Of a DNA stretch of 64,000 nt, positions 1-64,000 are shown piece after piece. Position 1 is the stretch's first letter. Each line of letters opens with the position of its first letter. The DNA lies in NCBI RefSeq assembly GCF_003985155.1, contig NZ_ML133688.1:62001-126000 (forward strand). Reading direction: 5' to 3'. The notes beneath the pieces were generated by a model, which made no database searches, was not told the DNA's origin, and saw only the letters and a program-made list of their open reading frames with translations. Position numbers and translations under genes: made by a program. The DNA comes from Rhizobium vallis. Lineage in GTDB: Bacteria; Pseudomonadota; Alphaproteobacteria; Rhizobiales; Rhizobiaceae.

Positions 1-4
1 CGGC

Positions 5-573
5 GTGAAGGTCGGTATCTCAGCGCTCGACGTTAGCCGTCCCTCGCTGTGGACAGCCGTTCCGATGCACATCGACCCGGCAACACAGGCCTATTTGCGA
101 GCCGATCCTCCGACTGGATTAGAATTTGCCGCCCGCGCCGATGATGTGTGCCATGACCAGATCGGCCTGCGCCTATCCTGCGATTTGATCGCCACCAGCA
201 GCACAGCCTTTTAGACGCCAATACTGTCGCCGTCCTGTCGATCGGCCTCGGCGCCGCGGCGCCCGCGCTGGCCGGTGCGCGACTGACCGACCAGGCTGGC
301 CGGATATTTCATGTCAGCGCCAACAAGCCGGTGCCGGTGCTGCAGGCGGCGGCCACGGACCTGAGATCGCTGTTGGTGAAGGCTTTGCCGGCGCCTGAAG
401 GTGCGCTGGTCGTACCGTTTCCGCGTTTTGCCCGCGCCTTGCACGTCTACGCCGACTATGAGACTTCGATGCCGGAGCGCGACCTATCTTCGGAAGCTAT
501 CGACGGCGTCGGGCTCGCCGGTCCGACGAAGTGGATCCGCTCCCTGACGGGCTCGCTAAAGCTGTTACGCTGA
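5..573 (+). pseudogene. Unrecognised coding-like stretch with a frame break
   Basis: Two short open frames follow each other. One runs from 5 to 214 in frame 2; the other is frame 1, open from about 154 to the TGA at 571-573. Neither has a convincing ribosome binding site. Both have rhizobial coding composition, and they join into one plausible polypeptide if the frame shifts near 200-215. The second part has a hydrophobic Gly/Ala-rich run, then charged helical text ending in a Lys/Arg-rich tail. I recognise no family. It could be a decayed gene whose 5' end lies left of the window, or chance open frames. Confidence 0.3.
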
Positions 574-708
574 TGGGTGTCGCCGAGTGGAGATATGACG
601 GATGTCTCCGGGTCCAAGCTTGCAAAAGCCGATGATTTGCCGTTTCATCGAGTGATAGCGACAACCATCCGATGCTCTTCCTTAAAGGATCTGCCCTTGT
701 CCCTGCCG

Positions 709-1374
709 ATGCCCCACGGCTTCGAGAAGCCTTTTGCCGCCTTCCTGTTCGATATGGACGGCACGATCCTCAATTCCATCCGTGCCGCGGAGCGCGCCTG
801 GAGCAACTGGGCGAGGCGTCACGGGCTCGATGTCGATGACTTTTTGCCGAAGATGCACGGGTCGCGCGGCATCGACACGATCACCCGGCTGAACCTGCCC
901 GGCGTCGATCCCGTACATGAAGCAAAATTGGTGACCGAAGCTGAGATCGCCGATGTCAGCGATGTCGTTCCCATTTCGGGTGCCGCGGCGTTTCTGAGTT
1001 CCCTGCCTCCGGATCGTTGGGCGATCGTCACTTCCTCGCCGCTGCGCCTCGCTCACCGACGGTTGGAAGCGGCTGGTTTGCCGCGGCCGAAATTCATGGT
1101 GACGGCAGAAGACGTGACGGTCGGGAAGCCTGATCCGCAATGTTATATTCTGGGCGCCGAACGCCTCGGCGTCAGCACGCATGAGTGCCTGGTGTTTGAG
1201 GATGTTGCAGCCGGCATCGCCGCCGGAGAGGCAGCGGGCGCCGACGTCATGGTCGTCACGGCGACCCATCAGCACAAGATGGCGACGGCGCATCCGAGCC
1301 TGGCCTCCTATGACGAAATATCTATCCGCATCTCTGCCGAGCATAAGATGTTCATCGTGGCCAACGCGGCCTGA
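709..1374 (+). CDS. HAD-superfamily phosphatase (sugar/polyol phosphatase type)
   Basis: A HAD subfamily IA hydrolase of about 221 residues, predicted to remove phosphate from a small sugar or polyol phosphate in the cytoplasm. Motif I (FDMDGTILNS) near residue 12 holds the nucleophile and acid/base aspartates. Motif II is the Thr/Ser in IVTSSP, motif III the Lys in GKPDP, and motif IV is VFEDVAAGI. The start is uncertain: ATG at 709 has no clear Shine-Dalgarno, while an in-frame TTG at 697 follows AAAGGA at 684-689 with good spacing. The substrate cannot be read from sequence. It converges on the nitrate operon, leaving only a 36-bp gap to nasA. Confidence 0.85.
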   Translation: MPHGFEKPFAAFLFDMDGTILNSIRAAERAWSNWARRHGLDVDDFLPKMHGSRGIDTITRLNLPGVDPVHEAKLVTEAEIADVSDVVPISGAAAFLSSLPPDRWAIVTSSPLRLAHRRLEAAGLPRPKFMVTAEDVTVGKPDPQCYILGAERLGVSTHECLVFEDVAAGIAAGEAAGADVMVVTATHQHKMATAHPSLASYDEISIRISAEHKMFIVANAA

Positions 1375-1410
1375 CCGAGCGGGCCGCGTTGACGGTTTCC
1401 TGCTGGCGGT

Positions 1411-4068
1411 TCACTCCGCGGCGGCGGCAAGACAGCGATCGATGATCCTGCCGATTTCGCTGCGGCAGGAGCCGCAATTGGTTCCAGCGCTTGTTTCCTT
1501 GCCGACGGCCTCGACGCTGTGGCATCCACCGCGCACGGCGGCGGCGATCTGATTGACCCCGACGCTGAAGCAGGAGCAGATGGTAGCGCCCGGATCCGGC
1601 CTGCCGGCCCCGGGCCGGCCTGCAACGAGCGCGAAGCGTTTCCTGAGATCGCCATGCGAGGCGGTGAGCCGCGAGATCGCCCAGTTGCGCGCGACGGCGA
1701 CTGGCTCGCGCGCAAGGAACAGCGCGGCAAGCAGGGTCTCGCCATCGAAGAAGGCAAGCCTGAGGTCTCCGGATTGCCGGTCAGCATAACCGAGCGGTTC
1801 GATTTCTTCAGGAATGGCAAAAACCGCGCGGCACCAAGCGGTCCAGTCTTCGACGGCCTCAGCGAAGGCAAGCTCCAGCCGCCAGCCGCCATCGGCCTTC
1901 GCCAGCGCCCAATAGGCCGCGTCGGGTGTTACGGGTTTTATGGCCGAGACGGCGAAACCGTAATGCGTGGCCCGGAACGGCCGGACGGCGACGGCGACGT
2001 TCTTCGATGCCGGCTGCCCGGAAACGGGATCGGTAATTGGTGCGACCACGGCGTCGATCCGCGCTTTTGCCGCGAACTGGTCGTTCCAGTGCATCGGTGC
2101 AAAGATGCCGCCGCGTGCCTGGCGATCGGTCACCAGCGCCCGGACGACAGCCTTGCCTTGCGGGCTCTCGATCTCGACGAGACCGGCGCTTGATATCCCG
2201 GTTTCGATCGCGTCGCGCGGATGGATTTCCGCAAAGGGCTCGGCGATATGGGCAGAAAGCCGCGCGCTCTTGCCGGTTCGCGTCATCGTATGCCACTGGT
2301 CGCGAATGCGCCCGGTATTGAGCGTGAAGGGGAAATCGGCATTGGTGCGATCCGTTGCCGGCGGTTTGATCGCAACGAAGCGCGCCTTGCCATCGGGATG
2401 GAAGAAACCGCCGTCGGCGAAGAAACGGGTCACACTGGGCGCGGTGCCTTCCGGCTGCGGCCACTGGAAGGGCGACAATTCGTCGTAGGCGTCGCCGGTT
2501 ACGCCGGCGCGGGCACCGATGTCGAAATCGCGGCTGCCGTTGTTTTCGAAAGCGGAAAGGGCGGCGTGTTCCGCAAAGATCTCGACCGGCGCGTCGAAGT
2601 CGAAGGCAGCGGCAAACCCCATGCGGTGTCCGACTTCCGCAAGCTGCCACCAGTCGGCCCTTGCCTCGCCGGGAATGTCGAGAAACGGCCGCTGCCTGGA
2701 TATGCGCCGTTCGGAATTGGTCACCGTGCCGTTCTTCTCGCCCCAGCCGAGCGATGGCAAAAGCACATGCGCGTGCCTGGTCGTATCCGTCTCTTTGAGG
2801 ATGTCGGACACGACGACAAAGGGGCAGGCCGCGATCGCGGCTTCGACGCTGTCGGCATCCGGCATCGAGACCACGGGATTGGTGGCCATGATCCAGAGCG
2901 CCTTGATGCGCCCGTCGGCCACGGCGCGGAACATGTCGACCGCCTTCAGGCCGGGCTTGGCGGCAATGACCGGCGAGCCCCAGAAGCGCTGCACGCGGTC
3001 GCGATCATCGGCATTCTCGATTGCCATATGGGCAGCGAGCATGTTGGCGAGGCCGCCGACCTCGCGCCCGCCCATGGCGTTCGGCTGGCCGGTCAGCGAG
3101 AACGGTCCCATGCCAGGGCGGCCGATGCGGCCGGTCGCCAGATGACAGTTGAGGATCGCATTGACCTTGTCAGTGCCGGAGGAGGACTGGTTGACGCCTT
3201 GGCTGTAGCAGGTCACGACCTTCGGCGTCGTCTCGAACAGGCGGAAGAACTCCCGGATCTGCATGGCGGGCAGGCCGGTCCGTTCCAGGAGGTTGTTCAT
3301 ATCAAGTGCGGCGGCGGCCGCAAAAGCCTCGGCGAAACCTTCCGTATGGGCGGCGATATAATTCTGGTCGATGGCCGGGCTCGTCGCGAGATGGGCAAGC
3401 AGCCCCATGAACAGCGCGACGTCGCCGTCCGGGCGGATTGCCAGGTGCAGGTCGGCAATATCGCATGTCATCGTCCGGCGCGGATCGATGACGACGATCC
3501 GCATGCTCGGCCGTGCCGCTTTTGTCGCTGCAAGCCGCTGGTAGATGACGGGATGGCACCAGGCGAGATTGGAGCCGGTGAGAACCACCAAGTCCGCGAG
3601 TTCGATATCCTCATAGGTACCGGGCACCGTATCGGCGCCGAAGGCGCGGCGATGCCCCGCCACCGAGGAGGACATGCAGAGCCTTGAATTGGTGTCGATA
3701 TTGGCCGAACCAATGAAGCCCTTCATCAGCTTGTTGGCGATATAATAATCCTCGGTCAGAAGCTGGCCCGAGACGTAGAAGGCGACGGAATCAGGCCCAT
3801 GCTCGGCGATCGTTTCGGAAAACCGCTGGGCAACGAGATCAAGCGCTTCGTCCCAGCCGCTCTGTTTGCCGGCGATTTCGGGAAAAAGAAGCCGGCCGTC
3901 GAGATCGATGGTTTCGGCAAGGGCCGAACCCTTCGAGCAGAGCCGTCCGAAATTCGACGGATGCTCGGGATCGCCCTTGACGCTGACTGCGCCCGCCTCG
4001 TCGACCGTGGCGAGCACGCCGCAGCCGACGCCGCAATAGGGACAGGTGGTCTTGACCTCGGCCGCCAT
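1411..4068 (-). CDS. nasA: Assimilatory nitrate reductase, catalytic molybdenum subunit
   Basis: Reduces nitrate to nitrite in the cytoplasm using bis-MGD molybdenum and Fe-S clusters. The 885-residue protein begins with a 4Fe-4S motif (Cys 9, 12, 16 and 44, the last in LCSKG), followed by the molybdopterin oxidoreductase domain and a C-terminal molydopterin dinucleotide-binding domain. The tail (about 828-885) is a BFD-like 2Fe-2S domain with Cys 831, 833, 865 and 868, typical of NasA-type enzymes that take electrons without a separate NarH-like subunit. The ATG at 4068 directly abuts the nirD stop, indicating translational coupling. It is the last gene of narK-nirB-nirD-nasA. The symbol nasC is also used for this protein. 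Confidence 0.95.
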   Translation of the reverse strand: MAAEVKTTCPYCGVGCGVLATVDEAGAVSVKGDPEHPSNFGRLCSKGSALAETIDLDGRLLFPEIAGKQSGWDEALDLVAQRFSETIAEHGPDSVAFYVSGQLLTEDYYIANKLMKGFIGSANIDTNSRLCMSSSVAGHRRAFGADTVPGTYEDIELADLVVLTGSNLAWCHPVIYQRLAATKAARPSMRIVVIDPRRTMTCDIADLHLAIRPDGDVALFMGLLAHLATSPAIDQNYIAAHTEGFAEAFAAAAALDMNNLLERTGLPAMQIREFFRLFETTPKVVTCYSQGVNQSSSGTDKVNAILNCHLATGRIGRPGMGPFSLTGQPNAMGGREVGGLANMLAAHMAIENADDRDRVQRFWGSPVIAAKPGLKAVDMFRAVADGRIKALWIMATNPVVSMPDADSVEAAIAACPFVVVSDILKETDTTRHAHVLLPSLGWGEKNGTVTNSERRISRQRPFLDIPGEARADWWQLAEVGHRMGFAAAFDFDAPVEIFAEHAALSAFENNGSRDFDIGARAGVTGDAYDELSPFQWPQPEGTAPSVTRFFADGGFFHPDGKARFVAIKPPATDRTNADFPFTLNTGRIRDQWHTMTRTGKSARLSAHIAEPFAEIHPRDAIETGISSAGLVEIESPQGKAVVRALVTDRQARGGIFAPMHWNDQFAAKARIDAVVAPITDPVSGQPASKNVAVAVRPFRATHYGFAVSAIKPVTPDAAYWALAKADGGWRLELAFAEAVEDWTAWCRAVFAIPEEIEPLGYADRQSGDLRLAFFDGETLLAALFLAREPVAVARNWAISRLTASHGDLRKRFALVAGRPGAGRPDPGATICSCFSVGVNQIAAAVRGGCHSVEAVGKETSAGTNCGSCRSEIGRIIDRCLAAAAE

Positions 4069-4398
4069 CTATTCCGCCGCCATCATCAGGCTTTCCAGGG
4101 CGACGAACAGCCTGCCGTCTTCGTTCAGCACCGGGATCGTCCGGACCTCGCCCTCATCGGCGCCGAGCGCCTTGCCCGTTTCCAGCGAGATCACCCAATT
4201 ATGCAGCGGGCACGTCACCGCCTTGCCGTGGACGATGCCCTGGGAGAGCGGGCCGCCCTTGTGCGGGCAGTGATCCTCGATGGCGAACACTTCGTTTTCT
4301 GCCGTGCGGAAGACGGCGATCTTGCCCTGCGGCGTCTTCACGCAGCGCGCGCCGCGCAAGGGAATGTCGGAGAGGTCACCGATTGCGATCCAGTTCAT
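4069..4398 (-). CDS. nirD: Nitrite reductase (NADH) small subunit
   Basis: A 109-residue Rieske-type partner of NirB in assimilatory nitrite reduction to ammonium. The 2Fe-2S ligands are intact as CPH and CPLH, about 20 residues apart. ATG at 4398 is chosen over one two codons upstream because the Shine-Dalgarno AAGGAG (4405-4410) leaves a 6-nt spacer to it but none to the upstream ATG. That Shine-Dalgarno overlaps the nirB stop codon (TAAGGAG), so the two genes are tightly coupled. Confidence 0.93.
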   Translation of the reverse strand: MNWIAIGDLSDIPLRGARCVKTPQGKIAVFRTAENEVFAIEDHCPHKGGPLSQGIVHGKAVTCPLHNWVISLETGKALGADEGEVRTIPVLNEDGRLFVALESLMMAAE

Positions 4399-4408
4399 GT
4401 CCATCTCC

Positions 4409-6859
4409 TTATTCTGCAGCCTGCGGGTAGCCGATCGTCGCCATCGGCTTGAACTCGTGCTTGTCCTTGCCGGAAACACGCTCCGACCAGGGATCGACCT
4501 GGGCAAATTTCTGGGAGAAGACGAAGCGGTCGTAATAGGCCGTGCGCTTTTCGGCATCGTCCATGATCTGGCGGCGGATTTCATCCAGGCCGACGCGCTT
4601 GGCCCATTTGTAGATGCGCTCGAGATAACGGGCCTGCTCGCGATACATCTGCGTCAGCGCCACGATATGCTCCAGCGCCTCGTCCTCGGTCCGAACGAGC
4701 CCAAGGACCTCCGTTCCCTTGATGTCGAGACCGGCAGCACCCGCGAAGTGAATCTCGAAACCGGAATCCACGCAGATTACGCCGATATCCTTGCAGGTTG
4801 CTTCCGCACAGTTGCGTGGGCAGCCGGAGACGGCCATCTTCAGCTTGGCCGGCGTCCACGAGCCCCACATGAATTTCTCGATGCGAATGCCGAGACCAGT
4901 GGAATCCTGCGTGCCGAAACGACACCAGTCGGAGCCGACACAGGTCTTCACGGTACGCAGGCCCTTGGCATAGGCCTGGCCGGAGATGAAGCCGGCCTTG
5001 CCGAGATCGGCCCAGACGGCAGGCAGGTCTTCCTTCTCGATGCCGAGCAGGTCGATGCGCTGGCCGCCTGTTACCTTCACCATCGGGATTTCGAACTTGT
5101 CGACGACATCGGCGATGGCGCGCAGCTCGTTCGAATTGGTGACGCCGCCCCACATGCGGGGAACGACCGAATAGGTGCCGTCCTTCTGGATGTTGGCGTG
5201 GACGCGCTCATTGATGAAACGCGACTGGTAGTCGTCGGCATATTCGTCCGGCCAGTCGCAGACGAGGTAATAGTTGAGTGCGGGCCGACATTTGGCGCAG
5301 CCGCAGGAGGTCTTCCATTCCAGCTCCTGCATGACGGCAGGGATGCTCTTCAGCCCCTTTGCCTTGATCAGGCGGCGGACGTCGTCATGGCCGAGTTCTG
5401 TGCAGGTGCACATCGGCTGGACGGCGGCCGGGTTGTAGCCGTCGCCGAGCGTCAGTGCCATGAGCTGCTCGACGAGGCCGGTGCACGAGCCGCACGAGGC
5501 GGATGCCTTGGTGTGGGCGCGCACGTCATCGAGCGACGTCAGCCCTTTGCTCGAAATAGTCGAGGTGATCTTGCCCTTGCAGACGCCGTTGCAGCCACAG
5601 ATCTCCGCGTCATCCGGCAAGGCTGCAACGGCCGCCATAGGGTCCAGCGGCGACCCTCCCTGATAGGCCTGACCGAAGATCAGCGTCTCGCGCATCTCCG
5701 AAATATCGGTCGCCTTCTTCTTCAGATCGTTGAACCACGCGCCATCGGCGGTTTCGCCGTAAAGCACGGTGCCGATGATCTTGTTGTCCTTCAGCACGAG
5801 ACGCTTGTAGACGCCGGCTGAAGCATCGCGCAGCACGATTTCCTCACGGTCGTCGCCATCGGCGAAATCACCAAGCGAATAAAGCTCGATGCCGGTGACC
5901 TTCAGCTTGGTCGGCGTGTCTGCATGCACGAAAGCGGGCGAGCGATCGCCGGAGAGATGTGCGGCGGCAATGCGGGCCATCTCGTAGAGCGGGGCGACGA
6001 GACCATAGACCATGCCGCCCACTTCGGCGCATTCGCCGAGTGCAAGGATATTGCCGTCCGAGGTCTGCATGCCGGCATCGACGACGATGCCGCGGTTGAC
6101 CGCGAGACCGGCATCCTTTGCGAGGCCCACACTCGGACGAATGCCGACGGCCATCACAACCAGCGTTGCCGGGATGATACGGCCGTCGTCGAGTTCGATG
6201 CCCTCGACCTTGCCATTGCCGACGATCGCCTTGGTGTTGGCCTTGCAAATGACCTTGATGCCGCGTTCCTCGACCGCCTTTTGCAAGAGATAGCCGGCGG
6301 CCGGATCGAGCTGGCGCTCCATCAGCGTCGGCATCACGTGCAGCACGGTGACGTCCATGCCGCGCTGGGCAAGACCGGCGGCGGCTTCGAGGCCAAGCAG
6401 GCCGCCACCGATGACGACGGCCTTTTCGCGCGACTGCGCGGCAAGCAGCATGGCCTGCACGTCGTCGAGATCGCGATAGGTGATGACACCGGGCAGATCC
6501 TTGCCGGGGACGGGGATGATGAAGGGCACGGAACCGGTGGCGATGACCAGCTTGTCGTAGCTTTCGGTGACGCCGTGGTCGGAGGTGACTGTCTTGGCGA
6601 CGCGATCGATGTTGACGATCTTGTGGCCCTTGTAGAGCATGATGCCGTGCTTGATATACCAGCCATCGCCATGAATGATGATCTGTTCGTAGTCTTTTTC
6701 GCCGGAGAGAACCGGCGACAGCATGATGCGATCGTAATTGACGCGCGGTTCGGCATTGAAGATCGTAACTTCATAGCGTCCGGGCGCCTGTTCGAAGAGG
6801 TGCTCCAGCATGCGCCCGGGCGCCATGCCATTGCCGATGATGACGAGTTTTTCGGTCAT
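4409..6859 (-). CDS. nirB: Nitrite reductase (NAD(P)H) large subunit
   Basis: The 816-residue siroheme enzyme reduces nitrite to ammonium by six electrons from NAD(P)H. Domains in order: FAD/NAD(P)-binding pyridine nucleotide-disulphide oxidoreductase (N-terminal IIGNGM motif and a second GGGLLGLEAA dinucleotide fold); BFD-like 2Fe-2S region with paired Cys motifs (CGCNGVC, CGSC); a second Cys-rich segment (MCTC ... CGCAKC); a ferredoxin-like nitrite/sulfite reductase half-domain; and the siroheme/4Fe-4S domain with Cys in CVGSDWC and SGCPRNC. Length and order match the NirB family. It lies 17 bp downstream of narK and 10 bp upstream of nirD. Confidence 0.96.
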   Translation of the reverse strand: MTEKLVIIGNGMAPGRMLEHLFEQAPGRYEVTIFNAEPRVNYDRIMLSPVLSGEKDYEQIIIHGDGWYIKHGIMLYKGHKIVNIDRVAKTVTSDHGVTESYDKLVIATGSVPFIIPVPGKDLPGVITYRDLDDVQAMLLAAQSREKAVVIGGGLLGLEAAAGLAQRGMDVTVLHVMPTLMERQLDPAAGYLLQKAVEERGIKVICKANTKAIVGNGKVEGIELDDGRIIPATLVVMAVGIRPSVGLAKDAGLAVNRGIVVDAGMQTSDGNILALGECAEVGGMVYGLVAPLYEMARIAAAHLSGDRSPAFVHADTPTKLKVTGIELYSLGDFADGDDREEIVLRDASAGVYKRLVLKDNKIIGTVLYGETADGAWFNDLKKKATDISEMRETLIFGQAYQGGSPLDPMAAVAALPDDAEICGCNGVCKGKITSTISSKGLTSLDDVRAHTKASASCGSCTGLVEQLMALTLGDGYNPAAVQPMCTCTELGHDDVRRLIKAKGLKSIPAVMQELEWKTSCGCAKCRPALNYYLVCDWPDEYADDYQSRFINERVHANIQKDGTYSVVPRMWGGVTNSNELRAIADVVDKFEIPMVKVTGGQRIDLLGIEKEDLPAVWADLGKAGFISGQAYAKGLRTVKTCVGSDWCRFGTQDSTGLGIRIEKFMWGSWTPAKLKMAVSGCPRNCAEATCKDIGVICVDSGFEIHFAGAAGLDIKGTEVLGLVRTEDEALEHIVALTQMYREQARYLERIYKWAKRVGLDEIRRQIMDDAEKRTAYYDRFVFSQKFAQVDPWSERVSGKDKHEFKPMATIGYPQAAE

Positions 6860-6876
6860 ATTTCCAAATCCTCAGA

Positions 6877-8118
6877 TCAGGTTGCAGCCACGGGCGCGGA
6901 GTGTCCCCGGCGCGACAGTTGCTTGACGGACAGGTGCATCCAGACGAGTGAAACCGCGACGATCGCGAACAGCAGCAGGAAGCAGCTGGACCAAAGACCG
7001 GTCATGTCTTTGAGGAGGCCAAAGGCGATCGGAAGGATAAAGCCGCCGAGACCGCCCATCATTCCGACGATGCCGCCGACGGCGCCGACGCTTTCGGGGT
7101 AATAAGCCGGAATGTGCTTGTAGACGGCAGCTTTGCCCAAGCTCATGAAGAAGCCGAGCACGAAGATGACGACGATGAAGATGACCGGCGTAATAGTGGT
7201 AGCGGGCAGCGACAGGATGAGTGTGGCCACGGCCGACACCGCGAACATCGCATACATCACGCTGCGCGCGCCCTTCTTGTCCGACACCACGCCGCCGAGA
7301 GCGCGGAAGATGCTGCCGGGGATCGAATAGGCCGCCGCAACCATGCCGGCAGTTTCCAGATTGAAGCCGTAGACGCCGACCAGATAGCGCGGCAGCCACA
7401 GGGACAAGGCGACGAAGCCGCCGAAGGCGAAGAAATAGTAGAGCGAGAAGCGCCAGACCTGAACGTTCTGCAGCGGCGCGAATTCCTGGGCAAAGCTCTT
7501 CGAGGCGACGCCACGTTCGCGGCGAAGACGGAAAGCCGGATCATCTGACGTGGTGAACCAGAAGACGACTGCCATCAGCGCCAGGCCGACAGCCCAGATC
7601 TCGGCAACCGCCTGCCAGCCCCATGCGATGAGCACGAAGGGGGCGGCGAATTTGGTCACGGCCGCGCCGACATTGCCGGCGCCGAAGATGCCGAGGGCCG
7701 TTCCCTGCTTCTGCGGCGGGAAGAAAGGCGAGACATAGGCGATGCCGACCGCGAAGGAGCCGCCGGCAAGGCCGACGCCGAGGCCGGCGACCAGCATTTG
7801 GGGATAGGTGTGGGCGTAGGAGAGCAGGAAGGTCGCCAATGCGGCGGCCAGCATCGTGAGGGTGTAGACGAGACGGCCGCCGTAACGCTCGGTCCAGATG
7901 CCGAGAACGATGCGCACGAGAGAGCCGGTCAAGACTGGGGTGCCGACCAGCAATCCGAACTCGGCCTCGTTCAGTCCGAGATCCTGTTTGATGCGAATGC
8001 CGATGATCGCAAAGATCGTCCAGACGGCGAAACAGAGAGTGAAGGCCACAGTGGAGATCCACAGTGCTTTGGCTGGTTCGCCGGCGGACATGGGCGGCAC
8101 TTTCTCGATGATAGACAT
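6877..8118 (-). CDS. narK: Nitrate/nitrite MFS transporter (NarK/NNP family)
   Basis: A 413-residue inner-membrane protein with about 12 hydrophobic segments. It carries both nitrate signature motifs of the nitrate-nitrite porter family, FGAGNVGAAVTK around residue 140 and GMMGGLGGFILP in the C-terminal half. It should bring nitrate into the cell for NasA. An upstream in-frame extension to 8202 exists, but ATG 8118 is preferred: it has a GGAGAA Shine-Dalgarno, and the extension would translate the leader terminator. It is the first structural gene after the attenuator. NasA is used for this protein in some species. Confidence 0.93.
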   Translation of the reverse strand: MSIIEKVPPMSAGEPAKALWISTVAFTLCFAVWTIFAIIGIRIKQDLGLNEAEFGLLVGTPVLTGSLVRIVLGIWTERYGGRLVYTLTMLAAALATFLLSYAHTYPQMLVAGLGVGLAGGSFAVGIAYVSPFFPPQKQGTALGIFGAGNVGAAVTKFAAPFVLIAWGWQAVAEIWAVGLALMAVVFWFTTSDDPAFRLRRERGVASKSFAQEFAPLQNVQVWRFSLYYFFAFGGFVALSLWLPRYLVGVYGFNLETAGMVAAAYSIPGSIFRALGGVVSDKKGARSVMYAMFAVSAVATLILSLPATTITPVIFIVVIFVLGFFMSLGKAAVYKHIPAYYPESVGAVGGIVGMMGGLGGFILPIAFGLLKDMTGLWSSCFLLLFAIVAVSLVWMHLSVKQLSRRGHSAPVAAT

Positions 8119-8166
8119 GGCTTCTCCGTGGCCCGACAAGGTCGTGCCGATCCATCGCTGGGGGTT

Positions 8167-8234
8167 AAAACAAAAAAGCCGCTGGTCAGGGCGCGCATAC
8201 ACGAGGTGCGCGAATTATCCTGATCAGCGGCTTT
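8167..8234 (-). terminator. Leader attenuator terminator upstream of narK
   Basis: On the minus strand a GC-rich stem (AGCCGCTGATCAGG pairing with CCTGACCAGCGGCT, one mismatch) is followed by a U tract, TTTTTTGTTTT. It sits after the sigma-54 promoter and about 50 nt before the narK start, so it would stop transcription of narK-nirB-nirD-nasA unless antitermination occurs. The ANTAR protein NasT encoded upstream is the natural antiterminator. The structure is seen directly; its control by NasT is inferred from characterised NasST systems. Confidence 0.85.
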
Positions 8235-8285
8235 GCTGGTGGCGCCCGCCGTTGGACGCCGAATTCCTGGCCCTTTGGCCTATCT

Positions 8286-8359
8286 CCCTTAAAGCAATCC
8301 CTATGCCGGACTGCTTAAGGGTAAGTCTCTCTGTATCTCGTGAGCCATCCCTTGCTCAC
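8286..8359 (-). promoter_or_regulatory. Leader RNA stem-loops, candidate NasT binding site
   Basis: Two inverted repeats precede the leader terminator. The first in transcription order is a 6-bp GTGAGC/GCTCAC stem at 8340-8359 with an 8-nt loop beginning AAGGGA, which has A at position 1 and G at position 4 as in ANTAR target hexaloops. The second (8286-8321) pairs CCCTTAAGCAGTCC with GGATTGCTTTAAGGG around a short loop. Two adjacent stem-loops before a terminator is the arrangement ANTAR antiterminators recognise. Which bases NasT contacts is not certain. Confidence 0.6.
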
Positions 8360-8399
8360 TCTGCTCCGATCATCGTTGACCGGTCTTGATAATAACAAA

Positions 8400-8414
8400 G
8401 CAAACGGCGTGCCA
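8400..8414 (-). promoter_or_regulatory. Sigma-54 (-24/-12) promoter of the narK-nirBD-nasA operon
   Basis: The minus strand reads TGGCACGCCGTTTGC, an exact match to the sigma-54 consensus TGGCACG-N4-TTGC with the required 10 bp between GG and GC. Transcription should start near 8388, upstream of the leader hairpins. This implies RpoN and an enhancer-binding activator, most likely NtrC, for nitrogen-limitation control. Confidence 0.88.
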
Positions 8415-8500
8415 ATTCGCTTTGTTTGTTTCAATTCATTGAATGTAAAAGATTTTTTAGAAATAAAGCGTCTGCACGTTTTTCAGGCTCTAGTCGGTTG

Positions 8501-8517
8501 TGCAAATCTTTTGTGCG
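8501..8517. promoter_or_regulatory. Candidate NtrC enhancer site
   Basis: TGCAAATCTTTTGTGCG keeps both outer half-site cores of the NtrC palindrome (TGCA and GTGC in TGCACY-N5-GGTGCA). It lies about 87 bp upstream of the -24 element, a normal enhancer distance. The inner positions match poorly, so this is a candidate only. Confidence 0.45.
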
Positions 8518-8571
8518 TTGCGGTAGGGTGCGCGCAGATCCTTGCTGGCGTTTTGTGCAGCCCGAACGACA

Positions 8572-9849
8572 TCAAATCTCGTCGCTGCCGCAAGCGAAGG
8601 GCAGGTCGCCTCTGACGGCAAAGCCTGCGACGTATTCCGGCAGTCTTGTGGGATCGAAGACGTGGCCATCCATGAAGCGGTCACTCTCGTCGCCACCTTC
8701 GATGCGGATATCCGCATCCTCGGGCGCATTCGCGTCGCCGAGAGCCGCGCGATAGAGATCCGGGCGATAGGCGGAGGCGGCAGCCCGCGCGTGGTTGAGG
8801 CTGGTCTCGGCCTGTCCCCAACGGATCATCTGGCTGTAGATCCACAGCGCATGGCTCGGGCGGGGATAATTGGCGAAGCCGGAATGGAACTTGAAGTAAT
8901 CTGCAATGACACGCCGGTTGCCCCTGGCATCAAGGCTGAATTCGCCGGCGAGCACACGACGGATGATGTCGACGGGAGCGGCGATATAGCGGGGATCAGC
9001 GAGAGCGGCCGCCAGCGCGTCATGATTGTCCGGCCGGTCGCACCAACGGGCCGCAGCGTCGAGCGCCACGATCAGCCGGGAAACGGTTTCCGGATGGCTT
9101 TCGGCCCAATCCGGTCGCATGCCGATCACCTTTTCCGGGGCCGAGGGCCAGATGTCCTGCTTGGTTGCGACGATGCGGCCGACGCCGCGTTCCGAGGCGA
9201 TCATGTTCCACGGTGCGCCGACGCAGAAGCCGTCGATGGCGCCGGCCTCCAGCGCGTCCGACGTCAGCGGCGGCGGCACGACGACGAGCTTGACGTCCTT
9301 GTCGGGATCGATGCCGCCAGCCGCCAGCCAGTAGCGGAATTCGTAATTGTGGGAGGAGAAGGGGTAGGTGACGCCAAAGGTTGGCAAGGGCTCGCCGCGC
9401 GCCTTCATCGCCGCGACTGTATTTGCCAGGGCGCGAGCATTGTCGAGCGCGCTTGCCGTTTCCGACAGGCCGGTGCTCTCCCGCATCCTCTCGAAAAGCC
9501 GTGTCGACAGCGTGATCGCATTGCCGCCGCGCCCAAGGGAAAACGGCGTGATCGTCGGCGAGGGGTTGGAGCCGAGGCCGAGCGTGGAGGCGATGGGCAT
9601 CGGCGACAGCATATGGGCAATGTCGAACTGGCGGAACGCCAGGCGGTCGCGGACATTCGCCCAGGAAACGTCCTTGACGAGCTCGAGCGTCAGGCCTTCC
9701 TTGCGGATAAATCCGAATTCCGCCGCGGCGATCAGTACCGATGCATCAACGAGCGGAATGAAGCCGGCCCGCAGCACCTTGGCGCCTTCGCGGTTTACGC
9801 GCGCCGGCAAGGGCAGTCCACCGCTCACATCGGCGATCTCAGTCATCAT
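8572..9849 (-). CDS. nasS: Nitrate sensor NasS (NrtA-like, cytoplasmic)
   Basis: A roughly 425-residue relative of the nitrate-binding proteins NrtA and CmpA, with no signal peptide or lipobox, so it stays in the cytoplasm. In known systems NasS holds NasT inactive until nitrate binds. Recognisable text includes the N-terminal strand LRAGFIPLVDASVL, the FDIAHMLSPMP segment and the ligand-fold stretch DGFCVGAPWN. ATG 9849 is chosen for GGAG five bases upstream; GTG 9855 behind GGAGG is an alternative. It follows nasT by about 40 bp. Its stop lies upstream of the sigma-54 promoter, so nasTS and the structural genes can be transcribed separately. Confidence 0.88.
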   Translation of the reverse strand: MMTEIADVSGGLPLPARVNREGAKVLRAGFIPLVDASVLIAAAEFGFIRKEGLTLELVKDVSWANVRDRLAFRQFDIAHMLSPMPIASTLGLGSNPSPTITPFSLGRGGNAITLSTRLFERMRESTGLSETASALDNARALANTVAAMKARGEPLPTFGVTYPFSSHNYEFRYWLAAGGIDPDKDVKLVVVPPPLTSDALEAGAIDGFCVGAPWNMIASERGVGRIVATKQDIWPSAPEKVIGMRPDWAESHPETVSRLIVALDAAARWCDRPDNHDALAAALADPRYIAAPVDIIRRVLAGEFSLDARGNRRVIADYFKFHSGFANYPRPSHALWIYSQMIRWGQAETSLNHARAAASAYRPDLYRAALGDANAPEDADIRIEGGDESDRFMDGHVFDPTRLPEYVAGFAVRGDLPFACGSDEI

Positions 9850-9889
9850 ATCCACTCCGGTTTCCTCCGGAAATTCGCCAAATCGGCTC

Positions 9890-10477
9890 TCACATCAAAA
9901 GTCCCGCAGCGGTGACAACGCTCTGGGCGATTTCCGACATCTTCTTCTTCTCGTTCATCGCCGTCTGGCGCAGCAGCGCGAAGGCCTCTTCTTCGGGCAG
10001 GCCTTTCATCTTCATCAATATGCCCTTGGCCCGCTCGATTAGCTTGCGCTCCTCCAGAGCCGACCGGGCATCGGCAAGTTCTCGCTGCAGCCGGCTGAAG
10101 GCGTTGAACCTGCTCACGGCCATGTCGAGGATCGGCTTGACGCGTTCCTTCTTCAAGCCGTCGACGATATAGGCCGAGACGCCCGCATCGACCGCAGCCT
10201 CGATCGAGGCGGTGTCGGAGCGGTCGACGAACATGGCGATCGGGCGGGAGACCGTACGCGTCAACTGGAAAAGATGCTCCATCATGTCGCGGTTGGGATT
10301 CTCGATATCGATGATGATCACGTCGGGCATCAGTGTTTCGATGGTACGCGCGATGCCGTGGACCTCATGCACCACGGTGACGTGCGCATGCCCTGCCTCG
10401 CGCAGCCCCTCTTCGATGATGGAGGCGCGAATGGCATTTTCGTCGATCACCAGAATCGTCAGATCGCGATGCGTCAT
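9890..10477 (-). CDS. nasT: ANTAR-domain antitermination regulator NasT
   Basis: A 195-residue regulator with a response-regulator-like N-terminal half (ILVIDEN, then DVIIIDIE containing the acidic pocket) and a C-terminal ANTAR RNA-binding domain (LEERKLIERAKGILM, then EEEAFALLR). Free NasT binds paired hairpins in leader RNA and prevents terminator formation; NasS sequesters it without nitrate. ATG 10477 (MTHRD) is preferred, with ATG 10489 four codons upstream also possible; longer extensions have no coding character. The leader at 8167-8359 is the obvious target. Confidence 0.9.
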   Translation of the reverse strand: MTHRDLTILVIDENAIRASIIEEGLREAGHAHVTVVHEVHGIARTIETLMPDVIIIDIENPNRDMMEHLFQLTRTVSRPIAMFVDRSDTASIEAAVDAGVSAYIVDGLKKERVKPILDMAVSRFNAFSRLQRELADARSALEERKLIERAKGILMKMKGLPEEEAFALLRQTAMNEKKKMSEIAQSVVTAAGLLM

Positions 10478-10529
10478 GCCTATATTCATGACGCACTGCA
10501 GCAATTTTTGCAAGGTGTTCGCCTGAAAA

Positions 10530-10553
10530 GTGTGCATGAATAAAAGTGCACAC
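10530..10553. promoter_or_regulatory. Palindrome upstream of nasT
   Basis: GTGTGCA and TGCACAC form a perfect 7-bp inverted repeat with a 10-bp spacer, 40-75 bp upstream of the nasT start. The inner TGCA...TGCA resembles an NtrC site but is one base too wide for the consensus. It is probably an operator for nasT or part of its promoter; the protein that binds it is unknown. Confidence 0.45.
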
Positions 10554-10944
10554 AAAATAATCAAATTGCCGTATTTAGGGCAGTAGGACCTCACAACCGC
10601 ATCGAGCACAGCGCATGCGGGACGCGGCATAGGCAGTGTCACTCCGGCCGACTGCTCGAAATGAGGTCGCCGACTATTGCGCCTGTTTTCGTGAGGCCGG
10701 CGGCGAACCATCGGTCTATCATTGCGCGCGTCCGCGGGAAAAATAATGCGGCGGCAGGTCGGAAATCGAAAGAGCATGCCTTCGGTTATCGTGGTATATA
10801 ACCTACTTAAAATCCTGGGATGGGAAGTTTTACCTTCGGCCGGTGCGATCGATGACCGCAATCTTGTGACCGCTTCCGGCGGGCAGATCCCATGGCCTCG
10901 ATTTGAGATGAATAACATTTAACACAAGGCTTGGAGGGCCGACC
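10554..10944. other. Divergent intergenic region between nasT and the peroxiredoxin gene
   Basis: No gene is visible here. The right part is AT-richer and carries an imperfectly spaced inverted repeat GGTTAT-N8-ATAACC at 10784-10803, possibly an operator for the peroxiredoxin gene. The peroxiredoxin Shine-Dalgarno (GGAGGG) is at about 10932. Confidence 0.4.
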
Positions 10945-11604
10945 ATGAGCTTACGCATCAACGATATTGCCCCCGATTTTACCGCCGACACCACGCAGGG
11001 ACCGGTGAGCTTCCATGACTGGATCGGCAACGGCTGGGCGGTCCTGTTCTCGCATCCGAAAAATTTCACGCCCGTCTGCACGACCGAGCTCGGCGCCATG
11101 GCCGGCCTCGCCGGAGAATTTTCCAAGCGCGGTGCCAAGATCATCGGTATCTCCGTCGATCCTGTGGAAAGCCATGCCAAGTGGAAGAACGACATCAAGA
11201 CCGCCACCGGCTTTGACGTCGAGTATCCCCTGATCGGCGACAAGGACCTCAAGGTCGCCAAGCTCTATGACATGCTGCCGGCCGGAGCCGGCGAAAGCTC
11301 GGAAGGCCGCACGCCGGCTGACAATGCGACGGTGCGTTCGGTCTTCATCATTGGCCCGGACAAGAAGATCAAGCTGATCCTGACCTATCCGATGACGACG
11401 GGCCGCAATTTCAACGAGATCCTGCGCGCCATCGACTCCATCCAGCTGACAGCCAAGCACCAGGTGGCGACGCCGGCGAACTGGAACCAGGGCGAGGACG
11501 TCATCATCACCGCCGCGGTTTCCAACGAAGACGCGATTGCCCGTTTCGGCTCTTTCGACACGGTTCTGCCCTATCTCAGGAAGACCAAGCAGCCGACCGC
11601 CTGA
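10945..11604 (+). CDS. 1-Cys peroxiredoxin (Prx6 type)
   Basis: A 219-residue thiol peroxidase that reduces hydrogen peroxide and organic hydroperoxides. The peroxidatic Cys45 lies in the PVCTTE motif. The long C-terminal arm (from about residue 160) and overall length fit the Prx6/LsfA group rather than the shorter AhpC type. There is no signal peptide, so it is cytoplasmic. The start has a GGAGGG Shine-Dalgarno, and a terminator follows at 11629, so it is probably monocistronic. It is transcribed away from nasT. Confidence 0.92.
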   Translation: MSLRINDIAPDFTADTTQGPVSFHDWIGNGWAVLFSHPKNFTPVCTTELGAMAGLAGEFSKRGAKIIGISVDPVESHAKWKNDIKTATGFDVEYPLIGDKDLKVAKLYDMLPAGAGESSEGRTPADNATVRSVFIIGPDKKIKLILTYPMTTGRNFNEILRAIDSIQLTAKHQVATPANWNQGEDVIITAAVSNEDAIARFGSFDTVLPYLRKTKQPTA

Positions 11605-11628
11605 TTGTCGGTTTCAAGCAGTTCCTTG

Positions 11629-11662
11629 AGCCGCCGCGGCCATATTGGCCCGGCGGCTTTTT
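11629..11662 (+). terminator. Intrinsic terminator after the peroxiredoxin gene
   Basis: AGCCGCCG pairs with CGGCGGCT around a 14-nt loop, followed by a T run. Confidence 0.8.
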
Positions 11663-11772
11663 CGTATCGGCTTGAATTCGAGGGCAGATATGGAATTGGG
11701 GAAGCTTCAGGACGTCATCGATGCTATCTAGGATTCAGCGTCACGGTGGAAGTTCGAACCTGCTGAGATCCG

Positions 11773-12729
11773 ATGATAGGGCGAAAGCGTCAGTCCGGCA
11801 TTGGGAAGAGACCGGCGAAGGCCATGCTTTCGCTCTGCCTTCTGTTTTCTCAAGTGGACACGACAGAGGCCCGGCCGGAGGGGAGTGTCGCGCCGCCGGC
11901 CTGTCTGTATTCGGGATCTTCGGCGTCGGCATCAGGCGAGACGCTCTGCATTCGGAAGGAGAGTTTCAATCGCGATCTCTGCGTCGCGATCGAGCATTTC
12001 GCCGAGGCCAACCAGTTGCCGCCCGATTATTTCGCCCGGCTCATCTGGCGGGAGAGCACTTTTCGCCCCGATGCGGTCAGCTTCAAAGGAGCGCAGGGCA
12101 TAGCGCAATTCATGCCGGGAACGGCTAAACTCCGAGGCCTCGAAGACAGTTACCAGGTGCTGGAAGCCCTGCGGAAATCGGCGCAATATCTCGATGAATT
12201 GCGCAATCGGTTCGGCAATCTCGGCCTGGCCGCAGCCGCCTACAATGCCGGCGAAAACGGCCTCGCCACTTACCTTGCAGCAGGCAGATTACCTTACGAG
12301 ACGCGCAGCTACGTGATGGCGATTACCGCACACACGGTCGAGGAATGGAAGGATAACCCACCGGAAGATGCGGCGGTCCCGCTCGACAAGGACAAGCCCT
12401 TTCTCGATGGTTGCGTGGCGCTTGCCGAAAGGCGGACGTTGAAAGACACACCCTGGCGTCAGGAGGGCAATTGGGCTCCCTGGGGTGTTCAGCTTGCGGC
12501 AAATGCGGATGCAGGGATCGCCCGGCGCCTGTTCCTCGATGCCGTCGAGGACCTGCCCGCGCCTCTAAATGCGGAGCAGCCGCTGATCCTGCGCCAGCGC
12601 GACCGCAGCTTCGGTTTTCGCCCGCGTTATGCCGCCCGCATCGCCCGGCAGACGCGCGTGGAAGCCAGTGATGTCTGCAACCAGATCAAGAAACATGGCG
12701 GCAGCTGTCTGGTTTTCAAGAATCGATAA
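11773..12729 (+). CDS. Lytic transglycosylase, SLT domain
   Basis: A 318-residue predicted periplasmic muramidase that cleaves peptidoglycan glycan strands. The basic N-terminus and the hydrophobic LSLCLLF segment (about residues 19-25) look like a signal sequence. The SLT fold runs from about 75 to 195, with the catalytic Glu in LIWREST, then GAQGIAQFMPGTA and AAAYNAGENGL. The C-terminal 100 residues end in CNQIKKHGGSCLVF, which resembles the last strand of a SPOR module and may bind denuded glycans. A second possible start, ATG 11824, would shorten the signal peptide. Confidence 0.88.
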   Translation: MIGRKRQSGIGKRPAKAMLSLCLLFSQVDTTEARPEGSVAPPACLYSGSSASASGETLCIRKESFNRDLCVAIEHFAEANQLPPDYFARLIWRESTFRPDAVSFKGAQGIAQFMPGTAKLRGLEDSYQVLEALRKSAQYLDELRNRFGNLGLAAAAYNAGENGLATYLAAGRLPYETRSYVMAITAHTVEEWKDNPPEDAAVPLDKDKPFLDGCVALAERRTLKDTPWRQEGNWAPWGVQLAANADAGIARRLFLDAVEDLPAPLNAEQPLILRQRDRSFGFRPRYAARIARQTRVEASDVCNQIKKHGGSCLVFKNR

Positions 12730-12826
12730 CGGGTCCGTCGATCCACTCTCGATGACGAAAAGTTCGCTTGCAGGATCGCGGGAAGGCGCATCATATTCGG
12801 CGCGAAAATGAAAAGGGAGAACGACG

Positions 12827-13780
12827 ATGCGGGTTTTGGTAATCGGGGCAACGGGCCATGTCGGAACCTATCTGGTTCCACGCCTTGTCGAGGCAGGTCA
12901 CGAGGTCGTCACCATCAGCCGCGGCACGGCAAAACCCTATACGGCGAACCGCGCCTGGGCGTCCGTCGATCAGCGGCAGATGGACCGTGCAGAGATGGAG
13001 CGGACCGGTGAATTCGCTCCGGCTGTGCGTGCTTTGAAAGCCGATATCGTCATCGACATGATCTGCTTCACGCTGGAAAGTGCGGAGCATCTGGTGGCGG
13101 CCCTGTCAGGGCATGTCGGACATTTCCTCCATACCGGTACGATCTGGACGCATGGCTATCCGACGACCGTGCCGACGGCGGAGGAGGCGCCGAAGTCTCC
13201 GTTCGGTGACTACGGCATACAGAAGGCGGCGATCGAAACCTATCTCCTGCAGCAGGCAAGGCTTCGAGGATTTCCGGCAACCATCATTCATCCCGGCCAC
13301 ATTGTCGGCCCCGGCTGGGCGCCGCTCAATCCGGCCGGTAATTTCAACCCGCAGGTCTTTTCGACGCTTGCCCGGGGAGAGGCTTTGGCGCTGCCCAATT
13401 TCGGGCTGGAGACTGTTCACCACGTCCATGCCGATGACGTCGCGGCGATGTTCATGGGCGCGGTCGCCAACTGGAATGCGTCGATCGGCGAAAGTTTCCA
13501 TGCTGTTTCGGAGAAGGCGCTGACGCTTCGCGGCTACGCGGAAGCCATGTCGCGATGGTTCGGGCATGGGCCGAAACTCAGCTTCGCGCCATTCGAGGTC
13601 TGGGCCGAAAGCCAGACGAAGGAGGATGCGACGGCGACATGGGAGCATATCGCCCGCAGCCCGAATTGCTCGATCGCCAAAGCCCAGCGCCTTCTTGGTT
13701 ACACGCCGAGATATACGTCCCTGCAGGCGGTGCAGGAATCGGTTGGCTGGCTGGTGGGGCAGGGGCGGATCGAGACCTGA
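12827..13780 (+). CDS. NAD-dependent epimerase/dehydratase family protein
   Basis: A 317-residue extended-SDR protein. The N-terminal Rossmann motif is VIGATGHVGTYL. The catalytic Tyr is probably the one in DYGIQKAAIE, which keeps the Y-x-x-x-K spacing in the variant YGIQK. A later stretch, IIHPGHIVGPGW, is typical of nucleotide-sugar epimerases. The substrate is unknown. An AAAAGGGAGAACG ribosome binding site supports the start. It converges on the glycerate kinase gene with a 2-bp gap. Confidence 0.85.
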   Translation: MRVLVIGATGHVGTYLVPRLVEAGHEVVTISRGTAKPYTANRAWASVDQRQMDRAEMERTGEFAPAVRALKADIVIDMICFTLESAEHLVAALSGHVGHFLHTGTIWTHGYPTTVPTAEEAPKSPFGDYGIQKAAIETYLLQQARLRGFPATIIHPGHIVGPGWAPLNPAGNFNPQVFSTLARGEALALPNFGLETVHHVHADDVAAMFMGAVANWNASIGESFHAVSEKALTLRGYAEAMSRWFGHGPKLSFAPFEVWAESQTKEDATATWEHIARSPNCSIAKAQRLLGYTPRYTSLQAVQESVGWLVGQGRIET

Positions 13781-13782
13781 GG

Positions 13783-15048
13783 CTAGCGGATCAGGATCGC
13801 CCGGAAATCATTGACGTTGGTTCCGGTCGGTCCGGTCTCGAAGAGGTCGCCGATGGCCTTGAAGGCGGAATAGCTATCATTGCCGTCGAGCAGCCGGCGC
13901 GGGTCGAGGCCGGCAGCGCGCAGGCGCCTCACGGTGCTTCCGTCGGCAAAGGCGCCGGCATTGTCTTCCGATCCGTCGATCCCGTCCGTATCGGCTGCCA
14001 GGACATGAATGCCCTCCTGTCCATCGATCGCCAGCGCCGTGGCGAGGGTGAATTCGCCATTACGCCCGCCCTTGCCGCCCTTGGCACGCAGCGTCACCGT
14101 CGTTTCGCCACCGGAGAGGATGACGACGGGCTTCGAAAACGGCCGGTCGCGGCCGAGCACTTCGCGGGCGATCGCCGCATGTACCAGCGCCACGTCGCGC
14201 GATTCCCCCTCGATCGCATCCGACAGGATGACGGGCGTGATGCCCTGCGCCCTCGCAACGGCCGCCGCCGCCTCCAGCGACACGCCGGCAGAGGCAATGA
14301 TGTGGTGCTCGTGACCTGCAAATACCGGATCATCGGGTCGCGGGGCGTCCGCCTGCGGTGAATTCAAGTGATCGAGCGCTGCCTGCGGCAGCTGCAGGCC
14401 ATATTGACGGACGATCTCCAGCGCCTCATGCCGTGTCGAACCATCAGGCACCGTCGGCCCCGAGGCGACATGCGCCGGGTTGTCTCCGGGAATGTCGGAA
14501 ACGATCAGGCTGACGACCCTCGCTCTGGTCGCTGCAGCAAGTCTGCCGCCCTTGATGGTCGAGAGATGCTTGCGCACGACGTTCATCGCCGAGATCGGTG
14601 CGCCGGAGGCGAGCAGCATCTCGTTGAGGGTGATCTCGTCTTCGAGCGCCAGCCCTTCCGGCGGGGCGGGCAGCAGCGCCGAGCCGCCGCCGCAGATCAG
14701 CGCGATGACGAGATCGTCTTCTGTCAGTCCGCCAACCGTCTCCATCAGCCGTCTTGCCGCGGCAAGCCCTGCGGCATCGGGTACAGGATGCGCGGCCTCG
14801 ACGATCTCGATATCGCGCGTCTCGCAGCCATAGCCGTAGCGGGTGACGACCACACCTTCCAGCTTTCCATCCCAGATGCTTTCCAGTGCTCGCGCCATTT
14901 GTGCTGCGCCCTTGCCGGCGCCGATCACCACGGTTCTTCCCTTCGGCTTATTTGGAAGCTTCGCCTTGATGCCGGTCAGCGGATCGGCGGCGCGAACCCC
15001 CGCGTCGAACAGGCTTTTCAGGAAAGCGCGGGGAGGAGTTAATGTCAT
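13783..15048 (-). CDS. gckA: Glycerate 2-kinase (MOFRL family; GckA/TtuD type)
   Basis: A 421-residue enzyme phosphorylating D-glycerate to 2-phosphoglycerate, feeding serine-cycle or tartrate/hydroxypyruvate carbon into glycolysis. Diagnostic text includes [13 protein letters not shown] near the N-terminus, [16 protein letters not shown], the [16 protein letters not shown] helix, and the C-terminal MOFRL stretch [18 protein letters not shown]. Older annotations call this family hydroxypyruvate reductase. No other glycerate pathway gene lies beside it. Confidence 0.9.
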
Positions 15049-15233
15049 CGGTGGTCTGCCTCAGCTATCGGTCGTGATGCGGACTGTCGGCGCATCGCGG
15101 TGCCCGCGTCAAGGTCGAAGACCGGGCCAATTGAAGGCAACGGACGTTCTTGAGGGGCGCGGACAGGAAACGAATAGAAAGCATTAACCATACTCCCGTA
15201 GACAACGAACAGGATCAAAGGAACGTGTGTTCG

Positions 15234-15530
15234 ATGGCTACTGAAATGACCCGCCGCCCCGTCTCCCGTGAAGGCAGGATTATCGCTTTCCCCTCCGGTA
15301 CTGGAACCGCCAATATCGAACGCTGCGCCCGTGAACTCGGCCGGCGGCATGGCGCGGATGCAATAGAATTCTGGAAGGCGGAATGCCGCAGGCTTGCCGA
15401 TCAGCTTCTGGCCGCCGGTATGCCGGAGCGCGATATCGCAGAGCGGGTGATGCAGTTCCAGGAAGATGTTCAGATCGAACTCGTTCTCAGCCACGAAAAG
15501 CGGGCCGTCGCCAAATCGCAAAAGCGATAG
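15234..15530 (+). CDS. DUF6074 family protein
   Basis: A 98-residue soluble protein of a family found mainly in Rhizobiales. The core is GRIIAFP, then IERCARELGRRHG, then a helical half ending in a basic tail. ATG 15234 follows CAAAGGAA, so the 28 codons further upstream are not needed. Its function is unknown. It carries no catalytic motif or membrane segment. Confidence 0.75.
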   Translation: MATEMTRRPVSREGRIIAFPSGTGTANIERCARELGRRHGADAIEFWKAECRRLADQLLAAGMPERDIAERVMQFQEDVQIELVLSHEKRAVAKSQKR

Positions 15531-15582
15531 CGGCAATCGCGGCGGAGCGAACGTCCTCCGGACTGACCTGGGTGCCCCGGGT

Positions 15583-15735
15583 TTATTGACCGGCTGACGT
15601 CACCCGCACGATATTGCCGATATTGTCGGCGATCAGCAGGTCGCCTGATGTGTCGACGACGAGGTCGACCGGCTGCCTGCGCGCCATCCTACAGCTTGCC
15701 TGGCCCAATTCGGCGCGCTCGTTGACGACATTCCA
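15583..15735 (-). pseudogene. Remnant of a PQQ-dependent sugar (sorbosone-type) dehydrogenase
   Basis: About 50 codons on the minus strand read WNVVNERAELG, then RQPVDLVVDTSGDLLIADN and GNIVRVT before TAA. WNVVNERDELG and the terminal LLVADDVGN-type strand are conserved in L-sorbosone/aldose dehydrogenases, but a complete enzyme has over a hundred residues between them and more than 200 before them. Here the two segments are joined directly and there is no start. This is the decayed 3' end of such a gene with an internal deletion. Confidence 0.6.
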
Positions 15736-15921
15736 CAGCGCCTTGGTCTATCTTACTCGAGACCCGTGAAAATTTTACGCGTTCGAAGCTGACGGCGGTC
15801 GGGGAGCATGCATATATCTTGAGGAGCAGATGATTTGGGGGATGAGCCGGGAAGGATTCTCCCGTTGATCCAAGTGAATAGCCTTCACGACCCGCGCGTA
15901 GCGCAAACTGGAGAAGCATCG

Positions 15922-16101
15922 ATGAACAAATTTCGGGCATTAGTAGCAGCCGGAGCAATCACGCTTGCCGCCATCGCCTCGGGCTGCTCGACCCCTCCGA
16001 ATTCCTATGGATCGGCATCCGGATATGTGCCGGGAGATTCCATGAACCCGGCCTGCGCGGATGGATTCCGTCCCAACGAGGGCCGTTCGTGCAGCTATTA
16101 G
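15922..16101 (+). CDS. Small lipoprotein, hypothetical
   Basis: A 59-residue protein with a lipoprotein signal: MNKFRALV, a hydrophobic run, and the lipobox IASGC at residues 18-22, so Cys22 is the likely lipidation site. The mature part (about 38 residues) is rich in Gly, Ser and Pro and has two further Cys near the C-terminus that could form a disulphide. GGAGAAGC lies before the ATG. It resembles other short rhizobial lipoproteins of unknown function. Confidence 0.75.
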   Translation: MNKFRALVAAGAITLAAIASGCSTPPNSYGSASGYVPGDSMNPACADGFRPNEGRSCSY

Positions 16102-16655
16102 AGGCGGTCGGCTCCTGCCCGCAAAGAATGGCAGCCGTCGAATCCGTCAGGTAGGCGCTTCAACATAGAACGGCCACGTGATCTCGTGGCAGCGACGTGA
16201 CGTCAATCTGTCGCCCGACCCCATTCTTAAGTTAATGGCAGTCGCGTCCTGCGGCAGTCTCTATATCATCCGATCGTCAACGCAAAGGTGGCCGGTTGCG
16301 CACGGCCTTTCTTGGCGCAAAGAATACAAAAGGTCGGCGCGAGAGTTCGCGCCGACCTTTCTCAACCATCATCCGCAAAGCGCCAGTTCATCCGTGGTCG
16401 CCAGCCATCTGATTTCATGCAGCAAGTGTAGGCGGCTTGTGAATTATCGCAAGGATTATGGAGCTACCGATTTCTGGCTAGAACCGGGATGCAACGTTCC
16501 TCCGCTGGATTTGAAATAGGAAACGGTTGTTTCAATCCACTCGGTCCCGGGACCCTGCGGAGCTTCTCGGGCTTCATTCAGCGGTCATCTGATTTGAGAA
16601 CCCTGAATGTTGATCCCATCTAGTCCACGTACTGAACTTATGGCAGTGCTATCGG
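16102..16655. other. Gene-free region with hairpins
   Basis: No convincing gene in 550 bp. Features seen are CCACG-N6-CGTGG near 16170, a possible plus-strand terminator GGCCG-N8-CGGCC followed by TTTCTT near 16300, and a perfect 14-bp inverted repeat at 16329-16360. A small RNA ending at one of these hairpins is possible, but I recognise no family. Confidence 0.4.
16329..16360. repeat. Perfect 14-bp inverted repeat
   Basis: AAAGGTCGGCGCGA and its exact complement are separated by GAGT. The arms end in AAA/TTT, so it could terminate transcription from either side. Confidence 0.65.
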
Positions 16656-17246
16656 ATGATCGATTTCATCCTACAATCGCTGCCATCATTCCTGAGGTGC
16701 TTGGATTACTGGGGCGAGCGGTATCAAACAGCTATTGTCGGGGCCGTCGCCCTTGTCGGTGTTTGGTACTCTACACGGCCAGCATGGAAGCAACTGCAAC
16801 TGGCACAAAAAGAGCGCCTTGCGGCAAAATATAGGATGAACAAGGCACTTTACGATATGTTTGACCCTACCGTTTGGTTTTCTTTCGATGGTCCGAAAGA
16901 AAGGTGGGAAGCCGATATCGACAAGGCCTTCATAGATGAATGCCAAGACATACTTGCCAAGAAAAAGAGTTTCCTCGCCGATCTTAAAGCAAGGGTTGAA
17001 GGTAGTGGAGCAGACGATGATCTCCGCGCCGACGCGCTCAACACGATTGATGAGACTATGGTGAGGGTTAGAGATGCCGACAGAGTCATCGTTGATGCCG
17101 AGTTAGGCCGTATCCCCAAGGGTAACATCCACTGGCACACAGTTGGCGAGGGTATCGATATGCTCGGTCTACCGCTCTTTAAAAAGCTCCAGCAAAAGAT
17201 CTCGGACCGCCAGTCTTCCGTTGTCGAGCGAATCGTCCGCGAGTAA
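16656..17246 (+). CDS. Hypothetical membrane-anchored protein
   Basis: 196 residues. One membrane segment lies near residues 25-42 (IVGAVALVGVWYS), followed by a long, highly charged cytoplasmic part with helical periodicity and many Lys/Asp/Glu. I recognise no domain. Base composition looks AT-richer than the flanking housekeeping genes, and the gene sits next to a duplicated tRNA-Asn end, so it may have been acquired. No strong Shine-Dalgarno precedes the ATG. Confidence 0.6.
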   Translation: MIDFILQSLPSFLRCLDYWGERYQTAIVGAVALVGVWYSTRPAWKQLQLAQKERLAAKYRMNKALYDMFDPTVWFSFDGPKERWEADIDKAFIDECQDILAKKKSFLADLKARVEGSGADDDLRADALNTIDETMVRVRDADRVIVDAELGRIPKGNIHWHTVGEGIDMLGLPLFKKLQQKISDRQSSVVERIVRE

Positions 17247-17328
17247 CCAAGAAGGTTCAGAGCAAATTCAGTCCCGGCGGCCAAAATATGGGGAGGGGGA
17301 GTGAAGAAAAAGCGCTGCTTCGGGATAT

Positions 17329-17372
17329 TCAACGAAACAGGCGATTGCTTGAAAAATGGCTCCCTGGGCCGG
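17329..17372. repeat. Duplicated tRNA-Asn 3' end and flank, left copy
   Basis: 44 bp matching 18491-18534 at 43 of 44 positions, covering the last 16 nt of tRNA-Asn (with CCA) and 28 nt of downstream flank. The copies are direct repeats. Similarity past this end is weaker (a decayed version of the tRNA terminator). It may be an old attachment site or the scar of a tandem duplication. Confidence 0.7.
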
Positions 17373-17483
17373 CTAAATTTAGCGCTCGACCGCAGTCGCC
17401 GCATGACGCCGTCGAGCGCTAACCAACACCATAGGCCGGCGCGATCACCACCCGCGACCACACCAGCGGCGCGCCGGCCGGTT

Positions 17484-17735
17484 CTATTTCTTCCTGACTT
17501 CACCTGGCAAAGCGTCAATTAGTTGATGCACTTTTCCGGTGGCGAACGCGATGTCTTCGCGCGGCAGATGGACCGTTATCTCAATCTCTTCCCACCTGCC
17601 GCCATGGTCTTTTGCGAACCTGACAGCGGCTTCCAAAGAGGTGAATTGCACGGCCGGTGCGTTGGCGGTCCAGAACTGCACGCTGCAGTCCGCCGCACTG
17701 TAATCTAAAAATGCTTTTTCAGGATCGAGCGCCAT
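17484..17735 (-). CDS. Hypothetical small soluble protein
   Basis: 83 residues, acidic in the middle with a Lys-rich C-terminus, no signal peptide or membrane segment. The segment VQFTSLEAAVRFAKDHGG has helix-like spacing. No family is recognised. The reading frame has rhizobial codon use, but there is no clear Shine-Dalgarno before the ATG. It lies between the two tRNA-Asn repeat copies. Confidence 0.45.
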   Translation of the reverse strand: MALDPEKAFLDYSAADCSVQFWTANAPAVQFTSLEAAVRFAKDHGGRWEEIEITVHLPREDIAFATGKVHQLIDALPGEVRKK

Positions 17736-17982
17736 GGTGTTTGCTGTACACCGCCGGCGATTGCTTGGCTAGCGAATGCCCACTTTACCGCCGCGCCGCC
17801 ACAAGCGCCTCCCGGTCTCACAAGCCGGCGGTTATCATCTAATGCGACGACAGGTGCAACTCCGCAAAATGCCTGCGCCTACACCAGCAGTGCGCCGGCC
17901 GGTGCTTTTCTAACAAGCGCGCGGCCGTTCATCGGAGGTTAATCCTAATTAACCCAGAATCGTAGCCTGAAAGGATGCGCCG

Positions 17983-18315
17983 ATGAAAATGCTTTGTTCC
18001 TCACTTGCAGCCATTGTCTTGTCTGCATCTTTCGCCCTGCCGCTAAACGCAACGCCGATCGTCGTGCCGAATGCAGTACAGATGCACACCTCCGACGTCG
18101 AGCAGGTCAAACACCGTCGCCACGGTAATGGATATGCGTATGGCCACTGGAAGAAACAGCGGTACGCGTACCGCGACTGCCGGTATTACGGCTCGTGCTA
18201 TCGTCCGCGGTACTACGGCTCTCGCGACTATTACGGCCACCGCGACTATTATGGCTACCGCGACGACTACCCCTATCGTCGTCGGTCAGGTGTGACAGTG
18301 TATTTTGATTTTTAG
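17983..18315 (+). CDS. Secreted Tyr/Arg-rich protein, hypothetical
   Basis: 110 residues. A signal peptide (MKMLCSSLAAIVL..., cleavage near LNATP, about residue 24) is followed by a basic, Tyr/Arg/Gly-rich mature part with a repeated YYG-x-RDYYG pattern (about residues 65-95) and a C-terminal VTVYFDF strand. Several rhizobial periplasmic proteins share this composition and ending; none has a firm role. AAGGAT lies upstream of the ATG. Confidence 0.7.
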   Translation: MKMLCSSLAAIVLSASFALPLNATPIVVPNAVQMHTSDVEQVKHRRHGNGYAYGHWKKQRYAYRDCRYYGSCYRPRYYGSRDYYGHRDYYGYRDDYPYRRRSGVTVYFDF

Positions 18316-18466
18316 TTGCCGGCGCCAAGGACACCGACCTTGGTACCCAACAAGCGCGCCCGTCCGGCATCACCAGCCGGCGGGCAAACCCTTTTCGGCA
18401 ATACGTTTATCCACAGGCATCGAACCGCAGAAAAAACGCATCAAAAGCGGGGAGAGGAAGTGGGGA

Positions 18467-18505
18467 AGAAAACGCCTGCTTTCGGATTTATCAACGAAAC
18501 AGGCG
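18467..18505 (-). terminator. Terminator of tRNA-Asn
   Basis: Reading away from the tRNA, CGCCTG-TTTCG pairs with CGAAA-CAGGCG (one bulge) and is followed by TTTTCTTCC. Confidence 0.7.
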
Positions 18506-18534
18506 ATTGCTTGAAAAATGGCTCCCCGGGCCGG
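18491..18534. repeat. tRNA-Asn 3' end and flank, right copy
   Basis: Right member of the 44-bp direct repeat pair; it includes the genuine 3' end of the tRNA and part of its terminator. The left copy is at 17329-17372. Confidence 0.7.
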
Positions 18535-18593
18535 ATTCGAACCGGCGACCTGTCGATTAACAGTCGAATGCTCTACCGCTGAGCTACCAGGGA
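18519..18593 (-). tRNA. tRNA-Asn (GTT)
   Basis: Cloverleaf on the minus strand: acceptor TCCCTGG/CCGGGGA with one T-G pair, D-arm GCTCAGCGGTAGAGC, anticodon loop CTGTTAA with GTT, T-arm containing GGTTCGAATCC, discriminator G and encoded CCA. Confidence 0.96.
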
Positions 18594-18710
18594 TCACTGC
18601 TTGGCGCGGTGTGAGTGGGCTAATACAAATGCTTTCCCGATTTGCCAAGCAGTTTTTTCAAAAAAATGAAATGAACTTGTATTTGGGTTGTCTGCGCCCA
18701 TCTCTGCTGC

Positions 18711-19028
18711 ATGACGAATGGGAATGATCGGGAAGAGACGAAAGGCGGCGCGGAGCGCAAGGTGAAGGCAAGGCGCTTCGGCATCGATCACGCAAGCGGC
18801 AGGCTCATGCTCGGCTCCTTCAGCATCGGTTTGCCGCGTTCGCGGATTGCCCGGATGGCAATCGGCATTGCACTCATTTTATGCGGATTCCTTGGCTTCC
18901 TGCCGATCCTCGGTTTCTGGATGCTGCCGCTTGGTTTCCTCGTGCTCTCGCACGATCTGCCGGTTGCGCGCCGGCTTCGGCGGCGGCTGGCGGTCTGGTG
19001 GCACAGGCGGCGCAAGCCGGCCGGCTGA
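18711..19028 (+). CDS. Small inner-membrane protein, hypothetical
   Basis: 105 residues. A charged N-terminal 45 residues leads into a long hydrophobic hairpin (about 48-80, with GFLGFLPILGFWMLPLG) and a very Arg-rich tail. The proline in the middle of the hydrophobic run suggests a re-entrant or paired helix, as in PGPGW-type membrane proteins, but the PGPGW motif itself is absent. No function assigned. Confidence 0.65.
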   Translation: MTNGNDREETKGGAERKVKARRFGIDHASGRLMLGSFSIGLPRSRIARMAIGIALILCGFLGFLPILGFWMLPLGFLVLSHDLPVARRLRRRLAVWWHRRRKPAG

Positions 19029-19121
19029 CGACCGACCCGAGGAGGGCTGGTGGAACAGTGGAACGCTTTTCGCATTCGTGGTTTATGGAATCTAACGCTC
19101 CACAATGGGCCAGGTGAGGAA

Positions 19122-19457
19122 ATGAAGGCTTTTTTCATGGTCGTCCTGTCGGCGACCATTCTCTCAGGCGTTCCGGCCGAGGCTCAAGGTGTCGATAGCG
19201 GCGGTTTCGACGCCCGCGGCATCTGCCGCCGCCCGGAGGGCTGCGTGGTCGATCACGGTCAAAGCGGTTCCAGCGGACCTCGAAACTATCGCAATTTCAA
19301 CGGCCGTAACGACCGCGACGGGGGAAACCGCGATCGGGATGATCGCCGCTACCGTCAGCAAAACAGAAGTGACAATCCCGGCGCTGAAACCGACCACCCG
19401 GCGATCGCGATGAAGGGCACCCCTCTATGGCAGGCCGCCGACGGCCGTTCCGGCTGA
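19122..19457 (+). CDS. Secreted Arg/Asn/Gly-rich protein, hypothetical
   Basis: 111 residues with a signal peptide (MKAFFMVVLSATILSGVPAEA, cleavage about residue 21). The mature protein has a Cys pair around CRRPEGC and a low-complexity Asn/Arg/Asp stretch. ATG 19122 is preferred because GGTGAGGA lies just before it and the signal peptide starts there. Function unknown. Confidence 0.6.
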   Translation: MKAFFMVVLSATILSGVPAEAQGVDSGGFDARGICRRPEGCVVDHGQSGSSGPRNYRNFNGRNDRDGGNRDRDDRRYRQQNRSDNPGAETDHPAIAMKGTPLWQAADGRSG

Positions 19458-19557
19458 CATTGGCCGTGCCGATTCGGCCGGAACCCAACAGCTGATTTTT
19501 CAGCCGGTGCATCGCTCCCGTTGATCAAGGCTGCGTAGCACCGGGACGAATTCGCTT

Positions 19558-19896
19558 TTAGTGCTGCCTGAGTGCGCTTGCCTCGAAAGACCCGTCTTGG
19601 CCGGGATCGAGGTCGTTCGCCATGAACAGGCTGCAGGCGATGAGGAGGAACGCGAGCTTCAATCCGTAGGACACGGCAGAGAACACTCGTCGCCGGCTCT
19701 CTGGCACGCGAGAAGGAGCGATATAATACCTGTAGTAGAAGTGCGGATCATCCGTTTCCAGCAGGTTCTGGTAGACGTGCTGCGGAATATCCAGGTGTTT
19801 CACCGGCTGGGAACCGGGAAATTTTACGTGCAGATCTCGAGTTTCGGCATTGTATGCCGCCCGCACGCGATTTGATTTGAGGGCAGCCCAGTCCAT
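19558..19896 (-). CDS. KTSC-domain protein with C-terminal membrane segment
   Basis: 112 residues. The first 65 match the KTSC pattern: YNAETRDLHVKFPGSQPVKHLDIPQ-type strands followed by HVYQNLLETDDP and a FYYRY element. A hydrophobic helix (about 75-95, LKLAFLLIACSLFMA) anchors it to the inner membrane. KTSC modules are often found with lysyl-tRNA synthetase or nucleic-acid proteins, but their role is unclear. Confidence 0.6.
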   Translation of the reverse strand: MDWAALKSNRVRAAYNAETRDLHVKFPGSQPVKHLDIPQHVYQNLLETDDPHFYYRYYIAPSRVPESRRRVFSAVSYGLKLAFLLIACSLFMANDLDPGQDGSFEASALRQH

Positions 19897-20167
19897 ATCA
19901 GCTCCAATGCAGCTTTCATGCCCTCCCGATGGGGTAAGATGTCCGGCCCCCGGTCGAAGTCAAGCATGGGATTTATGTCAAATACGATCATCGGCAGGAA
20001 ATGGGACATCGTCGCGGATGTGGAAATTTTAGTCCGCGCCCGGCCGCTCCGGAATGGGAAAGGGCCATTTTCGACAGCGGCGGAACGGCGTTTTTCCGAA
20101 ATGCCCTCTTGCGATTTCCTTACGATCATTCTAAACGCTCGCCACGGCTCAGATAACGAGCATGTGA

Positions 20168-20241
20168 GGCCTCGTGGCGGAGTGGTGACGCAGAGGACTG
20201 CAAATCCTTGTACCCCGGTTCAATTCCGGGCGAGGCCTCCA
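20168..20241 (+). tRNA. tRNA-Cys (GCA)
   Basis: Acceptor GGCCTCG/CGAGGCC, anticodon loop CTGCAAA with GCA, T-loop GGTTCAATTCC, discriminator T and encoded CCA. Confidence 0.95.
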
Positions 20242-20312
20242 AAATTTTCCCACATGACATAGTCGGTCTGGAATGCAGCTCGCTCGGCGTGCGGCATCGA
20301 TGCCTTGACGTG

Positions 20313-20615
20313 CTACCAGACCTGCGGTCCCGGCGAAAAATCGAACTGTGCCGGATTGATTCCCTTGAAGTGGTAGAGCGCTTTCAGGCCGCCCTTGCGG
20401 ATTTGTGCCTGATACGCTGGATCGTTCAACTCCGACCCCTCGTCGATTTCGGCCGCTGCGCCGAGCAGCCGCCGCAGGCCTTGCGGCGAAATCCGGGTAA
20501 AGCTGCTGATGTCGCCGCTGCTGTATTTGATCAGCAGCAGACGGGCATCGGCATTATAGTGAAGCGCTTCTATACCGCGCGATTGGATCAGAAAGGTTTG
20601 CATGCGCGCACCCAT
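20313..20615 (-). CDS. KTSC-like small protein, hypothetical
   Basis: 100 residues, soluble. The pattern EALHYNADARLLLIKYSSG, then a helix ISPQGLRRLLGAA, resembles a divergent KTSC fold, like the gene on the other side of tRNA-Cys, but lacks a membrane segment. Start could be ATG 20615 or 20603; neither has a strong Shine-Dalgarno. Confidence 0.5.
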   Translation of the reverse strand: MGARMQTFLIQSRGIEALHYNADARLLLIKYSSGDISSFTRISPQGLRRLLGAAAEIDEGSELNDPAYQAQIRKGGLKALYHFKGINPAQFDFSPGPQVW

Positions 20616-20767
20616 AGCGGAAGGTGAGGGCGCCGCAACAAAATGGTTGATGTAACCTTAATGCGCATAAGGCGGGCGAGGGGAAAGAGCCGCTGTTACA
20701 AGGCAACCCGGCGCACGCCGGACCCCTTCGTCGGCATGAGATTGCCGCTTCGCGGCGCTCTGTCGCC

Positions 20768-20869
20768 TCAGGTCCTTTCGCCGTCCAGCAGCCCGCAGCA
20801 GAAGATGACGATGAGCGCTGCGACGATGAAGAAATCGAACAGCGAGAAATATTCGAAAATCGCAGACAT
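20768..20869 (-). CDS. 33-residue single-pass membrane protein
   Basis: Too short for usual gene callers. ATG 20869 follows an excellent Shine-Dalgarno (AAGGAGGAG) with 6-nt spacing. The product starts MSAIFEYFSLFDFF, continues as one hydrophobic helix with two adjacent Cys (about residues 12-28) and ends LLDGERT. Strong initiation signals and a clean transmembrane design argue for a real small protein. Function unknown. Confidence 0.6.
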   Translation of the reverse strand: MSAIFEYFSLFDFFIVAALIVIFCCGLLDGERT

Positions 20870-21072
20870 GGCCTGCTCCTCCTTCAGAGATGATAACATC
20901 AAGGGGTTGAAGATTCCACGTTTGAGCTGCGGCGCTCGTCAGGCCTGCTGTGGCGCGAAAGAAGCGCTCGCCGGATTCTTTGCGCCGGCGGTTGCCAAGC
21001 CTTGAAAGCATTCGTGGCGGAGATTAAGAGACGCAGGGACAGGAACCGCTTTTCAAAGAGCGAGAGGACATG

Positions 21073-21735
21073 ATGGATTTCGAAGCTGCGCGCGTAAAGA
21101 TGGTCGACAACCAGGTTCGCACGACGGACGTTACCTCGCATTCCGTGCTGACGGCGTTTCTCACGGTGCCGCGTGAGGCCTTCGTGCCGGAGAAGGCGAA
21201 GCTGCTGGCCTATATCGACAACGATGTCGAGATATCAGCCGCAGCACCCGGAAAGCCAGCCCGCTTCCTGATGGAGGCGTCGCCGCTTGCCAAGCTGCTG
21301 CAGCTCGCCGCGGTCACCAAGGATGATTTCGTGCTCGAAGTCGGTTGCGGCACGGGCTACACGTCGGCGCTGCTGTCGATCGTTGCCGGTTCGGTTATCG
21401 CGCTCGAATGCGACGAGCAGCTCGCGGCCGAAGCGAAGACTCAGCTTGCCGGCTACAGCAAACTCGAGGTCGTCACCGGCCCGCTCGAAAATGGTTATGC
21501 TGCCGGCGCTCCCTATGATCTGATTTTCATCAACGGTGCGGTCGAGGAAGTTCCGGCAGCTCTTCTCGGTCAATTGCGTGACGGTGGCCGTCTGGTGACG
21601 GTCGAGGGTTACGGCAATGCCGCCCGCGCCAAGGTCTTCGTCGCCGAGCGCGGCGCCGTTTCGGAGAACGTCTTCTTCAACGCCTCCGTCAAGCCGCTGC
21701 CGGGTTTTGCCAAGGTACGCGAATTCGTTTTCTGA
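21073..21735 (+). CDS. Protein-L-isoaspartate O-methyltransferase family protein
   Basis: A 220-residue SAM-dependent methyltransferase. SAM motif I is VLEVGCGTGYTSAL near residue 95, followed by the acidic IALECDE. The N-terminal MVDNQVRTTDVTS segment is typical of the Pcm-like subgroup that repairs or modifies protein carboxylates. It is distinct from the canonical pcm at 43697. Two ATGs occur in tandem; 21073 has the better distance to AGAGG. A terminator follows. Confidence 0.88.
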   Translation: MDFEAARVKMVDNQVRTTDVTSHSVLTAFLTVPREAFVPEKAKLLAYIDNDVEISAAAPGKPARFLMEASPLAKLLQLAAVTKDDFVLEVGCGTGYTSALLSIVAGSVIALECDEQLAAEAKTQLAGYSKLEVVTGPLENGYAAGAPYDLIFINGAVEEVPAALLGQLRDGGRLVTVEGYGNAARAKVFVAERGAVSENVFFNASVKPLPGFAKVREFVF

Positions 21736-22044
21736 GGCCGTTCTACCGATGAATTCAGCGACGGGCGCCATCGGCGCCCGTTTTTTTGGGCATCGCTGGA
21801 AAGCCTTCACAAACATACTTTATCCTGAAGTCGACGCCGCGGACCGCATGGATGCGGCGTGCCTTTCGTCGCCTGAATTCGCTACAGGCTTTCCGCCGGC
21901 AAACATTGGGTAACAAAACTGTGCATGGTCGCATTCATTTGATTCGCGATGATTTTTTTCACGCCTGGGGTATTCTAAGGTCGTGGTGATTCGGATGAAC
22001 GCTCCACACCATCCGGTCGTTGTTTTGGAATAACGGGGATAGAT
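21736..22044. other. Intergenic region between the pcm-like gene and popZ
   Basis: Holds the terminator at 21761-21787 and the popZ promoter region; no gene seen. A short AT-richer stretch near 21940-21980 could contain the popZ promoter. Confidence 0.5.
21761..21787 (+). terminator. Intrinsic terminator after the pcm-like gene
   Basis: ACGGGCGCC and GGCGCCCGT pair around a two-base AT loop, followed by seven T. Confidence 0.9.
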
Positions 22045-22923
22045 ATGGCTCAGCCAAGTGTAGCGCGTGAACCGTCCATGGAAGAAATTCTGGCCTCCAT
22101 CCGCCAGATCATCGAAAGCAATGAGCCCGGCGCCGGCAAGGCGATTTCAGCATCCCTGCCGCCGGTCTACGGCGCCGATGAGGATGAGAACGGCTCCGAA
22201 ATCCATCTGACCGTTGACGATACCTATGCCGGCGTCGAATTTCCTGAACCGGCCATGCGCTCCTCCGATCCGCGTTTCGTTGCCGCCAATTCGGCCGGCA
22301 CCGCCCCCGAACCTGAAGTGCCGGCCCGCGCGATGTCGCTTGCCGATGTCGCCGCCCGCGTGCGCGCCGCCTCCGAGCGCAGCGCCGTACAGGCCGGTCA
22401 GGCACTGCGTGAAATTCCGAGCGCCTTCCGCCAGCCTGAGCCGCAGCCGGTTCTGATGCCGGAGCCGCCGCGCGCCGCAGCGCCGCAGCTGGAGCCCCAG
22501 TCGGCGCAGCCCGTTTTCCCTGTTGCTCCCGCGCCGGTTCAGTATGCTCCGGTCCAGCAGCAGCCGGCCGAGCAGATGGTCGTAGAAGCGCCGAAAGTCG
22601 CTGTCGCCGAGCCGACGCCTGCCATCGAAGCAGCACCGGCGTTGGAACCTGCCGAGCAGTCATCGGCCGAGCGTTTCCTGCCGAGCGTCATGGAGGAGAT
22701 CCAGCCGACGCTGCTTTCGGAAGATGCCGGCCTGCAGATCAGCCGCTCCTTCGAGGAGCTCGCCGCCGCGATCGACGGCGCCGAGCGCCGCTCGCTCGAC
22801 GAGATCGCAGAGGACATGCTGCGCCCGATGTTGCGCGAATGGCTTGATGATAATTTGCCGACGCTGGTCGAGCGGCTGGTGCGCGAGGAAATCGAGCGTG
22901 TGGCGCGCGGCCCGCGCCGCTGA
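22045..22923 (+). CDS. popZ: Pole-organizing protein PopZ (DUF2497)
   Basis: 292 residues. In alphaproteobacteria PopZ self-assembles at the cell pole and tethers ParB-parS and other clients; in Rhizobiales it marks the growing pole. Order: N-terminal helix EPSMEEILASIRQII (client binding), a long Pro/Ala/Glu-rich disordered linker (about 45-215), and C-terminal oligomerisation helices from SLDEIAEDMLRPMLREWLD to the basic end. The linker is longer than in Caulobacter. Followed by a terminator and valS, the usual neighbour. Confidence 0.9.
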   Translation: MAQPSVAREPSMEEILASIRQIIESNEPGAGKAISASLPPVYGADEDENGSEIHLTVDDTYAGVEFPEPAMRSSDPRFVAANSAGTAPEPEVPARAMSLADVAARVRAASERSAVQAGQALREIPSAFRQPEPQPVLMPEPPRAAAPQLEPQSAQPVFPVAPAPVQYAPVQQQPAEQMVVEAPKVAVAEPTPAIEAAPALEPAEQSSAERFLPSVMEEIQPTLLSEDAGLQISRSFEELAAAIDGAERRSLDEIAEDMLRPMLREWLDDNLPTLVERLVREEIERVARGPRR

Positions 22924-22942
22924 TCGGATTGCTTTTTTCCTG

Positions 22943-22976
22943 AAAAGCCGCTCCGGTCTCCGGGGCGGCTTTTTTA
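22943..22976 (+). terminator. Intrinsic terminator after popZ
   Basis: AAAAGCCGC and GCGGCTTTTTT close a stem whose inner CCGG/CCGG pair surrounds TCT. Confidence 0.88.
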
Positions 22977-23040
22977 TTGACTTGGCCGTGCCCATCCTAT
23001 TTACAAACGCCCATCCTCGAACTTCGAAATTGGTCAGAAA

Positions 23041-25884
23041 ATGCTCGACAAGACCTATGATTCCGCTGCCGTCGAACCGAAAATCGCCGCGAAATGGGAT
23101 GAGGCGGACGCCTTCCGCGCTGGCGCGAACGCCAGGCCCGGGGCCGAGACCTTCACCATCGTGATCCCGCCGCCGAATGTCACCGGTTCGCTGCACATGG
23201 GGCACGCGCTGAACAACACGCTGCAAGACATCCTGGTGCGCTTCGAGCGCATGCGCGGCAAGGACGTGCTCTGGCAGCCGGGCATGGACCACGCTGGCAT
23301 CGCCACGCAGATGGTCGTCGAGCGCAAGTTGATGGAACAGCAGCTGCCTGGCCGCCGCGAAATGGGCCGCGACGCCTTCATCGACAAGATCTGGGAGTGG
23401 AAGGCTGAATCGGGTGGGCTGATCTTCAACCAGCTGAAGCGCCTGGGCGCCTCATGTGATTGGTCGCGTGAGCGTTTCACCATGGACGAAGGCCTGTCGC
23501 AGGCCGTTCTCGAAGTATTCGTCACGCTCTACAAGGAAGGCCTGATCTACAAGGACAAGCGCCTCGTCAATTGGGACCCCAAACTGTTGACTGCGATCTC
23601 CGACATGGAGGTCGAACAGCAGGAGGTGAAGGGGAATCTCTGGCATCTGCGCTACCCGCTCGAGCCTGGCGTCACCTATCAATATCCGATTGCCTTCGAC
23701 GAGGAAGGCAAGCCGACCGAATTCGAGACGCGCGACTATATCGTCGTCGCGACGACGCGGCCGGAGACGATGCTGGGCGATACCGGCATTGCCGTGAATC
23801 CTGAGGATGAGCGTTATAAGCCGATCGTCGGCAAGCACGTCATCCTGCCGATCGTCGGCCGCCGCATTCCGATTGTTACTGACAGCTACGCCGATCCGAC
23901 GGCTGGCACCGGCGCCGTCAAGATCACGCCGGCGCATGACTTCAACGACTTCGAGGTCGGCAAGAGGGCGAAGCTGCGCGCTATCAACGTCATGAACGTC
24001 GATGGCACGATCGCCATCAAGGAGAACGAGGACTTTCTCGAAGGTCTCGACAATCCGGCGGCGCTTCATGGCGCCTGGGACCGTCTGGAAGGGCAGGACC
24101 GTTTCCATGCACGCAAGGTCATCGTCGAGATTTTCGAAGAGGCCGGCCTCCTGGACAAGATCGAGCCGCACAAGCACATGGTCCCGCATGGTGACCGTGG
24201 CGGCGTGCCGATCGAGCCGCGGCTGACGGAACAGTGGTTTGTCGACAATAAGACCTTGGGACAACCCGCGCTGGAATCTGTTCGCGAGGGAAGAGCCAGG
24301 TTTATCCCGAGGAACTGGGAAAACACCTATTTCAACTGGCTGGAGAACATCGAGCCGTGGTGCATTTCCCGCCAGCTCTGGTGGGGACATCAGATTCCCG
24401 CCTGGTACGGCCCGGATGGCCAGGTCTTCGTCGAAAAGACCGAGGAAGAGGCGCTGCAGGCGGCGATCCAGCATTACCTCTCGCATGAGGGGCCGATGAA
24501 GGCCTATGTCGAGGACCTGCTCGAAAACTTCAAGCCCGGCGAGATCCTGACGCGTGACGAGGACGTGCTCGACACATGGTTCTCCTCGGCCCTCTGGCCA
24601 TTCTCGACACTCGGCTGGCCTGACCAGACACCGGAGCTTGCGCGCTACTATCCGACCAATGTTCTGGTCACTGGCTTCGATATCATCCCGTTCTGGGTCG
24701 TTCGCATGATGCAGATGGGCCTGCATTTCATGAAGGACGAGAACGGCGATCCTGTCGAACCCTTCCACACGATCTACATTCACGCGCTGGTGCGCGACAA
24801 GAATGGGCAGAAGATGTCGAAGTCGAAGGGCAACGTCATCGATCCCTTGGAACTGATCGACGAATATGGCGCTGACGCGTTGCGCTTCACCCTGGCGATC
24901 ATGGCGGCGCAGGGCCGCGACGTGAAGCTCGATCCGGCCCGTATCGCCGGCTACCGGAATTTCGGCACAAAGCTCTGGAACGCCACGCGTTTTGCCGAGA
25001 TGAACGGTGCCAAGAGCGACCCGCATTTCGTGCCGGAGGCCGCCGAACTCACCATCAACCGCTGGATCCTGACGGAGCTTGCCCGTACGGAACGTGACGT
25101 AACGGAAGCGCTCGAAGCCTTCCGTTTCAACGACGCCGCTGGCGCGCTCTATCGCTTCGTCTGGAACGAGGTCTGCGACTGGTATCTCGAACTGCTGAAG
25201 CCGGTGTTCAACGGTGAGGATGAGGGCGCCAAGGCCGAAGCCCAAGCCTGCAGCGCCTATATTCTTGAAGAGATCTACAAGCTGCTGCATCCCTTCATGC
25301 CGTTCATGACCGAAGAACTCTGGGGCCATACAGCCGGCGAAGGCAAGGAGCGCGACACGCTGGTCTGCCATGCAGAATGGCCTGCGCCCTCCTATGCCGA
25401 TGATGGAGCCGCCGACGAGATCAACTGGCTGATCGACCTCGTCTCCGGCATCCGCTCCGTGCGCGCCGAAATGAACGTGCCGCCATCGGCAACGGCGCCG
25501 CTCGTCGTCGTCAAGGCCAACAACCTGACCCGCGAAAGGCTGTTCCGCCACGACGCCGCCATCAAGCGGCTTGCGCGCGTGGAAGCGATATCGCTGGCCG
25601 ATGATGCGCCGAAGGGGGCCGCACAGATCGTCGTCGCCGAGGCCACCATTTGCCTGCCGCTCGGTAATCTGATCGACCTTTCCGCCGAAAAGGCCCGCTT
25701 GGAAAAGGCGATCGCCAAGACGGAAGGCGAGATGTCACGCATCAACGGCAAGCTCTCCAACGAGAAGTTCGTCGCCAATGCCAATCCCGAGGTGGTCGAG
25801 GCCGAGCGTGAGCGTCTCGAAGAGCTGGAGGGGCAGATCGCAAGCTTGAAGATCGCTCTCTCCAGGGTCAGCGAAGCCGGTTAA
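23041..25884 (+). CDS. valS: Valyl-tRNA synthetase
   Basis: A 947-residue class I synthetase charging tRNA-Val. HMGH at about residue 58 (in PPPNVTGSLHMGH) and KMSKS (in GQKMSKSKGN) near 597 form the ATP site. The CP1 editing domain lies between them and contains the TTRPETMLGDT motif. The anticodon-binding domain follows, and the last 60 residues are the coiled-coil tRNA-binding arm (Lys/Glu-rich). Full length. It is probably transcribed alone between terminators. Confidence 0.98.
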   Translation: MLDKTYDSAAVEPKIAAKWDEADAFRAGANARPGAETFTIVIPPPNVTGSLHMGHALNNTLQDILVRFERMRGKDVLWQPGMDHAGIATQMVVERKLMEQQLPGRREMGRDAFIDKIWEWKAESGGLIFNQLKRLGASCDWSRERFTMDEGLSQAVLEVFVTLYKEGLIYKDKRLVNWDPKLLTAISDMEVEQQEVKGNLWHLRYPLEPGVTYQYPIAFDEEGKPTEFETRDYIVVATTRPETMLGDTGIAVNPEDERYKPIVGKHVILPIVGRRIPIVTDSYADPTAGTGAVKITPAHDFNDFEVGKRAKLRAINVMNVDGTIAIKENEDFLEGLDNPAALHGAWDRLEGQDRFHARKVIVEIFEEAGLLDKIEPHKHMVPHGDRGGVPIEPRLTEQWFVDNKTLGQPALESVREGRARFIPRNWENTYFNWLENIEPWCISRQLWWGHQIPAWYGPDGQVFVEKTEEEALQAAIQHYLSHEGPMKAYVEDLLENFKPGEILTRDEDVLDTWFSSALWPFSTLGWPDQTPELARYYPTNVLVTGFDIIPFWVVRMMQMGLHFMKDENGDPVEPFHTIYIHALVRDKNGQKMSKSKGNVIDPLELIDEYGADALRFTLAIMAAQGRDVKLDPARIAGYRNFGTKLWNATRFAEMNGAKSDPHFVPEAAELTINRWILTELARTERDVTEALEAFRFNDAAGALYRFVWNEVCDWYLELLKPVFNGEDEGAKAEAQACSAYILEEIYKLLHPFMPFMTEELWGHTAGEGKERDTLVCHAEWPAPSYADDGAADEINWLIDLVSGIRSVRAEMNVPPSATAPLVVVKANNLTRERLFRHDAAIKRLARVEAISLADDAPKGAAQIVVAEATICLPLGNLIDLSAEKARLEKAIAKTEGEMSRINGKLSNEKFVANANPEVVEAERERLEELEGQIASLKIALSRVSEAG

Positions 25885-25915
25885 GTTTCTCAAGACCCAT
25901 TTGGTAAGTTATTTC

Positions 25916-25947
25916 AAAGACGCGCCTTCGCCGGCGCGTCTTTTTTT
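25916..25947 (+). terminator. Intrinsic terminator after valS
   Basis: AAAGACGCGCC pairs with GGCGCGTCTTT across a short loop and is followed by a run of T. Confidence 0.9.
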
Positions 25948-26284
25948 GTCCTTGTGGCGTGCGTGATTCGGTCCCGAGAACGGCTGGTTTCGGGCTTCCA
26001 GCCTGTGGATTGTGGCCTCGAAAGCGTCCGGCCGGCGAAAACCGCTACTGTTGTCGGATTGATACAGCTTCTGCAATGTTTGGAACGAACGCCCAAAAGA
26101 TGCCCGAAAATCATCCGTCTCCGGAATAAAATTTTATTAACCAGATTTTTTGACGTGTCCGTCAATTTCTTTACGTAAGTTGGCCGCCGCACCGATTGGA
26201 AACGTTGTCATGGGGCGCGTTGCCATGTCAGGCGAACACTTACTAGAGTGTCGCCACATCAATTGCTGGAGTGGGGGAGACACA
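25948..26284. other. Upstream region of the FadL-type porin gene
   Basis: No gene seen. The stretch 26120-26150 is AT-rich (ATAAAATTTTATTAA) and is the likely promoter area. The porin Shine-Dalgarno region (GGGGGAGA) is at about 26272. Confidence 0.45.
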
Positions 26285-27562
26285 ATGGCATCGCGTATGT
26301 TTTCCAGGGGCGTGACGTCGCTCGTTCTTCTTTCGTCGCTCGCATCGCCGTCCTTCGCCGGCGGTTTGGAGCGTGGCGGATACAATATCGATCAGCTGTT
26401 CGACAATTCGCGGTTTTCCGTTCAATCCGGCGCGACCTATGTCATGCCGCAGCGCAAGCTAAAGAACGTCAAGGACACCAAGGCGAGCGACGGTCTCGGC
26501 ACCAATGGCGTCGGTGGCGGTTCGACCACCGCCGACGATACCGAGAATTATTGGGTTCCCTATCTCGGCGTGAAGGTCGGTTTCGGCGACGCGATCGATT
26601 GCTTGGGCGACTATTCCACACCCTTCGGCGCACATACCAATCCCGGCACTGACTGGCTGGGCGTCAACAACAACATCGAAACCAAGATCAGCACCCGCAA
26701 TTACGGCCTCACCTGCTCCTATCGTTTCGATATGGGCCCCGGCCAGCTTCGCTTTATCGGTGGCGGCTTCTATCAGATGGTCGAGGGTTTCAAGACCCGC
26801 CTCGTCGCGCCTATCACCACACCGCCGGCCTCGCTGATCTATGACGGCACCGGCCGTCTGGAGCTTTCCGACCAGGCCTGGGGATGGCGCGCGGGCCTTG
26901 CTTACGAAATCCCGGAATATGCCTTTCGCGCCAGCCTGGTTTACAACAGCAAGGTCAAATATGACGATCTTACAGGCACGGTCGATCTGACCGAGGTGCC
27001 GAAGGCCGTCAATCCCGCCAATAAATACCTCGGCGTCGTCACCCCGGTCTATGGTTCGGCCGAAGCCCCCGATTCTGTTGAATTGAAGCTGCAGAGCGGC
27101 ATTGCGCCGGACTGGCTTGCCTTCGGTTCGGTCAAGTGGACGAACTGGAGCGTGCTGCAGTCGATCGCCTTCTGCCCGAAGGCCAACAAGGGCGTCGTCG
27201 CCTGCAACGGCAGCACCCAGCTCACCTCGCTCGATCTCTTCTATCAAGACGGCTGGACGATCGGTGGTGGCGTCGGGCACAAGTTCAACGACCAGTGGGC
27301 GGGCGCCGTCAGCCTGACCTGGGATCGCGGCACGAGCCAGGGCTATGGCTCCCAGACCGACACATGGACGCTCGGCGCAGGCGTTTCCTATACGCCGGTC
27401 GAGAATGTAGAATGGCGTCTGGCCGGCGCGCTCGGCATCATGACCGGCGGTGAATCCGGCACCTTCGTCTACAAAGGCAAGACCTATGGCGATGACGTCT
27501 CCTATTCCTTCGACGACGATCTGGTCGCAGCCCTCTCCACCAGCGTAAAGATCAAGTTCTGA
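26285..27562 (+). CDS. fadL: Outer-membrane protein of the FadL/OmpP1 family
   Basis: 425 residues. A signal peptide (MASRMFSRGVTSLVLLSSLASPSFAG, cleavage about residue 25) precedes a beta-barrel with alternating strands and an aromatic C-terminal end (VKIKF) suited to BAM assembly. The N-terminal GGLERGGYNIDQLFD text is the plug that blocks the barrel in FadL channels, which pass long-chain fatty acids or other hydrophobic compounds. Two Cys pairs may form loop disulphides. ATG 26285 begins the signal peptide; the frame is open further upstream but without coding character. Confidence 0.85.
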   Translation: MASRMFSRGVTSLVLLSSLASPSFAGGLERGGYNIDQLFDNSRFSVQSGATYVMPQRKLKNVKDTKASDGLGTNGVGGGSTTADDTENYWVPYLGVKVGFGDAIDCLGDYSTPFGAHTNPGTDWLGVNNNIETKISTRNYGLTCSYRFDMGPGQLRFIGGGFYQMVEGFKTRLVAPITTPPASLIYDGTGRLELSDQAWGWRAGLAYEIPEYAFRASLVYNSKVKYDDLTGTVDLTEVPKAVNPANKYLGVVTPVYGSAEAPDSVELKLQSGIAPDWLAFGSVKWTNWSVLQSIAFCPKANKGVVACNGSTQLTSLDLFYQDGWTIGGGVGHKFNDQWAGAVSLTWDRGTSQGYGSQTDTWTLGAGVSYTPVENVEWRLAGALGIMTGGESGTFVYKGKTYGDDVSYSFDDDLVAALSTSVKIKF

Positions 27563-27588
27563 TCCTGCGCCTCAAGTAGAAGTCACGG

Positions 27589-27617
27589 AGCCCGGCAGTT
27601 TGCCGGGCTTTTCTTTG
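27589..27617 (+). terminator. Intrinsic terminator after the FadL-type gene
   Basis: AGCCCGGCA and TGCCGGGCT around TTT, then TTTCTTT. Confidence 0.85.
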
Positions 27618-28281
27618 GGCGCTCCGCAAGACAAAACGACCTTCTGATTTGTGACGATTCAGCAACACTTTTTTATGGCAGTTGGCGTATGGTGGCGATG
27701 GGGCGAATTTGTCCATTTCCCGCCACAAAGAGAGCGCAGCGGTATTTGCAGGCGAGGAGATGGCAGACTTACGGTGCGTGTAATTAGTAGCATGGGTCGA
27801 ATTTTTTCCGGTAACACCAGATCGTACGGCGCGATTGGCGACAGTCGTTGGATTGCGGCCGTTTTTCCTTCCGAGCAAGGCTGTTCCGGCGGCAGAACTG
27901 GCCTGACGATGACATCGTCGATCCACTCACTGTCGTTGTTTTCGCCCCGTTCGCATGAGCAGCCGAGCTTCGCCGTAGAAGTCGATACCGGTTTGGTCAC
28001 ATTTGCTATTTACGAATGCGATAAAGGCGGGAAGGCGGACGCCGCGCCCACCGAAAGAGTGCCACGGAGATTGCAGTCGGACCATGCCGCAGGCCGGGTG
28101 GTTCTGAATGACGCGCTGGAAATTCGGTCTTTGAGAAAAGGCCAATCGGCTGGATGCGACGCGGGCAAAGGGGCCATGGAGCTCGCCGCGGGATCGCTCG
28201 CCTCGAAGGAATACATCCGCGGTATGCACGGCGTAAGCGCCGCCGCTACCTGCCAGGGATGAACGAAAGAAATCGGTTGAA
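27618..28281. other. Long exoR upstream region
   Basis: About 660 bp without a gene I can support. A 203-codon plus-strand frame (27651-28262) and a minus-strand frame cover it, but neither has a Shine-Dalgarno, conserved motif or coding composition. The length suggests extended regulatory sequence for exoR, which in Sinorhizobium is autoregulated through ExoS/ChvI. Confidence 0.45.
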
Positions 28282-29085
28282 ATGGTGACGTCCGAGTTCA
28301 AATTGTTCAAGTTCATGCTGATGGGCATGTCGATGGCCGTGGCGCTGGCACTGACCTGCCCAGCCCGTGCATTCGACATCAAGGCCGGCGTCAACAAGGA
28401 ATCCGGTCCTTTCGATCTCTTCAAGTTCGGCTTCAAGGCCTATAAGAACGGACAGAAGGAAGAGGCGGTCGAAGCCTATAAATACGCTGCCGAAAAGGGC
28501 CATACCGGGTCGCGCTGGGCGCTTGCCAACATGTATGCCGACGGCGATGGCGTCGCGCAGGATGATTTCGAAGCCTTCAAGATCTACAGCGAGATCGCCC
28601 AGCAGGGCGTCGAACCCGGTTCGGAAGATACCGGCTTCTTCGTCAACGCGCTGCTCTCGCTCGCCAATTATTACAAGCACGGCATAACCGGCAGCCCTGT
28701 TAAGATCGACCTTACCCAGGCCCGTCAGCTCTATTTCCAGGTCGCCTCCACCTTCGGCGTTGCCGAGGCGCAATTCCAGCTGGCCCAGATGATGCTGGCG
28801 GGAGAGGGCGGTTCAGCCAGCCCGCAGCAGGCGAAGAAATGGCTGAACCAGGCCCGCAAGAGTGGTCATCCGGGCGCCATGGCCGTCTTTGGCAATATTC
28901 TTTTCGACGAAGGCCAGACCGCGCGCGGTCTGGCGCTGATGACGGCAGCACTCGACCGCTGCAAGCCCAAGGATTGCAACTGGATGGAAGCGCTGCAGGA
29001 GCAGGCCTTCTCGGTTGCCAACGAAGCCGACCGCCGCACGGCCATATCGCTTTCACACACGATCGCAAGCGGCTCCGACGACTAA
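28282..29085 (+). CDS. exoR: Exopolysaccharide regulator ExoR (periplasmic Sel1-repeat protein)
   Basis: 267 residues with a signal peptide (hydrophobic core LMGMSMAVALALTCPARA, cleavage about residue 30). In Sinorhizobium ExoR is a periplasmic inhibitor of the ExoS sensor kinase and so restrains succinoglycan production and the switch to symbiosis; acid triggers its proteolysis. The mature part is a string of Sel1-like/TPR repeats, for example AVEAYKYAAEKGHTGSRWALA, ARQLYFQVASTFGVAEAQFQL and AKKWLNQARKSGHPGAM. It appears monocistronic: a palindromic repeat begins just after its stop and xthA converges on it. Confidence 0.95.
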   Translation: MVTSEFKLFKFMLMGMSMAVALALTCPARAFDIKAGVNKESGPFDLFKFGFKAYKNGQKEEAVEAYKYAAEKGHTGSRWALANMYADGDGVAQDDFEAFKIYSEIAQQGVEPGSEDTGFFVNALLSLANYYKHGITGSPVKIDLTQARQLYFQVASTFGVAEAQFQLAQMMLAGEGGSASPQQAKKWLNQARKSGHPGAMAVFGNILFDEGQTARGLALMTAALDRCKPKDCNWMEALQEQAFSVANEADRRTAISLSHTIASGSDD

Positions 29086-29086
29086 T

Positions 29087-29131
29087 GCATGTCGCCTGGA
29101 CGTGTGCAGCGGTTCCAGGATAACGACATGC
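29087..29131. repeat. Rhizobial palindromic intergenic repeat after exoR
   Basis: GCATGTCG and CGACATGC form the outer arms, CCTGGA and TCCAGG the inner, around GTGTGCAGCGG. The sequence type recurs widely in Rhizobium intergenic regions. It begins two bases after the exoR stop and lies between two convergent genes, so it may also end transcription from both. Confidence 0.7.
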
Positions 29132-29156
29132 TTAAAACAGAGCTTGAGAAAAAACC

Positions 29157-29948
29157 TCAGGCCGCGAAGTCGAAATAGGCGATCACCGGCACGTGGTCGG
29201 ATGGCTTTTCCCAGGCCCGCACATGTTTTTCGATCGCCGCTGACGTCATGCGGTCGGCGGCTTCCGGCGACAGCAGCAGATGGTCGATGCGGATGCCGTT
29301 ATTCTTCGGCCAGGCGCCGGCCTGATAATCCCAGAAGGAATAGAGCTGCGTCGCGTCCGTCGTCGCGCGCACCGCATCCGTCAGGCCGAGGTTTTCGAGC
29401 CGGCGGAACGCCTCCCGTGTCTGCGGCAGAAACAGCGCATCGCTTTCCCAGACTTTGGGGTCGAAGCAGTCGTGTGGTTCGGGGATGACGTTGTAGTCGC
29501 CGGCAAGGACAAGCATCTCTTCATAGGCGAGCCGTTCGGCCGCGAACGTTCGCAAGCGCTCCATCCAGGCGAGCTTGTAGGGATATTTTTCCGTTTCGAC
29601 AGGGTTGCCGTTCGGCAGGTAGATGCAGCAGACCCGCAGGATGCGCGAGTCGGCCAGCGTGAACACTGCTTCGAGGAAACGTGCCTGCTCATCCAGCGGA
29701 TCGCCGGGCAGGCCGCGGTTGACCTCGAACGGTGAACTCTTGGAGAGGATCGCCACGCCGTTGAAGCCCTTCTGGCCGTGCGTCTCGACGTGATAGCCGA
29801 GCGCCTCGATCTCCAGCCGGGGAAAGCCTTCGTCCACCGTCTTGATTTCCTGCAGGCAGACAATATCGGGATCGGAATCCTTGAGCCATTGCGTGAGGTT
29901 GTCGATGCGCGCCTTGACGCCGTTGATGTTCCAGGTCGCGATCTTCAT
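29157..29948 (-). CDS. xthA: Exodeoxyribonuclease III (AP endonuclease)
   Basis: 263-residue exonuclease-endonuclease-phosphatase fold enzyme that cleaves at abasic sites and trims 3' blocks in base excision repair. Key motifs are ATWNINGVKAR at the N-terminus, CLQEIK with the metal-binding Glu, LAGDYNV with the catalytic Asp/Asn pair, RIDHLLLS, and the terminal SDHVPV with the catalytic His. Full length for the XthA type. Confidence 0.95.
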   Translation of the reverse strand: MKIATWNINGVKARIDNLTQWLKDSDPDIVCLQEIKTVDEGFPRLEIEALGYHVETHGQKGFNGVAILSKSSPFEVNRGLPGDPLDEQARFLEAVFTLADSRILRVCCIYLPNGNPVETEKYPYKLAWMERLRTFAAERLAYEEMLVLAGDYNVIPEPHDCFDPKVWESDALFLPQTREAFRRLENLGLTDAVRATTDATQLYSFWDYQAGAWPKNNGIRIDHLLLSPEAADRMTSAAIEKHVRAWEKPSDHVPVIAYFDFAA

Positions 29949-30104
29949 GGCTCTCCCGTTCCTGTTATTGCATTCCGCCCGGACGTGTGTTCGAAGCGCG
30001 ACGCGCCTCTTTTATCGCGGTCTTTTACAACAGGACAAGACGATAAACCGGCCGGAAGGAATTCTTCGGCCGGTTCGAGGGAGAAATGTCGTGCGTTCAG
30101 ATAT

Positions 30105-30437
30105 TCAGATCGAGAAGCTGGTGCCGCAGCCGCAGCTTGCCACCGCATTGGGGTTCTTGATCTGGAAGGATTGGCCGAGAAGATTGTCGACGAAGTCGAT
30201 CTCCGAACCCGCCATATAGACGAGCGACAGGCTATCGATCAGCACCTTGGCGTCGTTCTTTTCGACGATGATGTCGTCGTCGGCTGCGCTGTCGGCAAGG
30301 TCGAACTTGTAGGAAAAGCCCGAACAGCCGCCGCCCTCGACCGAAACGCGCAGCGCGCTCTTGCCCGCCTCCGCGCCGATGATCGCAGCGATGCGCTTTG
30401 CCGCGGCGTCCGAAAGGGTTACACTCGTATCCGTCAT
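30105..30437 (-). CDS. A-type iron-sulfur carrier (IscA/ErpA/SufA family)
   Basis: 110 residues of the HesB fold, which delivers Fe-S clusters to target proteins. The three conserved Cys are present: one in EGGGCSGF, two in the C-terminal SCGCGTSF. ATG 30437 has a perfect GGAGGAAAC before it, so the seven-codon extension upstream is unlikely. Whether it is ErpA or IscA-like cannot be decided from the sequence alone. Divergent from dgt. Confidence 0.92.
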   Translation of the reverse strand: MTDTSVTLSDAAAKRIAAIIGAEAGKSALRVSVEGGGCSGFSYKFDLADSAADDDIIVEKNDAKVLIDSLSLVYMAGSEIDFVDNLLGQSFQIKNPNAVASCGCGTSFSI

Positions 30438-30658
30438 GTTTCCTCCTGCCGGGGTCAAGATCCGGAGAGAATGGGTTTTGGCACTCGAATGTTCAAATGC
30501 CTGATATCTAAGGAACTTATCATGATCCTCGCGAAAAGGCCATGATGCGCAGAAGCGATGAAGAAAGCGCCTCTTTGCCGTTCGTCAGCCTATAGGTATG
30601 AAGAGCGCATAGCGGCGTCAATGGGCAGATGCGGCAACAGGCAGAATGACGGTGAAGA

Positions 30659-31876
30659 ATGACGATTGACAGGCGTGCTTTGGGTTTCGGCAACAGCGAA
30701 AGGGCAGTCTATGCGGCGGACCCCTGGACGACACGCGGGCGGCTCTACCAGGAGGATGGAAGTCCGACACGCTCCGATTTTCAGCGCGACCGCGACCGTA
30801 TCGTCCACACCACCGCCTTTCGCCGGCTGAAGCACAAGACCCAGGTCTTCATCGCCCAGGATGGCGATCATTATCGCACCCGGCTCACCCATACGATCGA
30901 GGTGGCCCAGATCGCCCGTGCGCTTGCCCGCGCCCTGAAGCTCGATGAGGATCTGGCGGAAGGCGTAGCGCTGGTCCATGATTTCGGCCACACGCCGTTC
31001 GGTCATACCGGCGAGGACGCGCTGCACGAAGTGCTGCTGCCCTATGGCGGCTTCGACCACAATGCCCAATCGCTGCGCATCGTGACCAAACTCGAGCGGC
31101 GATATGCCGAATTCGATGGCATCAACCTGACATGGGAAAGCCTCGAAGGTCTCGTCAAGCACAATGGTCCGCTGCTGACGCCGGAAGGTGTGGGCACGCG
31201 CGGCCCGGTTCCGCAGCCGATCCTCGATTATTGCGAACTGCATGATCTTGAGCTTGCAACCTATGCCAGCCTCGAGGCCCAGGTCGCGGCAATCGCCGAC
31301 GACATCGCCTATAACACCCACGATATCGACGACGGCCTGCGCTCCGGCTACCTGACTTTCGACATGCTGGAGGAAATACCGTTTCTTGCCGAGCTGATGG
31401 CGGAGGTGCGGGAGCGCTATCCGCATCTGGAACCGAGCCGCTTCACCCATGAGATCATGCGCCGCCAGATCACGCGCATGGTCGAGGACGTGATCACCGT
31501 CGCGCAGGAGCGCCTTTCCCTCATCCGCCCGCAGAGCGCCGGCGACGTGCGCGCAGCCGACCGGGTTATCGCCACGTTTTCCGAGCAGATGTCCGAAACA
31601 GACAAGCAGATCAAGGCGATGCTCTTCAAGCGCATCTACCGCAATCCGGATATCATGCGCATCCGTGCGGGTGCTGCCCAGATCGTCGCCGATCTCTTTG
31701 GCGCCTACATGGCCAACCCCAAGGAGATGCAGAGTCACTACTGGGTGGATCATATCGCCGGCCTCTCCGATGCGCCGAAAGCCCGCCATGTCGGTGATTA
31801 TCTCGCCGGCATGACGGATACCTACGCGATCAGCGCCCACAGGCGATTGTTTGACCACACTCCGGATTTGCGATAG
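30659..31876 (+). CDS. dgt: Deoxyguanosinetriphosphate triphosphohydrolase-like protein
   Basis: 405-residue HD-domain dNTPase that hydrolyses dNTPs to nucleoside and triphosphate. Metal ligands are in [12 protein letters not shown] and [14 protein letters not shown], with a later conserved Asp in the [16 protein letters not shown] helix. The N-terminal ESR-like start ([20 protein letters not shown]) is characteristic. Length fits the shorter alphaproteobacterial Dgt group. It opens the block leading to argS, 65 bp downstream. Confidence 0.93.
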
Positions 31877-31941
31877 GCAGCGGTCGCCCCGCCGAGGGCC
31901 GATTTGCGGACTTTGGCACAGCCTATGCATGGAAGAGTGCG

Positions 31942-33699
31942 ATGAACCTTTTTACCGACTTCGAAGCCAGGATCAAAACCGCCCTTGAACAGATCGATCT
32001 GGTCAGGGAAAAGCGATCTGAGCTCGATTTCGGCCGCATCGCCGTCGAGCCGCCGCGCGATGCGAGCCATGGTGACGTCGCGACCAACGCTGCGATGGTG
32101 CTGGCAAAGCCGCTCGGCTCCAATCCGCGCGCGCTGGCCGACGTTATCATCGCCAAGCTCAAGGAAGATGCCGACGTCGCCGATGTCTCGGTCGCAGGCC
32201 CCGGGTTCATCAACATTCGTCTGTCCGTCGGCTACTGGCAGCGGCTGCTCGCCTCGATGATCGGCGCCGGCACTGAATACGGCCGCTCGACGCTCGGCAA
32301 TGGGCTGAAGGTCAACGTCGAATATGTCTCGGCCAATCCGACCGGCCCGATGCATGTCGGCCATTGCCGTGGCGCCGTCGTCGGCGATGCGCTCGCCAAC
32401 TTGCTCGCTTTTGCCGGCTACGGCGTCGAGAAAGAATATTACATCAACGATGCGGGCTCGCAGATCGACGTGCTCGCCCGCTCCGTCTTCCTGCGTTATC
32501 GCGAAGCGCTTGGCGAAAAGATCGGCGAGATCCCCTCCGGTCTTTACCCGGGTGATTATCTCGTGCCCGTCGGCCAGTCGCTTGCCGCCGATTACGGCGT
32601 GAGGCTGCACAACATGCCGGAAGAGCAGTGGATGCCGATCGTCAAGGATCGCACGATCGACGCGATGATGGTGATGATCCGCGAAGATCTCGCGGCGCTC
32701 AATGTCCATCACGACGTCTTCTTCTCCGAACGGACGCTGCATGCCAACGGCGCGGCAGCGATCCGCACCGCGATCAACGACCTGACCTTCAAGGGCTTTG
32801 TCTATAAGGGCACCCTGCCGCCGCCGAAGGGCCAGCTTGCCGAGGACTGGGAGGATCGCGAACAGACGCTGTTCCGCTCGACCGAGGTGGGCGACGACAT
32901 GGACCGGCCGCTGATCAAGTCAGACGGCTCCTACACCTATTTCGCTGCCGACGTTGCGTACTTCAAGAACAAGTTCGACCGTGGCTTTAACGAGATGATC
33001 TATGTGCTCGGCGCCGACCATGGCGGCTACGTCAAGCGCTTGGAAGCGGTTGCACGCGGCGTCTCGGATGGTAAGGCGAAGCTGACCGTGCTGCTCTGCC
33101 AGCTCGTCAAGCTCTATCGCAACGGCGAGCCGGTGAAGATGTCGAAGCGCTCCGGCGACTTCGTCACACTGCGGGATGTCGTCGAGGAAGTCGGACGTGA
33201 TTCGGTCCGGTTTATGATGCTTTACCGGAAGAATTCCGAGCCGCTCGACTTCGATTTCGCCAAAGTGACGGAACAATCGAAAGATAATCCGGTTTTTTAC
33301 GTGCAGTATGCGCATGCCCGTTGCATGTCGGTCTTCCGGCAGGCGAGGGAGGCTTTCCCCGGCCTCGAAGTTTCGCCTGAGGATCTTGCGAAAACCGTTG
33401 CTGGCATTGGCGATCCGGCCGAATTGCAGCTTGTCGCCAAGCTTGCCGAATTCCCCCGCGTCGTCGAGGCGGCCGCCCAGTCCCAGGAGCCGCATCGCAT
33501 CGCTTTTTACCTCTATGACCTCGCAAGTTCGTTCCACGCGCACTGGAACAAAGGTAAAGATCAGACGGAATTACGATTTGTTAATGATAAAAACCGAGAA
33601 TCAAGTATTGCCAGACTTGGGCTGGTGTACGCCGTCGCGTCGGTTTTGAAGTCGGGACTCGCCATTACAGGCACTGCCGCACCTGACGAAATGCGATAA
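31942..33699 (+). CDS. argS: Arginyl-tRNA synthetase
   Basis: 585 residues, class I. The HIGH-equivalent HVGH occurs in [12 protein letters not shown] near residue 137, and KMSKR in VKMSKRSGD near residue 400. The N-terminal Add-1 domain (1-110) recognises the tRNA D-loop and the C-terminal helical DALR domain the anticodon. It has the KMSK-type loop that some ArgS lack. Downstream is the SPOR gene, as in other rhizobia. Confidence 0.97.
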
Positions 33700-33760
33700 C
33701 GTCACCATTTACCCACAATGCGCTGGCATTTGAGCGTTGGCGTTTGCGAGTGGGATAGGC

Positions 33761-36700
33761 ATGGCTGAGAAACAACTTGCGTATGATGCGCGCGGAAAAG
33801 ACGATCTGTTTGCTGACGACGATCCGTTGGCCGAACTCGCCCGTATCGTTGGTTTCGAGCCGCGCGTAGCGGCAAACACGGTGACCGAAGAACGGCGCGA
33901 GCCTGCCCTCGATCTCGAGGAAGAGCTTGTACGCGAGTTCGACCGTTACGACGCTCCGCGTCCGCTTGCAGAGCTCGATCGTCCGGCCGAACCTGCTGCT
34001 GAAGATATCGCTCCCGAGGATTATGTCGAGCCCGTTCTTGACGTTTCCCCCGTTGCCGAAAGCGCGGAAGCCCCCGAGCCGGTTTCCGTTACTCCTGCTC
34101 CCGCCGAAGAAGCAGCGCTCGCTGCCAAGGGCTGGGACGCGCTCGCTGCCGATTGGGCGGCCGGGCCGCAGCAGCAGCTTTCCGTCGAGCCCGTTGCCGA
34201 GGCGCCGGTGCAATCGGCCTTCGGCGGTGCGCGCGATCTGATCGAGGAACTCGAACTTTCGATCGGCGCAGCGCCAGTCTCGTCGATTGCGCAACCCGCC
34301 AAGGCGCCGCAATGGTCGGCCGCCAGCATCCGGTTGCCGCTTGCCAATTTCCATGCCGCGAAACGCGAAGAACCGGCTGCTCCGCCGGTGGTGGAGCCGG
34401 CTGCCGTGCCGGTGGCTGAGACGTCGTTCGCCGATCTTCCTGAGTTGAAGCCGGAGCCGGTGATCGAGCAGCCTGTGCCCGTCGCCGTTGCCGAACCTTC
34501 CGAGGAATTCGAAGCCGTTGCTCCGTCGCTCGGCTTCCCCGCCGAGCTCGATCGCCATGATGAGGTGACGACACCGGAAGAGACTGCCGAGGCCGAGGAA
34601 TTTGTCGAGATCGAGGACGAACTCCAGGATTTCGGAGACGATGCCGGTTTCGATCTCATCGCCGCCGCCGTCCAAGGCGAGATCCAGGCCGATGCCGCGC
34701 TGACGGCGGTCGTGCCCGAAGTGCCGCATACCGCCGGCACGTTCGATCTCGACGATCTGCTTGCCGATGTCTCGCGTTATCCTGTGCCGCAACGCGCCAA
34801 TCTGGCGCCTGTTGCGTCGCAGCCCGCCGCGATCGAGGCAACGCCCGTCGTTGCAGCCGCGCCTGCACAGCCCGAAGCAATCGTGCCTGCGCCGGCGGCT
34901 GCAGCACCCGTCCAGTCCGCTCCGGTCGAGCCGGCGCCGGCCTATTTTGCCGAGGCCGCAAGGCCGATCGCGCCGCAGCTTACCGAGGTCGCTCCGCCGC
35001 AGCCTGCCGCAACGTCATATTCGCGGGTGCCGCAGCCGCTAGAGGAAGCCGACGATCCGTTCGCCGGCCATGATTTCGAGCTGGATCTTGCCGACATCGA
35101 GCTGGAACTCGCCGATCTCGATTTCTCCGAGCCAGACGTGGAGCCAAAGCCGCAGCCGCAGGCGGTAGCCCCTGCGCCGACGCCTGCAATTCCTGTGCCG
35201 CAGCCGGAAATGTCAGCGCGTCCGCAGGCGACTGCCGCGCCTGCAAGCGCCGCACCGGCATTCACTCCCGAGCCGCCGGCTCCAGTTCCGGCTCCGGTTT
35301 TCAATTGGGCGCCTGCCGCCGAGTCGACCGAAGACCTGCCGTTTGATCCGGCGATGATCTCCGACCCGGAGGATCGTCCTGAGACCGTCGATGACATGCA
35401 CGTGCCGGCGCTGCCGCCGGTCGAGCAGCCCGCGCCGGTTGCCAAGACGGCGGATTTTGATTTCGATCTCGATGCGGAAATTGCGAGCTTCTTTGAACCG
35501 GCCAAGCCGCGGGAAACACCTGCGCCGGCACGGGATACGGCGGCTGCCGCAGCAAAGCCGGTCAAGCCCACCATTGCCGATGGTCTCGATGATTTCGAGC
35601 GGGCGCTGGAGGAGGATTTCCGCCGCAGCGTGCGCGAGCCGGTCGAGCGTCGCGAGAACGTTTCCGAGGTCCGCATCGAATCGGCAAGCCAGGCCGCTGA
35701 TTTCAGCCGCGCCCGGTCGATGCGCCGTCTGCTTGCCGGAGCCGTCGTGTTCGTGGTCTTTGCCGGCGTCGGTTACGGCATCTATTCCTCCGTCTGGAAC
35801 GGCGAGGGGCTAGGCATCGTCGCGACCGGCGAGCCGCGCGTGATCGCCGCCGACAAGGAGCCGGTCAAGGTCGTTCCGGAAAATCCGGGCGGCAAGACCG
35901 TGCCGAACCAAGACAAGGCCGTCTATGACCGCGTTGCCGGTTCCGCCGAGGAGCCGAAGCAGAAAGCGCTCGTTTCCTCCGATGAGGCGCCTGTCGATGT
36001 CGTCCAGCGCACGCTGACGCCGGAAGCATTGCCCGAGGACGATGAGAACGCCGGCGCTAACGACCAGATCACGCCGACCGCAGTTGGCGAGACGGAAGAT
36101 CCGCGTCTCCTGCCGAACCAGGGCAGTGCCGACAACGGTGCCGCAAGCGATGCCGACAAGACGCCATCCGTTTCACCGCGCAAGGTCCGCACGATGATCG
36201 TCAAGCCCGACGGCACGTTGGTCGCTCGCGAAGATCTGGCACCCGTCGACCAGCCCGCGCAATCCGCCCCGGCGCCGCAGTCTGCCCCGGCGCCGCAGTC
36301 TGCCCAGGCGACGCAGTCTGCCCAGGCGACATTGCCGGCTCAGCCGGCGTTGGCGGCCCCGTCGACGCCGTCCGTACCTCCTGTCGTCGGAAAGGCCGCA
36401 GGCCTCCCGGCAAGCGCCGAGGTTGCTTCCGTCGACGCTCGTTCCGCGGCGCCTGTCGAAACCGCGCCGGCACAGCCGTCGCCTGTCGGCAATGCCGACG
36501 CGCAGGCCGCAAATCCAGCCCCGGTCGATGCGCCGGCACGGCCGGTCAAGACCACGGCAATTGTCGATACCGCCCCGGTTCCGATTGCCCGTCCGGCTGA
36601 ACAGCCCGTCAACGTCGTCAGCACCGTGACCGAGAAGGGCAATGTCCGGCCGCCTGCACAGCAGCCGAAGACGACGCAGGTCGCAGCCGCCGCGCCGGCT

Positions 36701-36973
36701 GCCGCCCAACCGCAGCAGGCCGCATCGGCCGGCGGCTACGGCCTCCAGATTGCCTCGCTGCCATCGGAAGATGAGGCGAACAAGTCCTATGCCAGCCTGT
36801 CGAAGAAGTTCGCCAGCGTACTAAACGGCCGCAACCACGAGATCCGCAAGGCCGATATTGCCGGCAAGGGCACTTTCTACCGTGTCCGCATCCCGGTTGG
36901 CTCGAAGGATGAGGCCGCAGCACTCTGCGAACAGTATCGTGCAGCGGGCGGAAGCTGCCTAATCTCCAAATAA
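33761..36973 (+). CDS. Large SPOR-domain envelope protein
   Basis: 1070 residues. Residues 1-650 are a cytoplasmic, acidic, Pro/Ala/Glu-rich low-complexity arm. A single membrane helix lies at about 655-676 (MRRLLAGAVVFVVFAGVGYGI), followed by a periplasmic Pro/Ala linker with short tandem repeats (SAPAPQSAPAPQSAQATQSA). A C-terminal SPOR domain (about 991-1070, GGYGLQIASLP ... GGSCLISK) should bind denuded septal peptidoglycan. The topology resembles FtsN, but the cytoplasmic arm is far larger. ATG 33761 is preferred over a TTG eight codons upstream. Confidence 0.88.
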   Translation: MAEKQLAYDARGKDDLFADDDPLAELARIVGFEPRVAANTVTEERREPALDLEEELVREFDRYDAPRPLAELDRPAEPAAEDIAPEDYVEPVLDVSPVAESAEAPEPVSVTPAPAEEAALAAKGWDALAADWAAGPQQQLSVEPVAEAPVQSAFGGARDLIEELELSIGAAPVSSIAQPAKAPQWSAASIRLPLANFHAAKREEPAAPPVVEPAAVPVAETSFADLPELKPEPVIEQPVPVAVAEPSEEFEAVAPSLGFPAELDRHDEVTTPEETAEAEEFVEIEDELQDFGDDAGFDLIAAAVQGEIQADAALTAVVPEVPHTAGTFDLDDLLADVSRYPVPQRANLAPVASQPAAIEATPVVAAAPAQPEAIVPAPAAAAPVQSAPVEPAPAYFAEAARPIAPQLTEVAPPQPAATSYSRVPQPLEEADDPFAGHDFELDLADIELELADLDFSEPDVEPKPQPQAVAPAPTPAIPVPQPEMSARPQATAAPASAAPAFTPEPPAPVPAPVFNWAPAAESTEDLPFDPAMISDPEDRPETVDDMHVPALPPVEQPAPVAKTADFDFDLDAEIASFFEPAKPRETPAPARDTAAAAAKPVKPTIADGLDDFERALEEDFRRSVREPVERRENVSEVRIESASQAADFSRARSMRRLLAGAVVFVVFAGVGYGIYSSVWNGEGLGIVATGEPRVIAADKEPVKVVPENPGGKTVPNQDKAVYDRVAGSAEEPKQKALVSSDEAPVDVVQRTLTPEALPEDDENAGANDQITPTAVGETEDPRLLPNQGSADNGAASDADKTPSVSPRKVRTMIVKPDGTLVAREDLAPVDQPAQSAPAPQSAPAPQSAQATQSAQATLPAQPALAAPSTPSVPPVVGKAAGLPASAEVASVDARSAAPVETAPAQPSPVGNADAQAANPAPVDAPARPVKTTAIVDTAPVPIARPAEQPVNVVSTVTEKGNVRPPAQQPKTTQVAAAAPAAAQPQQAASAGGYGLQIASLPSEDEANKSYASLSKKFASVLNGRNHEIRKADIAGKGTFYRVRIPVGSKDEAAALCEQYRAAGGSCLISK

Positions 36974-36990
36974 CATTGGCATATTGAATT

Positions 36991-37029
36991 AAAAGAGCGG
37001 CGGGCCGGATCGTTCCGCCGCTCTTTTTT
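36991..37029 (+). terminator. Intrinsic terminator after the SPOR gene
   Basis: AAAAGAGCGGCGG pairs with CCGCCGCTCTTTTTT around GCCGGATCGTT. Confidence 0.88.
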
Positions 37030-37084
37030 GTGCATCGCGCCTGGCCCTGCTCGCATTTGGTTCGACGCGGTCTATGATTCGAAC

Positions 37085-38098
37085 ATGACCGAATCAAAAG
37101 CGATGATCCTTGGCTGCAGCGGCCTTGCCCTCACATCCGAAGAGAAAGCCTTCTACCGGGACGAACGACCCTGGGGCTTCATCCTCTTCGGGCGCAACAT
37201 TTCCGAAGCACAGCAGATAACCGATCTCGTTGCCGAGATGCGCGAAAGCGTCGGCTGGCATGCGCCGGTGCTGATCGACCAGGAGGGCGGCCGCGTCCAG
37301 CGCATCCGCCCGCCGGTTCTGGCGCGATATCCGTCCGGCCAGGCGCTCGGCGATCTCTATCGCCGCGATCGCGCACTCGGCCTGCGCGCCGCGTGGTTGA
37401 TGTCGCGGCTGCATGCCTTCGACCTTTCAAGCCTCGGCATCGATGTCGATTGCCTGCCGGTGCTCGACGTGCCCGTCGAGGGCAGCAGCAATGTCATCGG
37501 CGACCGCGCCTATGGTGACGATCCCGAGACGGTCATCGCAATGGGCCGCGCGGCAGCCGACGGGTTGAAGGCCGGCGGCCTGTTGCCCGTCATGAAGCAT
37601 ATGCCGGGCCATGGTCGCGGCTTTGCGGATTCGCATCTGGAATTGCCCGTCGTCACCGTTCCTCGCGAAGAGCTGGAGGCCCATGATTTTCCGCCCTTCG
37701 TCGCGATGAAGGACGAACTGATGGCGATGACCTGCCACGTCGTCTTCACATCAATCGACCCTGACAATCCGGCGACGACCTCACGCAAGGTGATCGACGG
37801 CGTCATCCGGCAGCATATCGGTTTCAAGGGCCTTTTGCTCTCAGACGATAGCTCGATGAACGCGCTTTCCGGCACGATCGGCGAAAGAGCGGCGAATATC
37901 ATTGCAGGCGGATGCGATATCGTGCTGCATTGCAATGGCAAGATGGACGAGATGCTGGATGTCGTGGCAAATGTTCCGCCGCTCGCTGGCCTGTCGCTTG
38001 AACGCGCAAAAGCGGTGGAGGCAGGCTTCAAGGCGCCGGATGCGGCCGACGAAGTGAAATTGAGGATGGAATTCGGGGCGATGTTTGCGACAGTCTGA
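37085..38098 (+). CDS. nagZ: Beta-N-acetylhexosaminidase NagZ
   Basis: 337-residue GH3 enzyme that removes GlcNAc from GlcNAc-anhydromuropeptides during cell-wall recycling in the cytoplasm. The signature KHMPGHGRGFADSH holds the general acid/base His, and the catalytic Asp is in LLSDDSSMNAL. No signal peptide. It is followed 18 bp later by scpA, as in many alphaproteobacteria. Confidence 0.95.
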   Translation: MTESKAMILGCSGLALTSEEKAFYRDERPWGFILFGRNISEAQQITDLVAEMRESVGWHAPVLIDQEGGRVQRIRPPVLARYPSGQALGDLYRRDRALGLRAAWLMSRLHAFDLSSLGIDVDCLPVLDVPVEGSSNVIGDRAYGDDPETVIAMGRAAADGLKAGGLLPVMKHMPGHGRGFADSHLELPVVTVPREELEAHDFPPFVAMKDELMAMTCHVVFTSIDPDNPATTSRKVIDGVIRQHIGFKGLLLSDDSSMNALSGTIGERAANIIAGGCDIVLHCNGKMDEMLDVVANVPPLAGLSLERAKAVEAGFKAPDAADEVKLRMEFGAMFATV

Positions 38099-38116
38099 TC
38101 GTAAGGGAGCAGTTGA

Positions 38117-38974
38117 GTGAACACGGTCAAGGGCACGGAACGCCCCCACGCGGCAACGCCGATGGACAAGCTGTGGCAGGATAATGGCGCCGAGCGCGCC
38201 AGCCACGAGCCGGGGCTGGTGATCGACGTCGCCGGCTTCGAAGGCCCGCTCGACCTGCTACTCTATCTCGCCCGCAACCAGAAGGTCGACCTGTCGCGCA
38301 TTTCGGTGCTGGCGCTCGCCGAACAATATTTGCAGTTCGTCGAAAGCGCCCGGCGCATCCGCATCGAGCTTGCCGCCGATTATCTCGTCATGGCGGCCTG
38401 GCTCGCCTATCTGAAGTCGCGGCTGCTCATTCCCCAGCAGGTCAAGGACGATGGTCCCTCGGGCGAGGAGATGGCGGCGACGCTTGCCTTTCGCCTGAAA
38501 CGCCTCGAAGCCATGCGCCAGGCTGCGGAGGGCCTTGTCAACCGCAACCGCCTCGGCCGCGATATCTTCGCCCGCGGTGCGCCCGAGCATATTCCCGACC
38601 GGCAGCAATCCGCCTATATGGCGAGCCTCTATGATCTCTTGACCGCCTATGCGGCGCTGCGCCAGCGCAATGCCGTCACCCAGGTGACGATCGAAAGGCG
38701 CAGCGTCTGGTCGCTGACCGATGCCCGCGAGCTGCTGACCCAGATGATCGGTGAGGTCGGCGACTGGACGGCGATGGAACATTATCTGCTGCGCTACCTC
38801 GCGACACCCGAGGAACGCGTGACGGCAATCGCCAGCGCCTTTGCCGCCTCGCTGGAGCTGGTGCGCGAGGGCAAGCTCGAAATCCGCCAGGACGGCGCCT
38901 TTCAGCCGATATATATGCGTCGTGGTCCCAAACACGCCACGCTGCAGGTGGTGGAGCAGGAGCAGCCGGTTTGA
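38117..38974 (+). CDS. scpA: Segregation and condensation protein A
   Basis: 285-residue kleisin that bridges SMC heads and recruits ScpB for chromosome organisation. The N-terminal region has FEGPLDLLLYLARNQKVDLS, the family signature; a middle helical linker follows, and a C-terminal winged helix (about 200-285). It starts with GTG 38117 preceded by AAGGGAG. Its stop overlaps the scpB start by four bases. Confidence 0.94.
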   Translation: MNTVKGTERPHAATPMDKLWQDNGAERASHEPGLVIDVAGFEGPLDLLLYLARNQKVDLSRISVLALAEQYLQFVESARRIRIELAADYLVMAAWLAYLKSRLLIPQQVKDDGPSGEEMAATLAFRLKRLEAMRQAAEGLVNRNRLGRDIFARGAPEHIPDRQQSAYMASLYDLLTAYAALRQRNAVTQVTIERRSVWSLTDARELLTQMIGEVGDWTAMEHYLLRYLATPEERVTAIASAFAASLELVREGKLEIRQDGAFQPIYMRRGPKHATLQVVEQEQPV

Positions 38975-39687
38975 TCGATCCCAGGGGTGAAGCGGATTTC
39001 GAGGGCGATTTCCAAGACAGAAGCCGCGAACTGCAGGCCGAGATCGAGGCCGAGCGCATCGCTGAGGCGCTGGTCTTCGCTTCCTCGCAGCCGGTTCCCG
39101 AAGCCTTCCTCGCTGAGCGCCTGCCCAGCGGCGCCGACATCCGTGCGATCATGCTGCGCCTGAAGGAGCAATATGCCCCGCGCGGCGTCAATCTCGTGCA
39201 GATCGAGGGCGCCTGGGCCTTCCGCACCGCCGCCGACCTCTCCTTCGTCATCCGCCGTGACGACAACGAGGTGAAGAAGCTTTCGCGCGCCGCATTGGAA
39301 GTTCTGGCGATCATCGCTTATCACCAGCCGGTGACGCGCGCCGAGATCGAAGATATCCGAGGCGTCCAAACCTCGCGCGGCACGCTCGATGTGCTGATGG
39401 AAGCCGGCTGGGTGCGGTTTCGTGGCCGCCGGCGCACGCCGGGCCGGCCGGTAACTTTGGGCACGACACGCGATTTCCTTGACCATTTCGGCCTCGAGGA
39501 GCTGCGCGACCTGCCCGGTCTCGAAGAATTGAAGGGCGCAGGCTTGCTGTCGGGCCGTATCCCTGCGAATTTCAATATTCCCTCGCCGTTGATGAACGAC
39601 GAACTGACCGAGGACGAAGACCCGATCACGCAGATGGACCTCGAGGAATTGGGGTTGCTGGCGCCACGCGGCACCTCCGAAGATTGA
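38971..39687 (+). CDS. scpB: Segregation and condensation protein B
   Basis: 238-residue tandem winged-helix partner of ScpA. Typical text: RIAEALVFASSQPV, LEVLAIIAYHQPVTRAEIE, and RFRGRRRTPGRPVTLGTT. The start is TTG at 38971, overlapping the scpA stop (TTGA), which implies coupled translation. The C-terminal acidic tail is longer than in Bacillus. Confidence 0.93.
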   Translation: MIDPRGEADFEGDFQDRSRELQAEIEAERIAEALVFASSQPVPEAFLAERLPSGADIRAIMLRLKEQYAPRGVNLVQIEGAWAFRTAADLSFVIRRDDNEVKKLSRAALEVLAIIAYHQPVTRAEIEDIRGVQTSRGTLDVLMEAGWVRFRGRRRTPGRPVTLGTTRDFLDHFGLEELRDLPGLEELKGAGLLSGRIPANFNIPSPLMNDELTEDEDPITQMDLEELGLLAPRGTSED

Positions 39688-39870
39688 GGGGCTTACGTCT
39701 TGCTTTTGCCATGCATGGCGAAAACAATAGGGGCCACCACTTTTCGATGGGTCAATGGCTTGTCACAAAGGGCGATACCGTGACATTAAGCTCAGTTCAA
39801 AGGGCTTGATGTTGGAAACGGTGTCGGAAATCCTTACATCGTGGGAACATAGAAACAGGGAGTTAGCGTA

Positions 39871-40062
39871 ATGGGTTCTTTTAGCATGTGGCACTGGCTG
39901 ATCGTTCTGGTCATCGTGCTGTTGTTGTTCGGTCGCGGCAAGATTCCGGAACTGATGGGCGACGTTGCCAAGGGCATCAAGAGCTTCAAGAAGGGTATGA
40001 CGGACGAAGACGCGCCGGAAACAGCAAAGACCGTCGATCACAAGGCCGACGAAACGAAATAA
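39871..40062 (+). CDS. tatA: Twin-arginine translocase subunit TatA
   Basis: 63 residues that form the protein-conducting part of the Tat pore. One N-terminal membrane helix ([25 protein letters not shown]), the conserved hinge and FGRGK motif, then an amphipathic helix and a charged tail. GGGAGTTAG lies upstream of the ATG. It leads the tatABC operon. Confidence 0.95.
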
Positions 40063-40113
40063 CCAAGTCCGGGAAAAAGCGCAGCCCCCGCGCTTCCCGT
40101 CCAGGAGCCTTGC

Positions 40114-40716
40114 ATGTTCGATATTGGCTGGACCGAGCTTTTGGTCATCGCGGTCGTACTGATCGTGGTTGTCGGTCCCAAGGATTTGCCGCCGATGCTG
40201 CGCGCTTTCGGCAAAATGACTCAGCGTGCCCGCAAGGTGGCGGGTGAATTTCGTGCGCAGTTCGACGAAGCGTTGCGCGAAGCTGAGCTTGACGATGTTC
40301 GCCAGACGATCAGCGACGCCCAGAAGCTCAACCCGGTCAACAGCCTGCGCGAAGCCATGAACCCGCTTCGCCAGATGGGCAACGAGATCAAGGCCGACCT
40401 GCAGAAGTCGACCACGGTCACGGAAAACAAGACCGAGTTGCCGGCCGATGCCGTCGCGGCCCCGACGCCGTCGATGAGCCTGCCGGAAACGCCTCCGCTG
40501 GTGCCGACGCCGGAACCGGCCGCCGCAGCGGTCGTCCAGGCCAATGCGGTTGCCGACAAGCCGAAACCCGTGCGCAAGCCGCGCGCCAAGGCTGCTGAAA
40601 AGGTTGATGCGGTGACCGCTTTTGCTCCGTCGGTCGAAAAACCGAAGCGCACGACGGCAGCCAGAAAGCCAGCAACGCCGAAGAAGCCGGCGCAGACGAA
40701 GAAGGACGAGGCATGA
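40114..40716 (+). CDS. tatB: Twin-arginine translocase subunit TatB
   Basis: 200 residues; with TatC it forms the receptor for folded, twin-arginine substrates. N-terminal MFDIGWTELLVIAVV and VVGPKDLPPMLRAFGK are the TatB signature. The C-terminal third (Lys/Ala/Pro-rich, about 130-200) is long and low-complexity. Its end overlaps tatC by four bases (ATGA). Confidence 0.94.
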   Translation: MFDIGWTELLVIAVVLIVVVGPKDLPPMLRAFGKMTQRARKVAGEFRAQFDEALREAELDDVRQTISDAQKLNPVNSLREAMNPLRQMGNEIKADLQKSTTVTENKTELPADAVAAPTPSMSLPETPPLVPTPEPAAAAVVQANAVADKPKPVRKPRAKAAEKVDAVTAFAPSVEKPKRTTAARKPATPKKPAQTKKDEA

Positions 40717-41540
40717 GCGGTGAAACCGAAGACAAGCCGCAGCCGTTGATCGAGCACCTGATGGAGCTGCGCACGCGGCTGATATGGTCGATCGGCGCGT
40801 TTTTCGTCGCCTTCATCGTCTGCTTCTTCTTTGCCAAGCACCTCTTCAACTATCTCGTCATTCCCTACAAGACGGCCGTCCAGTGGGCTGGTCTCGACGT
40901 CGAGAAAGCCCAGCTCATCTACACCGCACCGCAGGAATTCTTCTTCACGCAGGTCAAGGTCGCGATGTTCGGCGGCCTGGTCGTCGCTTTCCCGATCATT
41001 GCCGCCCAGGTCTACAAATTCGTGGCGCCGGGCCTCTACAAGAATGAGCGCCAGGCCTTCCTGCCGTTCCTGATTGCCTCGCCGGTCCTGTTCCTGATGG
41101 GCGGCGCGCTCGTCTATTTCTTCTTCACGCCGATGGTCATGTGGTTCTTCCTGTCGATGCAGCAGGCGCCGGGCCATGACGAGGTGGCGATCTCGCTGAT
41201 GCCCAAGGTCTCGGAATATCTGAGCCTCATCATGACGCTGGTCTTCTCCTTCGGCCTGGTCTTCCAGCTGCCTGTGGTCACCACGCTTCTGGCCCGTGTC
41301 GGTCTCCTGACGTCGCAATGGCTCGCCGAGAAACGCAAGTTCGCGATTGTACTCGCCTTCATCGTCGCTGCCGTGCTGACGCCGCCCGATCCGATGTCCC
41401 AGATCGGCCTTGCGCTGCCGACGATCCTTCTCTACGAGATTTCAATCCATGCGGCGCGACTCGTGGAGCGCCAGCGTGCCCGGCAGGCGGTCGAAGAGGG
41501 CACCGGATCTGCGGACGTTGCCAAGACCGACAGCGTCTGA
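40713..41540 (+). CDS. tatC: Twin-arginine translocase subunit TatC
   Basis: 275-residue inner-membrane protein with six hydrophobic segments. The N-terminal PLIEHLMELRTRLIWS contains the conserved Glu that contacts the RR signal. FSFGLVFQLPVV and LTPPDPMSQIGLALP are further family signatures. It completes tatABC. serS follows 98 bp later. Confidence 0.96.
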   Translation: MSGETEDKPQPLIEHLMELRTRLIWSIGAFFVAFIVCFFFAKHLFNYLVIPYKTAVQWAGLDVEKAQLIYTAPQEFFFTQVKVAMFGGLVVAFPIIAAQVYKFVAPGLYKNERQAFLPFLIASPVLFLMGGALVYFFFTPMVMWFFLSMQQAPGHDEVAISLMPKVSEYLSLIMTLVFSFGLVFQLPVVTTLLARVGLLTSQWLAEKRKFAIVLAFIVAAVLTPPDPMSQIGLALPTILLYEISIHAARLVERQRARQAVEEGTGSADVAKTDSV

Positions 41541-41638
41541 GCGGCAATTCCGGAAATCCCTTCATGAACGCCGTTTAACATCCGAGGCCCGGTCAGGTTT
41601 TGGCCGGGTCATTTCTGTTGCAACGACCTGGAACGACG

Positions 41639-42922
41639 ATGCTCGATATCAAATGGATCCGTGAGAATCCCGAAGCGCTCGATGCCGCCCTTGCCAAACG
41701 CGGTGCGGAGCCTCTGGCCCAAAGTCTCGTCGCCCTCGATGAAAAGCGCCGCTCCGCCGTGCAGAAGGCGCAGGATTTGCTCTCCCGCCGCAACGCCGCC
41801 TCCAAGGAGATCGGGGCGGCCATGGCGCAAAAGAACACCGAGCTTGCTGAAAAACTGAAGGCAGAGGTCGCCGATATCAAGGAGACGCTTCCTGCAGCCG
41901 AGGAGGAGGAGCGCGCGCTTTCCGCCGAGCTCAACGACGCGCTCTCACGCATTCCGAACGTGCCGTTCGACGAAGTCCCTGTCGGCAAGGACGAGCACGA
42001 CAACGTCGTCACCCGCGTCGTCGGCGAAAAGCCGCGCTGGAACCACACGCCTAGGGAACACTTCGAAATCGGCGAAGCGCTCGGCTACATGGATTTCGAG
42101 CGCGCCGCCAAACTCTCCGGCTCGCGCTTCACGGTTTTGACCGGACAACTCGCCAGACTCGAGCGCGCGCTCGGCCTGTTCATGATCGACCTCCACACCA
42201 GGGAGCATGGCTATACCGAAGTCAGCTCGCCGCTGATGGTGCGCAGTGAGGCGCTCTTCGGCACCGGCAACCTGCCGAAGTTCGAAGAGGATCTCTTCAA
42301 GACGACGGATGGCCGCTATCTCATTCCGACGGCCGAGGTGACGCTCACCAACCTGGTGCGCGAGGAGATCCTCGACCAGGAGAAACTCCCGCTGCGCTTC
42401 ACCGCGTTGACGCCCTCCTTCCGCTCGGAAGCGGGCTCCGCCGGCCGCGATACGCGCGGCATGCTGCGCCAGCATCAGTTCTGGAAATGCGAACTTGTCT
42501 CGATCACCGATGCCGAAAGCGCCGTTGCCGAGCATGAACGGATGACCGCCTGCGCCGAGGAGGTGCTGAAGCGCCTCGGCCTGCATTTCCGCACGATGAC
42601 GCTTTGCACCGGCGATATGGGCTTCGGCTCGCGCAAGACTTACGATCTCGAAGTCTGGCTGCCGGGGCAGAATGCCTTCCGCGAAATTTCCTCCTGCTCG
42701 GTCTGCGGCGATTTCCAGGCCCGGCGGATGAATGCGCGCTATCGCGGCAAGGAGGACAAGAGCAACAAATTCGTTCACACGCTGAACGGTTCCGGCACCG
42801 CTGTCGGCCGCTGCCTGATCGCCGTCCTCGAAAATTATTTGAACGAGGATGGTTCGGTCACGATTCCGGACGTTTTGCTGCCCTATATGGGCGGCTTGAC
42901 CAAGATCGAACGGGCGGCCTGA
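41639..42922 (+). CDS. serS: Seryl-tRNA synthetase
   Basis: 427-residue class II synthetase. The N-terminal long coiled-coil arm (about 30-105) binds the tRNA variable arm. Class II motif 2 is [22 protein letters not shown], motif 3 is [21 protein letters not shown] 41639 starts the conserved [11 protein letters not shown]. surE begins 4 bp after its stop. Confidence 0.97.
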
Positions 42923-42926
42923 GACG

Positions 42927-43700
42927 ATGCGCATCCTGCTTACGAATGATGACGGCATTCACGCCGAAGGTCTTGCCGCGTTGGAGCGGATTGCGCGCAC
43001 ACTGTCCGACGATGTCTGGATCGTGGCGCCGGAGACGGACCAGAGCGGCCTTGCCCACTCGCTGAGCCTTTCCGAACCGCTGCGGCTGCGCAAGGTTTCC
43101 GACAAGCATTTCGCGCTACGCGGCACGCCGACCGATTGCGTCATCATGGGCATCCGGCAGGTGATGGACATCAAGCCCGATCTCGTTCTCTCCGGCGTCA
43201 ATTCGGGCTCGAACGTTGCCGACGACGTAACCTATTCCGGCACGATCGCCGGCGCCATCGAAGGCACGATGCAGGGCGTGCGTTCCTTTGCGCTGAGCCA
43301 GGCCTATCTCCATGAGGACGGCGCGCGCCTCGTGCCGTGGGAGGTCTGCGAAACGCATGCACCAGCGCTGCTTGAGAAGCTGATGGGCCTGGACCTGCCG
43401 GATGGCACCTTCCTCAATCTGAATTTCCCGAACTGCCGCCCCGAGGAGGTTGATGGCGCTGAGGTGACCATGCAGGGCAAGCTCGCGTTCAACCTGCAGG
43501 TCGACGCCCGCTCCGATGGCCGGGGTTTCCCCTATTACTGGCTGAAGTTCGGCGAACGCGCCGGCGCCTTCATCGAAGGCACGGATATTCACGCCCTGAA
43601 GCATAACAAGATTTCGGTAACGCCTTTGAAACTGGATCTGACCGATTATTCCGTGACGGACCGCGTGGCGCGGGCTTTGGGATACGGAGCACAGGTTTGA
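42927..43700 (+). CDS. surE: 5'-nucleotidase SurE
   Basis: 257-residue metal-dependent phosphatase acting on 5'/3'-nucleoside monophosphates in stationary phase. Metal ligands are in [13 protein letters not shown] at the N-terminus; the second site is [18 protein letters not shown]. It overlaps pcm, the usual partner, by four bases. Confidence 0.95.
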
Positions 43701-44350
43701 CGGCAAGACTGGCGGAGAAGGAGGGCTTTGCAGCGCTCGTCCTCAGATTGCGTGCCGAAGGCATCTCCGACCTCGATTTGCTGACGGCGGTCGAGCAGAC
43801 GCAGCGCTCGCTGTTCGTGCCGCCGCAATTTGCCGACGACGCCTATTCGAGCCGCACGATCCCGATCGAATGCGGTTCCTTCCTCGAAGGCATCGATTTT
43901 GTGGTCCGCATCCTGCATCACCTGAAACTCAAGCCGGGACAGCGCGTTCTGGAGATCGGCACCGGCAGCGGCTTCACCGCAGCGGTGATGGGTCGTCTGG
44001 CCGAGCGCGTCCTGTCCATCGATCGTTACAAGACGCTGACGACGGCCGCCCAGCGGCGCATGGAAACGCTCGGGTTACGCAACGTCGTCATCCGCCATGC
44101 GGATGGCAGCGCCGGCATGCAGGGCGAGGGCACCTTCGACCGCATCCTGGTGACATCAGCCTTCAATTCGATGCCGCGCTTTTATACCGATCAGCTCGTT
44201 TCCGGCGGCTCGATGATTGCGCCGCTGATGATCTCCGAGAATGAATGCCGGATGGTGCGGCTGACAAAAACCGGCAGCCGGTTCGAGCGCGAGGAACTGT
44301 TCGAAGCGCCTTACCTGCCGATCGTCCCGCGGCTTGCCTCGCTGCTCTAG
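43697..44350 (+). CDS. pcm: Protein-L-isoaspartate O-methyltransferase
   Basis: 217 residues; methylates isoaspartyl carboxylates so damaged proteins can be repaired. SAM motif I is [14 protein letters not shown], followed by VLSIDRY; the substrate-side segment is [13 protein letters not shown]. It starts at TTG 43697 overlapping the surE stop. The TAG stop overlaps the first base of an intergenic palindrome. Confidence 0.94.
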
Positions 44351-44398
44351 ATGCGGATGATTTCAGGCCGGATCGGCATGAAATCTGAATCCGCATCT
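44349..44398. repeat. Intergenic palindromic repeat, RIME-like, unit 1
   Basis: AGATGCGGAT and ATCCGCATCT are the outer arms, with partly complementary TGATTTCA and TGAAATCT inside. It overlaps the pcm stop. Confidence 0.7.
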
Positions 44399-44411
44399 CC
44401 ATCAAAAAAAG

Positions 44412-44461
44412 AGAGCATGATGTCGTCCGAAAACCGCTCACACTTTTCGGCATTATGCTCT
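44412..44461. repeat. Intergenic palindromic repeat, RIME-like, unit 2
   Basis: AGAGCATGATGTCG pairs with a matching CATTATGCTCT end; the inner CCGAAAA and TTTTCGG arms enclose CCGCTCACAC. This sequence type is one of the most frequent intergenic palindromes in Rhizobium genomes. It is 14 bp from unit 1, as in mosaic elements. Confidence 0.78.
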
Positions 44462-44601
44462 GCGCACTGCGATTTTTCACCCGTAAGCTATGGTTATCAA
44501 CTTCTCAAAAATATCGCACTGATTCCAGCATCTTAACCGCGTGGTAATACTAACGCGTTTTAATAGACTCACAAATGGTTGCGTTCTCAGTGGGTCGAGT
44601 C

Positions 44602-46200
44602 ATGCGTTTCAGTCTTTCGCCGAAGTTCGGGAAGTCGGCCAGTAATCTTCTGGTTGTTGGTCTGCTGGCGAGTGCCGCAACGGGCTGTAGTTCCGATGTG
44701 ACACGGTTCGGCGGCTTGTTTTCCTCCTCAGGGCAGGATCAGATCACCACCAGTTCCATTCCGCGCAGGGGTGGTCCTCAGGTCGATCCGGTGCCACGCG
44801 CCGATCTCGGCGGCTCGGCCGTTGCCAGCCAGTCCGGTTACGGCAGCGGCAACGGCGCGATGGGTCAGTCCTATCCGTCGCGTCCGAGCTATGACCCCAT
44901 CCGCACTTCGAATTCGAGTGCACGTATGGCTTCCGCGCCGGTTTCGGTGCAGCGTTCCGAGCTTGCCGCGCCGACGGCAGTAGCACCCTCCCGCCAGCGG
45001 GAGAGGGAAGTTGCGCTCGCCCAGCCTTTCCCGTCAATGCCCCAGGCTGAAAAGCCCCGGCTGGTGGCGCCGGCCGCGCCGAAGGCCACTACCGATTCTT
45101 TGACGACGGGCACGACGCCGAAAGTTTCCGGCTGGTCGGCGACCAACGCCCCTTCCGTGACGCTGCGTCCCGGTGAAAGCGTTGCGATACTCTCCAGGCG
45201 CTTCGGTGTTCCGGAGAACGAAATCCTGCGTGTCAACAATCTGAAGACGGCATCGGCCGCCAAGCCTGGCCAGGCAATTCTGATCCCGACCTTCAACGGC
45301 GGCAATGCTGCCAAGGCGGCATCGCAGACGGCCGACCTCTCCAAGCCGGGCAAGGTGCCCGAGTCGCCCAAGGCGCCGGAGCAGAACGTCGCCGTCGTTC
45401 CCGGTGCAAATTCCGCCCGCGACAAGACCACGGCGAGCGCCGATTCCACCGGCAAACTTCCTGCCGGCGCCGGTAAGGATCCGAAGGCACCCGCCGGCTC
45501 CTATGTCGTCAAGCAGGGCGATTCGCTTGCCAAGATCGCCAAGGCGACCGGTGCGGATATCGACGATCTCAAGGCTGCCAACAATCTCTCGGCCAACTCG
45601 CTGCGTGTCGGCCAGGCCCTGAAGATCCCGAACGGTACCGCCGACACGATCAAGACCGCTTCGATCCCGGCCGAGAAGGCCGATCCGAAGCCGGCTCAGG
45701 CCGCACCTGTCCAGCAGACGGCTTCCATTCAACCGGCGCCCTACAAGGCGCCGACTGCCACCCAGACTGTCGATGATGTCGAGAAGAAGTCTGACGTCAG
45801 CTCCGCCGCGCCGGAATCGACCGGTATCGGCAAGTATCGTTGGCCGGTGCGCGGCCAGGTCATTGCCGCCTATGGCGCCAACGTCAACGGCAACCGCAAT
45901 GACGGCATCGATATCTCGGTCCCGCAGGGCACGCCGATCAAGGCTGCCGAAAACGGTGTCGTCATCTATGCCGGCAACGGCCTCAAGGAACTCGGCAATA
46001 CGGTTCTCGTCCGTCATGACGACGGTACCGTCACCGTCTACGGCAACGCCGATACGCTGAACGTCACCCGCGGCCAGAAGATCCAGCGCGGCCAGACCGT
46101 CGCGGTCTCCGGCATGAGCGGCGACGTCAAGCAGCCGCAGGTCCATTTCGAGGTGCGCAAGGATGCGTCCCCGGTCAATCCCATGACTTTCCTGGAATAG
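44602..46200 (+). CDS. LysM/LytM (M23) lipoprotein, degenerate peptidase (NlpD/DipM-like)
   Basis: 532 residues. A lipoprotein signal ends at AATGC, with Cys29 the lipidation site. Two LysM peptidoglycan-binding modules lie at about 185-230 and 300-346. The C-terminal M23 domain (about 413-532) has lost two zinc ligands: Asn433 replaces the His of HxxxD (NDGID), and Gln513 replaces the first His of HxH (QVHFEV). It is therefore likely a regulator of amidases, as for NlpD/EnvC, not a peptidase. ATG 44602 is preferred over 44575 because it gives a normal signal length. Confidence 0.9.
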   Translation: MRFSLSPKFGKSASNLLVVGLLASAATGCSSDVTRFGGLFSSSGQDQITTSSIPRRGGPQVDPVPRADLGGSAVASQSGYGSGNGAMGQSYPSRPSYDPIRTSNSSARMASAPVSVQRSELAAPTAVAPSRQREREVALAQPFPSMPQAEKPRLVAPAAPKATTDSLTTGTTPKVSGWSATNAPSVTLRPGESVAILSRRFGVPENEILRVNNLKTASAAKPGQAILIPTFNGGNAAKAASQTADLSKPGKVPESPKAPEQNVAVVPGANSARDKTTASADSTGKLPAGAGKDPKAPAGSYVVKQGDSLAKIAKATGADIDDLKAANNLSANSLRVGQALKIPNGTADTIKTASIPAEKADPKPAQAAPVQQTASIQPAPYKAPTATQTVDDVEKKSDVSSAAPESTGIGKYRWPVRGQVIAAYGANVNGNRNDGIDISVPQGTPIKAAENGVVIYAGNGLKELGNTVLVRHDDGTVTVYGNADTLNVTRGQKIQRGQTVAVSGMSGDVKQPQVHFEVRKDASPVNPMTFLE

Positions 46201-46221
46201 GTACAGCGTACCAGGAAGCGC

Positions 46222-46249
46222 AAAAGCCCGGCCATCCGCCGGGCTTTTG
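46222..46249 (+). terminator. Intrinsic terminator after the LytM gene
   Basis: AAAAGCCCGGC and GCCGGGCTTTTGT around CATCC. Confidence 0.85.
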
Positions 46250-46446
46250 TCATTTGGGGCATGACGCAATTTCATCGCATCCGGCTTCGACGCAAATTCG
46301 TCGTTGGAGATCGTTGCTGTACGCATTGGGGACATTGGGCGGATGCCGATGACGCATTCAGCCTGACGTTCGGCGCAGAAGGCACCTACTTTCCCCAAAG
46401 TTCAATTCACTATGCCTGGACCCAATTGGAAACGGATAGGCACCTC

Positions 46447-49422
46447 ATGACGAATATCGCGCAGATGCAGGAACAGCGTCTCGAAGCACTTCGACTGACG
46501 AAGTCGGGTGCGCCTGAATTGCCGTCCAACCCGTTTTTCGGGGTCGGCCCGATCACCGATGCGACCACCGACGAAGTGGATAGCCGCCTGCGGCGCATCG
46601 CCTTCGATGCGTGGATCGAGAAGACCTATCGCAAGTTCGACGACAAGGGCAACGATATCGGCGGCTTCACCACGGCCGAGATTTCCCGCAGCATGCACCG
46701 CGGTTATCCGGCAGATAAGATCCTGACCGACATGATGCGGGCGATCCACAGCTACTTCCATTTCCCGAAGAAGAACCGCATGGCGGTGGGGCTTGGCGGC
46801 GGCCACAGTGGCTACACCGTCTGCGTCCAGCATCTGATGAATGCCAACGACGCCAACCAGCGCGTCTATGTCGATACGCCGCGCCCGGAAAGCGATCCGT
46901 CTCGGGCAGCCGGCTTCTTCCGTCAGTCCTGGGCCACGCAGCTGATCGAGATGCAGCGCTTTGCCGAAAAGGGCTGCGAGAGCCGCATTCATTTTGCCGC
47001 CTCCGAAGGCGTGATCCCGACGGCCGCCGAGCTCTCCGATCTCGGCGTGTCGATCTTCGTCGGTGTCGGCCACGAGACCACAGGCGCCAACGCCTATACG
47101 AGCCGTGAGATCCACGAGTTGCTGAACTGGATCGACCGCGATCCGGCAAACCACCATGCGGTATTTGACGCCACGTCAATGCTCGGCGCCATGCCCTGGG
47201 AGCCCGAACTGGTCGACGCCGTGATGGCGAAATGCTGCCTGTTCATGCCGTTCCAGAAGGCGATCGGCGGGATCTCCGGATATTTCGTCGCCTCCTTCAC
47301 GCCGCATGCCCTGGCGCTTGTCGAGAAGAACCAGCAGGATCCCGCCTGGGCGATCCCGCGCCAGCTGAAGATCGCGCCGCCAATCGATGCGCGCCAGCCG
47401 CTTTCAGCCAAGCGCTCCGTGGATGCCGGGCCGTTCTTCGATGCCGGGGAAGACCGCATGCTCGGCGGCGTCATCAACACCTACAGCGCGCTCGCCTTTG
47501 CCGAAACCACGTTCGGCCTCCTGCAGTCTGAGGCGCGGGTCGGCTCGGTGGTCGAGCTCAACCAGCGCTCCGCCGCCAATCGGGCGGTGATCGACGAGTG
47601 GGTGAAGTCGCATCCGCTCCTGTCGCTGACCGTCACCGATGCCGAGCGGCGCGGCGCGGCGGTAACGCTCCTGAAGGTGGAGGATACCGGCATCACCGAT
47701 CCGGCCATCCATGCGCGCATCATTGCCCGGTCGAAACAGCTGCTCGGCTACGAAGGCATTACCCATCCGAATGGCGAATTTGAGCCCGGTCTCGACGCGG
47801 CGCGCTACGTCAATGCGTTCCCGGGAACGCCTGGCGACTACCGTGCCTGGGTCGGCGGCATCCGCGAGCCGGCAGATGTCGTAGCCCTCTTGGAAAACCT
47901 GCAATATGCCTATCTGCGCGCCAAGATCGTCGTTCTCGAAGAGGAACTGGTGAAGGAGGGCGTGACGTTTGACGCGCCCGCGACGGCCGGCACAGCGGTC
48001 CGCAAGGACGATCCGCAACGCGTCTACAAGGTGCTGATCGCCGATCTGGTCGGCCTGCGCCTCGGCGCGGACGGCAAGCCCGACCACAGCGAAATCCGGG
48101 CCTATATCGAGGAAAAGGGAGGCGTCTTCCATGCCGGCCCGATCGGCGACGGCGAGGCACTGGAGACGGGGCGCATCCACTTCTTCTATCAACCCGATCT
48201 CAGCACCGAGGCGGAAATCCTGCCGCAGACGGACAGGGGCCAGTATCACGCCTTGATCGCGGCGGCGACCTTCATCCCGAAGGCTTCCGTCTTCCCGCTC
48301 GGCGGCGTGCGCATCGGCGCGGGGACCGGCAACATGGGCTCGGCTTCCTGGGGCGGTGGCAACGGCGAGGGCGGTGAGGCTCCGCTGATGAATACCCCCG
48401 GCATCAACAGCCGGGCAACCGCCCAGATGGCGGTGAAGGCGATCCTCAAGGTCGTGCCCGATCTGCCGGTCGACAGGCTGCACCAGATGGTCGCCAGCGG
48501 CGATTTCGATACCGGGCGCCAGCTCAAGGATTTCCCGACCGCCAAGCTGGAGGGCCGGAAAATCGCCGTCCTCGGCTACGGCAATATCGGCCGCGAAGTC
48601 GCCAAGCTCGCCAAGGCCTTCGGCATGAAGGTGGCGATCTACGCCCGCCAGCATCACCAGCGCTGGATCGAGGCGGAAGGTTTTGGCTATGCCGCAAGCC
48701 CAGTCGAAGCGGCGACCGGCGCCGATGTGCTCTCGGTCCATATCGGTCTCGGCCGCCTGGATGCTTCAACCGGCGTTTACTCAAATGCCGGTGTCGTCGA
48801 CAGCAGGGTCCTCGACGCGATGAACGACGGTGCGGTGCTGGTCAATTACGACCGGGGCGAGGTCGTCGATGCCGCGGCACTCGACCGGGCGCTGGCATCA
48901 GGCAAGATCGCCCATGCGGCGATTGACGCCGACCTCTTCAAGGATGCCGCGACGGGCAAGCTCAGCGGACCGATGCTGCCCTACCTGCCGCTGGAAGAGC
49001 GCCACAAGGGTAAGCTGGAACTGCTGCCGCACGCAGCCGCCGATACCGATCATCCCTCGCGGGTGACCGGCGCCAAGCAGGCGGTCGACCAGATCTTCGA
49101 TGTCATCCGGTTCAAGTCGGTCACCAATCTCAAGGGCGACCTGCCCGAGGGTTACGCCTTGGCGGGCAGCCGCACGCCGGCGGGGATCGGCAAGGTGACG
49201 AAACGGGTAGTCGGCGAGATCGTCGACAAGTCGGAGCTGCTCGACGAGTTGCGGCGGACTTCAGAAAAGGTCGCAGCCATCGTCGGTGCGCTTTCCGCCA
49301 TCTCCGACCCGAACCATCGCGACCGGATCGTCGATCGTTACACCGGTCTGCTGGTCGAAAGCGCTGGGCGGCAGCGGGTGCTTCTCGAGCAGCTTGGCCT
49401 TTACGGACCGGCAGGAGAGTAG
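46447..49422 (+). CDS. Fusion: SerC-like aminotransferase plus SerA-like 2-hydroxyacid dehydrogenase
   Basis: A 991-residue polypeptide with two enzymes. Residues 1 to about 460 are a class V PLP fold like phosphoserine aminotransferase; Asp241 (FDATS) and Lys271 (PFQKAIGG, compare QKNIG of SerC) fit the cofactor sites. From about 510 to 991 it is a D-isomer 2-hydroxyacid dehydrogenase: NAD motif VLGYGNIGREV at 709-718, Arg803 (NYDRGE) and His862 (LLPHAA) in catalytic positions. The usual Glu of DVFxxEP is not obvious (DADLFKD). A Gly-rich insert precedes MNTPGINSRAT. No ACT domain. The ORF extends 62 codons upstream but ATG 46447 begins conserved-looking sequence. It may oxidise and transaminate 3-phosphoglycerate or a related acid in one chain; substrate unproven. 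Confidence 0.88.
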   Translation: MTNIAQMQEQRLEALRLTKSGAPELPSNPFFGVGPITDATTDEVDSRLRRIAFDAWIEKTYRKFDDKGNDIGGFTTAEISRSMHRGYPADKILTDMMRAIHSYFHFPKKNRMAVGLGGGHSGYTVCVQHLMNANDANQRVYVDTPRPESDPSRAAGFFRQSWATQLIEMQRFAEKGCESRIHFAASEGVIPTAAELSDLGVSIFVGVGHETTGANAYTSREIHELLNWIDRDPANHHAVFDATSMLGAMPWEPELVDAVMAKCCLFMPFQKAIGGISGYFVASFTPHALALVEKNQQDPAWAIPRQLKIAPPIDARQPLSAKRSVDAGPFFDAGEDRMLGGVINTYSALAFAETTFGLLQSEARVGSVVELNQRSAANRAVIDEWVKSHPLLSLTVTDAERRGAAVTLLKVEDTGITDPAIHARIIARSKQLLGYEGITHPNGEFEPGLDAARYVNAFPGTPGDYRAWVGGIREPADVVALLENLQYAYLRAKIVVLEEELVKEGVTFDAPATAGTAVRKDDPQRVYKVLIADLVGLRLGADGKPDHSEIRAYIEEKGGVFHAGPIGDGEALETGRIHFFYQPDLSTEAEILPQTDRGQYHALIAAATFIPKASVFPLGGVRIGAGTGNMGSASWGGGNGEGGEAPLMNTPGINSRATAQMAVKAILKVVPDLPVDRLHQMVASGDFDTGRQLKDFPTAKLEGRKIAVLGYGNIGREVAKLAKAFGMKVAIYARQHHQRWIEAEGFGYAASPVEAATGADVLSVHIGLGRLDASTGVYSNAGVVDSRVLDAMNDGAVLVNYDRGEVVDAAALDRALASGKIAHAAIDADLFKDAATGKLSGPMLPYLPLEERHKGKLELLPHAAADTDHPSRVTGAKQAVDQIFDVIRFKSVTNLKGDLPEGYALAGSRTPAGIGKVTKRVVGEIVDKSELLDELRRTSEKVAAIVGALSAISDPNHRDRIVDRYTGLLVESAGRQRVLLEQLGLYGPAGE

Positions 49423-49547
49423 CCGCCGTGGCGACGGATGAGTGCTGATCGTTCCCGGCTTCGGGCACCGCTTGCAAGTGCCCGAAGCCCTGACCCCGGC
49501 TGAAGCGCGTCGCACCGAACCTGGTTCATGCGACGCGCTTTGGCTGT

Positions 49548-50420
49548 TCAGGCCCTGTCGATGTGAACGCGCATGCGCCCGGCCAGATCCTGGATATACT
49601 GCCAGGCGACGCGACCGGAGCGCGCTCCGCGCGTCGTCGCCCATTCCAGCGCTTCGGCATGCATCTTGGCGCGTTCGAGCCCGAGCTTGAAGTGATCGGC
49701 ATAGCCGTCGATCATGCCGAGATAGTCTTCCTGGCTGCATTTGTGGAAGCCGAGCCAGAGCCCGAAGCGGTCGGAAAGCGAAACTTTCTCCTCGACCGCC
49801 TCCGACGGATTGATCGCCGTCGACTGCTCGTTTTCCATCATGTGACGCGGCAGGAGATGGCGCCGGTTCGACGTGGCGTAGAACAGCACATTGTCCGGCC
49901 GGCCCTCAACGCCACCGTCGAGCGCTGCCTTCAGCGATTTGTAGGCGGTGTCGTCGTGATCGAAGGAGAGGTCGTCGCAGAAGACGATTACGCGGTAGGG
50001 CGTGTCCTTCAGCAGGTCGAGCAGGGTAGGCAGACTGGCGATATCCTCGCGATGGACCTCGACGAGCTTCAGCGAGACGCCGCTCTCGCGCCTGACATCC
50101 TCGTGCACGGCTTTGACCAGGGAGGATTTGCCCATGCCGCGCGCGCCCCAAAGCAGCACGTTGTTGGCGGCATAGCCTTCAGCGAAGCGCACGGTATTCT
50201 CATGCAGGATATCGCGTACGTGGTCGACGCCGCGGATGAGCTTCAATTCCACGCGGTTCGGCCTCTTGACCGGCTGCAGATGCTGGCGCAGCGGCGCCCA
50301 GACGAAACAGTCGGCCGCATCCCAGTCGTTGAGAGCAGGCGCCGGCCCGGCAAGACGCTCGACGGCTGCGGCGAGCCGTTTCAGCTCGGCAAGAAGGGCG
50401 GTGGTGGGTTCCTCGGTCAT
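49548..50420 (-). CDS. DUF815 family AAA-like ATPase
   Basis: 290 residues. Walker A is GARGMGKSSLVKA near residue 88, Walker B is VIVFCDDLSFD, and an arginine-finger region SNRRHLLP follows. No membrane segment. The family is widespread and its partner is unknown. The start at 50420 (MTEEP) follows GAGGCC; upstream extension lacks coding character. Divergent from yajC. Confidence 0.88.
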   Translation of the reverse strand: MTEEPTTALLAELKRLAAAVERLAGPAPALNDWDAADCFVWAPLRQHLQPVKRPNRVELKLIRGVDHVRDILHENTVRFAEGYAANNVLLWGARGMGKSSLVKAVHEDVRRESGVSLKLVEVHREDIASLPTLLDLLKDTPYRVIVFCDDLSFDHDDTAYKSLKAALDGGVEGRPDNVLFYATSNRRHLLPRHMMENEQSTAINPSEAVEEKVSLSDRFGLWLGFHKCSQEDYLGMIDGYADHFKLGLERAKMHAEALEWATTRGARSGRVAWQYIQDLAGRMRVHIDRA

Positions 50421-50626
50421 CGCAGGCCTCCTGATCTCTTGCTGCGGCAATCCGCTTAGATCTTTCGATGCCGGGTAGCATGGCGTTTTACCGGCGGAAA
50501 GGTTATGAGGCAGCGGAATCGGTACGGTTTCCGGCTGTTTCTGTTGCATTCATCGAAGCCGTAACTATAGTCCGGCAACCTGAAAAGAGAGGCGGCGTTC
50601 CGCCGCCAAAGCCTGAGGAGTTTAGC

Positions 50627-50974
50627 ATGTTCATCACCCCGGCATTCGCCCAGAGCGCGACCGACGCCACATCGGCATTCGGTGGCTCCGGTTTCGAAAT
50701 GATCATCCTGTTCGTGCCGCTGATGGTCGTCTGGTACTTCCTGCTGATCCGCCCGCAGCGCGCTCAGGCCAAGAAGCGCGAAGAAACCCTGAAGGCGATC
50801 CGCCGCGGCGATCAGGTCGTCACCGGCGGCGGTCTCGTCGGCAAGGTCACCAAGGTCGTCGACGACAAGGAAGTCGAAGTCGAAATCGCTGAAGGCGTGC
50901 GCGTGCGCATCGTCCGCAGCGGCATTTCCGAAGTTCGCGTCAAGGGTGAACCCGTCAAGGCCGACGCAGCGTAA
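50627..50974 (+). CDS. yajC: Preprotein translocase subunit YajC
   Basis: 115 residues with one membrane helix (MIILFVPLMVVWYFLLIRPQRAQ), the YajC signature IRPQ-x-K-x, and a cytoplasmic beta-rich domain (VVTGGGLVGKVTKV). It binds SecDF-YidC. TGAGGAG precedes the ATG. secDF begins 44 bp later. Confidence 0.95.
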   Translation: MFITPAFAQSATDATSAFGGSGFEMIILFVPLMVVWYFLLIRPQRAQAKKREETLKAIRRGDQVVTGGGLVGKVTKVVDDKEVEVEIAEGVRVRIVRSGISEVRVKGEPVKADAA

Positions 50975-51018
50975 CAAGCGATAACGGCAGGCCGCCGGAT
51001 CGGAAGATCGTCGAGAGA

Positions 51019-53559
51019 ATGTTGCATTTTTCCCGCTGGAAAACACTTCTGATTTGGCTGGTCGCCTTCGCGGCCATCGTCGTCGCTGCGCCCAATCTGC
51101 TGACTGAAGCGCAGCGCGCCTCCCTACCAGGCTGGCTGCGACATGACCGCGTGACGCTCGGCCTCGACCTGCAGGGCGGCTCGCATATCGTTCTGAAGGT
51201 CGAGCGTTCCGATATCGTCAAAGACCGCCTGGAAGAGCTGGTCGGAAATGTGCGCAACGCCCTGCGCGGCGCCGGCATCCGCTATACCGGGCTGACCGGC
51301 AACGACCAGACTGTTACGGTGCGGATCACCGATCCGGCCGAGACGCAAAAAGCGGTCGATCTCCTGAAGCCATTGACTGCGGCTGGTGGACATTCGGGAC
51401 CTGAGGTCGGGTTGCAGCAGGCCGGCGAGGGTCAACTCTCGCTGCAGATTTCCGATGCCGGCATCACGGCTGACGTCGCCTCCGCCCAAACCCGGTCGCT
51501 CGATATCGTTGGCCGCCGCATCGCAGGGTTCGGCTACACCGATTTCCTCGTGCGCCCCGATGGCGCCGACCGGATCGTCGTGCAGGTGCTGGGATCGATC
51601 GATGCCGAGCGGCTGAAGAACCTGCTCAACCAGCCGGCCAAGCTTTCCTTTCATCTGATTGATGAGAGCATGTCCGGGCAGGAGGCGCTGAACGGCCGCT
51701 GGCCGGTGACTTCTGAGGTCCTCTATTCACTGGACGATCCGCCGGTTCCCTATCTCGTCGACCGTACGGCTTTCGTCACTGGCGCCAACATGGTCGATAT
51801 CCAGCCGGTCGTCGATCCGCAGACGCAGGATACGTCGATTGCCTATCGTCTTGATGCGGGAGGCAAAGAGCGGCTGGCTGAGATGACAGGGCAGAATATC
51901 GGCAAGCACCTCGCCATCGTCTTCGACGACCAGGTGATGTCGGCCCCGGTTATCGAGGCGGCAATTACGAGCGGCGAGGGCCGTATTTCCGCGAATTTTT
52001 CCGACGATGGTGTTCGCGACCTGGCGGTAATGCTGCGCGCAGGCGCTTTGCCGGCGACGCTGACGAGCGTCGAGGAACGCAGCGTCAGCCCCGCCTTCGG
52101 CGCTGAATCCATCTTCAGCGGCCTTGTTGCCGGCATCGTCGCCGTCGTGCTGGTCGCCGCACTGATGATCGCACTTTACCGCATTCTCGGCGTCATTGCC
52201 GTCGTTTCGCTTATCTTCAACCTGATCTTCATCGTCGCGGGGTTGAGCCTTGCCGGCGCCACGCTCACTCTGCCTGGCATAGCAGGCATCGTTCTGATCG
52301 TCGGCATGGCGGTCGATTCCAACGTGCTGATCTACGAGCGCATCCGCGAGGAGGAGAGAACCGCCCATTCCTTCGGCGAAGCCGTCGGTCGCGGGTTTTC
52401 GCGCGCTTTCGCAACGATCGTCGACGCGAACGTCACGATCTTCATTGCTGCCGTCATCCTCTTCTATCTCGGCAGCGAATCCATCCGCGGCTTCGCGGTA
52501 ACACTGGCGGTCGGCATCCTGACGACCCTGTTGACGGCCTTCACGCTGACGCGCTCGATCGTCGCCGTCTGGGTGAGAAAACGTCATCCCCGTCACCTGC
52601 CGAAGAGCCTGCTGACGCATCTTTTCGAACACGCCAATATCCGTTTCATGGGGATCCGTCGTTACGTCTTCACGGCGTCGGCGATCATCTCGCTGATCGC
52701 CATGGTCGCCTTTGCCAGCCTCGGCCTGCATCTCGGCATCGATTTTACCGGCGGCTCGCTGATCGAGGTCACGGCAAAGCAGGGTAATGCCGACATCGCC
52801 GATCTCAGCTCGCGTCTCAATGATCTCAATCTCGGTGACGTCAGGGTCGAGCCCGCCGGCGGCGGGGCGAACGCACGAATCCGCATCGCGTCCCAGGGCG
52901 GCGGTGAAAATGCCGAGCAGTCGGCAGCGACGCTGGTGCGCGGCGAGCTCGAGGAGGATTACGATTTCCGCCGCGTCGAGGTTGTTGGTCCCGCCATCTC
53001 GGGCGAATTGACGATGATGGCGACGCTTGGCGTGCTTGCGGCGCTCGCGGCGATCCTGGTCTACATCTGGATCCGCTTCGAATGGCAGTTCGCGGTCGGC
53101 GCCATCATTGCGACGCTGCATGACGTCATCATCATGCTCGGCCTCTTCGTGCTGTCAGGCATCGAGTTCAACCTGACGAGCATCGCCGCCGTGCTGACGA
53201 TCGTCGGTTATTCGCTGAACGATACGGTCGTGGTCTATGACAGGATGCGCGAAAACCTCAAGCGCTACAGGAAGATGCCGCTGCCGATCCTGATCGACGC
53301 CTCGATCAACCAGACGCTGTCGCGCACCGTGCTGACAGCAGCGACGACCCTGCTCGCCTTGCTGGCGCTTTTCCTTTTCGGGGGCGAAGTCATCCGCTCC
53401 TTCACCTTCGCGATGCTCTTCGGCGTCGCTCTCGGCACCTTCTCTTCGATCTATATCGCCGCTCCAGTATTGATCGTCTTCCGGCTGCGGCCCGATGCTC
53501 CCGATGGCGAAGAGAGCAACAAGACGGATGCTGGTGTAAGATCTGGCACGGTGGTTTGA
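51019..53559 (+). CDS. secDF: Protein translocase SecDF, single polypeptide
   Basis: 846 residues carrying SecD and SecF as one chain, which uses the proton gradient to pull proteins across the inner membrane. SecD part: DLQGG motif near residue 53, a P1 periplasmic head, then six membrane segments including GMAVDSNVLIYERIREE. SecF part starts near 545: DFTGG motif, a smaller head, and the final membrane bundle with SLNDTVVVYDRMREN. About 12 segments in all. Fusion is known in some bacteria, including rhizobia. It lies between yajC and the NDUFAF3-like gene. Confidence 0.95.
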   Translation: MLHFSRWKTLLIWLVAFAAIVVAAPNLLTEAQRASLPGWLRHDRVTLGLDLQGGSHIVLKVERSDIVKDRLEELVGNVRNALRGAGIRYTGLTGNDQTVTVRITDPAETQKAVDLLKPLTAAGGHSGPEVGLQQAGEGQLSLQISDAGITADVASAQTRSLDIVGRRIAGFGYTDFLVRPDGADRIVVQVLGSIDAERLKNLLNQPAKLSFHLIDESMSGQEALNGRWPVTSEVLYSLDDPPVPYLVDRTAFVTGANMVDIQPVVDPQTQDTSIAYRLDAGGKERLAEMTGQNIGKHLAIVFDDQVMSAPVIEAAITSGEGRISANFSDDGVRDLAVMLRAGALPATLTSVEERSVSPAFGAESIFSGLVAGIVAVVLVAALMIALYRILGVIAVVSLIFNLIFIVAGLSLAGATLTLPGIAGIVLIVGMAVDSNVLIYERIREEERTAHSFGEAVGRGFSRAFATIVDANVTIFIAAVILFYLGSESIRGFAVTLAVGILTTLLTAFTLTRSIVAVWVRKRHPRHLPKSLLTHLFEHANIRFMGIRRYVFTASAIISLIAMVAFASLGLHLGIDFTGGSLIEVTAKQGNADIADLSSRLNDLNLGDVRVEPAGGGANARIRIASQGGGENAEQSAATLVRGELEEDYDFRRVEVVGPAISGELTMMATLGVLAALAAILVYIWIRFEWQFAVGAIIATLHDVIIMLGLFVLSGIEFNLTSIAAVLTIVGYSLNDTVVVYDRMRENLKRYRKMPLPILIDASINQTLSRTVLTAATTLLALLALFLFGGEVIRSFTFAMLFGVALGTFSSIYIAAPVLIVFRLRPDAPDGEESNKTDAGVRSGTVV

Positions 53560-53563
53560 AAAT

Positions 53564-53950
53564 ATGGCAAAAGGCATAGAAATCCGCGCGGCGCATTTTC
53601 CCGGCCGCGCTCCGATCGATACTTACGGCAATGGCGGCTTCCGCTTTGCCGATATGTCGCATCGCGGCTCGATCCTTTGCCTGCCTTCCGGCATTTACGG
53701 CTGGGACATGGACATGTCGAAGCCGCTGTCACTCGAAAATTTTCGCCGCGTGCTGGATGAAGCTAGTGATATCGAGGTTCTGCTCGTCGGTACTGGCACG
53801 GAGCTTCGCCGCCTGCCCGAGGAATTGAAGCAGGCGCTGAAGTCGCGCGGCATTTCCTCAGATCCGATGAGCACGGGTGCGGCGGTCCGCACCTTCAATA
53901 TCATGCTCTCGGAACAGCGCGCCGTCGCCGCGGCTTTGATAGCGGTCTGA
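53564..53950 (+). CDS. Mth938/DUF498 protein, NDUFAF3 homologue
   Basis: 128 residues of the Mth938-like fold. Diagnostic text includes YGNGGFRFADMSHRGSIL, VLLVGTGTELRRLPEEL and MSTGAAVRTFNIML. The mitochondrial member, NDUFAF3, assembles the Q-module of respiratory complex I. It lies 4 bp after secDF and 2 bp before the squalene-synthase-like gene, so the three are probably one transcript. Confidence 0.85.
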   Translation: MAKGIEIRAAHFPGRAPIDTYGNGGFRFADMSHRGSILCLPSGIYGWDMDMSKPLSLENFRRVLDEASDIEVLLVGTGTELRRLPEELKQALKSRGISSDPMSTGAAVRTFNIMLSEQRAVAAALIAV

Positions 53951-53952
53951 CG

Positions 53953-54810
53953 ATGACGGAAGCCAATATTGCGACGAACCAGGATATCTGCCTGGCGATG
54001 CTGCGCGACAATGATCGCGACCGCTATCTCGCCTGCCTGCTGTCGCCCGAGGACAAGCGCGGCTCACTTGCAGCCCTTTACGCCTTCAATGCCGAACTTG
54101 CCCGCGTCCGCGACCTGGTGCACGAACCTTTGCCGGGCGAGGTGCGCATGCAATATTGGCGCGATCTGCTGGAAGGCAGCGCGCACGGCTCGACGGCGGC
54201 CAATCCCGTCGCCTCCGCCCTTCTGACGGCGATCGAAACTTATCATCTGCCGCGCAAGACGCTGATCGACATGATCGAGGCCCGCACCTTCGACCTCTAC
54301 GACGATCCGATGGAAACGCGGCTTTCTCTCGAAGGGTATGCGGGCGAAACCGCATCTGCGCTGATCCAGCTCGCAAGCCTCGTGCTTTCGCCGGAAGAAG
54401 CAGCCCGATCGGCCGATGCCGCCGGTCATGCCGGTGTCGCCCAGGCGGTCGCCGGCCTGCTGCTGCTGATGCCGCTGCATCGCCGCCGCGGCCAGGTCTA
54501 TATTCCGCTGCAGATCCTCTCAGCCACCGGTCTTGACCGAGACGCCTTCCTCGCTGGGGAAGACAGGCAGCGTATCTCTGCCGCCGTCGAGGCTTTCGCC
54601 GGTCTCGGTCGCGAGCATCTGGCAAAGGCGAGGGCGGCAGGGCCGATCGCGCACTCGGTCTTTCCGGCCTTCCTGCCGGCAACGCTTGCCGACCCGGTGC
54701 TCTCAAAGGCGCAGAAGCGTGGTGTCTTGCTATTCGACCGGCCGCTGCAGCCGCCGCAATGGCGCCGCCAGCTCCGGATGGCGATTTCGGCAGCCCGCAG
54801 AAAAATCTGA
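53953..54810 (+). CDS. Squalene/phytoene synthase-fold protein, NDUFAF6-like
   Basis: 285 residues with the all-alpha isoprenyl synthase fold. Both catalytic Asp motifs are eroded: the first is RVRDLVHE instead of DDxxD, the second LLLMPLHRRRGQVYIP instead of a DVxED run. It is therefore unlikely to make squalene or phytoene. The mitochondrial relative NDUFAF6 is a complex I assembly factor. Its position beside the NDUFAF3 homologue supports that role here. Confidence 0.82.
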   Translation: MTEANIATNQDICLAMLRDNDRDRYLACLLSPEDKRGSLAALYAFNAELARVRDLVHEPLPGEVRMQYWRDLLEGSAHGSTAANPVASALLTAIETYHLPRKTLIDMIEARTFDLYDDPMETRLSLEGYAGETASALIQLASLVLSPEEAARSADAAGHAGVAQAVAGLLLLMPLHRRRGQVYIPLQILSATGLDRDAFLAGEDRQRISAAVEAFAGLGREHLAKARAAGPIAHSVFPAFLPATLADPVLSKAQKRGVLLFDRPLQPPQWRRQLRMAISAARRKI

Positions 54811-54882
54811 TATCGGTCAAATTCGCGCAAGTCTCGCGCATTAGAAGGCTTTCACCGCTACCCCTTGGAACGGAGATTCGGC

Positions 54883-55350
54883 GTGGGCATTATCGTCTGG
54901 TGCGTTCTTTTCGCCATCGTCATTTTCGTTGCCTTTGTGGCAACGCGCATGGCTGCGCAAAACAAGGAAGATGGCCTGCACGACACGGGCCTCGCCATCA
55001 TCGAATTCGGACGCGCCTTTCCCAACGAGGCGATCCGTCAATTGCAGGCGACTGAAAACGGCCAGGCCATCTTCGTGCGTCTGCACGACAACAAGGCCGG
55101 CTTCATGCGCAACATGTCGCGCCATTTCGCCTGTCATCTGATCGAGCCGGGCCGGGTGCGGGTTGTGAGTTCAACAACGGGTCGAGGTCTGGTGATCGAT
55201 TTCCTCGATGCGCCCTCTCACAACGGCGATTTCGAATTCGCCTCCGCCAAGGAGGCCTCGGAAGTCGCGCTCTGGCTGCTCGGCAATTATATTGCTGAGC
55301 CGGATAGGGAATTGCCGCCGAGCAATATCTCGGCGGCCAACAAGCAGTAG
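54883..55350 (+). CDS. Membrane-anchored hypothetical protein
   Basis: 155 residues. An N-terminal membrane helix (IIVWCVLFAIVIFVAFVAT) is followed by a soluble alpha/beta domain of about 130 residues (IIEFGRAFPNEAIRQL, NKAGFMRNMSRHF). GTG 54883 is chosen: GGAG lies seven bases upstream, whereas the in-frame TTG at 54865 has none. No family is recognised. Confidence 0.7.
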   Translation: MGIIVWCVLFAIVIFVAFVATRMAAQNKEDGLHDTGLAIIEFGRAFPNEAIRQLQATENGQAIFVRLHDNKAGFMRNMSRHFACHLIEPGRVRVVSSTTGRGLVIDFLDAPSHNGDFEFASAKEASEVALWLLGNYIAEPDRELPPSNISAANKQ

Positions 55351-55359
55351 AAACGGCGG

Positions 55360-56793
55360 TCAGGCGCTTTCGGCAACCGGCGCAGTCTGGCCGAGCCAGG
55401 CGGCGCAGTCGGCAAGCGCGCGGCGCGCGATCAATTGCCGTTTCATGATCGTCTTGTCCTTGCCGCGGAAGCGCTTGACGCCCTCGGGCTTGACGATCGA
55501 ACCCGGCTGAAGCTCCGGGAACAGGCCGAAATTGATGTTCATCGGCTGGAAGGAGCGTTTGCCCGGCTCCTCGTCGGTGACGATGTGTCCGCCTGTGATA
55601 TGGCCGAGCAGCGAGCCGAGCGCCGTCGTCGCCGGCGGCGGAGAGATCGTCTCGCCCTTGCGTTCGGCGGCGGCGAAACGCCCGGCCAGCAGCCCGATGC
55701 TGGCGCTTTCCACATAACCCTCGCAGCCGGTGATCTGGCCGGCGAAACGCAGGCCGGGCCGCGATTTCAGCGTCAGAGATCGGTCGAGCAGGGTAGGGGA
55801 GTTGATGTAGGTATTGCGGTGCAGGCCGCCGAGACGCGCGAATTCCGCATTTTCCAGGCCCGGGATCAGCCGGAAGATTTCCGCCTGCGCGCCATACTTC
55901 AGCTTCGTCTGGAAACCGACCATGTTGTAGAGCGTGCCGAGCGAATTGTCCTGCCGCAGCTGCACCACGGCATAGGCCTTGACCGTCGGGTTATGCGCAT
56001 TCGTCAGCCCCATCGGCTTCATCGGCCCGTGGCGCAGCGTCTCGCGACCACGTTCCGCCATCACCTCGATCGGCAGGCAGCCGTCGAAATAAGGCGTGCC
56101 CTCCCATTCCTTGAAGCCGACCGTATCGCCTGAAATCAGCGCATCGACGAAGGCATTGTACTGCGCCTCATCCATCGGGCAGTTGATGTAATCCTTGCCG
56201 GTGCCGCCCGGGCCGACCTTGTCGTAGCGCGACTGAAACCAGCAGATATCCATGTCGATGCTCTCGCGGTAGACGATCGGTGCGATGGCGTCGAAGAAGG
56301 CGAGAGAATCTTCGCCGGTTTCAGCCTGGATGGCGCTTGCGAGTGACGGCGCAGTCAGCGGCCCGGTCGCAACGATCGCAAGATCCCAATCCTTCGGCGG
56401 CAGGCCGGTGATCTCTTCACGCACGACGGTGATGAGCGGGTGGTCGTGGATGGCCTTGGTAACCGCCTCGGAGAAGCCGTCGCGATCGACGGCGAGTGCG
56501 CCGCCCGCCGGCACCTGGTGGCGATCAGCCGCCGCCATGATCAGCGAGCCGGCCATACGCATCTCGGCATGGATGACGCCGACCGCATTGCTGGTGGCGT
56601 CATCGGATCGGAAGGAATTGGAGCAGACCAGTTCGGCAAGGCCGTCGGTCTTGTGTGCATCCGTGCCGCGCACGCCGCGCATTTCATGCAGGATGACGGG
56701 AACGCCTGAGCTGGCGATCTGCCAGGCGGCTTCCGAACCGGCAAGCCCGCCGCCGACAACGTGGATAGGAGAATAGGAAGAGGTCGTGTTCAT
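55360..56793 (-). CDS. trmFO: tRNA (uracil-54-C5) methyltransferase, folate-dependent
   Basis: 477-residue FAD protein that methylates U54 of the T-loop using methylene-tetrahydrofolate. FAD motif [15 protein letters not shown] at the N-terminus, [13 protein letters not shown], and GLLAGRFAA near the C-terminus are family features. It is a stand-alone gene, converging on the 155-residue protein gene. Confidence 0.95.
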
Positions 56794-56840
56794 TCCGGGC
56801 TGATATCATGTCGGCGGATGCGATCCAACACCCCGGAATC

Positions 56841-56867
56841 AAAAACGGCGCCCTGATGGCGCCGTCT
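56841..56867 (-). terminator. Terminator of the DUF1127 gene 56888-57031
   Basis: ACGGCGCC and GGCGCCGT around ATCAG on the minus strand, followed by TTTT. Confidence 0.85.
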
Positions 56868-56887
56868 TGGAAGCATCGCGCTCGTTA

Positions 56888-57031
56888 TTAGCGGAACGAG
56901 CGGGATGCGATATTGCGGATGTCGTAGCGGCTGACGCCGATGTCGGACAGGGTCTGGTTGGACAGGCTGCCGAGTTCGTTGAGCGTACGGCGGTAGCTGA
57001 GCCAGCTTCTTGCAATGCGGATCGGGTTCAT
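56888..57031 (-). CDS. DUF1127 small protein, copy A
   Basis: 47 residues, basic. Core RTLNELGSLSNQTLSDIGVSR matches the DUF1127 pattern, and the protein ends in RNIASRSFR. In Agrobacterium and Rhodobacter, DUF1127 proteins affect phosphate or carbon metabolism and RNA turnover. It is in the same orientation as copy B. Confidence 0.85.
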   Translation of the reverse strand: MNPIRIARSWLSYRRTLNELGSLSNQTLSDIGVSRYDIRNIASRSFR

Positions 57032-57256
57032 TGTCTTTTTCCTCGAACAAATGTCCGCTGGACGGCGGGATCGCCTGTCTCTCTGCGGTTGATATCTATA
57101 TAGGTGAGATCAGGCTTATTGTGCAGTGCAAATAAGAGGCGTCTGCCATGCATTTGTGCAATATGATGCCCGCGAATTAAGCGATGAATATTTTTTGAGC
57201 GGGCTAACGAGACGCCAAAGGTCTGCAACTACAGCGGTACCAGCGTGTAGACAAAA

Positions 57257-57289
57257 GAAAACGCCCGCTGTGGGTACAGCGGGCGTTTC
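57257..57289 (-). terminator. Terminator downstream of DUF1127 copy B
   Basis: AACGCCCGCTG pairs with CAGCGGGCGTT around TACCCA and is followed by TTCTTTTG. Confidence 0.88.
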
Positions 57290-57302
57290 AATCAACGACG
57301 AT

Positions 57303-57319
57303 CTGCTTGGGAGGAGCAG
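57303..57319 (-). ncRNA. Anti-Shine-Dalgarno hairpin in the DUF1127 3' untranslated region
   Basis: On the minus strand CTGCT-CCTCCCA-AGCAG is a 5-bp stem with CCTCCC in its loop, 13 nt after the DUF1127 copy B stop and before its terminator. This resembles the CcsR elements that follow a DUF1127 gene in Rhodobacter sphaeroides. Processing into a separate RNA is inferred. Confidence 0.6.
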
Positions 57320-57331
57320 CGATCGCCTGAC

Positions 57332-57478
57332 TTAGCGGGCAGAAGCCTCGCGGGCAACGCGATGGATGTCCGAACGGTCGATGCCGAGGTCGTGCAATTC
57401 GCGGTTGCTCATGCGGCCAAGTTCCGTGACGGTCTGACGATACTTGCGCCAGTTATTGAAAGAGCGAGTGATGTTCAT
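57332..57478 (-). CDS. DUF1127 small protein, copy B
   Basis: 48 residues. NNWRKYRQTVTELGRMSNR is followed by the conserved ELHDLGIDRSDI, typical of DUF1127. AAGGGGCTTAAC before the ATG provides the Shine-Dalgarno. Its 3' untranslated region contains a CCUCC-loop hairpin and a terminator. Confidence 0.88.
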   Translation of the reverse strand: MNITRSFNNWRKYRQTVTELGRMSNRELHDLGIDRSDIHRVAREASAR

Positions 57479-57904
57479 GTTAAGCCCCTTTCCGAGGGTT
57501 TGATCTGCCAGCAGCCACCGATCGGCGCTGACCTCTATTTGATGACCGGAATATATGTTGCGGCGCGAAAGAGTAAAACAGCCAAGTTTTCAGATCACCT
57601 ATGCGAATAGCGCAATGCTTGGAAGGGGTTTGACACCTTTTGACCGTTTTGTGGTCAAGGAATAGGCAGAATGATTCTTGGAAAAGTAACCATGTTCGAG
57701 GTGATGCCTGGCGTATCGCCACTCGAAAACGGCGAATTTCCAGCGATTCCATGCCCCCAAACCCGTCGCATCCGCAAGTTTCGCGCAGAGCGGAAGTTGC
57801 TGTTCGATCGCACGGCTTGGTTAAGCGGCGTGGCGACAATGCGGCAGATCGGGCGCCGGACGGCATAAACTCCGGAATGCCAACGCGTTAAATCATCATC
57901 ATTT
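57479..57904. other. Gene-free region upstream of DUF1127 copy B
   Basis: No open frame here has a Shine-Dalgarno or a recognisable product. It must contain the DUF1127 copy B promoter. Confidence 0.45.
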
Positions 57905-58020
57905 AAATAAAACGCCCGCCGGGGGAGGATCCGGCGGGCGCATTATAGTGACTGGCAACTGGGAGGAGGAGTTGCTGCCAGTCTATCATAGCGCGCTTGG
58001 GAGGAGGAGTGCGCAGCTAC
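57905..58020 (-). ncRNA. Alpha-r14 (NfeR1/suhB-type) small RNA with three anti-Shine-Dalgarno hairpins
   Basis: In minus-strand order: hairpin 1 at 58014-57991 (GCGC stem), hairpin 2 at 57982-57951 (ACTGGCA/TGCCAGT stem), hairpin 3 at 57940-57909 (CGCCCGCCGG stem) followed by TTTTATTT, which is the Rho-independent end. Loops 1 and 2 carry CTCCTCCTCCC, loop 3 CCTCCC, complementary to ribosome binding sites. Three hairpins with such loops and a length near 115 nt fit the alpha-r14 family (NfeR1 of Sinorhizobium), which represses transporter mRNAs. The 5' end is approximate. Confidence 0.78.
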
Positions 58021-58350
58021 GAATCTCGTCGCGGACAAAGCGTCCGTGGGCATTCGGCAGAGCCGGCCGGGGCGCCATCCCCGCGCTTCGATATCTGCTA
58101 AATAGTATGACTAATGAGTATTTTGCAGTGCAATAAATTCATGGTGGCTATGCGATGTGCGCATGGCTATCGGAGTATATGCCTATATTACCGGTTATGA
58201 CGTAACCAATCGGTTAATATCTGATCCAACTTAGACCAATGAGGATCTTGTATATTTGTCATAATGACGTTTCCGAACCGGTGTGCTTGCGTCTATAACG
58301 GCGTGAGCCGCAGCGCTGGAAAGAGCGTTGCGCAAATTGAGGGGTGGAGC
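58021..58350. other. Divergent promoter region between the sRNA and the DUF2157 gene
   Basis: No gene seen. AT-rich between 58100 and 58265. It should hold promoters for the sRNA (minus) and the DUF2157 gene (plus); I cannot place either confidently. Confidence 0.4.
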
Positions 58351-59457
58351 ATGTATCGCGGCAGATTGGAGCGGGATCTCTCTCTGTGGGTGGGCAAGGG
58401 TCTGCTCGCGAAGGATACGGCAGGCGCACTTCTCGCCGAATATGACAGCCGCCCGGCAAGCTTCAGCCTCGGCAGGGTGCTGATGGCGCTGGCAGCAGTG
58501 CTGCTTGCAGCCGCCATCCTCCTGGTCGTTGCCTCCAACTGGGAGGACATCCCGCGCCTTGTGCGCGTCGGCGCCATCCTTCTCCTGATCTGGGCAGTTC
58601 ATATCGGCGCCGCCCTGATGCTTGCCCGCGGTGCGACTGCAGTAGCCAACGGATTGCTGGTCATCGGCGCAATGAGCTTCGGCGGCGCCATCTCGCTCGT
58701 CGGCCAAATGTACCATCTCTCCGGTGACGAGCAGACGGTGATGTATCTCTGGTTCGCGATCGCTGCGATTTCGGCGATCCTGTTCCGCTCCGGCGCGGTG
58801 GTCGTCGTCGCGGGCTTCCTCTCCTGGGCGTCCTTCTCCGTCTATCTGCAGAATAATGACACGCACTGGATTGGGCTCGATCCGTGGATGGCGCCGGTCA
58901 TGGCGGTAGTTGTCATTGCGCTGGTGCGCTACACCGGCGTCGAGCGCGCTCGCCATCTGGCCTATCTGCTGCTGATCGGCTGGCTCGCCTGGCTCTATAC
59001 CCTTTATGAGGAGATCGCTGTGGCGCTCGCCTTCGCGATCGGCGGTATGGCGGCCTTCGTGCTGACGGCCCTGCCGCTCCCACGCATTGCCTCCTTGGTC
59101 AGGAGTGCCGGCGCTGCCCCGGCCTTCTACAGCTTCCTCGTTGCCGCAATCGGCTTCTTGTTATTGCATATCGAGATTGAAGACGACTGGCGGCGACTGG
59201 CGGTGCTCGGCGTGGCGACGCTTGCCGCTTCCGTGCTGGCGATCGCGCTCCATGGCAGGGACAACGGTGCGGTGCGTTATCTCGCCTATGCGATCTTTGC
59301 CGCCGAGATGCTTTACCTCGCCTCCGTCACCGTCGGCTCGATCCTCGGCACGTCGAGCCTCTTCCTCTTCTCCGGTCTCGTGGTGGCACTTGTCGCCTGG
59401 CTCGTCATCCGTCTCGAGCGCCGCTTTTCCGCCAATGTACGGGGAGAGCACGCATGA
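58351..59457 (+). CDS. DUF2157 multi-pass membrane protein
   Basis: 368 residues. A cytoplasmic N-terminal part (LERDLSLWVGKGLLAKDTAGAL, residues 5-26) precedes about ten hydrophobic segments. Characteristic text is VVASNWEDIPRLVRV and GAISLVGQMYHLSGD. ATG 58351 has GGGGTGGAGC before it; the longer frame to 58264 lacks one. Its stop overlaps the next gene. Function unknown. Confidence 0.85.
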   Translation: MYRGRLERDLSLWVGKGLLAKDTAGALLAEYDSRPASFSLGRVLMALAAVLLAAAILLVVASNWEDIPRLVRVGAILLLIWAVHIGAALMLARGATAVANGLLVIGAMSFGGAISLVGQMYHLSGDEQTVMYLWFAIAAISAILFRSGAVVVVAGFLSWASFSVYLQNNDTHWIGLDPWMAPVMAVVVIALVRYTGVERARHLAYLLLIGWLAWLYTLYEEIAVALAFAIGGMAAFVLTALPLPRIASLVRSAGAAPAFYSFLVAAIGFLLLHIEIEDDWRRLAVLGVATLAASVLAIALHGRDNGAVRYLAYAIFAAEMLYLASVTVGSILGTSSLFLFSGLVVALVAWLVIRLERRFSANVRGEHA

Positions 59458-60044
59458 GCTCGTTGATGGCAAGGCTGCAATCCGGCAAGGGCTATCTGTT
59501 TTCGGCAATCGTCGTCGCAGGCCTGCAGACCCTCATCCTCGGCACCATCATCCAGAGCCGGGCGTCGATTTTGAGCGATGGGGCCGAGGTGCTGCTGAAA
59601 ACGGCTCCCGTCGATCCGCGCGATTTCCTGCGCGGCGATTATGTCGTCTTGAACTACGACATCTCAGCCGTTCCGGTGAGCACGGTTTCCGGCAGTATTC
59701 CGGCCGAGCCCGGCGAGCGCACATTGTGGGTGCGGCTGAAGAGGCAGGAGGACGGTTTCTGGACCGTAACCGAATCGTCCTTCAACGCGCTGCCGCCACA
59801 GCCGGAGACGGTGATCCTGCGCAGCCAGCCATTCTACAGCAACGGACTTGCCGCGGGCGACAGCATCCGCGTCGAATACGGCATAGAGCGCTACTACGTT
59901 CCGGAAGGTGAGGGTAAGCCCATCGAGGAGGCCCGCAATGACGGCAACGTCGCCATATCGGTGCGCGTCTCGCCAGCGGGAACCGCGCAGATTCGCAGCC
60001 TGCTCGTCGACGGCAAGCCGGTTTACGACGAGCCGCTTTACTGA
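59454..60044 (+). CDS. GDYXXLXY-domain membrane-anchored protein
   Basis: 196 residues. One N-terminal membrane helix (YLFSAIVVAGLQTLILGTII), then a soluble domain with the defining GDYVVLNYDIS near residue 62 and RYYVPEGEG. The family is nearly always paired with DUF2157, as here, where the start overlaps its stop (ATGA). The two products probably form a complex. Confidence 0.85.
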   Translation: MSSLMARLQSGKGYLFSAIVVAGLQTLILGTIIQSRASILSDGAEVLLKTAPVDPRDFLRGDYVVLNYDISAVPVSTVSGSIPAEPGERTLWVRLKRQEDGFWTVTESSFNALPPQPETVILRSQPFYSNGLAAGDSIRVEYGIERYYVPEGEGKPIEEARNDGNVAISVRVSPAGTAQIRSLLVDGKPVYDEPLY

Positions 60045-60197
60045 TCCTTGAGCCGTTCAGGGGAAGACGGCTTTGCGGCCGCAAATCCCCTGTCATTTAC
60101 CGTTCATTTTTCCTTTGCCTCGACCAAATCGGGTGATATAGAGACGCCGCGCTCCGGAAGGCCTCATGCGCAGGCATAGGCATGCGGTTCTGTGAAC

Positions 60198-60282
<85 letters not shown>

Positions 60283-60484
60283 GGCTGTTTGCAGGGGGAG
60301 ACTAAGAATTTAGTTGTCCCGGACGACCGTAAGGTTGGCCAGATACCCGGAAGCGAGTGCCGTTCCGCCTTGGGTGGAATGATGCAGGAATTGGGAAAAG
60401 CCACGCGCGGCACGCTGCCGGCGTCGTGCTCATAGAAACGAACGGCGTCTGGGCACGGCCGCCACGACATGAAGGTAGGAAGAC

Positions 60485-61972
60485 ATGCAGGTTATCGAAA
60501 CGCTCGCTGAAGGGCTGAAGCGCGAAATCAAGGTCGTTATCCCGGCCAAGGACATGGAAGACAAGATGAATGAGCGTCTTGCCGATGTGAAGGACAAGGT
60601 TCGCATCAACGGCTTCCGTCCGGGCAAGGTCCCCGCTGCTCACCTGAAGAAGGTCTACGGCAAGTCGATCATGGCCGACCTCGTCAACGAGATCGTCCGC
60701 GAGCAGCCGGCTGCCATCCTGTCCAGCCGCGGCGAGAAGTCGGCCACCCAGCCGGAAATCGCCATGACCGAGGACAAGGACGAAGCCGACAAGATCCTCG
60801 CCGCCGAGCAGGATTTCGAATTCACGCTCTCCTACGAAGTTCTGCCGCCGATCGAACTGAAGTCCGCAACGGGCATCAAGGTCACGCGCGAAGTCATCGA
60901 CATCTCCGATGACGAAGTCAACGAGCAGGTCCTGAAGGTTGCTGAGAGCGCGCGCGCCTACGAGACCAAGACCGGCAAGGCCGCAAATGGCGACCGCATC
61001 ACCATGGATTACGTCGGCAAGGTCGACGGCGAAGCCTTCGAAGGCGGCACCGATCAGGGCGCCGAGCTGGTGATCGGTTCCGGCCGCTTCATTCCGGGCT
61101 TCGAAGACCAGCTCGTCGGCGTCAAGGCCGGCGAAGAGAAGACCATCACCGTGACCTTCCCGGCCGACTATCCGGCCAAGAACCTCGCTGGCAAGGAAGC
61201 AACCTTCGACATCACCGTCAAGGATGTCGCAGCCCCCGGCGCTGTCGAGATCAACGACGAACTCGCCTCCAAGCTCGGCATTGAATCCGCCGATCGCCTG
61301 AAGGAAATCGTCCGCGGCCAGATCGAATCGCAGTACGGCTCGCTGACCCGCCAGAAGCTGAAGCGCCAGATCCTCGACCAGCTCGACGAGATGTACAAGT
61401 TCGAGACCCCGACCTCGCTGGTCGATGCCGAATATAACGGCATCTGGAGCCAGGTGAACAACGACCTCGCTCAATCAGGCAAGACCTTCGAAGACGAAGA
61501 CACGACCGAAGACAAGGCGCGTGAGGAATACAAGGCGCTCGCCGAGCGTCGCGTCCGCCTCGGCCTCGTTCTCTCTGAAATCGGCGAAAAGGCCGGCGTC
61601 GAAGTCAGCGAAGACGAGATGCAGCGCGCGATTTACGATCAGCTGCGCCAGTATCCCGGCCAGGAAAAGCAGATCCTCGAATTCTTCCGCAGCCAGCCGG
61701 GCGCCGCCGCTTCGATCCGTGCGCCGATCTTCGAAGAGAAGGTCATCGATCACCTGCTGACCGAGATCGACGTCACCGACAAGAAGGTGACGAAGGAAGA
61801 GCTGCTCGCCGAGGAAGAAGGCGAAGCCAAGGCTGAGACCAAGAAGGCCGCTCCGAAGAAGAAGGCTGCCGCCAAGGCCGAAGCTACTGACGCCGGCGAA
61901 GGCGAAGAAGCCGCAGCCCCGAAGAAGAAGGCTGCTCCGAAGAAGAAGGCTTCCGAGGACAGCGCCGAGTAA
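60485..61972 (+). CDS. tig: Trigger factor
   Basis: 495-residue ribosome-associated chaperone and prolyl isomerase. The N-terminal ribosome-binding signature is GFRPGKVP near residue 42. The FKBP-type PPIase lies at about 160-245 ([17 protein letters not shown]). The C-terminal helical arms extend to about 430, and a Lys/Ala/Glu-rich tail (about 440-495, KKKAAAKAE repeats) is longer than in E. coli. Confidence 0.97.
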
Positions 61973-61997
61973 TCACTCGCCCGTTCTGAAAGTTTGG

Positions 61998-62030
61998 AAG
62001 GCCCCGCCATTGTGCGGGGCCTTTTCTTTT
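61998..62030 (+). terminator. Intrinsic terminator after tig
   Basis: AAGGCCCCGC and GCGGGGCCTT around CATTGT, then TTCTTTT. Confidence 0.9.
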
Positions 62031-62157
62031 CTACTCGTCCGGACCGTTCATTCTCGGACGTCGTGTTCATTGTGGTGTTGTCGTCATTCGCAACAACAAA
62101 TAGTTGAAATGAAGTATAATTAGATGCAGATTTGCGGAGTAGCGGGAGGATCTGTAA

Positions 62158-62583
62158 ATGACTGCAAAACTCGACATGAAGAAGCTGGTAGAGGAAATCT
62201 ACGCTGTCCGTGGTCGCGGTGATATCGAGGGCACGCTGGCGCTGATCGGCGACGATTGCACTTTTCGCATGGTCGGCAATGCACGGCTGGCGCCTTTTTC
62301 GTCTGAATCAGGCGGGCCTCATGCTTTTCGCCAGACGATAGCGCAGCTTATTACTGACTGGGATCTATCCAAGGTCAATACATCAGGCATCTATGTGGAC
62401 GAGGACCATGATGTGGTCTTTGCGCATCGCGAAGGCGAGGTCAGGTACATTCCCACGGGCGCGACGTTCTATACCGAATTCGTCGACAAGATTCATTTCA
62501 GCAATGGGAAACCGGTGAAGATCGTCGAATTCGTCGATACGCTGCAAGTGGCCGAGACGACCCGGATGATCCAGCTCGACTAA
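62158..62583 (+). CDS. NTF2/SnoaL-like fold protein
   Basis: 141 residues. VEEIYAVRGRGDIEGTLALIGDDCTFRMVG at the start and a curved sheet with KIVEFVDT near the end fit the SnoaL/ketosteroid isomerase-like fold. No clear catalytic dyad can be assigned. GGGAGGAT lies before the ATG. Soluble, function unknown. Confidence 0.75.
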   Translation: MTAKLDMKKLVEEIYAVRGRGDIEGTLALIGDDCTFRMVGNARLAPFSSESGGPHAFRQTIAQLITDWDLSKVNTSGIYVDEDHDVVFAHREGEVRYIPTGATFYTEFVDKIHFSNGKPVKIVEFVDTLQVAETTRMIQLD

Positions 62584-62665
62584 ACAGCCGCCAAAGTCGG
62601 AGCCTCGGGGCTTCGATTTAGGCACCCGTGATTTCCGGTCGACAGGGCGTCAGCCGCCGTTGCAA

Positions 62666-64000
62666 TCAATGCCCTGTCAGTTGCGCGACTTTCCTGACAT
62701 GGCTGACGGCTGCGGCGCCGCCTGACGTCTGGGTGAAGAGGTGAAGCGTTTCCTCCTCGTCATCGGCCACCGGCGTCAAAGCCTGATCCATATAGGTCTT
62801 CGACTTGGTGTCCCTTGCGATAAGGAATGCCGAGACTGCCAGGCTGATGATCGTGCCGGCGAGCGAGACGTGCTTGCTGACGGTTTCCCAGACGAAGCGT
62901 GGCCAGAACACCAACGGATTTTCGCGTGGCAGCTCGGGGCGCCGTTCGGACGGCGTCTTTAGACGCAGCAGGCCGCTTTGAAGCGGATGCACGTTTTCCA
63001 GCGGCACGGTGGTGGCGAAGGAAACGAGAACCTTGGCGAGCCTTACCAGTGGAACCCCGGTTGCCACAGCGCGGCGCAGCAGCGTCTTCATATGATCAGG
63101 CGAATAATAGAGCGACCATGCCTCGTGATAGATATCTTCCCATTCCTGCTTGCTCATCTTCGGATGCGCGGTGCAGACATGTTCGACGTCGTAGATGTTG
63201 AGATCGGCATCCATCTCGACGCCCTTCTTCCACAGGACCTGATGGTCTTCGGAGCCGGGCAGCGGCGTCAGGACGAAAAATTCGATGACATCGAGCGGCA
63301 ATTCTTCCTGGATGATGGCAATGTCGCGGCGGATCGATTCCGGCGTATCGGCGGGGAAGCCCAGGATATAACCGGCCAGCGTCATGATGCCCTGCGCCTT
63401 CCAGGCGAGCAGCATCTTGCGATATTCGGTGATCTTGTTCTGGTTCTTCTTGGCGGCCGTCAGATTATCCGGATTGACGTTTTCGAGGCCGATGAAGACG
63501 CGGGTGACGCCGGCGCGCTTGGATTTCTCGATGAAATTCGGAATCTTGTGGCAGAGCGTGTCGACCTGGATCATCAGGCCGAGCGGTATGCCGTCCCGCT
63601 CCTTGAGTTCGATCAACCGGTCGAAGATCGCTTCCCAATCCTTGTTACGAGCAAAATTGTCGTCGGTGATGAAGAATTTATGGATGCCCTGCGCCCAGTT
63701 CATCCGCACCAGCTTCTCGACGTCGTCGGCTGAGCGGAAGCGCGACTTGCGCCCCTGAACGTTGATGATCGTGCAGAACGAGCACTGGTAGGGGCAGCCG
63801 CGTCCGGCATCGAAGCTGGTGCTGAGCCCGAGCGTGCGCTGGATATTGTCCCTCGGCAGGAAGGGAACCGGCGTACCGCCGATGCCGGGCAGGTCGTTCA
63901 TGAAATTATAGAGCGGCTTCAACTCGCCGGCGACGACGTCGCGCAGCACCATATCCAGCCGCCCCTCGGCTTCGCCGGCGAACATCGAGATGCCCATGTC
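62666..64000 (-). CDS. Radical SAM protein (B12-binding type), partial
   Basis: The gene starts beyond the right edge, and 443 C-terminal residues are present. The SAM cluster motif is CPYQCSFC (Cys-x3-Cys-x2-Cys), followed by FFITDDNFARN, GLMIQVDTLCHK and the TLAGYILGFPADTPESI strand, as in B12-binding-domain radical SAM enzymes. A hydrophobic segment near the C-terminus (SLAGTIISLAVSAFLIA) could anchor it to the membrane. The product is unknown; hopanoid or lipid modification enzymes belong to this group. Confidence 0.88.
   Translation of the reverse strand, partial: DMGISMFAGEAEGRLDMVLRDVVAGELKPLYNFMNDLPGIGGTPVPFLPRDNIQRTLGLSTSFDAGRGCPYQCSFCTIINVQGRKSRFRSADDVEKLVRMNWAQGIHKFFITDDNFARNKDWEAIFDRLIELKERDGIPLGLMIQVDTLCHKIPNFIEKSKRAGVTRVFIGLENVNPDNLTAAKKNQNKITEYRKMLLAWKAQGIMTLAGYILGFPADTPESIRRDIAIIQEELPLDVIEFFVLTPLPGSEDHQVLWKKGVEMDADLNIYDVEHVCTAHPKMSKQEWEDIYHEAWSLYYSPDHMKTLLRRAVATGVPLVRLAKVLVSFATTVPLENVHPLQSGLLRLKTPSERRPELPRENPLVFWPRFVWETVSKHVSLAGTIISLAVSAFLIARDTKSKTYMDQALTPVADDEEETLHLFTQTSGGAAAVSHVRKVAQLTGH

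Follow-up and report, generated by a model that had tools for sequence, protein, structure and literature searches.

The locus lies in a window of 64,000 nucleotides (the whole stretch of Rhizobium vallis DNA analysed) and consists of one long forward-strand gene in which an aminotransferase-like half is followed by a dehydrogenase half. The sequence-only reading had described a 991-residue protein at 46447-49422 (+) with Asp241, Lys271, GYGNIG at 710-715, Arg803, and His862, and all of these details were reproduced. The reading frame opens at 46261, and because M1 is at least 90% conserved among the aligned rows, the start chosen in that reading is right. Conservation is given below over 41 aligned rows or over a 105-row alignment combining full fusions with stand-alone dehydrogenase relatives.

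46447..49422, + strand: fusion gene, 991 aa plus stop, in a single frame, with full-length homologues
46447..47949, + strand: aminotransferase half, residues 1-501, predicted PLP fold type I, SerC/AGT-like
47167..47169, + strand: Asp241, invariant in 41/41 rows, aligned by hhalign with the Asp of DATSA in the genome's own SerC; we take it to be the PLP-pyridine Asp
47257..47259, + strand: Lys271, invariant in 41/41 rows, aligned with WQK of the same SerC; presumably the Schiff-base Lys
47965..48009, + strand: flexible linker, residues 507-521, pLDDT below 50 in the predicted model
48010..49161, + strand: D-2-hydroxyacid dehydrogenase half, residues 522-905, from PF02826, VIA-align, and hhalign
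48322..48381, + strand: Gly/Asn/Trp loop, residues 626-645 (GTGNMGSASWGGGNGEGGEA), conserved in the 105 rows
48574..48591, + strand: GYGNIG dinucleotide-binding loop, residues 710-715
48643..48648, + strand: Ala733-Arg734, where the second Rossmann strand ends, both in 105/105 rows, with no acidic residue
48853..48855, + strand: Arg803, 105/105 rows; presumably the substrate-carboxylate Arg
48931..48933, + strand: Asp829, 105/105 rows
49030..49032, + strand: His862, 105/105 rows; we take it to be the catalytic His
49162..49419, + strand: mostly helical C-terminal tail, residues 906-991 (DSSP on the predicted model)
13783..15048, - strand: separate glycerate 2-kinase gene (PF13660, E 1.8e-79)

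A frameshift or an assembly join of two genes was ruled out. Of 80 loci retained after a scan of genome contigs, 78 encode the fusion end to end at 59-96% identity, their alignments starting no later than residue 7 and reaching at least residue 986. Its length is 983-997 across 85 full-length rows, some of which are repeats of one gene. The other two loci (L043 and L095) both start at contig ends. Hosts found in the genome scan include Rhizobiaceae, Paracoccus, Kiloniella, Nitrosomonas, and SAR324, among others. The cofactor residues named earlier are retained after alignment: D241, K271, G710, G712, G715, R803, and H862 are invariant in 41/41 aligned rows, and the three glycines are also identical in all 105. 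Both halves are under purifying selection, with dN/dS against seven relatives of 0.035-0.076 in the aminotransferase and 0.11-0.17 in the dehydrogenase. The gene is mobile: the fusion site corresponds to a gap of 18-255 bp in 28/29 relatives. One scan of a species-level collection returned 176 stretches encoding a relative, and viral contigs gave two matches. Plasmid records annotate the protein only as 'NAD(P)-dependent oxidoreductase', which hides the aminotransferase half, and a likely role in amino-acid breakdown has thereby been overlooked. A literature search of listings and abstract openings gave no paper on the bacterial fusion among the matches listed, and the passages checked of GapMind (PMC7311316) and of a phosphonate preprint (PMC12871164) do not treat it.

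The aminotransferase half adopts a SerC/AGT-type fold in the predicted model, which VIA-align superposes on a putative phosphoserine aminotransferase of Mycobacterium tuberculosis (Z 26.3, rmsd 3.2, 354 aligned) and on alanine:glyoxylate aminotransferase (Z 24.6). The assignment depends on this model, since a PDB sequence search with this half gave nothing under E 0.3; no Pfam aminotransferase family, class V PF00266 included, was listed for the fusion at E up to 10. With SerC, as represented by TIGR01365 and PRK03080, it shares the predicted fold and the PLP-site Asp and Lys. However, it falls far under both cut-offs, scoring 38-40 bits against 448 for TIGR01365 and 54-57 bits (best 56.9) against 477 for PRK03080 (phosphoserine transaminase), and at 501 residues it is about 100 longer than the genome's own SerC of 392. 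It is a distant subfamily: among 299 genomes, its matches at E <= 1e-8 were four full fusions only. This isolation is a point in favour of an alternative, which we consider unlikely yet worth real weight, in which the fusion converts some other amino acid (such as homoserine, cysteate, or a phosphono-amino acid) to a 2-hydroxy acid and glycerate is uninvolved.

The dehydrogenase half is more readily placed. PF02826 scores 97.4 bits against a curated cut-off of 25.1, hhalign matches it to four dehydrogenases of the same genome at probabilities of 99.7-99.9, and the predicted model aligns at a VIA-align Z of about 24 with PGDH and 2-hydroxyacid dehydrogenases. It carries the GxGxxG motif and the active-site Arg and His of D-2-hydroxyacid dehydrogenases in all 105 rows. 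The earlier description of a SerC-like PLP aminotransferase joined to a SerA-like dehydrogenase agrees with the predicted folds and the invariant cofactor residues. The absence of a feedback ACT domain, also reported there, is borne out, as no ACT family of Pfam was listed for the fusion at E up to 10; a C-terminal ACT domain is not found in all PGDHs. The C-terminal helical tail is present in most stand-alone relatives. The supposed Gly-rich insert exists as a loop, but it is better described as a conserved, rewritten loop about five residues longer than its counterpart in the genome's own SerA (hhalign alignment), with G626, T627, G628, N629, M630, and W635 identical in 105/105 rows of fusion and stand-alone forms.

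The difficulty in locating the dehydrogenase Glu proved real. The Glu of the Arg-Glu-His triad is absent from the 105 rows as a conserved residue; both candidate positions vary and are rarely acidic, with Glu at 832 in 4/105 rows (three of these being a kinase-fused form) and at 834 in 0/105. Asp829 may act as a possible stand-in. Loss of the Glu could also mean that this half is no longer an enzyme and binds its cofactor as a sensor or scaffold, but we regard this as very improbable, because neither Arg803, His862, and Asp829 nor the NAD(P) loop varies in any row, stand-alone forms included, and the half is under purifying selection. At the cofactor site, Arg734 and the lack of an acidic residue suggest NADPH use, which would fit a reductase.

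The proposal that the fusion makes serine by channelling an intermediate from a SerA step to a SerC step is not supported. An ordinary pair, serC at C7:307903-309021 adjacent to a long serA, is present in the same genome, as the earlier reading had asked to be checked, and a serine-synthesis role for the fusion would be redundant. TIGR01327 (SerA) scores 71.2 bits on the fusion against an equivalog cut-off of 454, and phosphoserine transaminase 57 bits against 477. The SerA substrate-loop Arg is a phosphate contact, and its position holds Ala606 in 105/105 rows. These results, together with the reversed domain order, make it improbable that the protein is a SerA-SerC type enzyme acting on phosphorylated substrates, whether 3-phosphoglycerate/phosphoserine or, as with PdxB-SerC, 4-phosphoerythronate; a phosphorylated route, moreover, would yield a product with no need of glycerate kinase. 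In favour of such an enzyme, PGDH and phosphoserine transaminase are among the nearest curated models, and His84-Arg85, compared for substrate-phosphate binding, aligns with the HR of the genome's own SerC. Serine:glyoxylate aminotransferases carry HR too. Eukaryotic PGDH-PSAT fusions also exist, according to the part of PMC5715807 consulted.

The best functional clue is provided by linked genes. In 22 loci examined, the dehydrogenase half occurs without the aminotransferase: in 19 it is a gene of its own (457-485 aa), and in three from one genus (L128-L130) it is fused in frame to a glycerate kinase (DUF4147/MOFRL; 819 aa), which replaces the C-terminal tail. A kinase lies downstream on the same strand in 5/19 stand-alone loci, directly after the dehydrogenase in L139, L140, L142, and L146 and about 0.75 kb on in L143, so that 8/22 loci have a fused or following glycerate 2-kinase. 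The linkage attaches mainly to the stand-alone dehydrogenase. Among full fusions, an intact kinase gene starts 3 bases past the stop in L036, and decayed remnants start at most about 20 bases from the end in four loci (L023, which is the same locus as L119, L028, L029, and L122). No credible remnant was among the matches listed behind the window's own fusion (49301-50700), where the lowest kinase values (0.003) came from antisense frames, not close to where the fusion ends. The glycerate 2-kinase gene at 13783-15048 is about 31 kb away, outside the fusion's operon. It scores 243 bits with the NCBIfam glycerate 2-kinase model, under the equivalog cut-off of 550; because the kinase genes reach 149-243 bits against cut-offs of 550 and 670, the name 'glycerate kinase' rests on Pfam DUF4147/MOFRL. 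Characterised class II glycerate kinases convert D-glycerate to 2-phosphoglycerate and serve the serine cycle or, in animals, gluconeogenesis from serine, as described in the section of PMC2063504 consulted.

Because the relatives are linked to glycerate kinase, a role in converting serine to glycerate is probable. At roughly even confidence, we propose that the fusion is a serine transaminase-hydroxypyruvate reductase with its domains in pathway order. The N-terminal PLP half would transaminate L-serine to hydroxypyruvate, the C-terminal half would reduce this to D-glycerate, probably with NADPH, and a glycerate 2-kinase would then yield 2-phosphoglycerate for glycolysis or gluconeogenesis, whether it comes from an adjacent gene, from the reductase chain itself as in some relatives, or from elsewhere in the genome. 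It is the kinase linkage that argues for hydroxypyruvate reduction, and serine as amino donor is compatible with a modelled fold that matches phosphoserine and alanine:glyoxylate aminotransferases alike. The sequence-only reading had guessed at a related but different acid, which was the better of its suggestions, as the kinase linkage points to a D-glycerate product. It had also noted that the order is reversed relative to the pathway. The aminotransferase does precede the dehydrogenase, but the puzzle vanishes if an amino acid is first converted to its keto acid and this is then reduced to the hydroxy acid.

Conversion of another amino acid would accord with the mixed neighbourhoods of the full fusion, which vary by clade (BCCT transporter, amidase, others) and give little guide to function, and with the phn genes near a Shinella stand-alone dehydrogenase. 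However, the link between reductase and glycerate 2-kinase recurs in several lineages, the in-frame fusion included, and an intact kinase copy or remnants also follow full fusions. Against the serine-to-glycerate reading, in four of the loci annotated the stand-alone dehydrogenase sits with aldolases or aldehyde dehydrogenases, without aminotransferases. The neighbourhood maps of the full fusion are rough because ORF calling in high-GC loci took several antisense ORFs. The same domain contents would allow the opposite direction, a phosphate-free serine pathway that would oxidise D-glycerate to hydroxypyruvate and then aminate this to serine, and both reactions are reversible in principle. We judge this decidedly improbable, as the linked kinase would draw D-glycerate off and the apparently NADP-type site would favour reduction.

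Most full fusions, the window's included, have neither the MOFRL kinase nor a second candidate alongside. This candidate, a 472-aa protein, follows the fusion in six loci from Nitrosomonas, SAR324, and a delta MAG. In 5/6 of these genomes no MOFRL kinase was seen, versus 2/30 others, which speaks for the glycerate route in a set that is partly MAGs with completeness not given. The protein is tentatively kinase-like: a HNExKPAN...FDFDN pattern was judged so by eye, and its poor model (pLDDT 53) gave choline kinase and N-acetylhexosamine kinase as best Foldseek matches at E 5e-3 to 8e-3, with none at 0.001. No match was found in Pfam (one member), in NCBIfam (three members), or by PDB sequence search (best E 2.2). 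A broader scheme remains tentative and is unlikely to hold in full: fusion and kinase would form a mobile serine-to-2-phosphoglycerate module across phyla, with a new aminotransferase subfamily, here fusion-only, a reductase using Asp829 for Glu, and the 472-aa neighbour as a new glycerate kinase of choline-kinase-like fold replacing the MOFRL kinase.

If true, a one-chain serine-to-glycerate enzyme would be a compact building block for engineering C1 metabolism or photorespiratory bypasses, and it could be used to test whether joining two steps protects the cell from reactive hydroxypyruvate. The Glu-less dehydrogenase offers a clean system in which to study the replacement of a catalytic acid, and the 472-aa neighbour may represent a new enzyme family.

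Among known systems, the D-2-hydroxyacid dehydrogenases of PF02826 (PGDH, GhrB, glyoxylate reductase) share the Rossmann domain, Arg, His, and fold with the fusion, whereas the fusion lacks the catalytic Glu and adds the Gly/Asn/Trp loop and helical tail. In the serine cycle and in animal gluconeogenesis from serine, serine:glyoxylate aminotransferase, hydroxypyruvate reductase, and glycerate 2-kinase are separate enzymes. They share the proposed reactions and the kinase partner, as far as the consulted section of PMC2063504 describes them, whereas the bacterial fusion would place transaminase and reductase, each of a distinct subfamily, in one chain. The eukaryotic PGDH-PSAT fusion of oomycetes, brown algae, and Thecamonas, known from parts of PMC2705460 and PMC5715807, likewise combines a SerC-type aminotransferase with a 2-hydroxyacid dehydrogenase in a single chain. 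However, it places the dehydrogenase first, a metazoan-like PGDH forming the N-terminal domain (PMC2705460, in part), and belongs to the phosphorylated pathway, whereas in the bacterial fusion the aminotransferase (1-501) precedes the dehydrogenase (522-905) and both halves score below the SerA and SerC cut-offs.

The fusion gene (window 46447-49422, forward strand) encodes a real, conserved and uncharacterised protein; its folds are known, its arrangement is new, and its substrates are those we infer from its partners. The open frame starts upstream, at 46261; translated from 46447, it yields the 991 residues of the sequence-only reading, with every residue named there in its place. A scan of a species-level genome contig collection matched 199 stretches, 176 of which encode a relative, and 80 loci were kept. 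Coverage extends from residue 7 or earlier to residue 986 or later in 78 of these 80, at 59–96% identity, and the other two (L043 and L095) start at contig ends. The 85 full-length rows, repeats included, measure 983–997 residues (L009 and L102 are the window's gene, L106 is L022 again, and L098 is identical to L025). Annotated plasmid records mostly name the product "NAD(P)-dependent oxidoreductase", and no paper on the bacterial fusion protein was among those listed in literature searches.

The occurrence of the fusion is patchy. Record names among the kept loci include Rhizobium, Sinorhizobium/Ensifer, Mesorhizobium, Shinella, Paracoccus, Labrys, Kiloniella, Nitrosomonas, Leucothrix and SAR324, besides others. 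At E <= 1e-60, a relative was found in 1 of 190 genomes of the class sample and in 11 of 61 near relatives (the full fusion in 10, the dehydrogenase alone in one), the window's own genome being counted in both. At E <= 1e-20, again including that genome, relatives occur in at least 8 of 398 genomes of the phylum sample and at least 57 of 394 of the family sample, both lower bounds because scoring covered no more than two candidates in each genome. These 57 family genomes hold 25 full-length matches and 36 to the dehydrogenase half only, with both kinds in three genomes. Using the aminotransferase half as the query, 4 of 299 genomes matched at E <= 1e-8, and each of them has the full fusion. 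A truncated copy on Ensifer adhaerens plasmids (L105:5998-7746, annotated "hypothetical protein") spans residues 3–583 and stops just within the dehydrogenase half. The full fusion also lies close to the ends of two IMG/VR contigs (L160:1-2967 and L161:457-3423); these copies may be host DNA flanking a prophage, or cargo.

In the window, the fusion gene is flanked by two genes named by eye, one nlpD-like and the other for a DUF815-like ATPase. Among 29 other genomes in which the DUF815 locus was read, 28 have the matches to these neighbours 18–255 bp apart, including five congeners with a full fusion elsewhere, and the 29th has no nlpD match. The fusion is on plasmid pRL9 in R. johnstonii. In the dehydrogenase tree, Paracoccus is intermingled with Rhizobiaceae and Mesorhizobium, and Nitrosomonas groups with SAR324. 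The natural reading is that the gene spread by horizontal transfer.

Residues 1–501 are a PLP aminotransferase, remote by sequence. This half reaches 57 and 40 bits with two NCBIfam models for phosphoserine transaminase (cut-offs 477 and 448), Pfam at E up to 10 returned no aminotransferase family for the fusion, and a 41-row profile of the half found no convincing PDB relative. The predicted model of the fusion (mean pLDDT 81, pTM 0.63) was matched by VIA-align to a putative phosphoserine aminotransferase of M. tuberculosis (Z 26.3, 354 residues, 3.2 Å) and to alanine:glyoxylate aminotransferase (Z 24.6). In hhalign against the genome's own SerC (96.5–97.7%), Asp241, Lys271, His84-Arg85 and Arg466 pair with the SerC Asp, Lys, His-Arg and Arg. 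Since the linker at residues 507–521 has pLDDT <50, the model does not fix the relative placement of the halves, nor any channel.

Residues 522–905 are a D-2-hydroxyacid dehydrogenase (PF02826, 97.4 bits; VIA-align Z of about 24 to PGDH and its relatives), and the C-terminal part (906–991) is helical for the most part. The dehydrogenase active site was compared across 105 rows, comprising 83 fusions (82 distinct; L009, L102 and L022 removed as repeats) and 22 stand-alone dehydrogenases, which are separate genes related to this half. Arg803, His862, Asp827, Asp829, Phe831, Gly710, Gly712, Gly715, Ala733 and Arg734 are identical in all 105. The canonical Glu falls at position 832 by simple spacing and at 834 by hhalign; the former holds Lys in 61 rows, otherwise Arg, Ser, Val, Thr or others, and Glu in four (three being the kinase-fused form), while the latter holds Ala in 79 rows and Glu in none. 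The earlier remark that the dehydrogenase Glu is not obvious is therefore borne out. Asp829 is the invariant acid near this position (Asp866 varies once) and may do the work of the missing Glu. The second strand ends in Arg734 without an acidic residue, a pattern typical of enzymes that use NADPH. In the SerA substrate loop, the Arg aligns with Ala606, which is Ala in 105 of 105 rows.

The 22 stand-alone loci, 20 of the 36 family matches plus two plasmid loci, contain an open gene of 457–485 aa in 19 cases. In the dehydrogenase tree, where long outgroup branches leave the root uncertain, L136 is nested among the fusions (99/94) and L143 is placed next to six fusions (99/41). These positions suggest that both arose by loss of the aminotransferase half; the remaining 20 cluster together with weak support (83/97). 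In Shinella, a stand-alone frame without a listed gene (L103:9001-10398) is followed, after about 0.5 kb, by phnF and a phn cluster for C-P lyase.

The partner genes point to glycerate. In three loci of one genus (L128, L129 and L130), the dehydrogenase runs on in frame into a DUF4147 and MOFRL glycerate 2-kinase, giving 819 aa (assigned by Pfam on L128 and by similarity on the others). The kinase is the next gene after the stand-alone dehydrogenase in L139, L140, L142 and L146, and in L143 comes about 0.75 kb further along the same strand, so that it is fused to or follows this gene in 8 of 22 loci from six genera. Just upstream of the dehydrogenase–kinase fusion, a RES-domain gene sits with a small partner, and the two may be a toxin–antitoxin pair (L128:9533-10677, with like genes in L129 and L130). 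A downstream search of 106 full-length rows, not all from distinct genomes and nine with <1300 bases downstream, found an intact kinase frame beginning 3 bases past the stop of the full fusion in L036. It also found remnants, truncated, internally deleted or otherwise degraded, whose starts are at most about 20 bases from where the fusion ends.

Decayed glycerate kinase remnants directly after an intact fusion
L023 (= L119), 8980-9346, kinase remnant
L028, 8988-9404, kinase remnant
L029, 8992-9251, kinase remnant
L122, 1156-1491, kinase remnant

The simplest reading is that these are gene fossils of a fusion–kinase operon which has since decayed in a number of rhizobia. Models for glycerate 2-kinase match the kinase family, yet below the strict equivalog cut-offs. 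Of 36 genomes with the fusion that were searched, 29 have this kinase, and the window's own genome has a copy at window 13783-15048 and a second one.

A different protein of about 472 aa, or a shorter-called form, directly follows six fusions (two Nitrosomonas, three SAR324 and one delta MAG).

Genes for the ~472-aa neighbour
L090, 3989-5410, ~472-aa neighbour
L091, 3152-4567, ~472-aa neighbour
L092, 4412-5827, ~472-aa neighbour
L087, 6269-7576, ~472-aa neighbour
L095, 3037-4347, ~472-aa neighbour
L096, 9030-10457, ~472-aa neighbour

Of the 36 genomes, six encode it, by coordinates always as the copy adjoining the fusion, and the members tested had no match in Pfam or NCBIfam. Five of these six genomes show no MOFRL kinase versus 2 of the 30 others (hypergeometric 3e-4, kinship ignored), in a comparison that covers the MOFRL class of glycerate kinase and includes several MAGs. 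A weak predicted model has similarity to choline kinase and N-acetylhexosamine kinase. The protein is possibly a new small-molecule kinase family; if it phosphorylates glycerate, it would be a new kind of glycerate kinase. In two Rhizobiales MAGs, the gene next after the fusion encodes an amidase (L061:9027-10424 and L063:7081-8478).

According to PMC2063504, the class II glycerate kinases so far characterised convert D-glycerate to 2-phosphoglycerate, serving the serine cycle in methylotrophs and gluconeogenesis from serine in animals. A reductase fused to a glycerate 2-kinase would most simply convert hydroxypyruvate to D-glycerate, and an aminotransferase supplying hydroxypyruvate must use serine. 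The fusion would thus be a serine transaminase–hydroxypyruvate reductase: residues 1–501 would convert L-serine to hydroxypyruvate, residues 522–905 would reduce this to D-glycerate, and the kinase would yield 2-phosphoglycerate. With this flow, domain order equals pathway order. Aldolases or aldehyde dehydrogenases accompany the stand-alone dehydrogenases of L139, L142, L143 and L144, as would be expected if hydroxypyruvate there also came from sugar-acid breakdown.

The sequence-only reading had instead suggested a possible place in serine synthesis, with a different, related acid as another option, and proposed a check for separate serA and serC genes. Both are present and adjacent in the genome, and together with the low model scores and the missing SerA-loop Arg they disfavour the role in serine synthesis. 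A PGDH–PSAT fusion for serine synthesis is described, in PMC2705460 and PMC5715807, from oomycetes, brown algae and Thecamonas; as described there, the eukaryotic protein has the dehydrogenase first, whereas the bacterial fusion begins with the aminotransferase.
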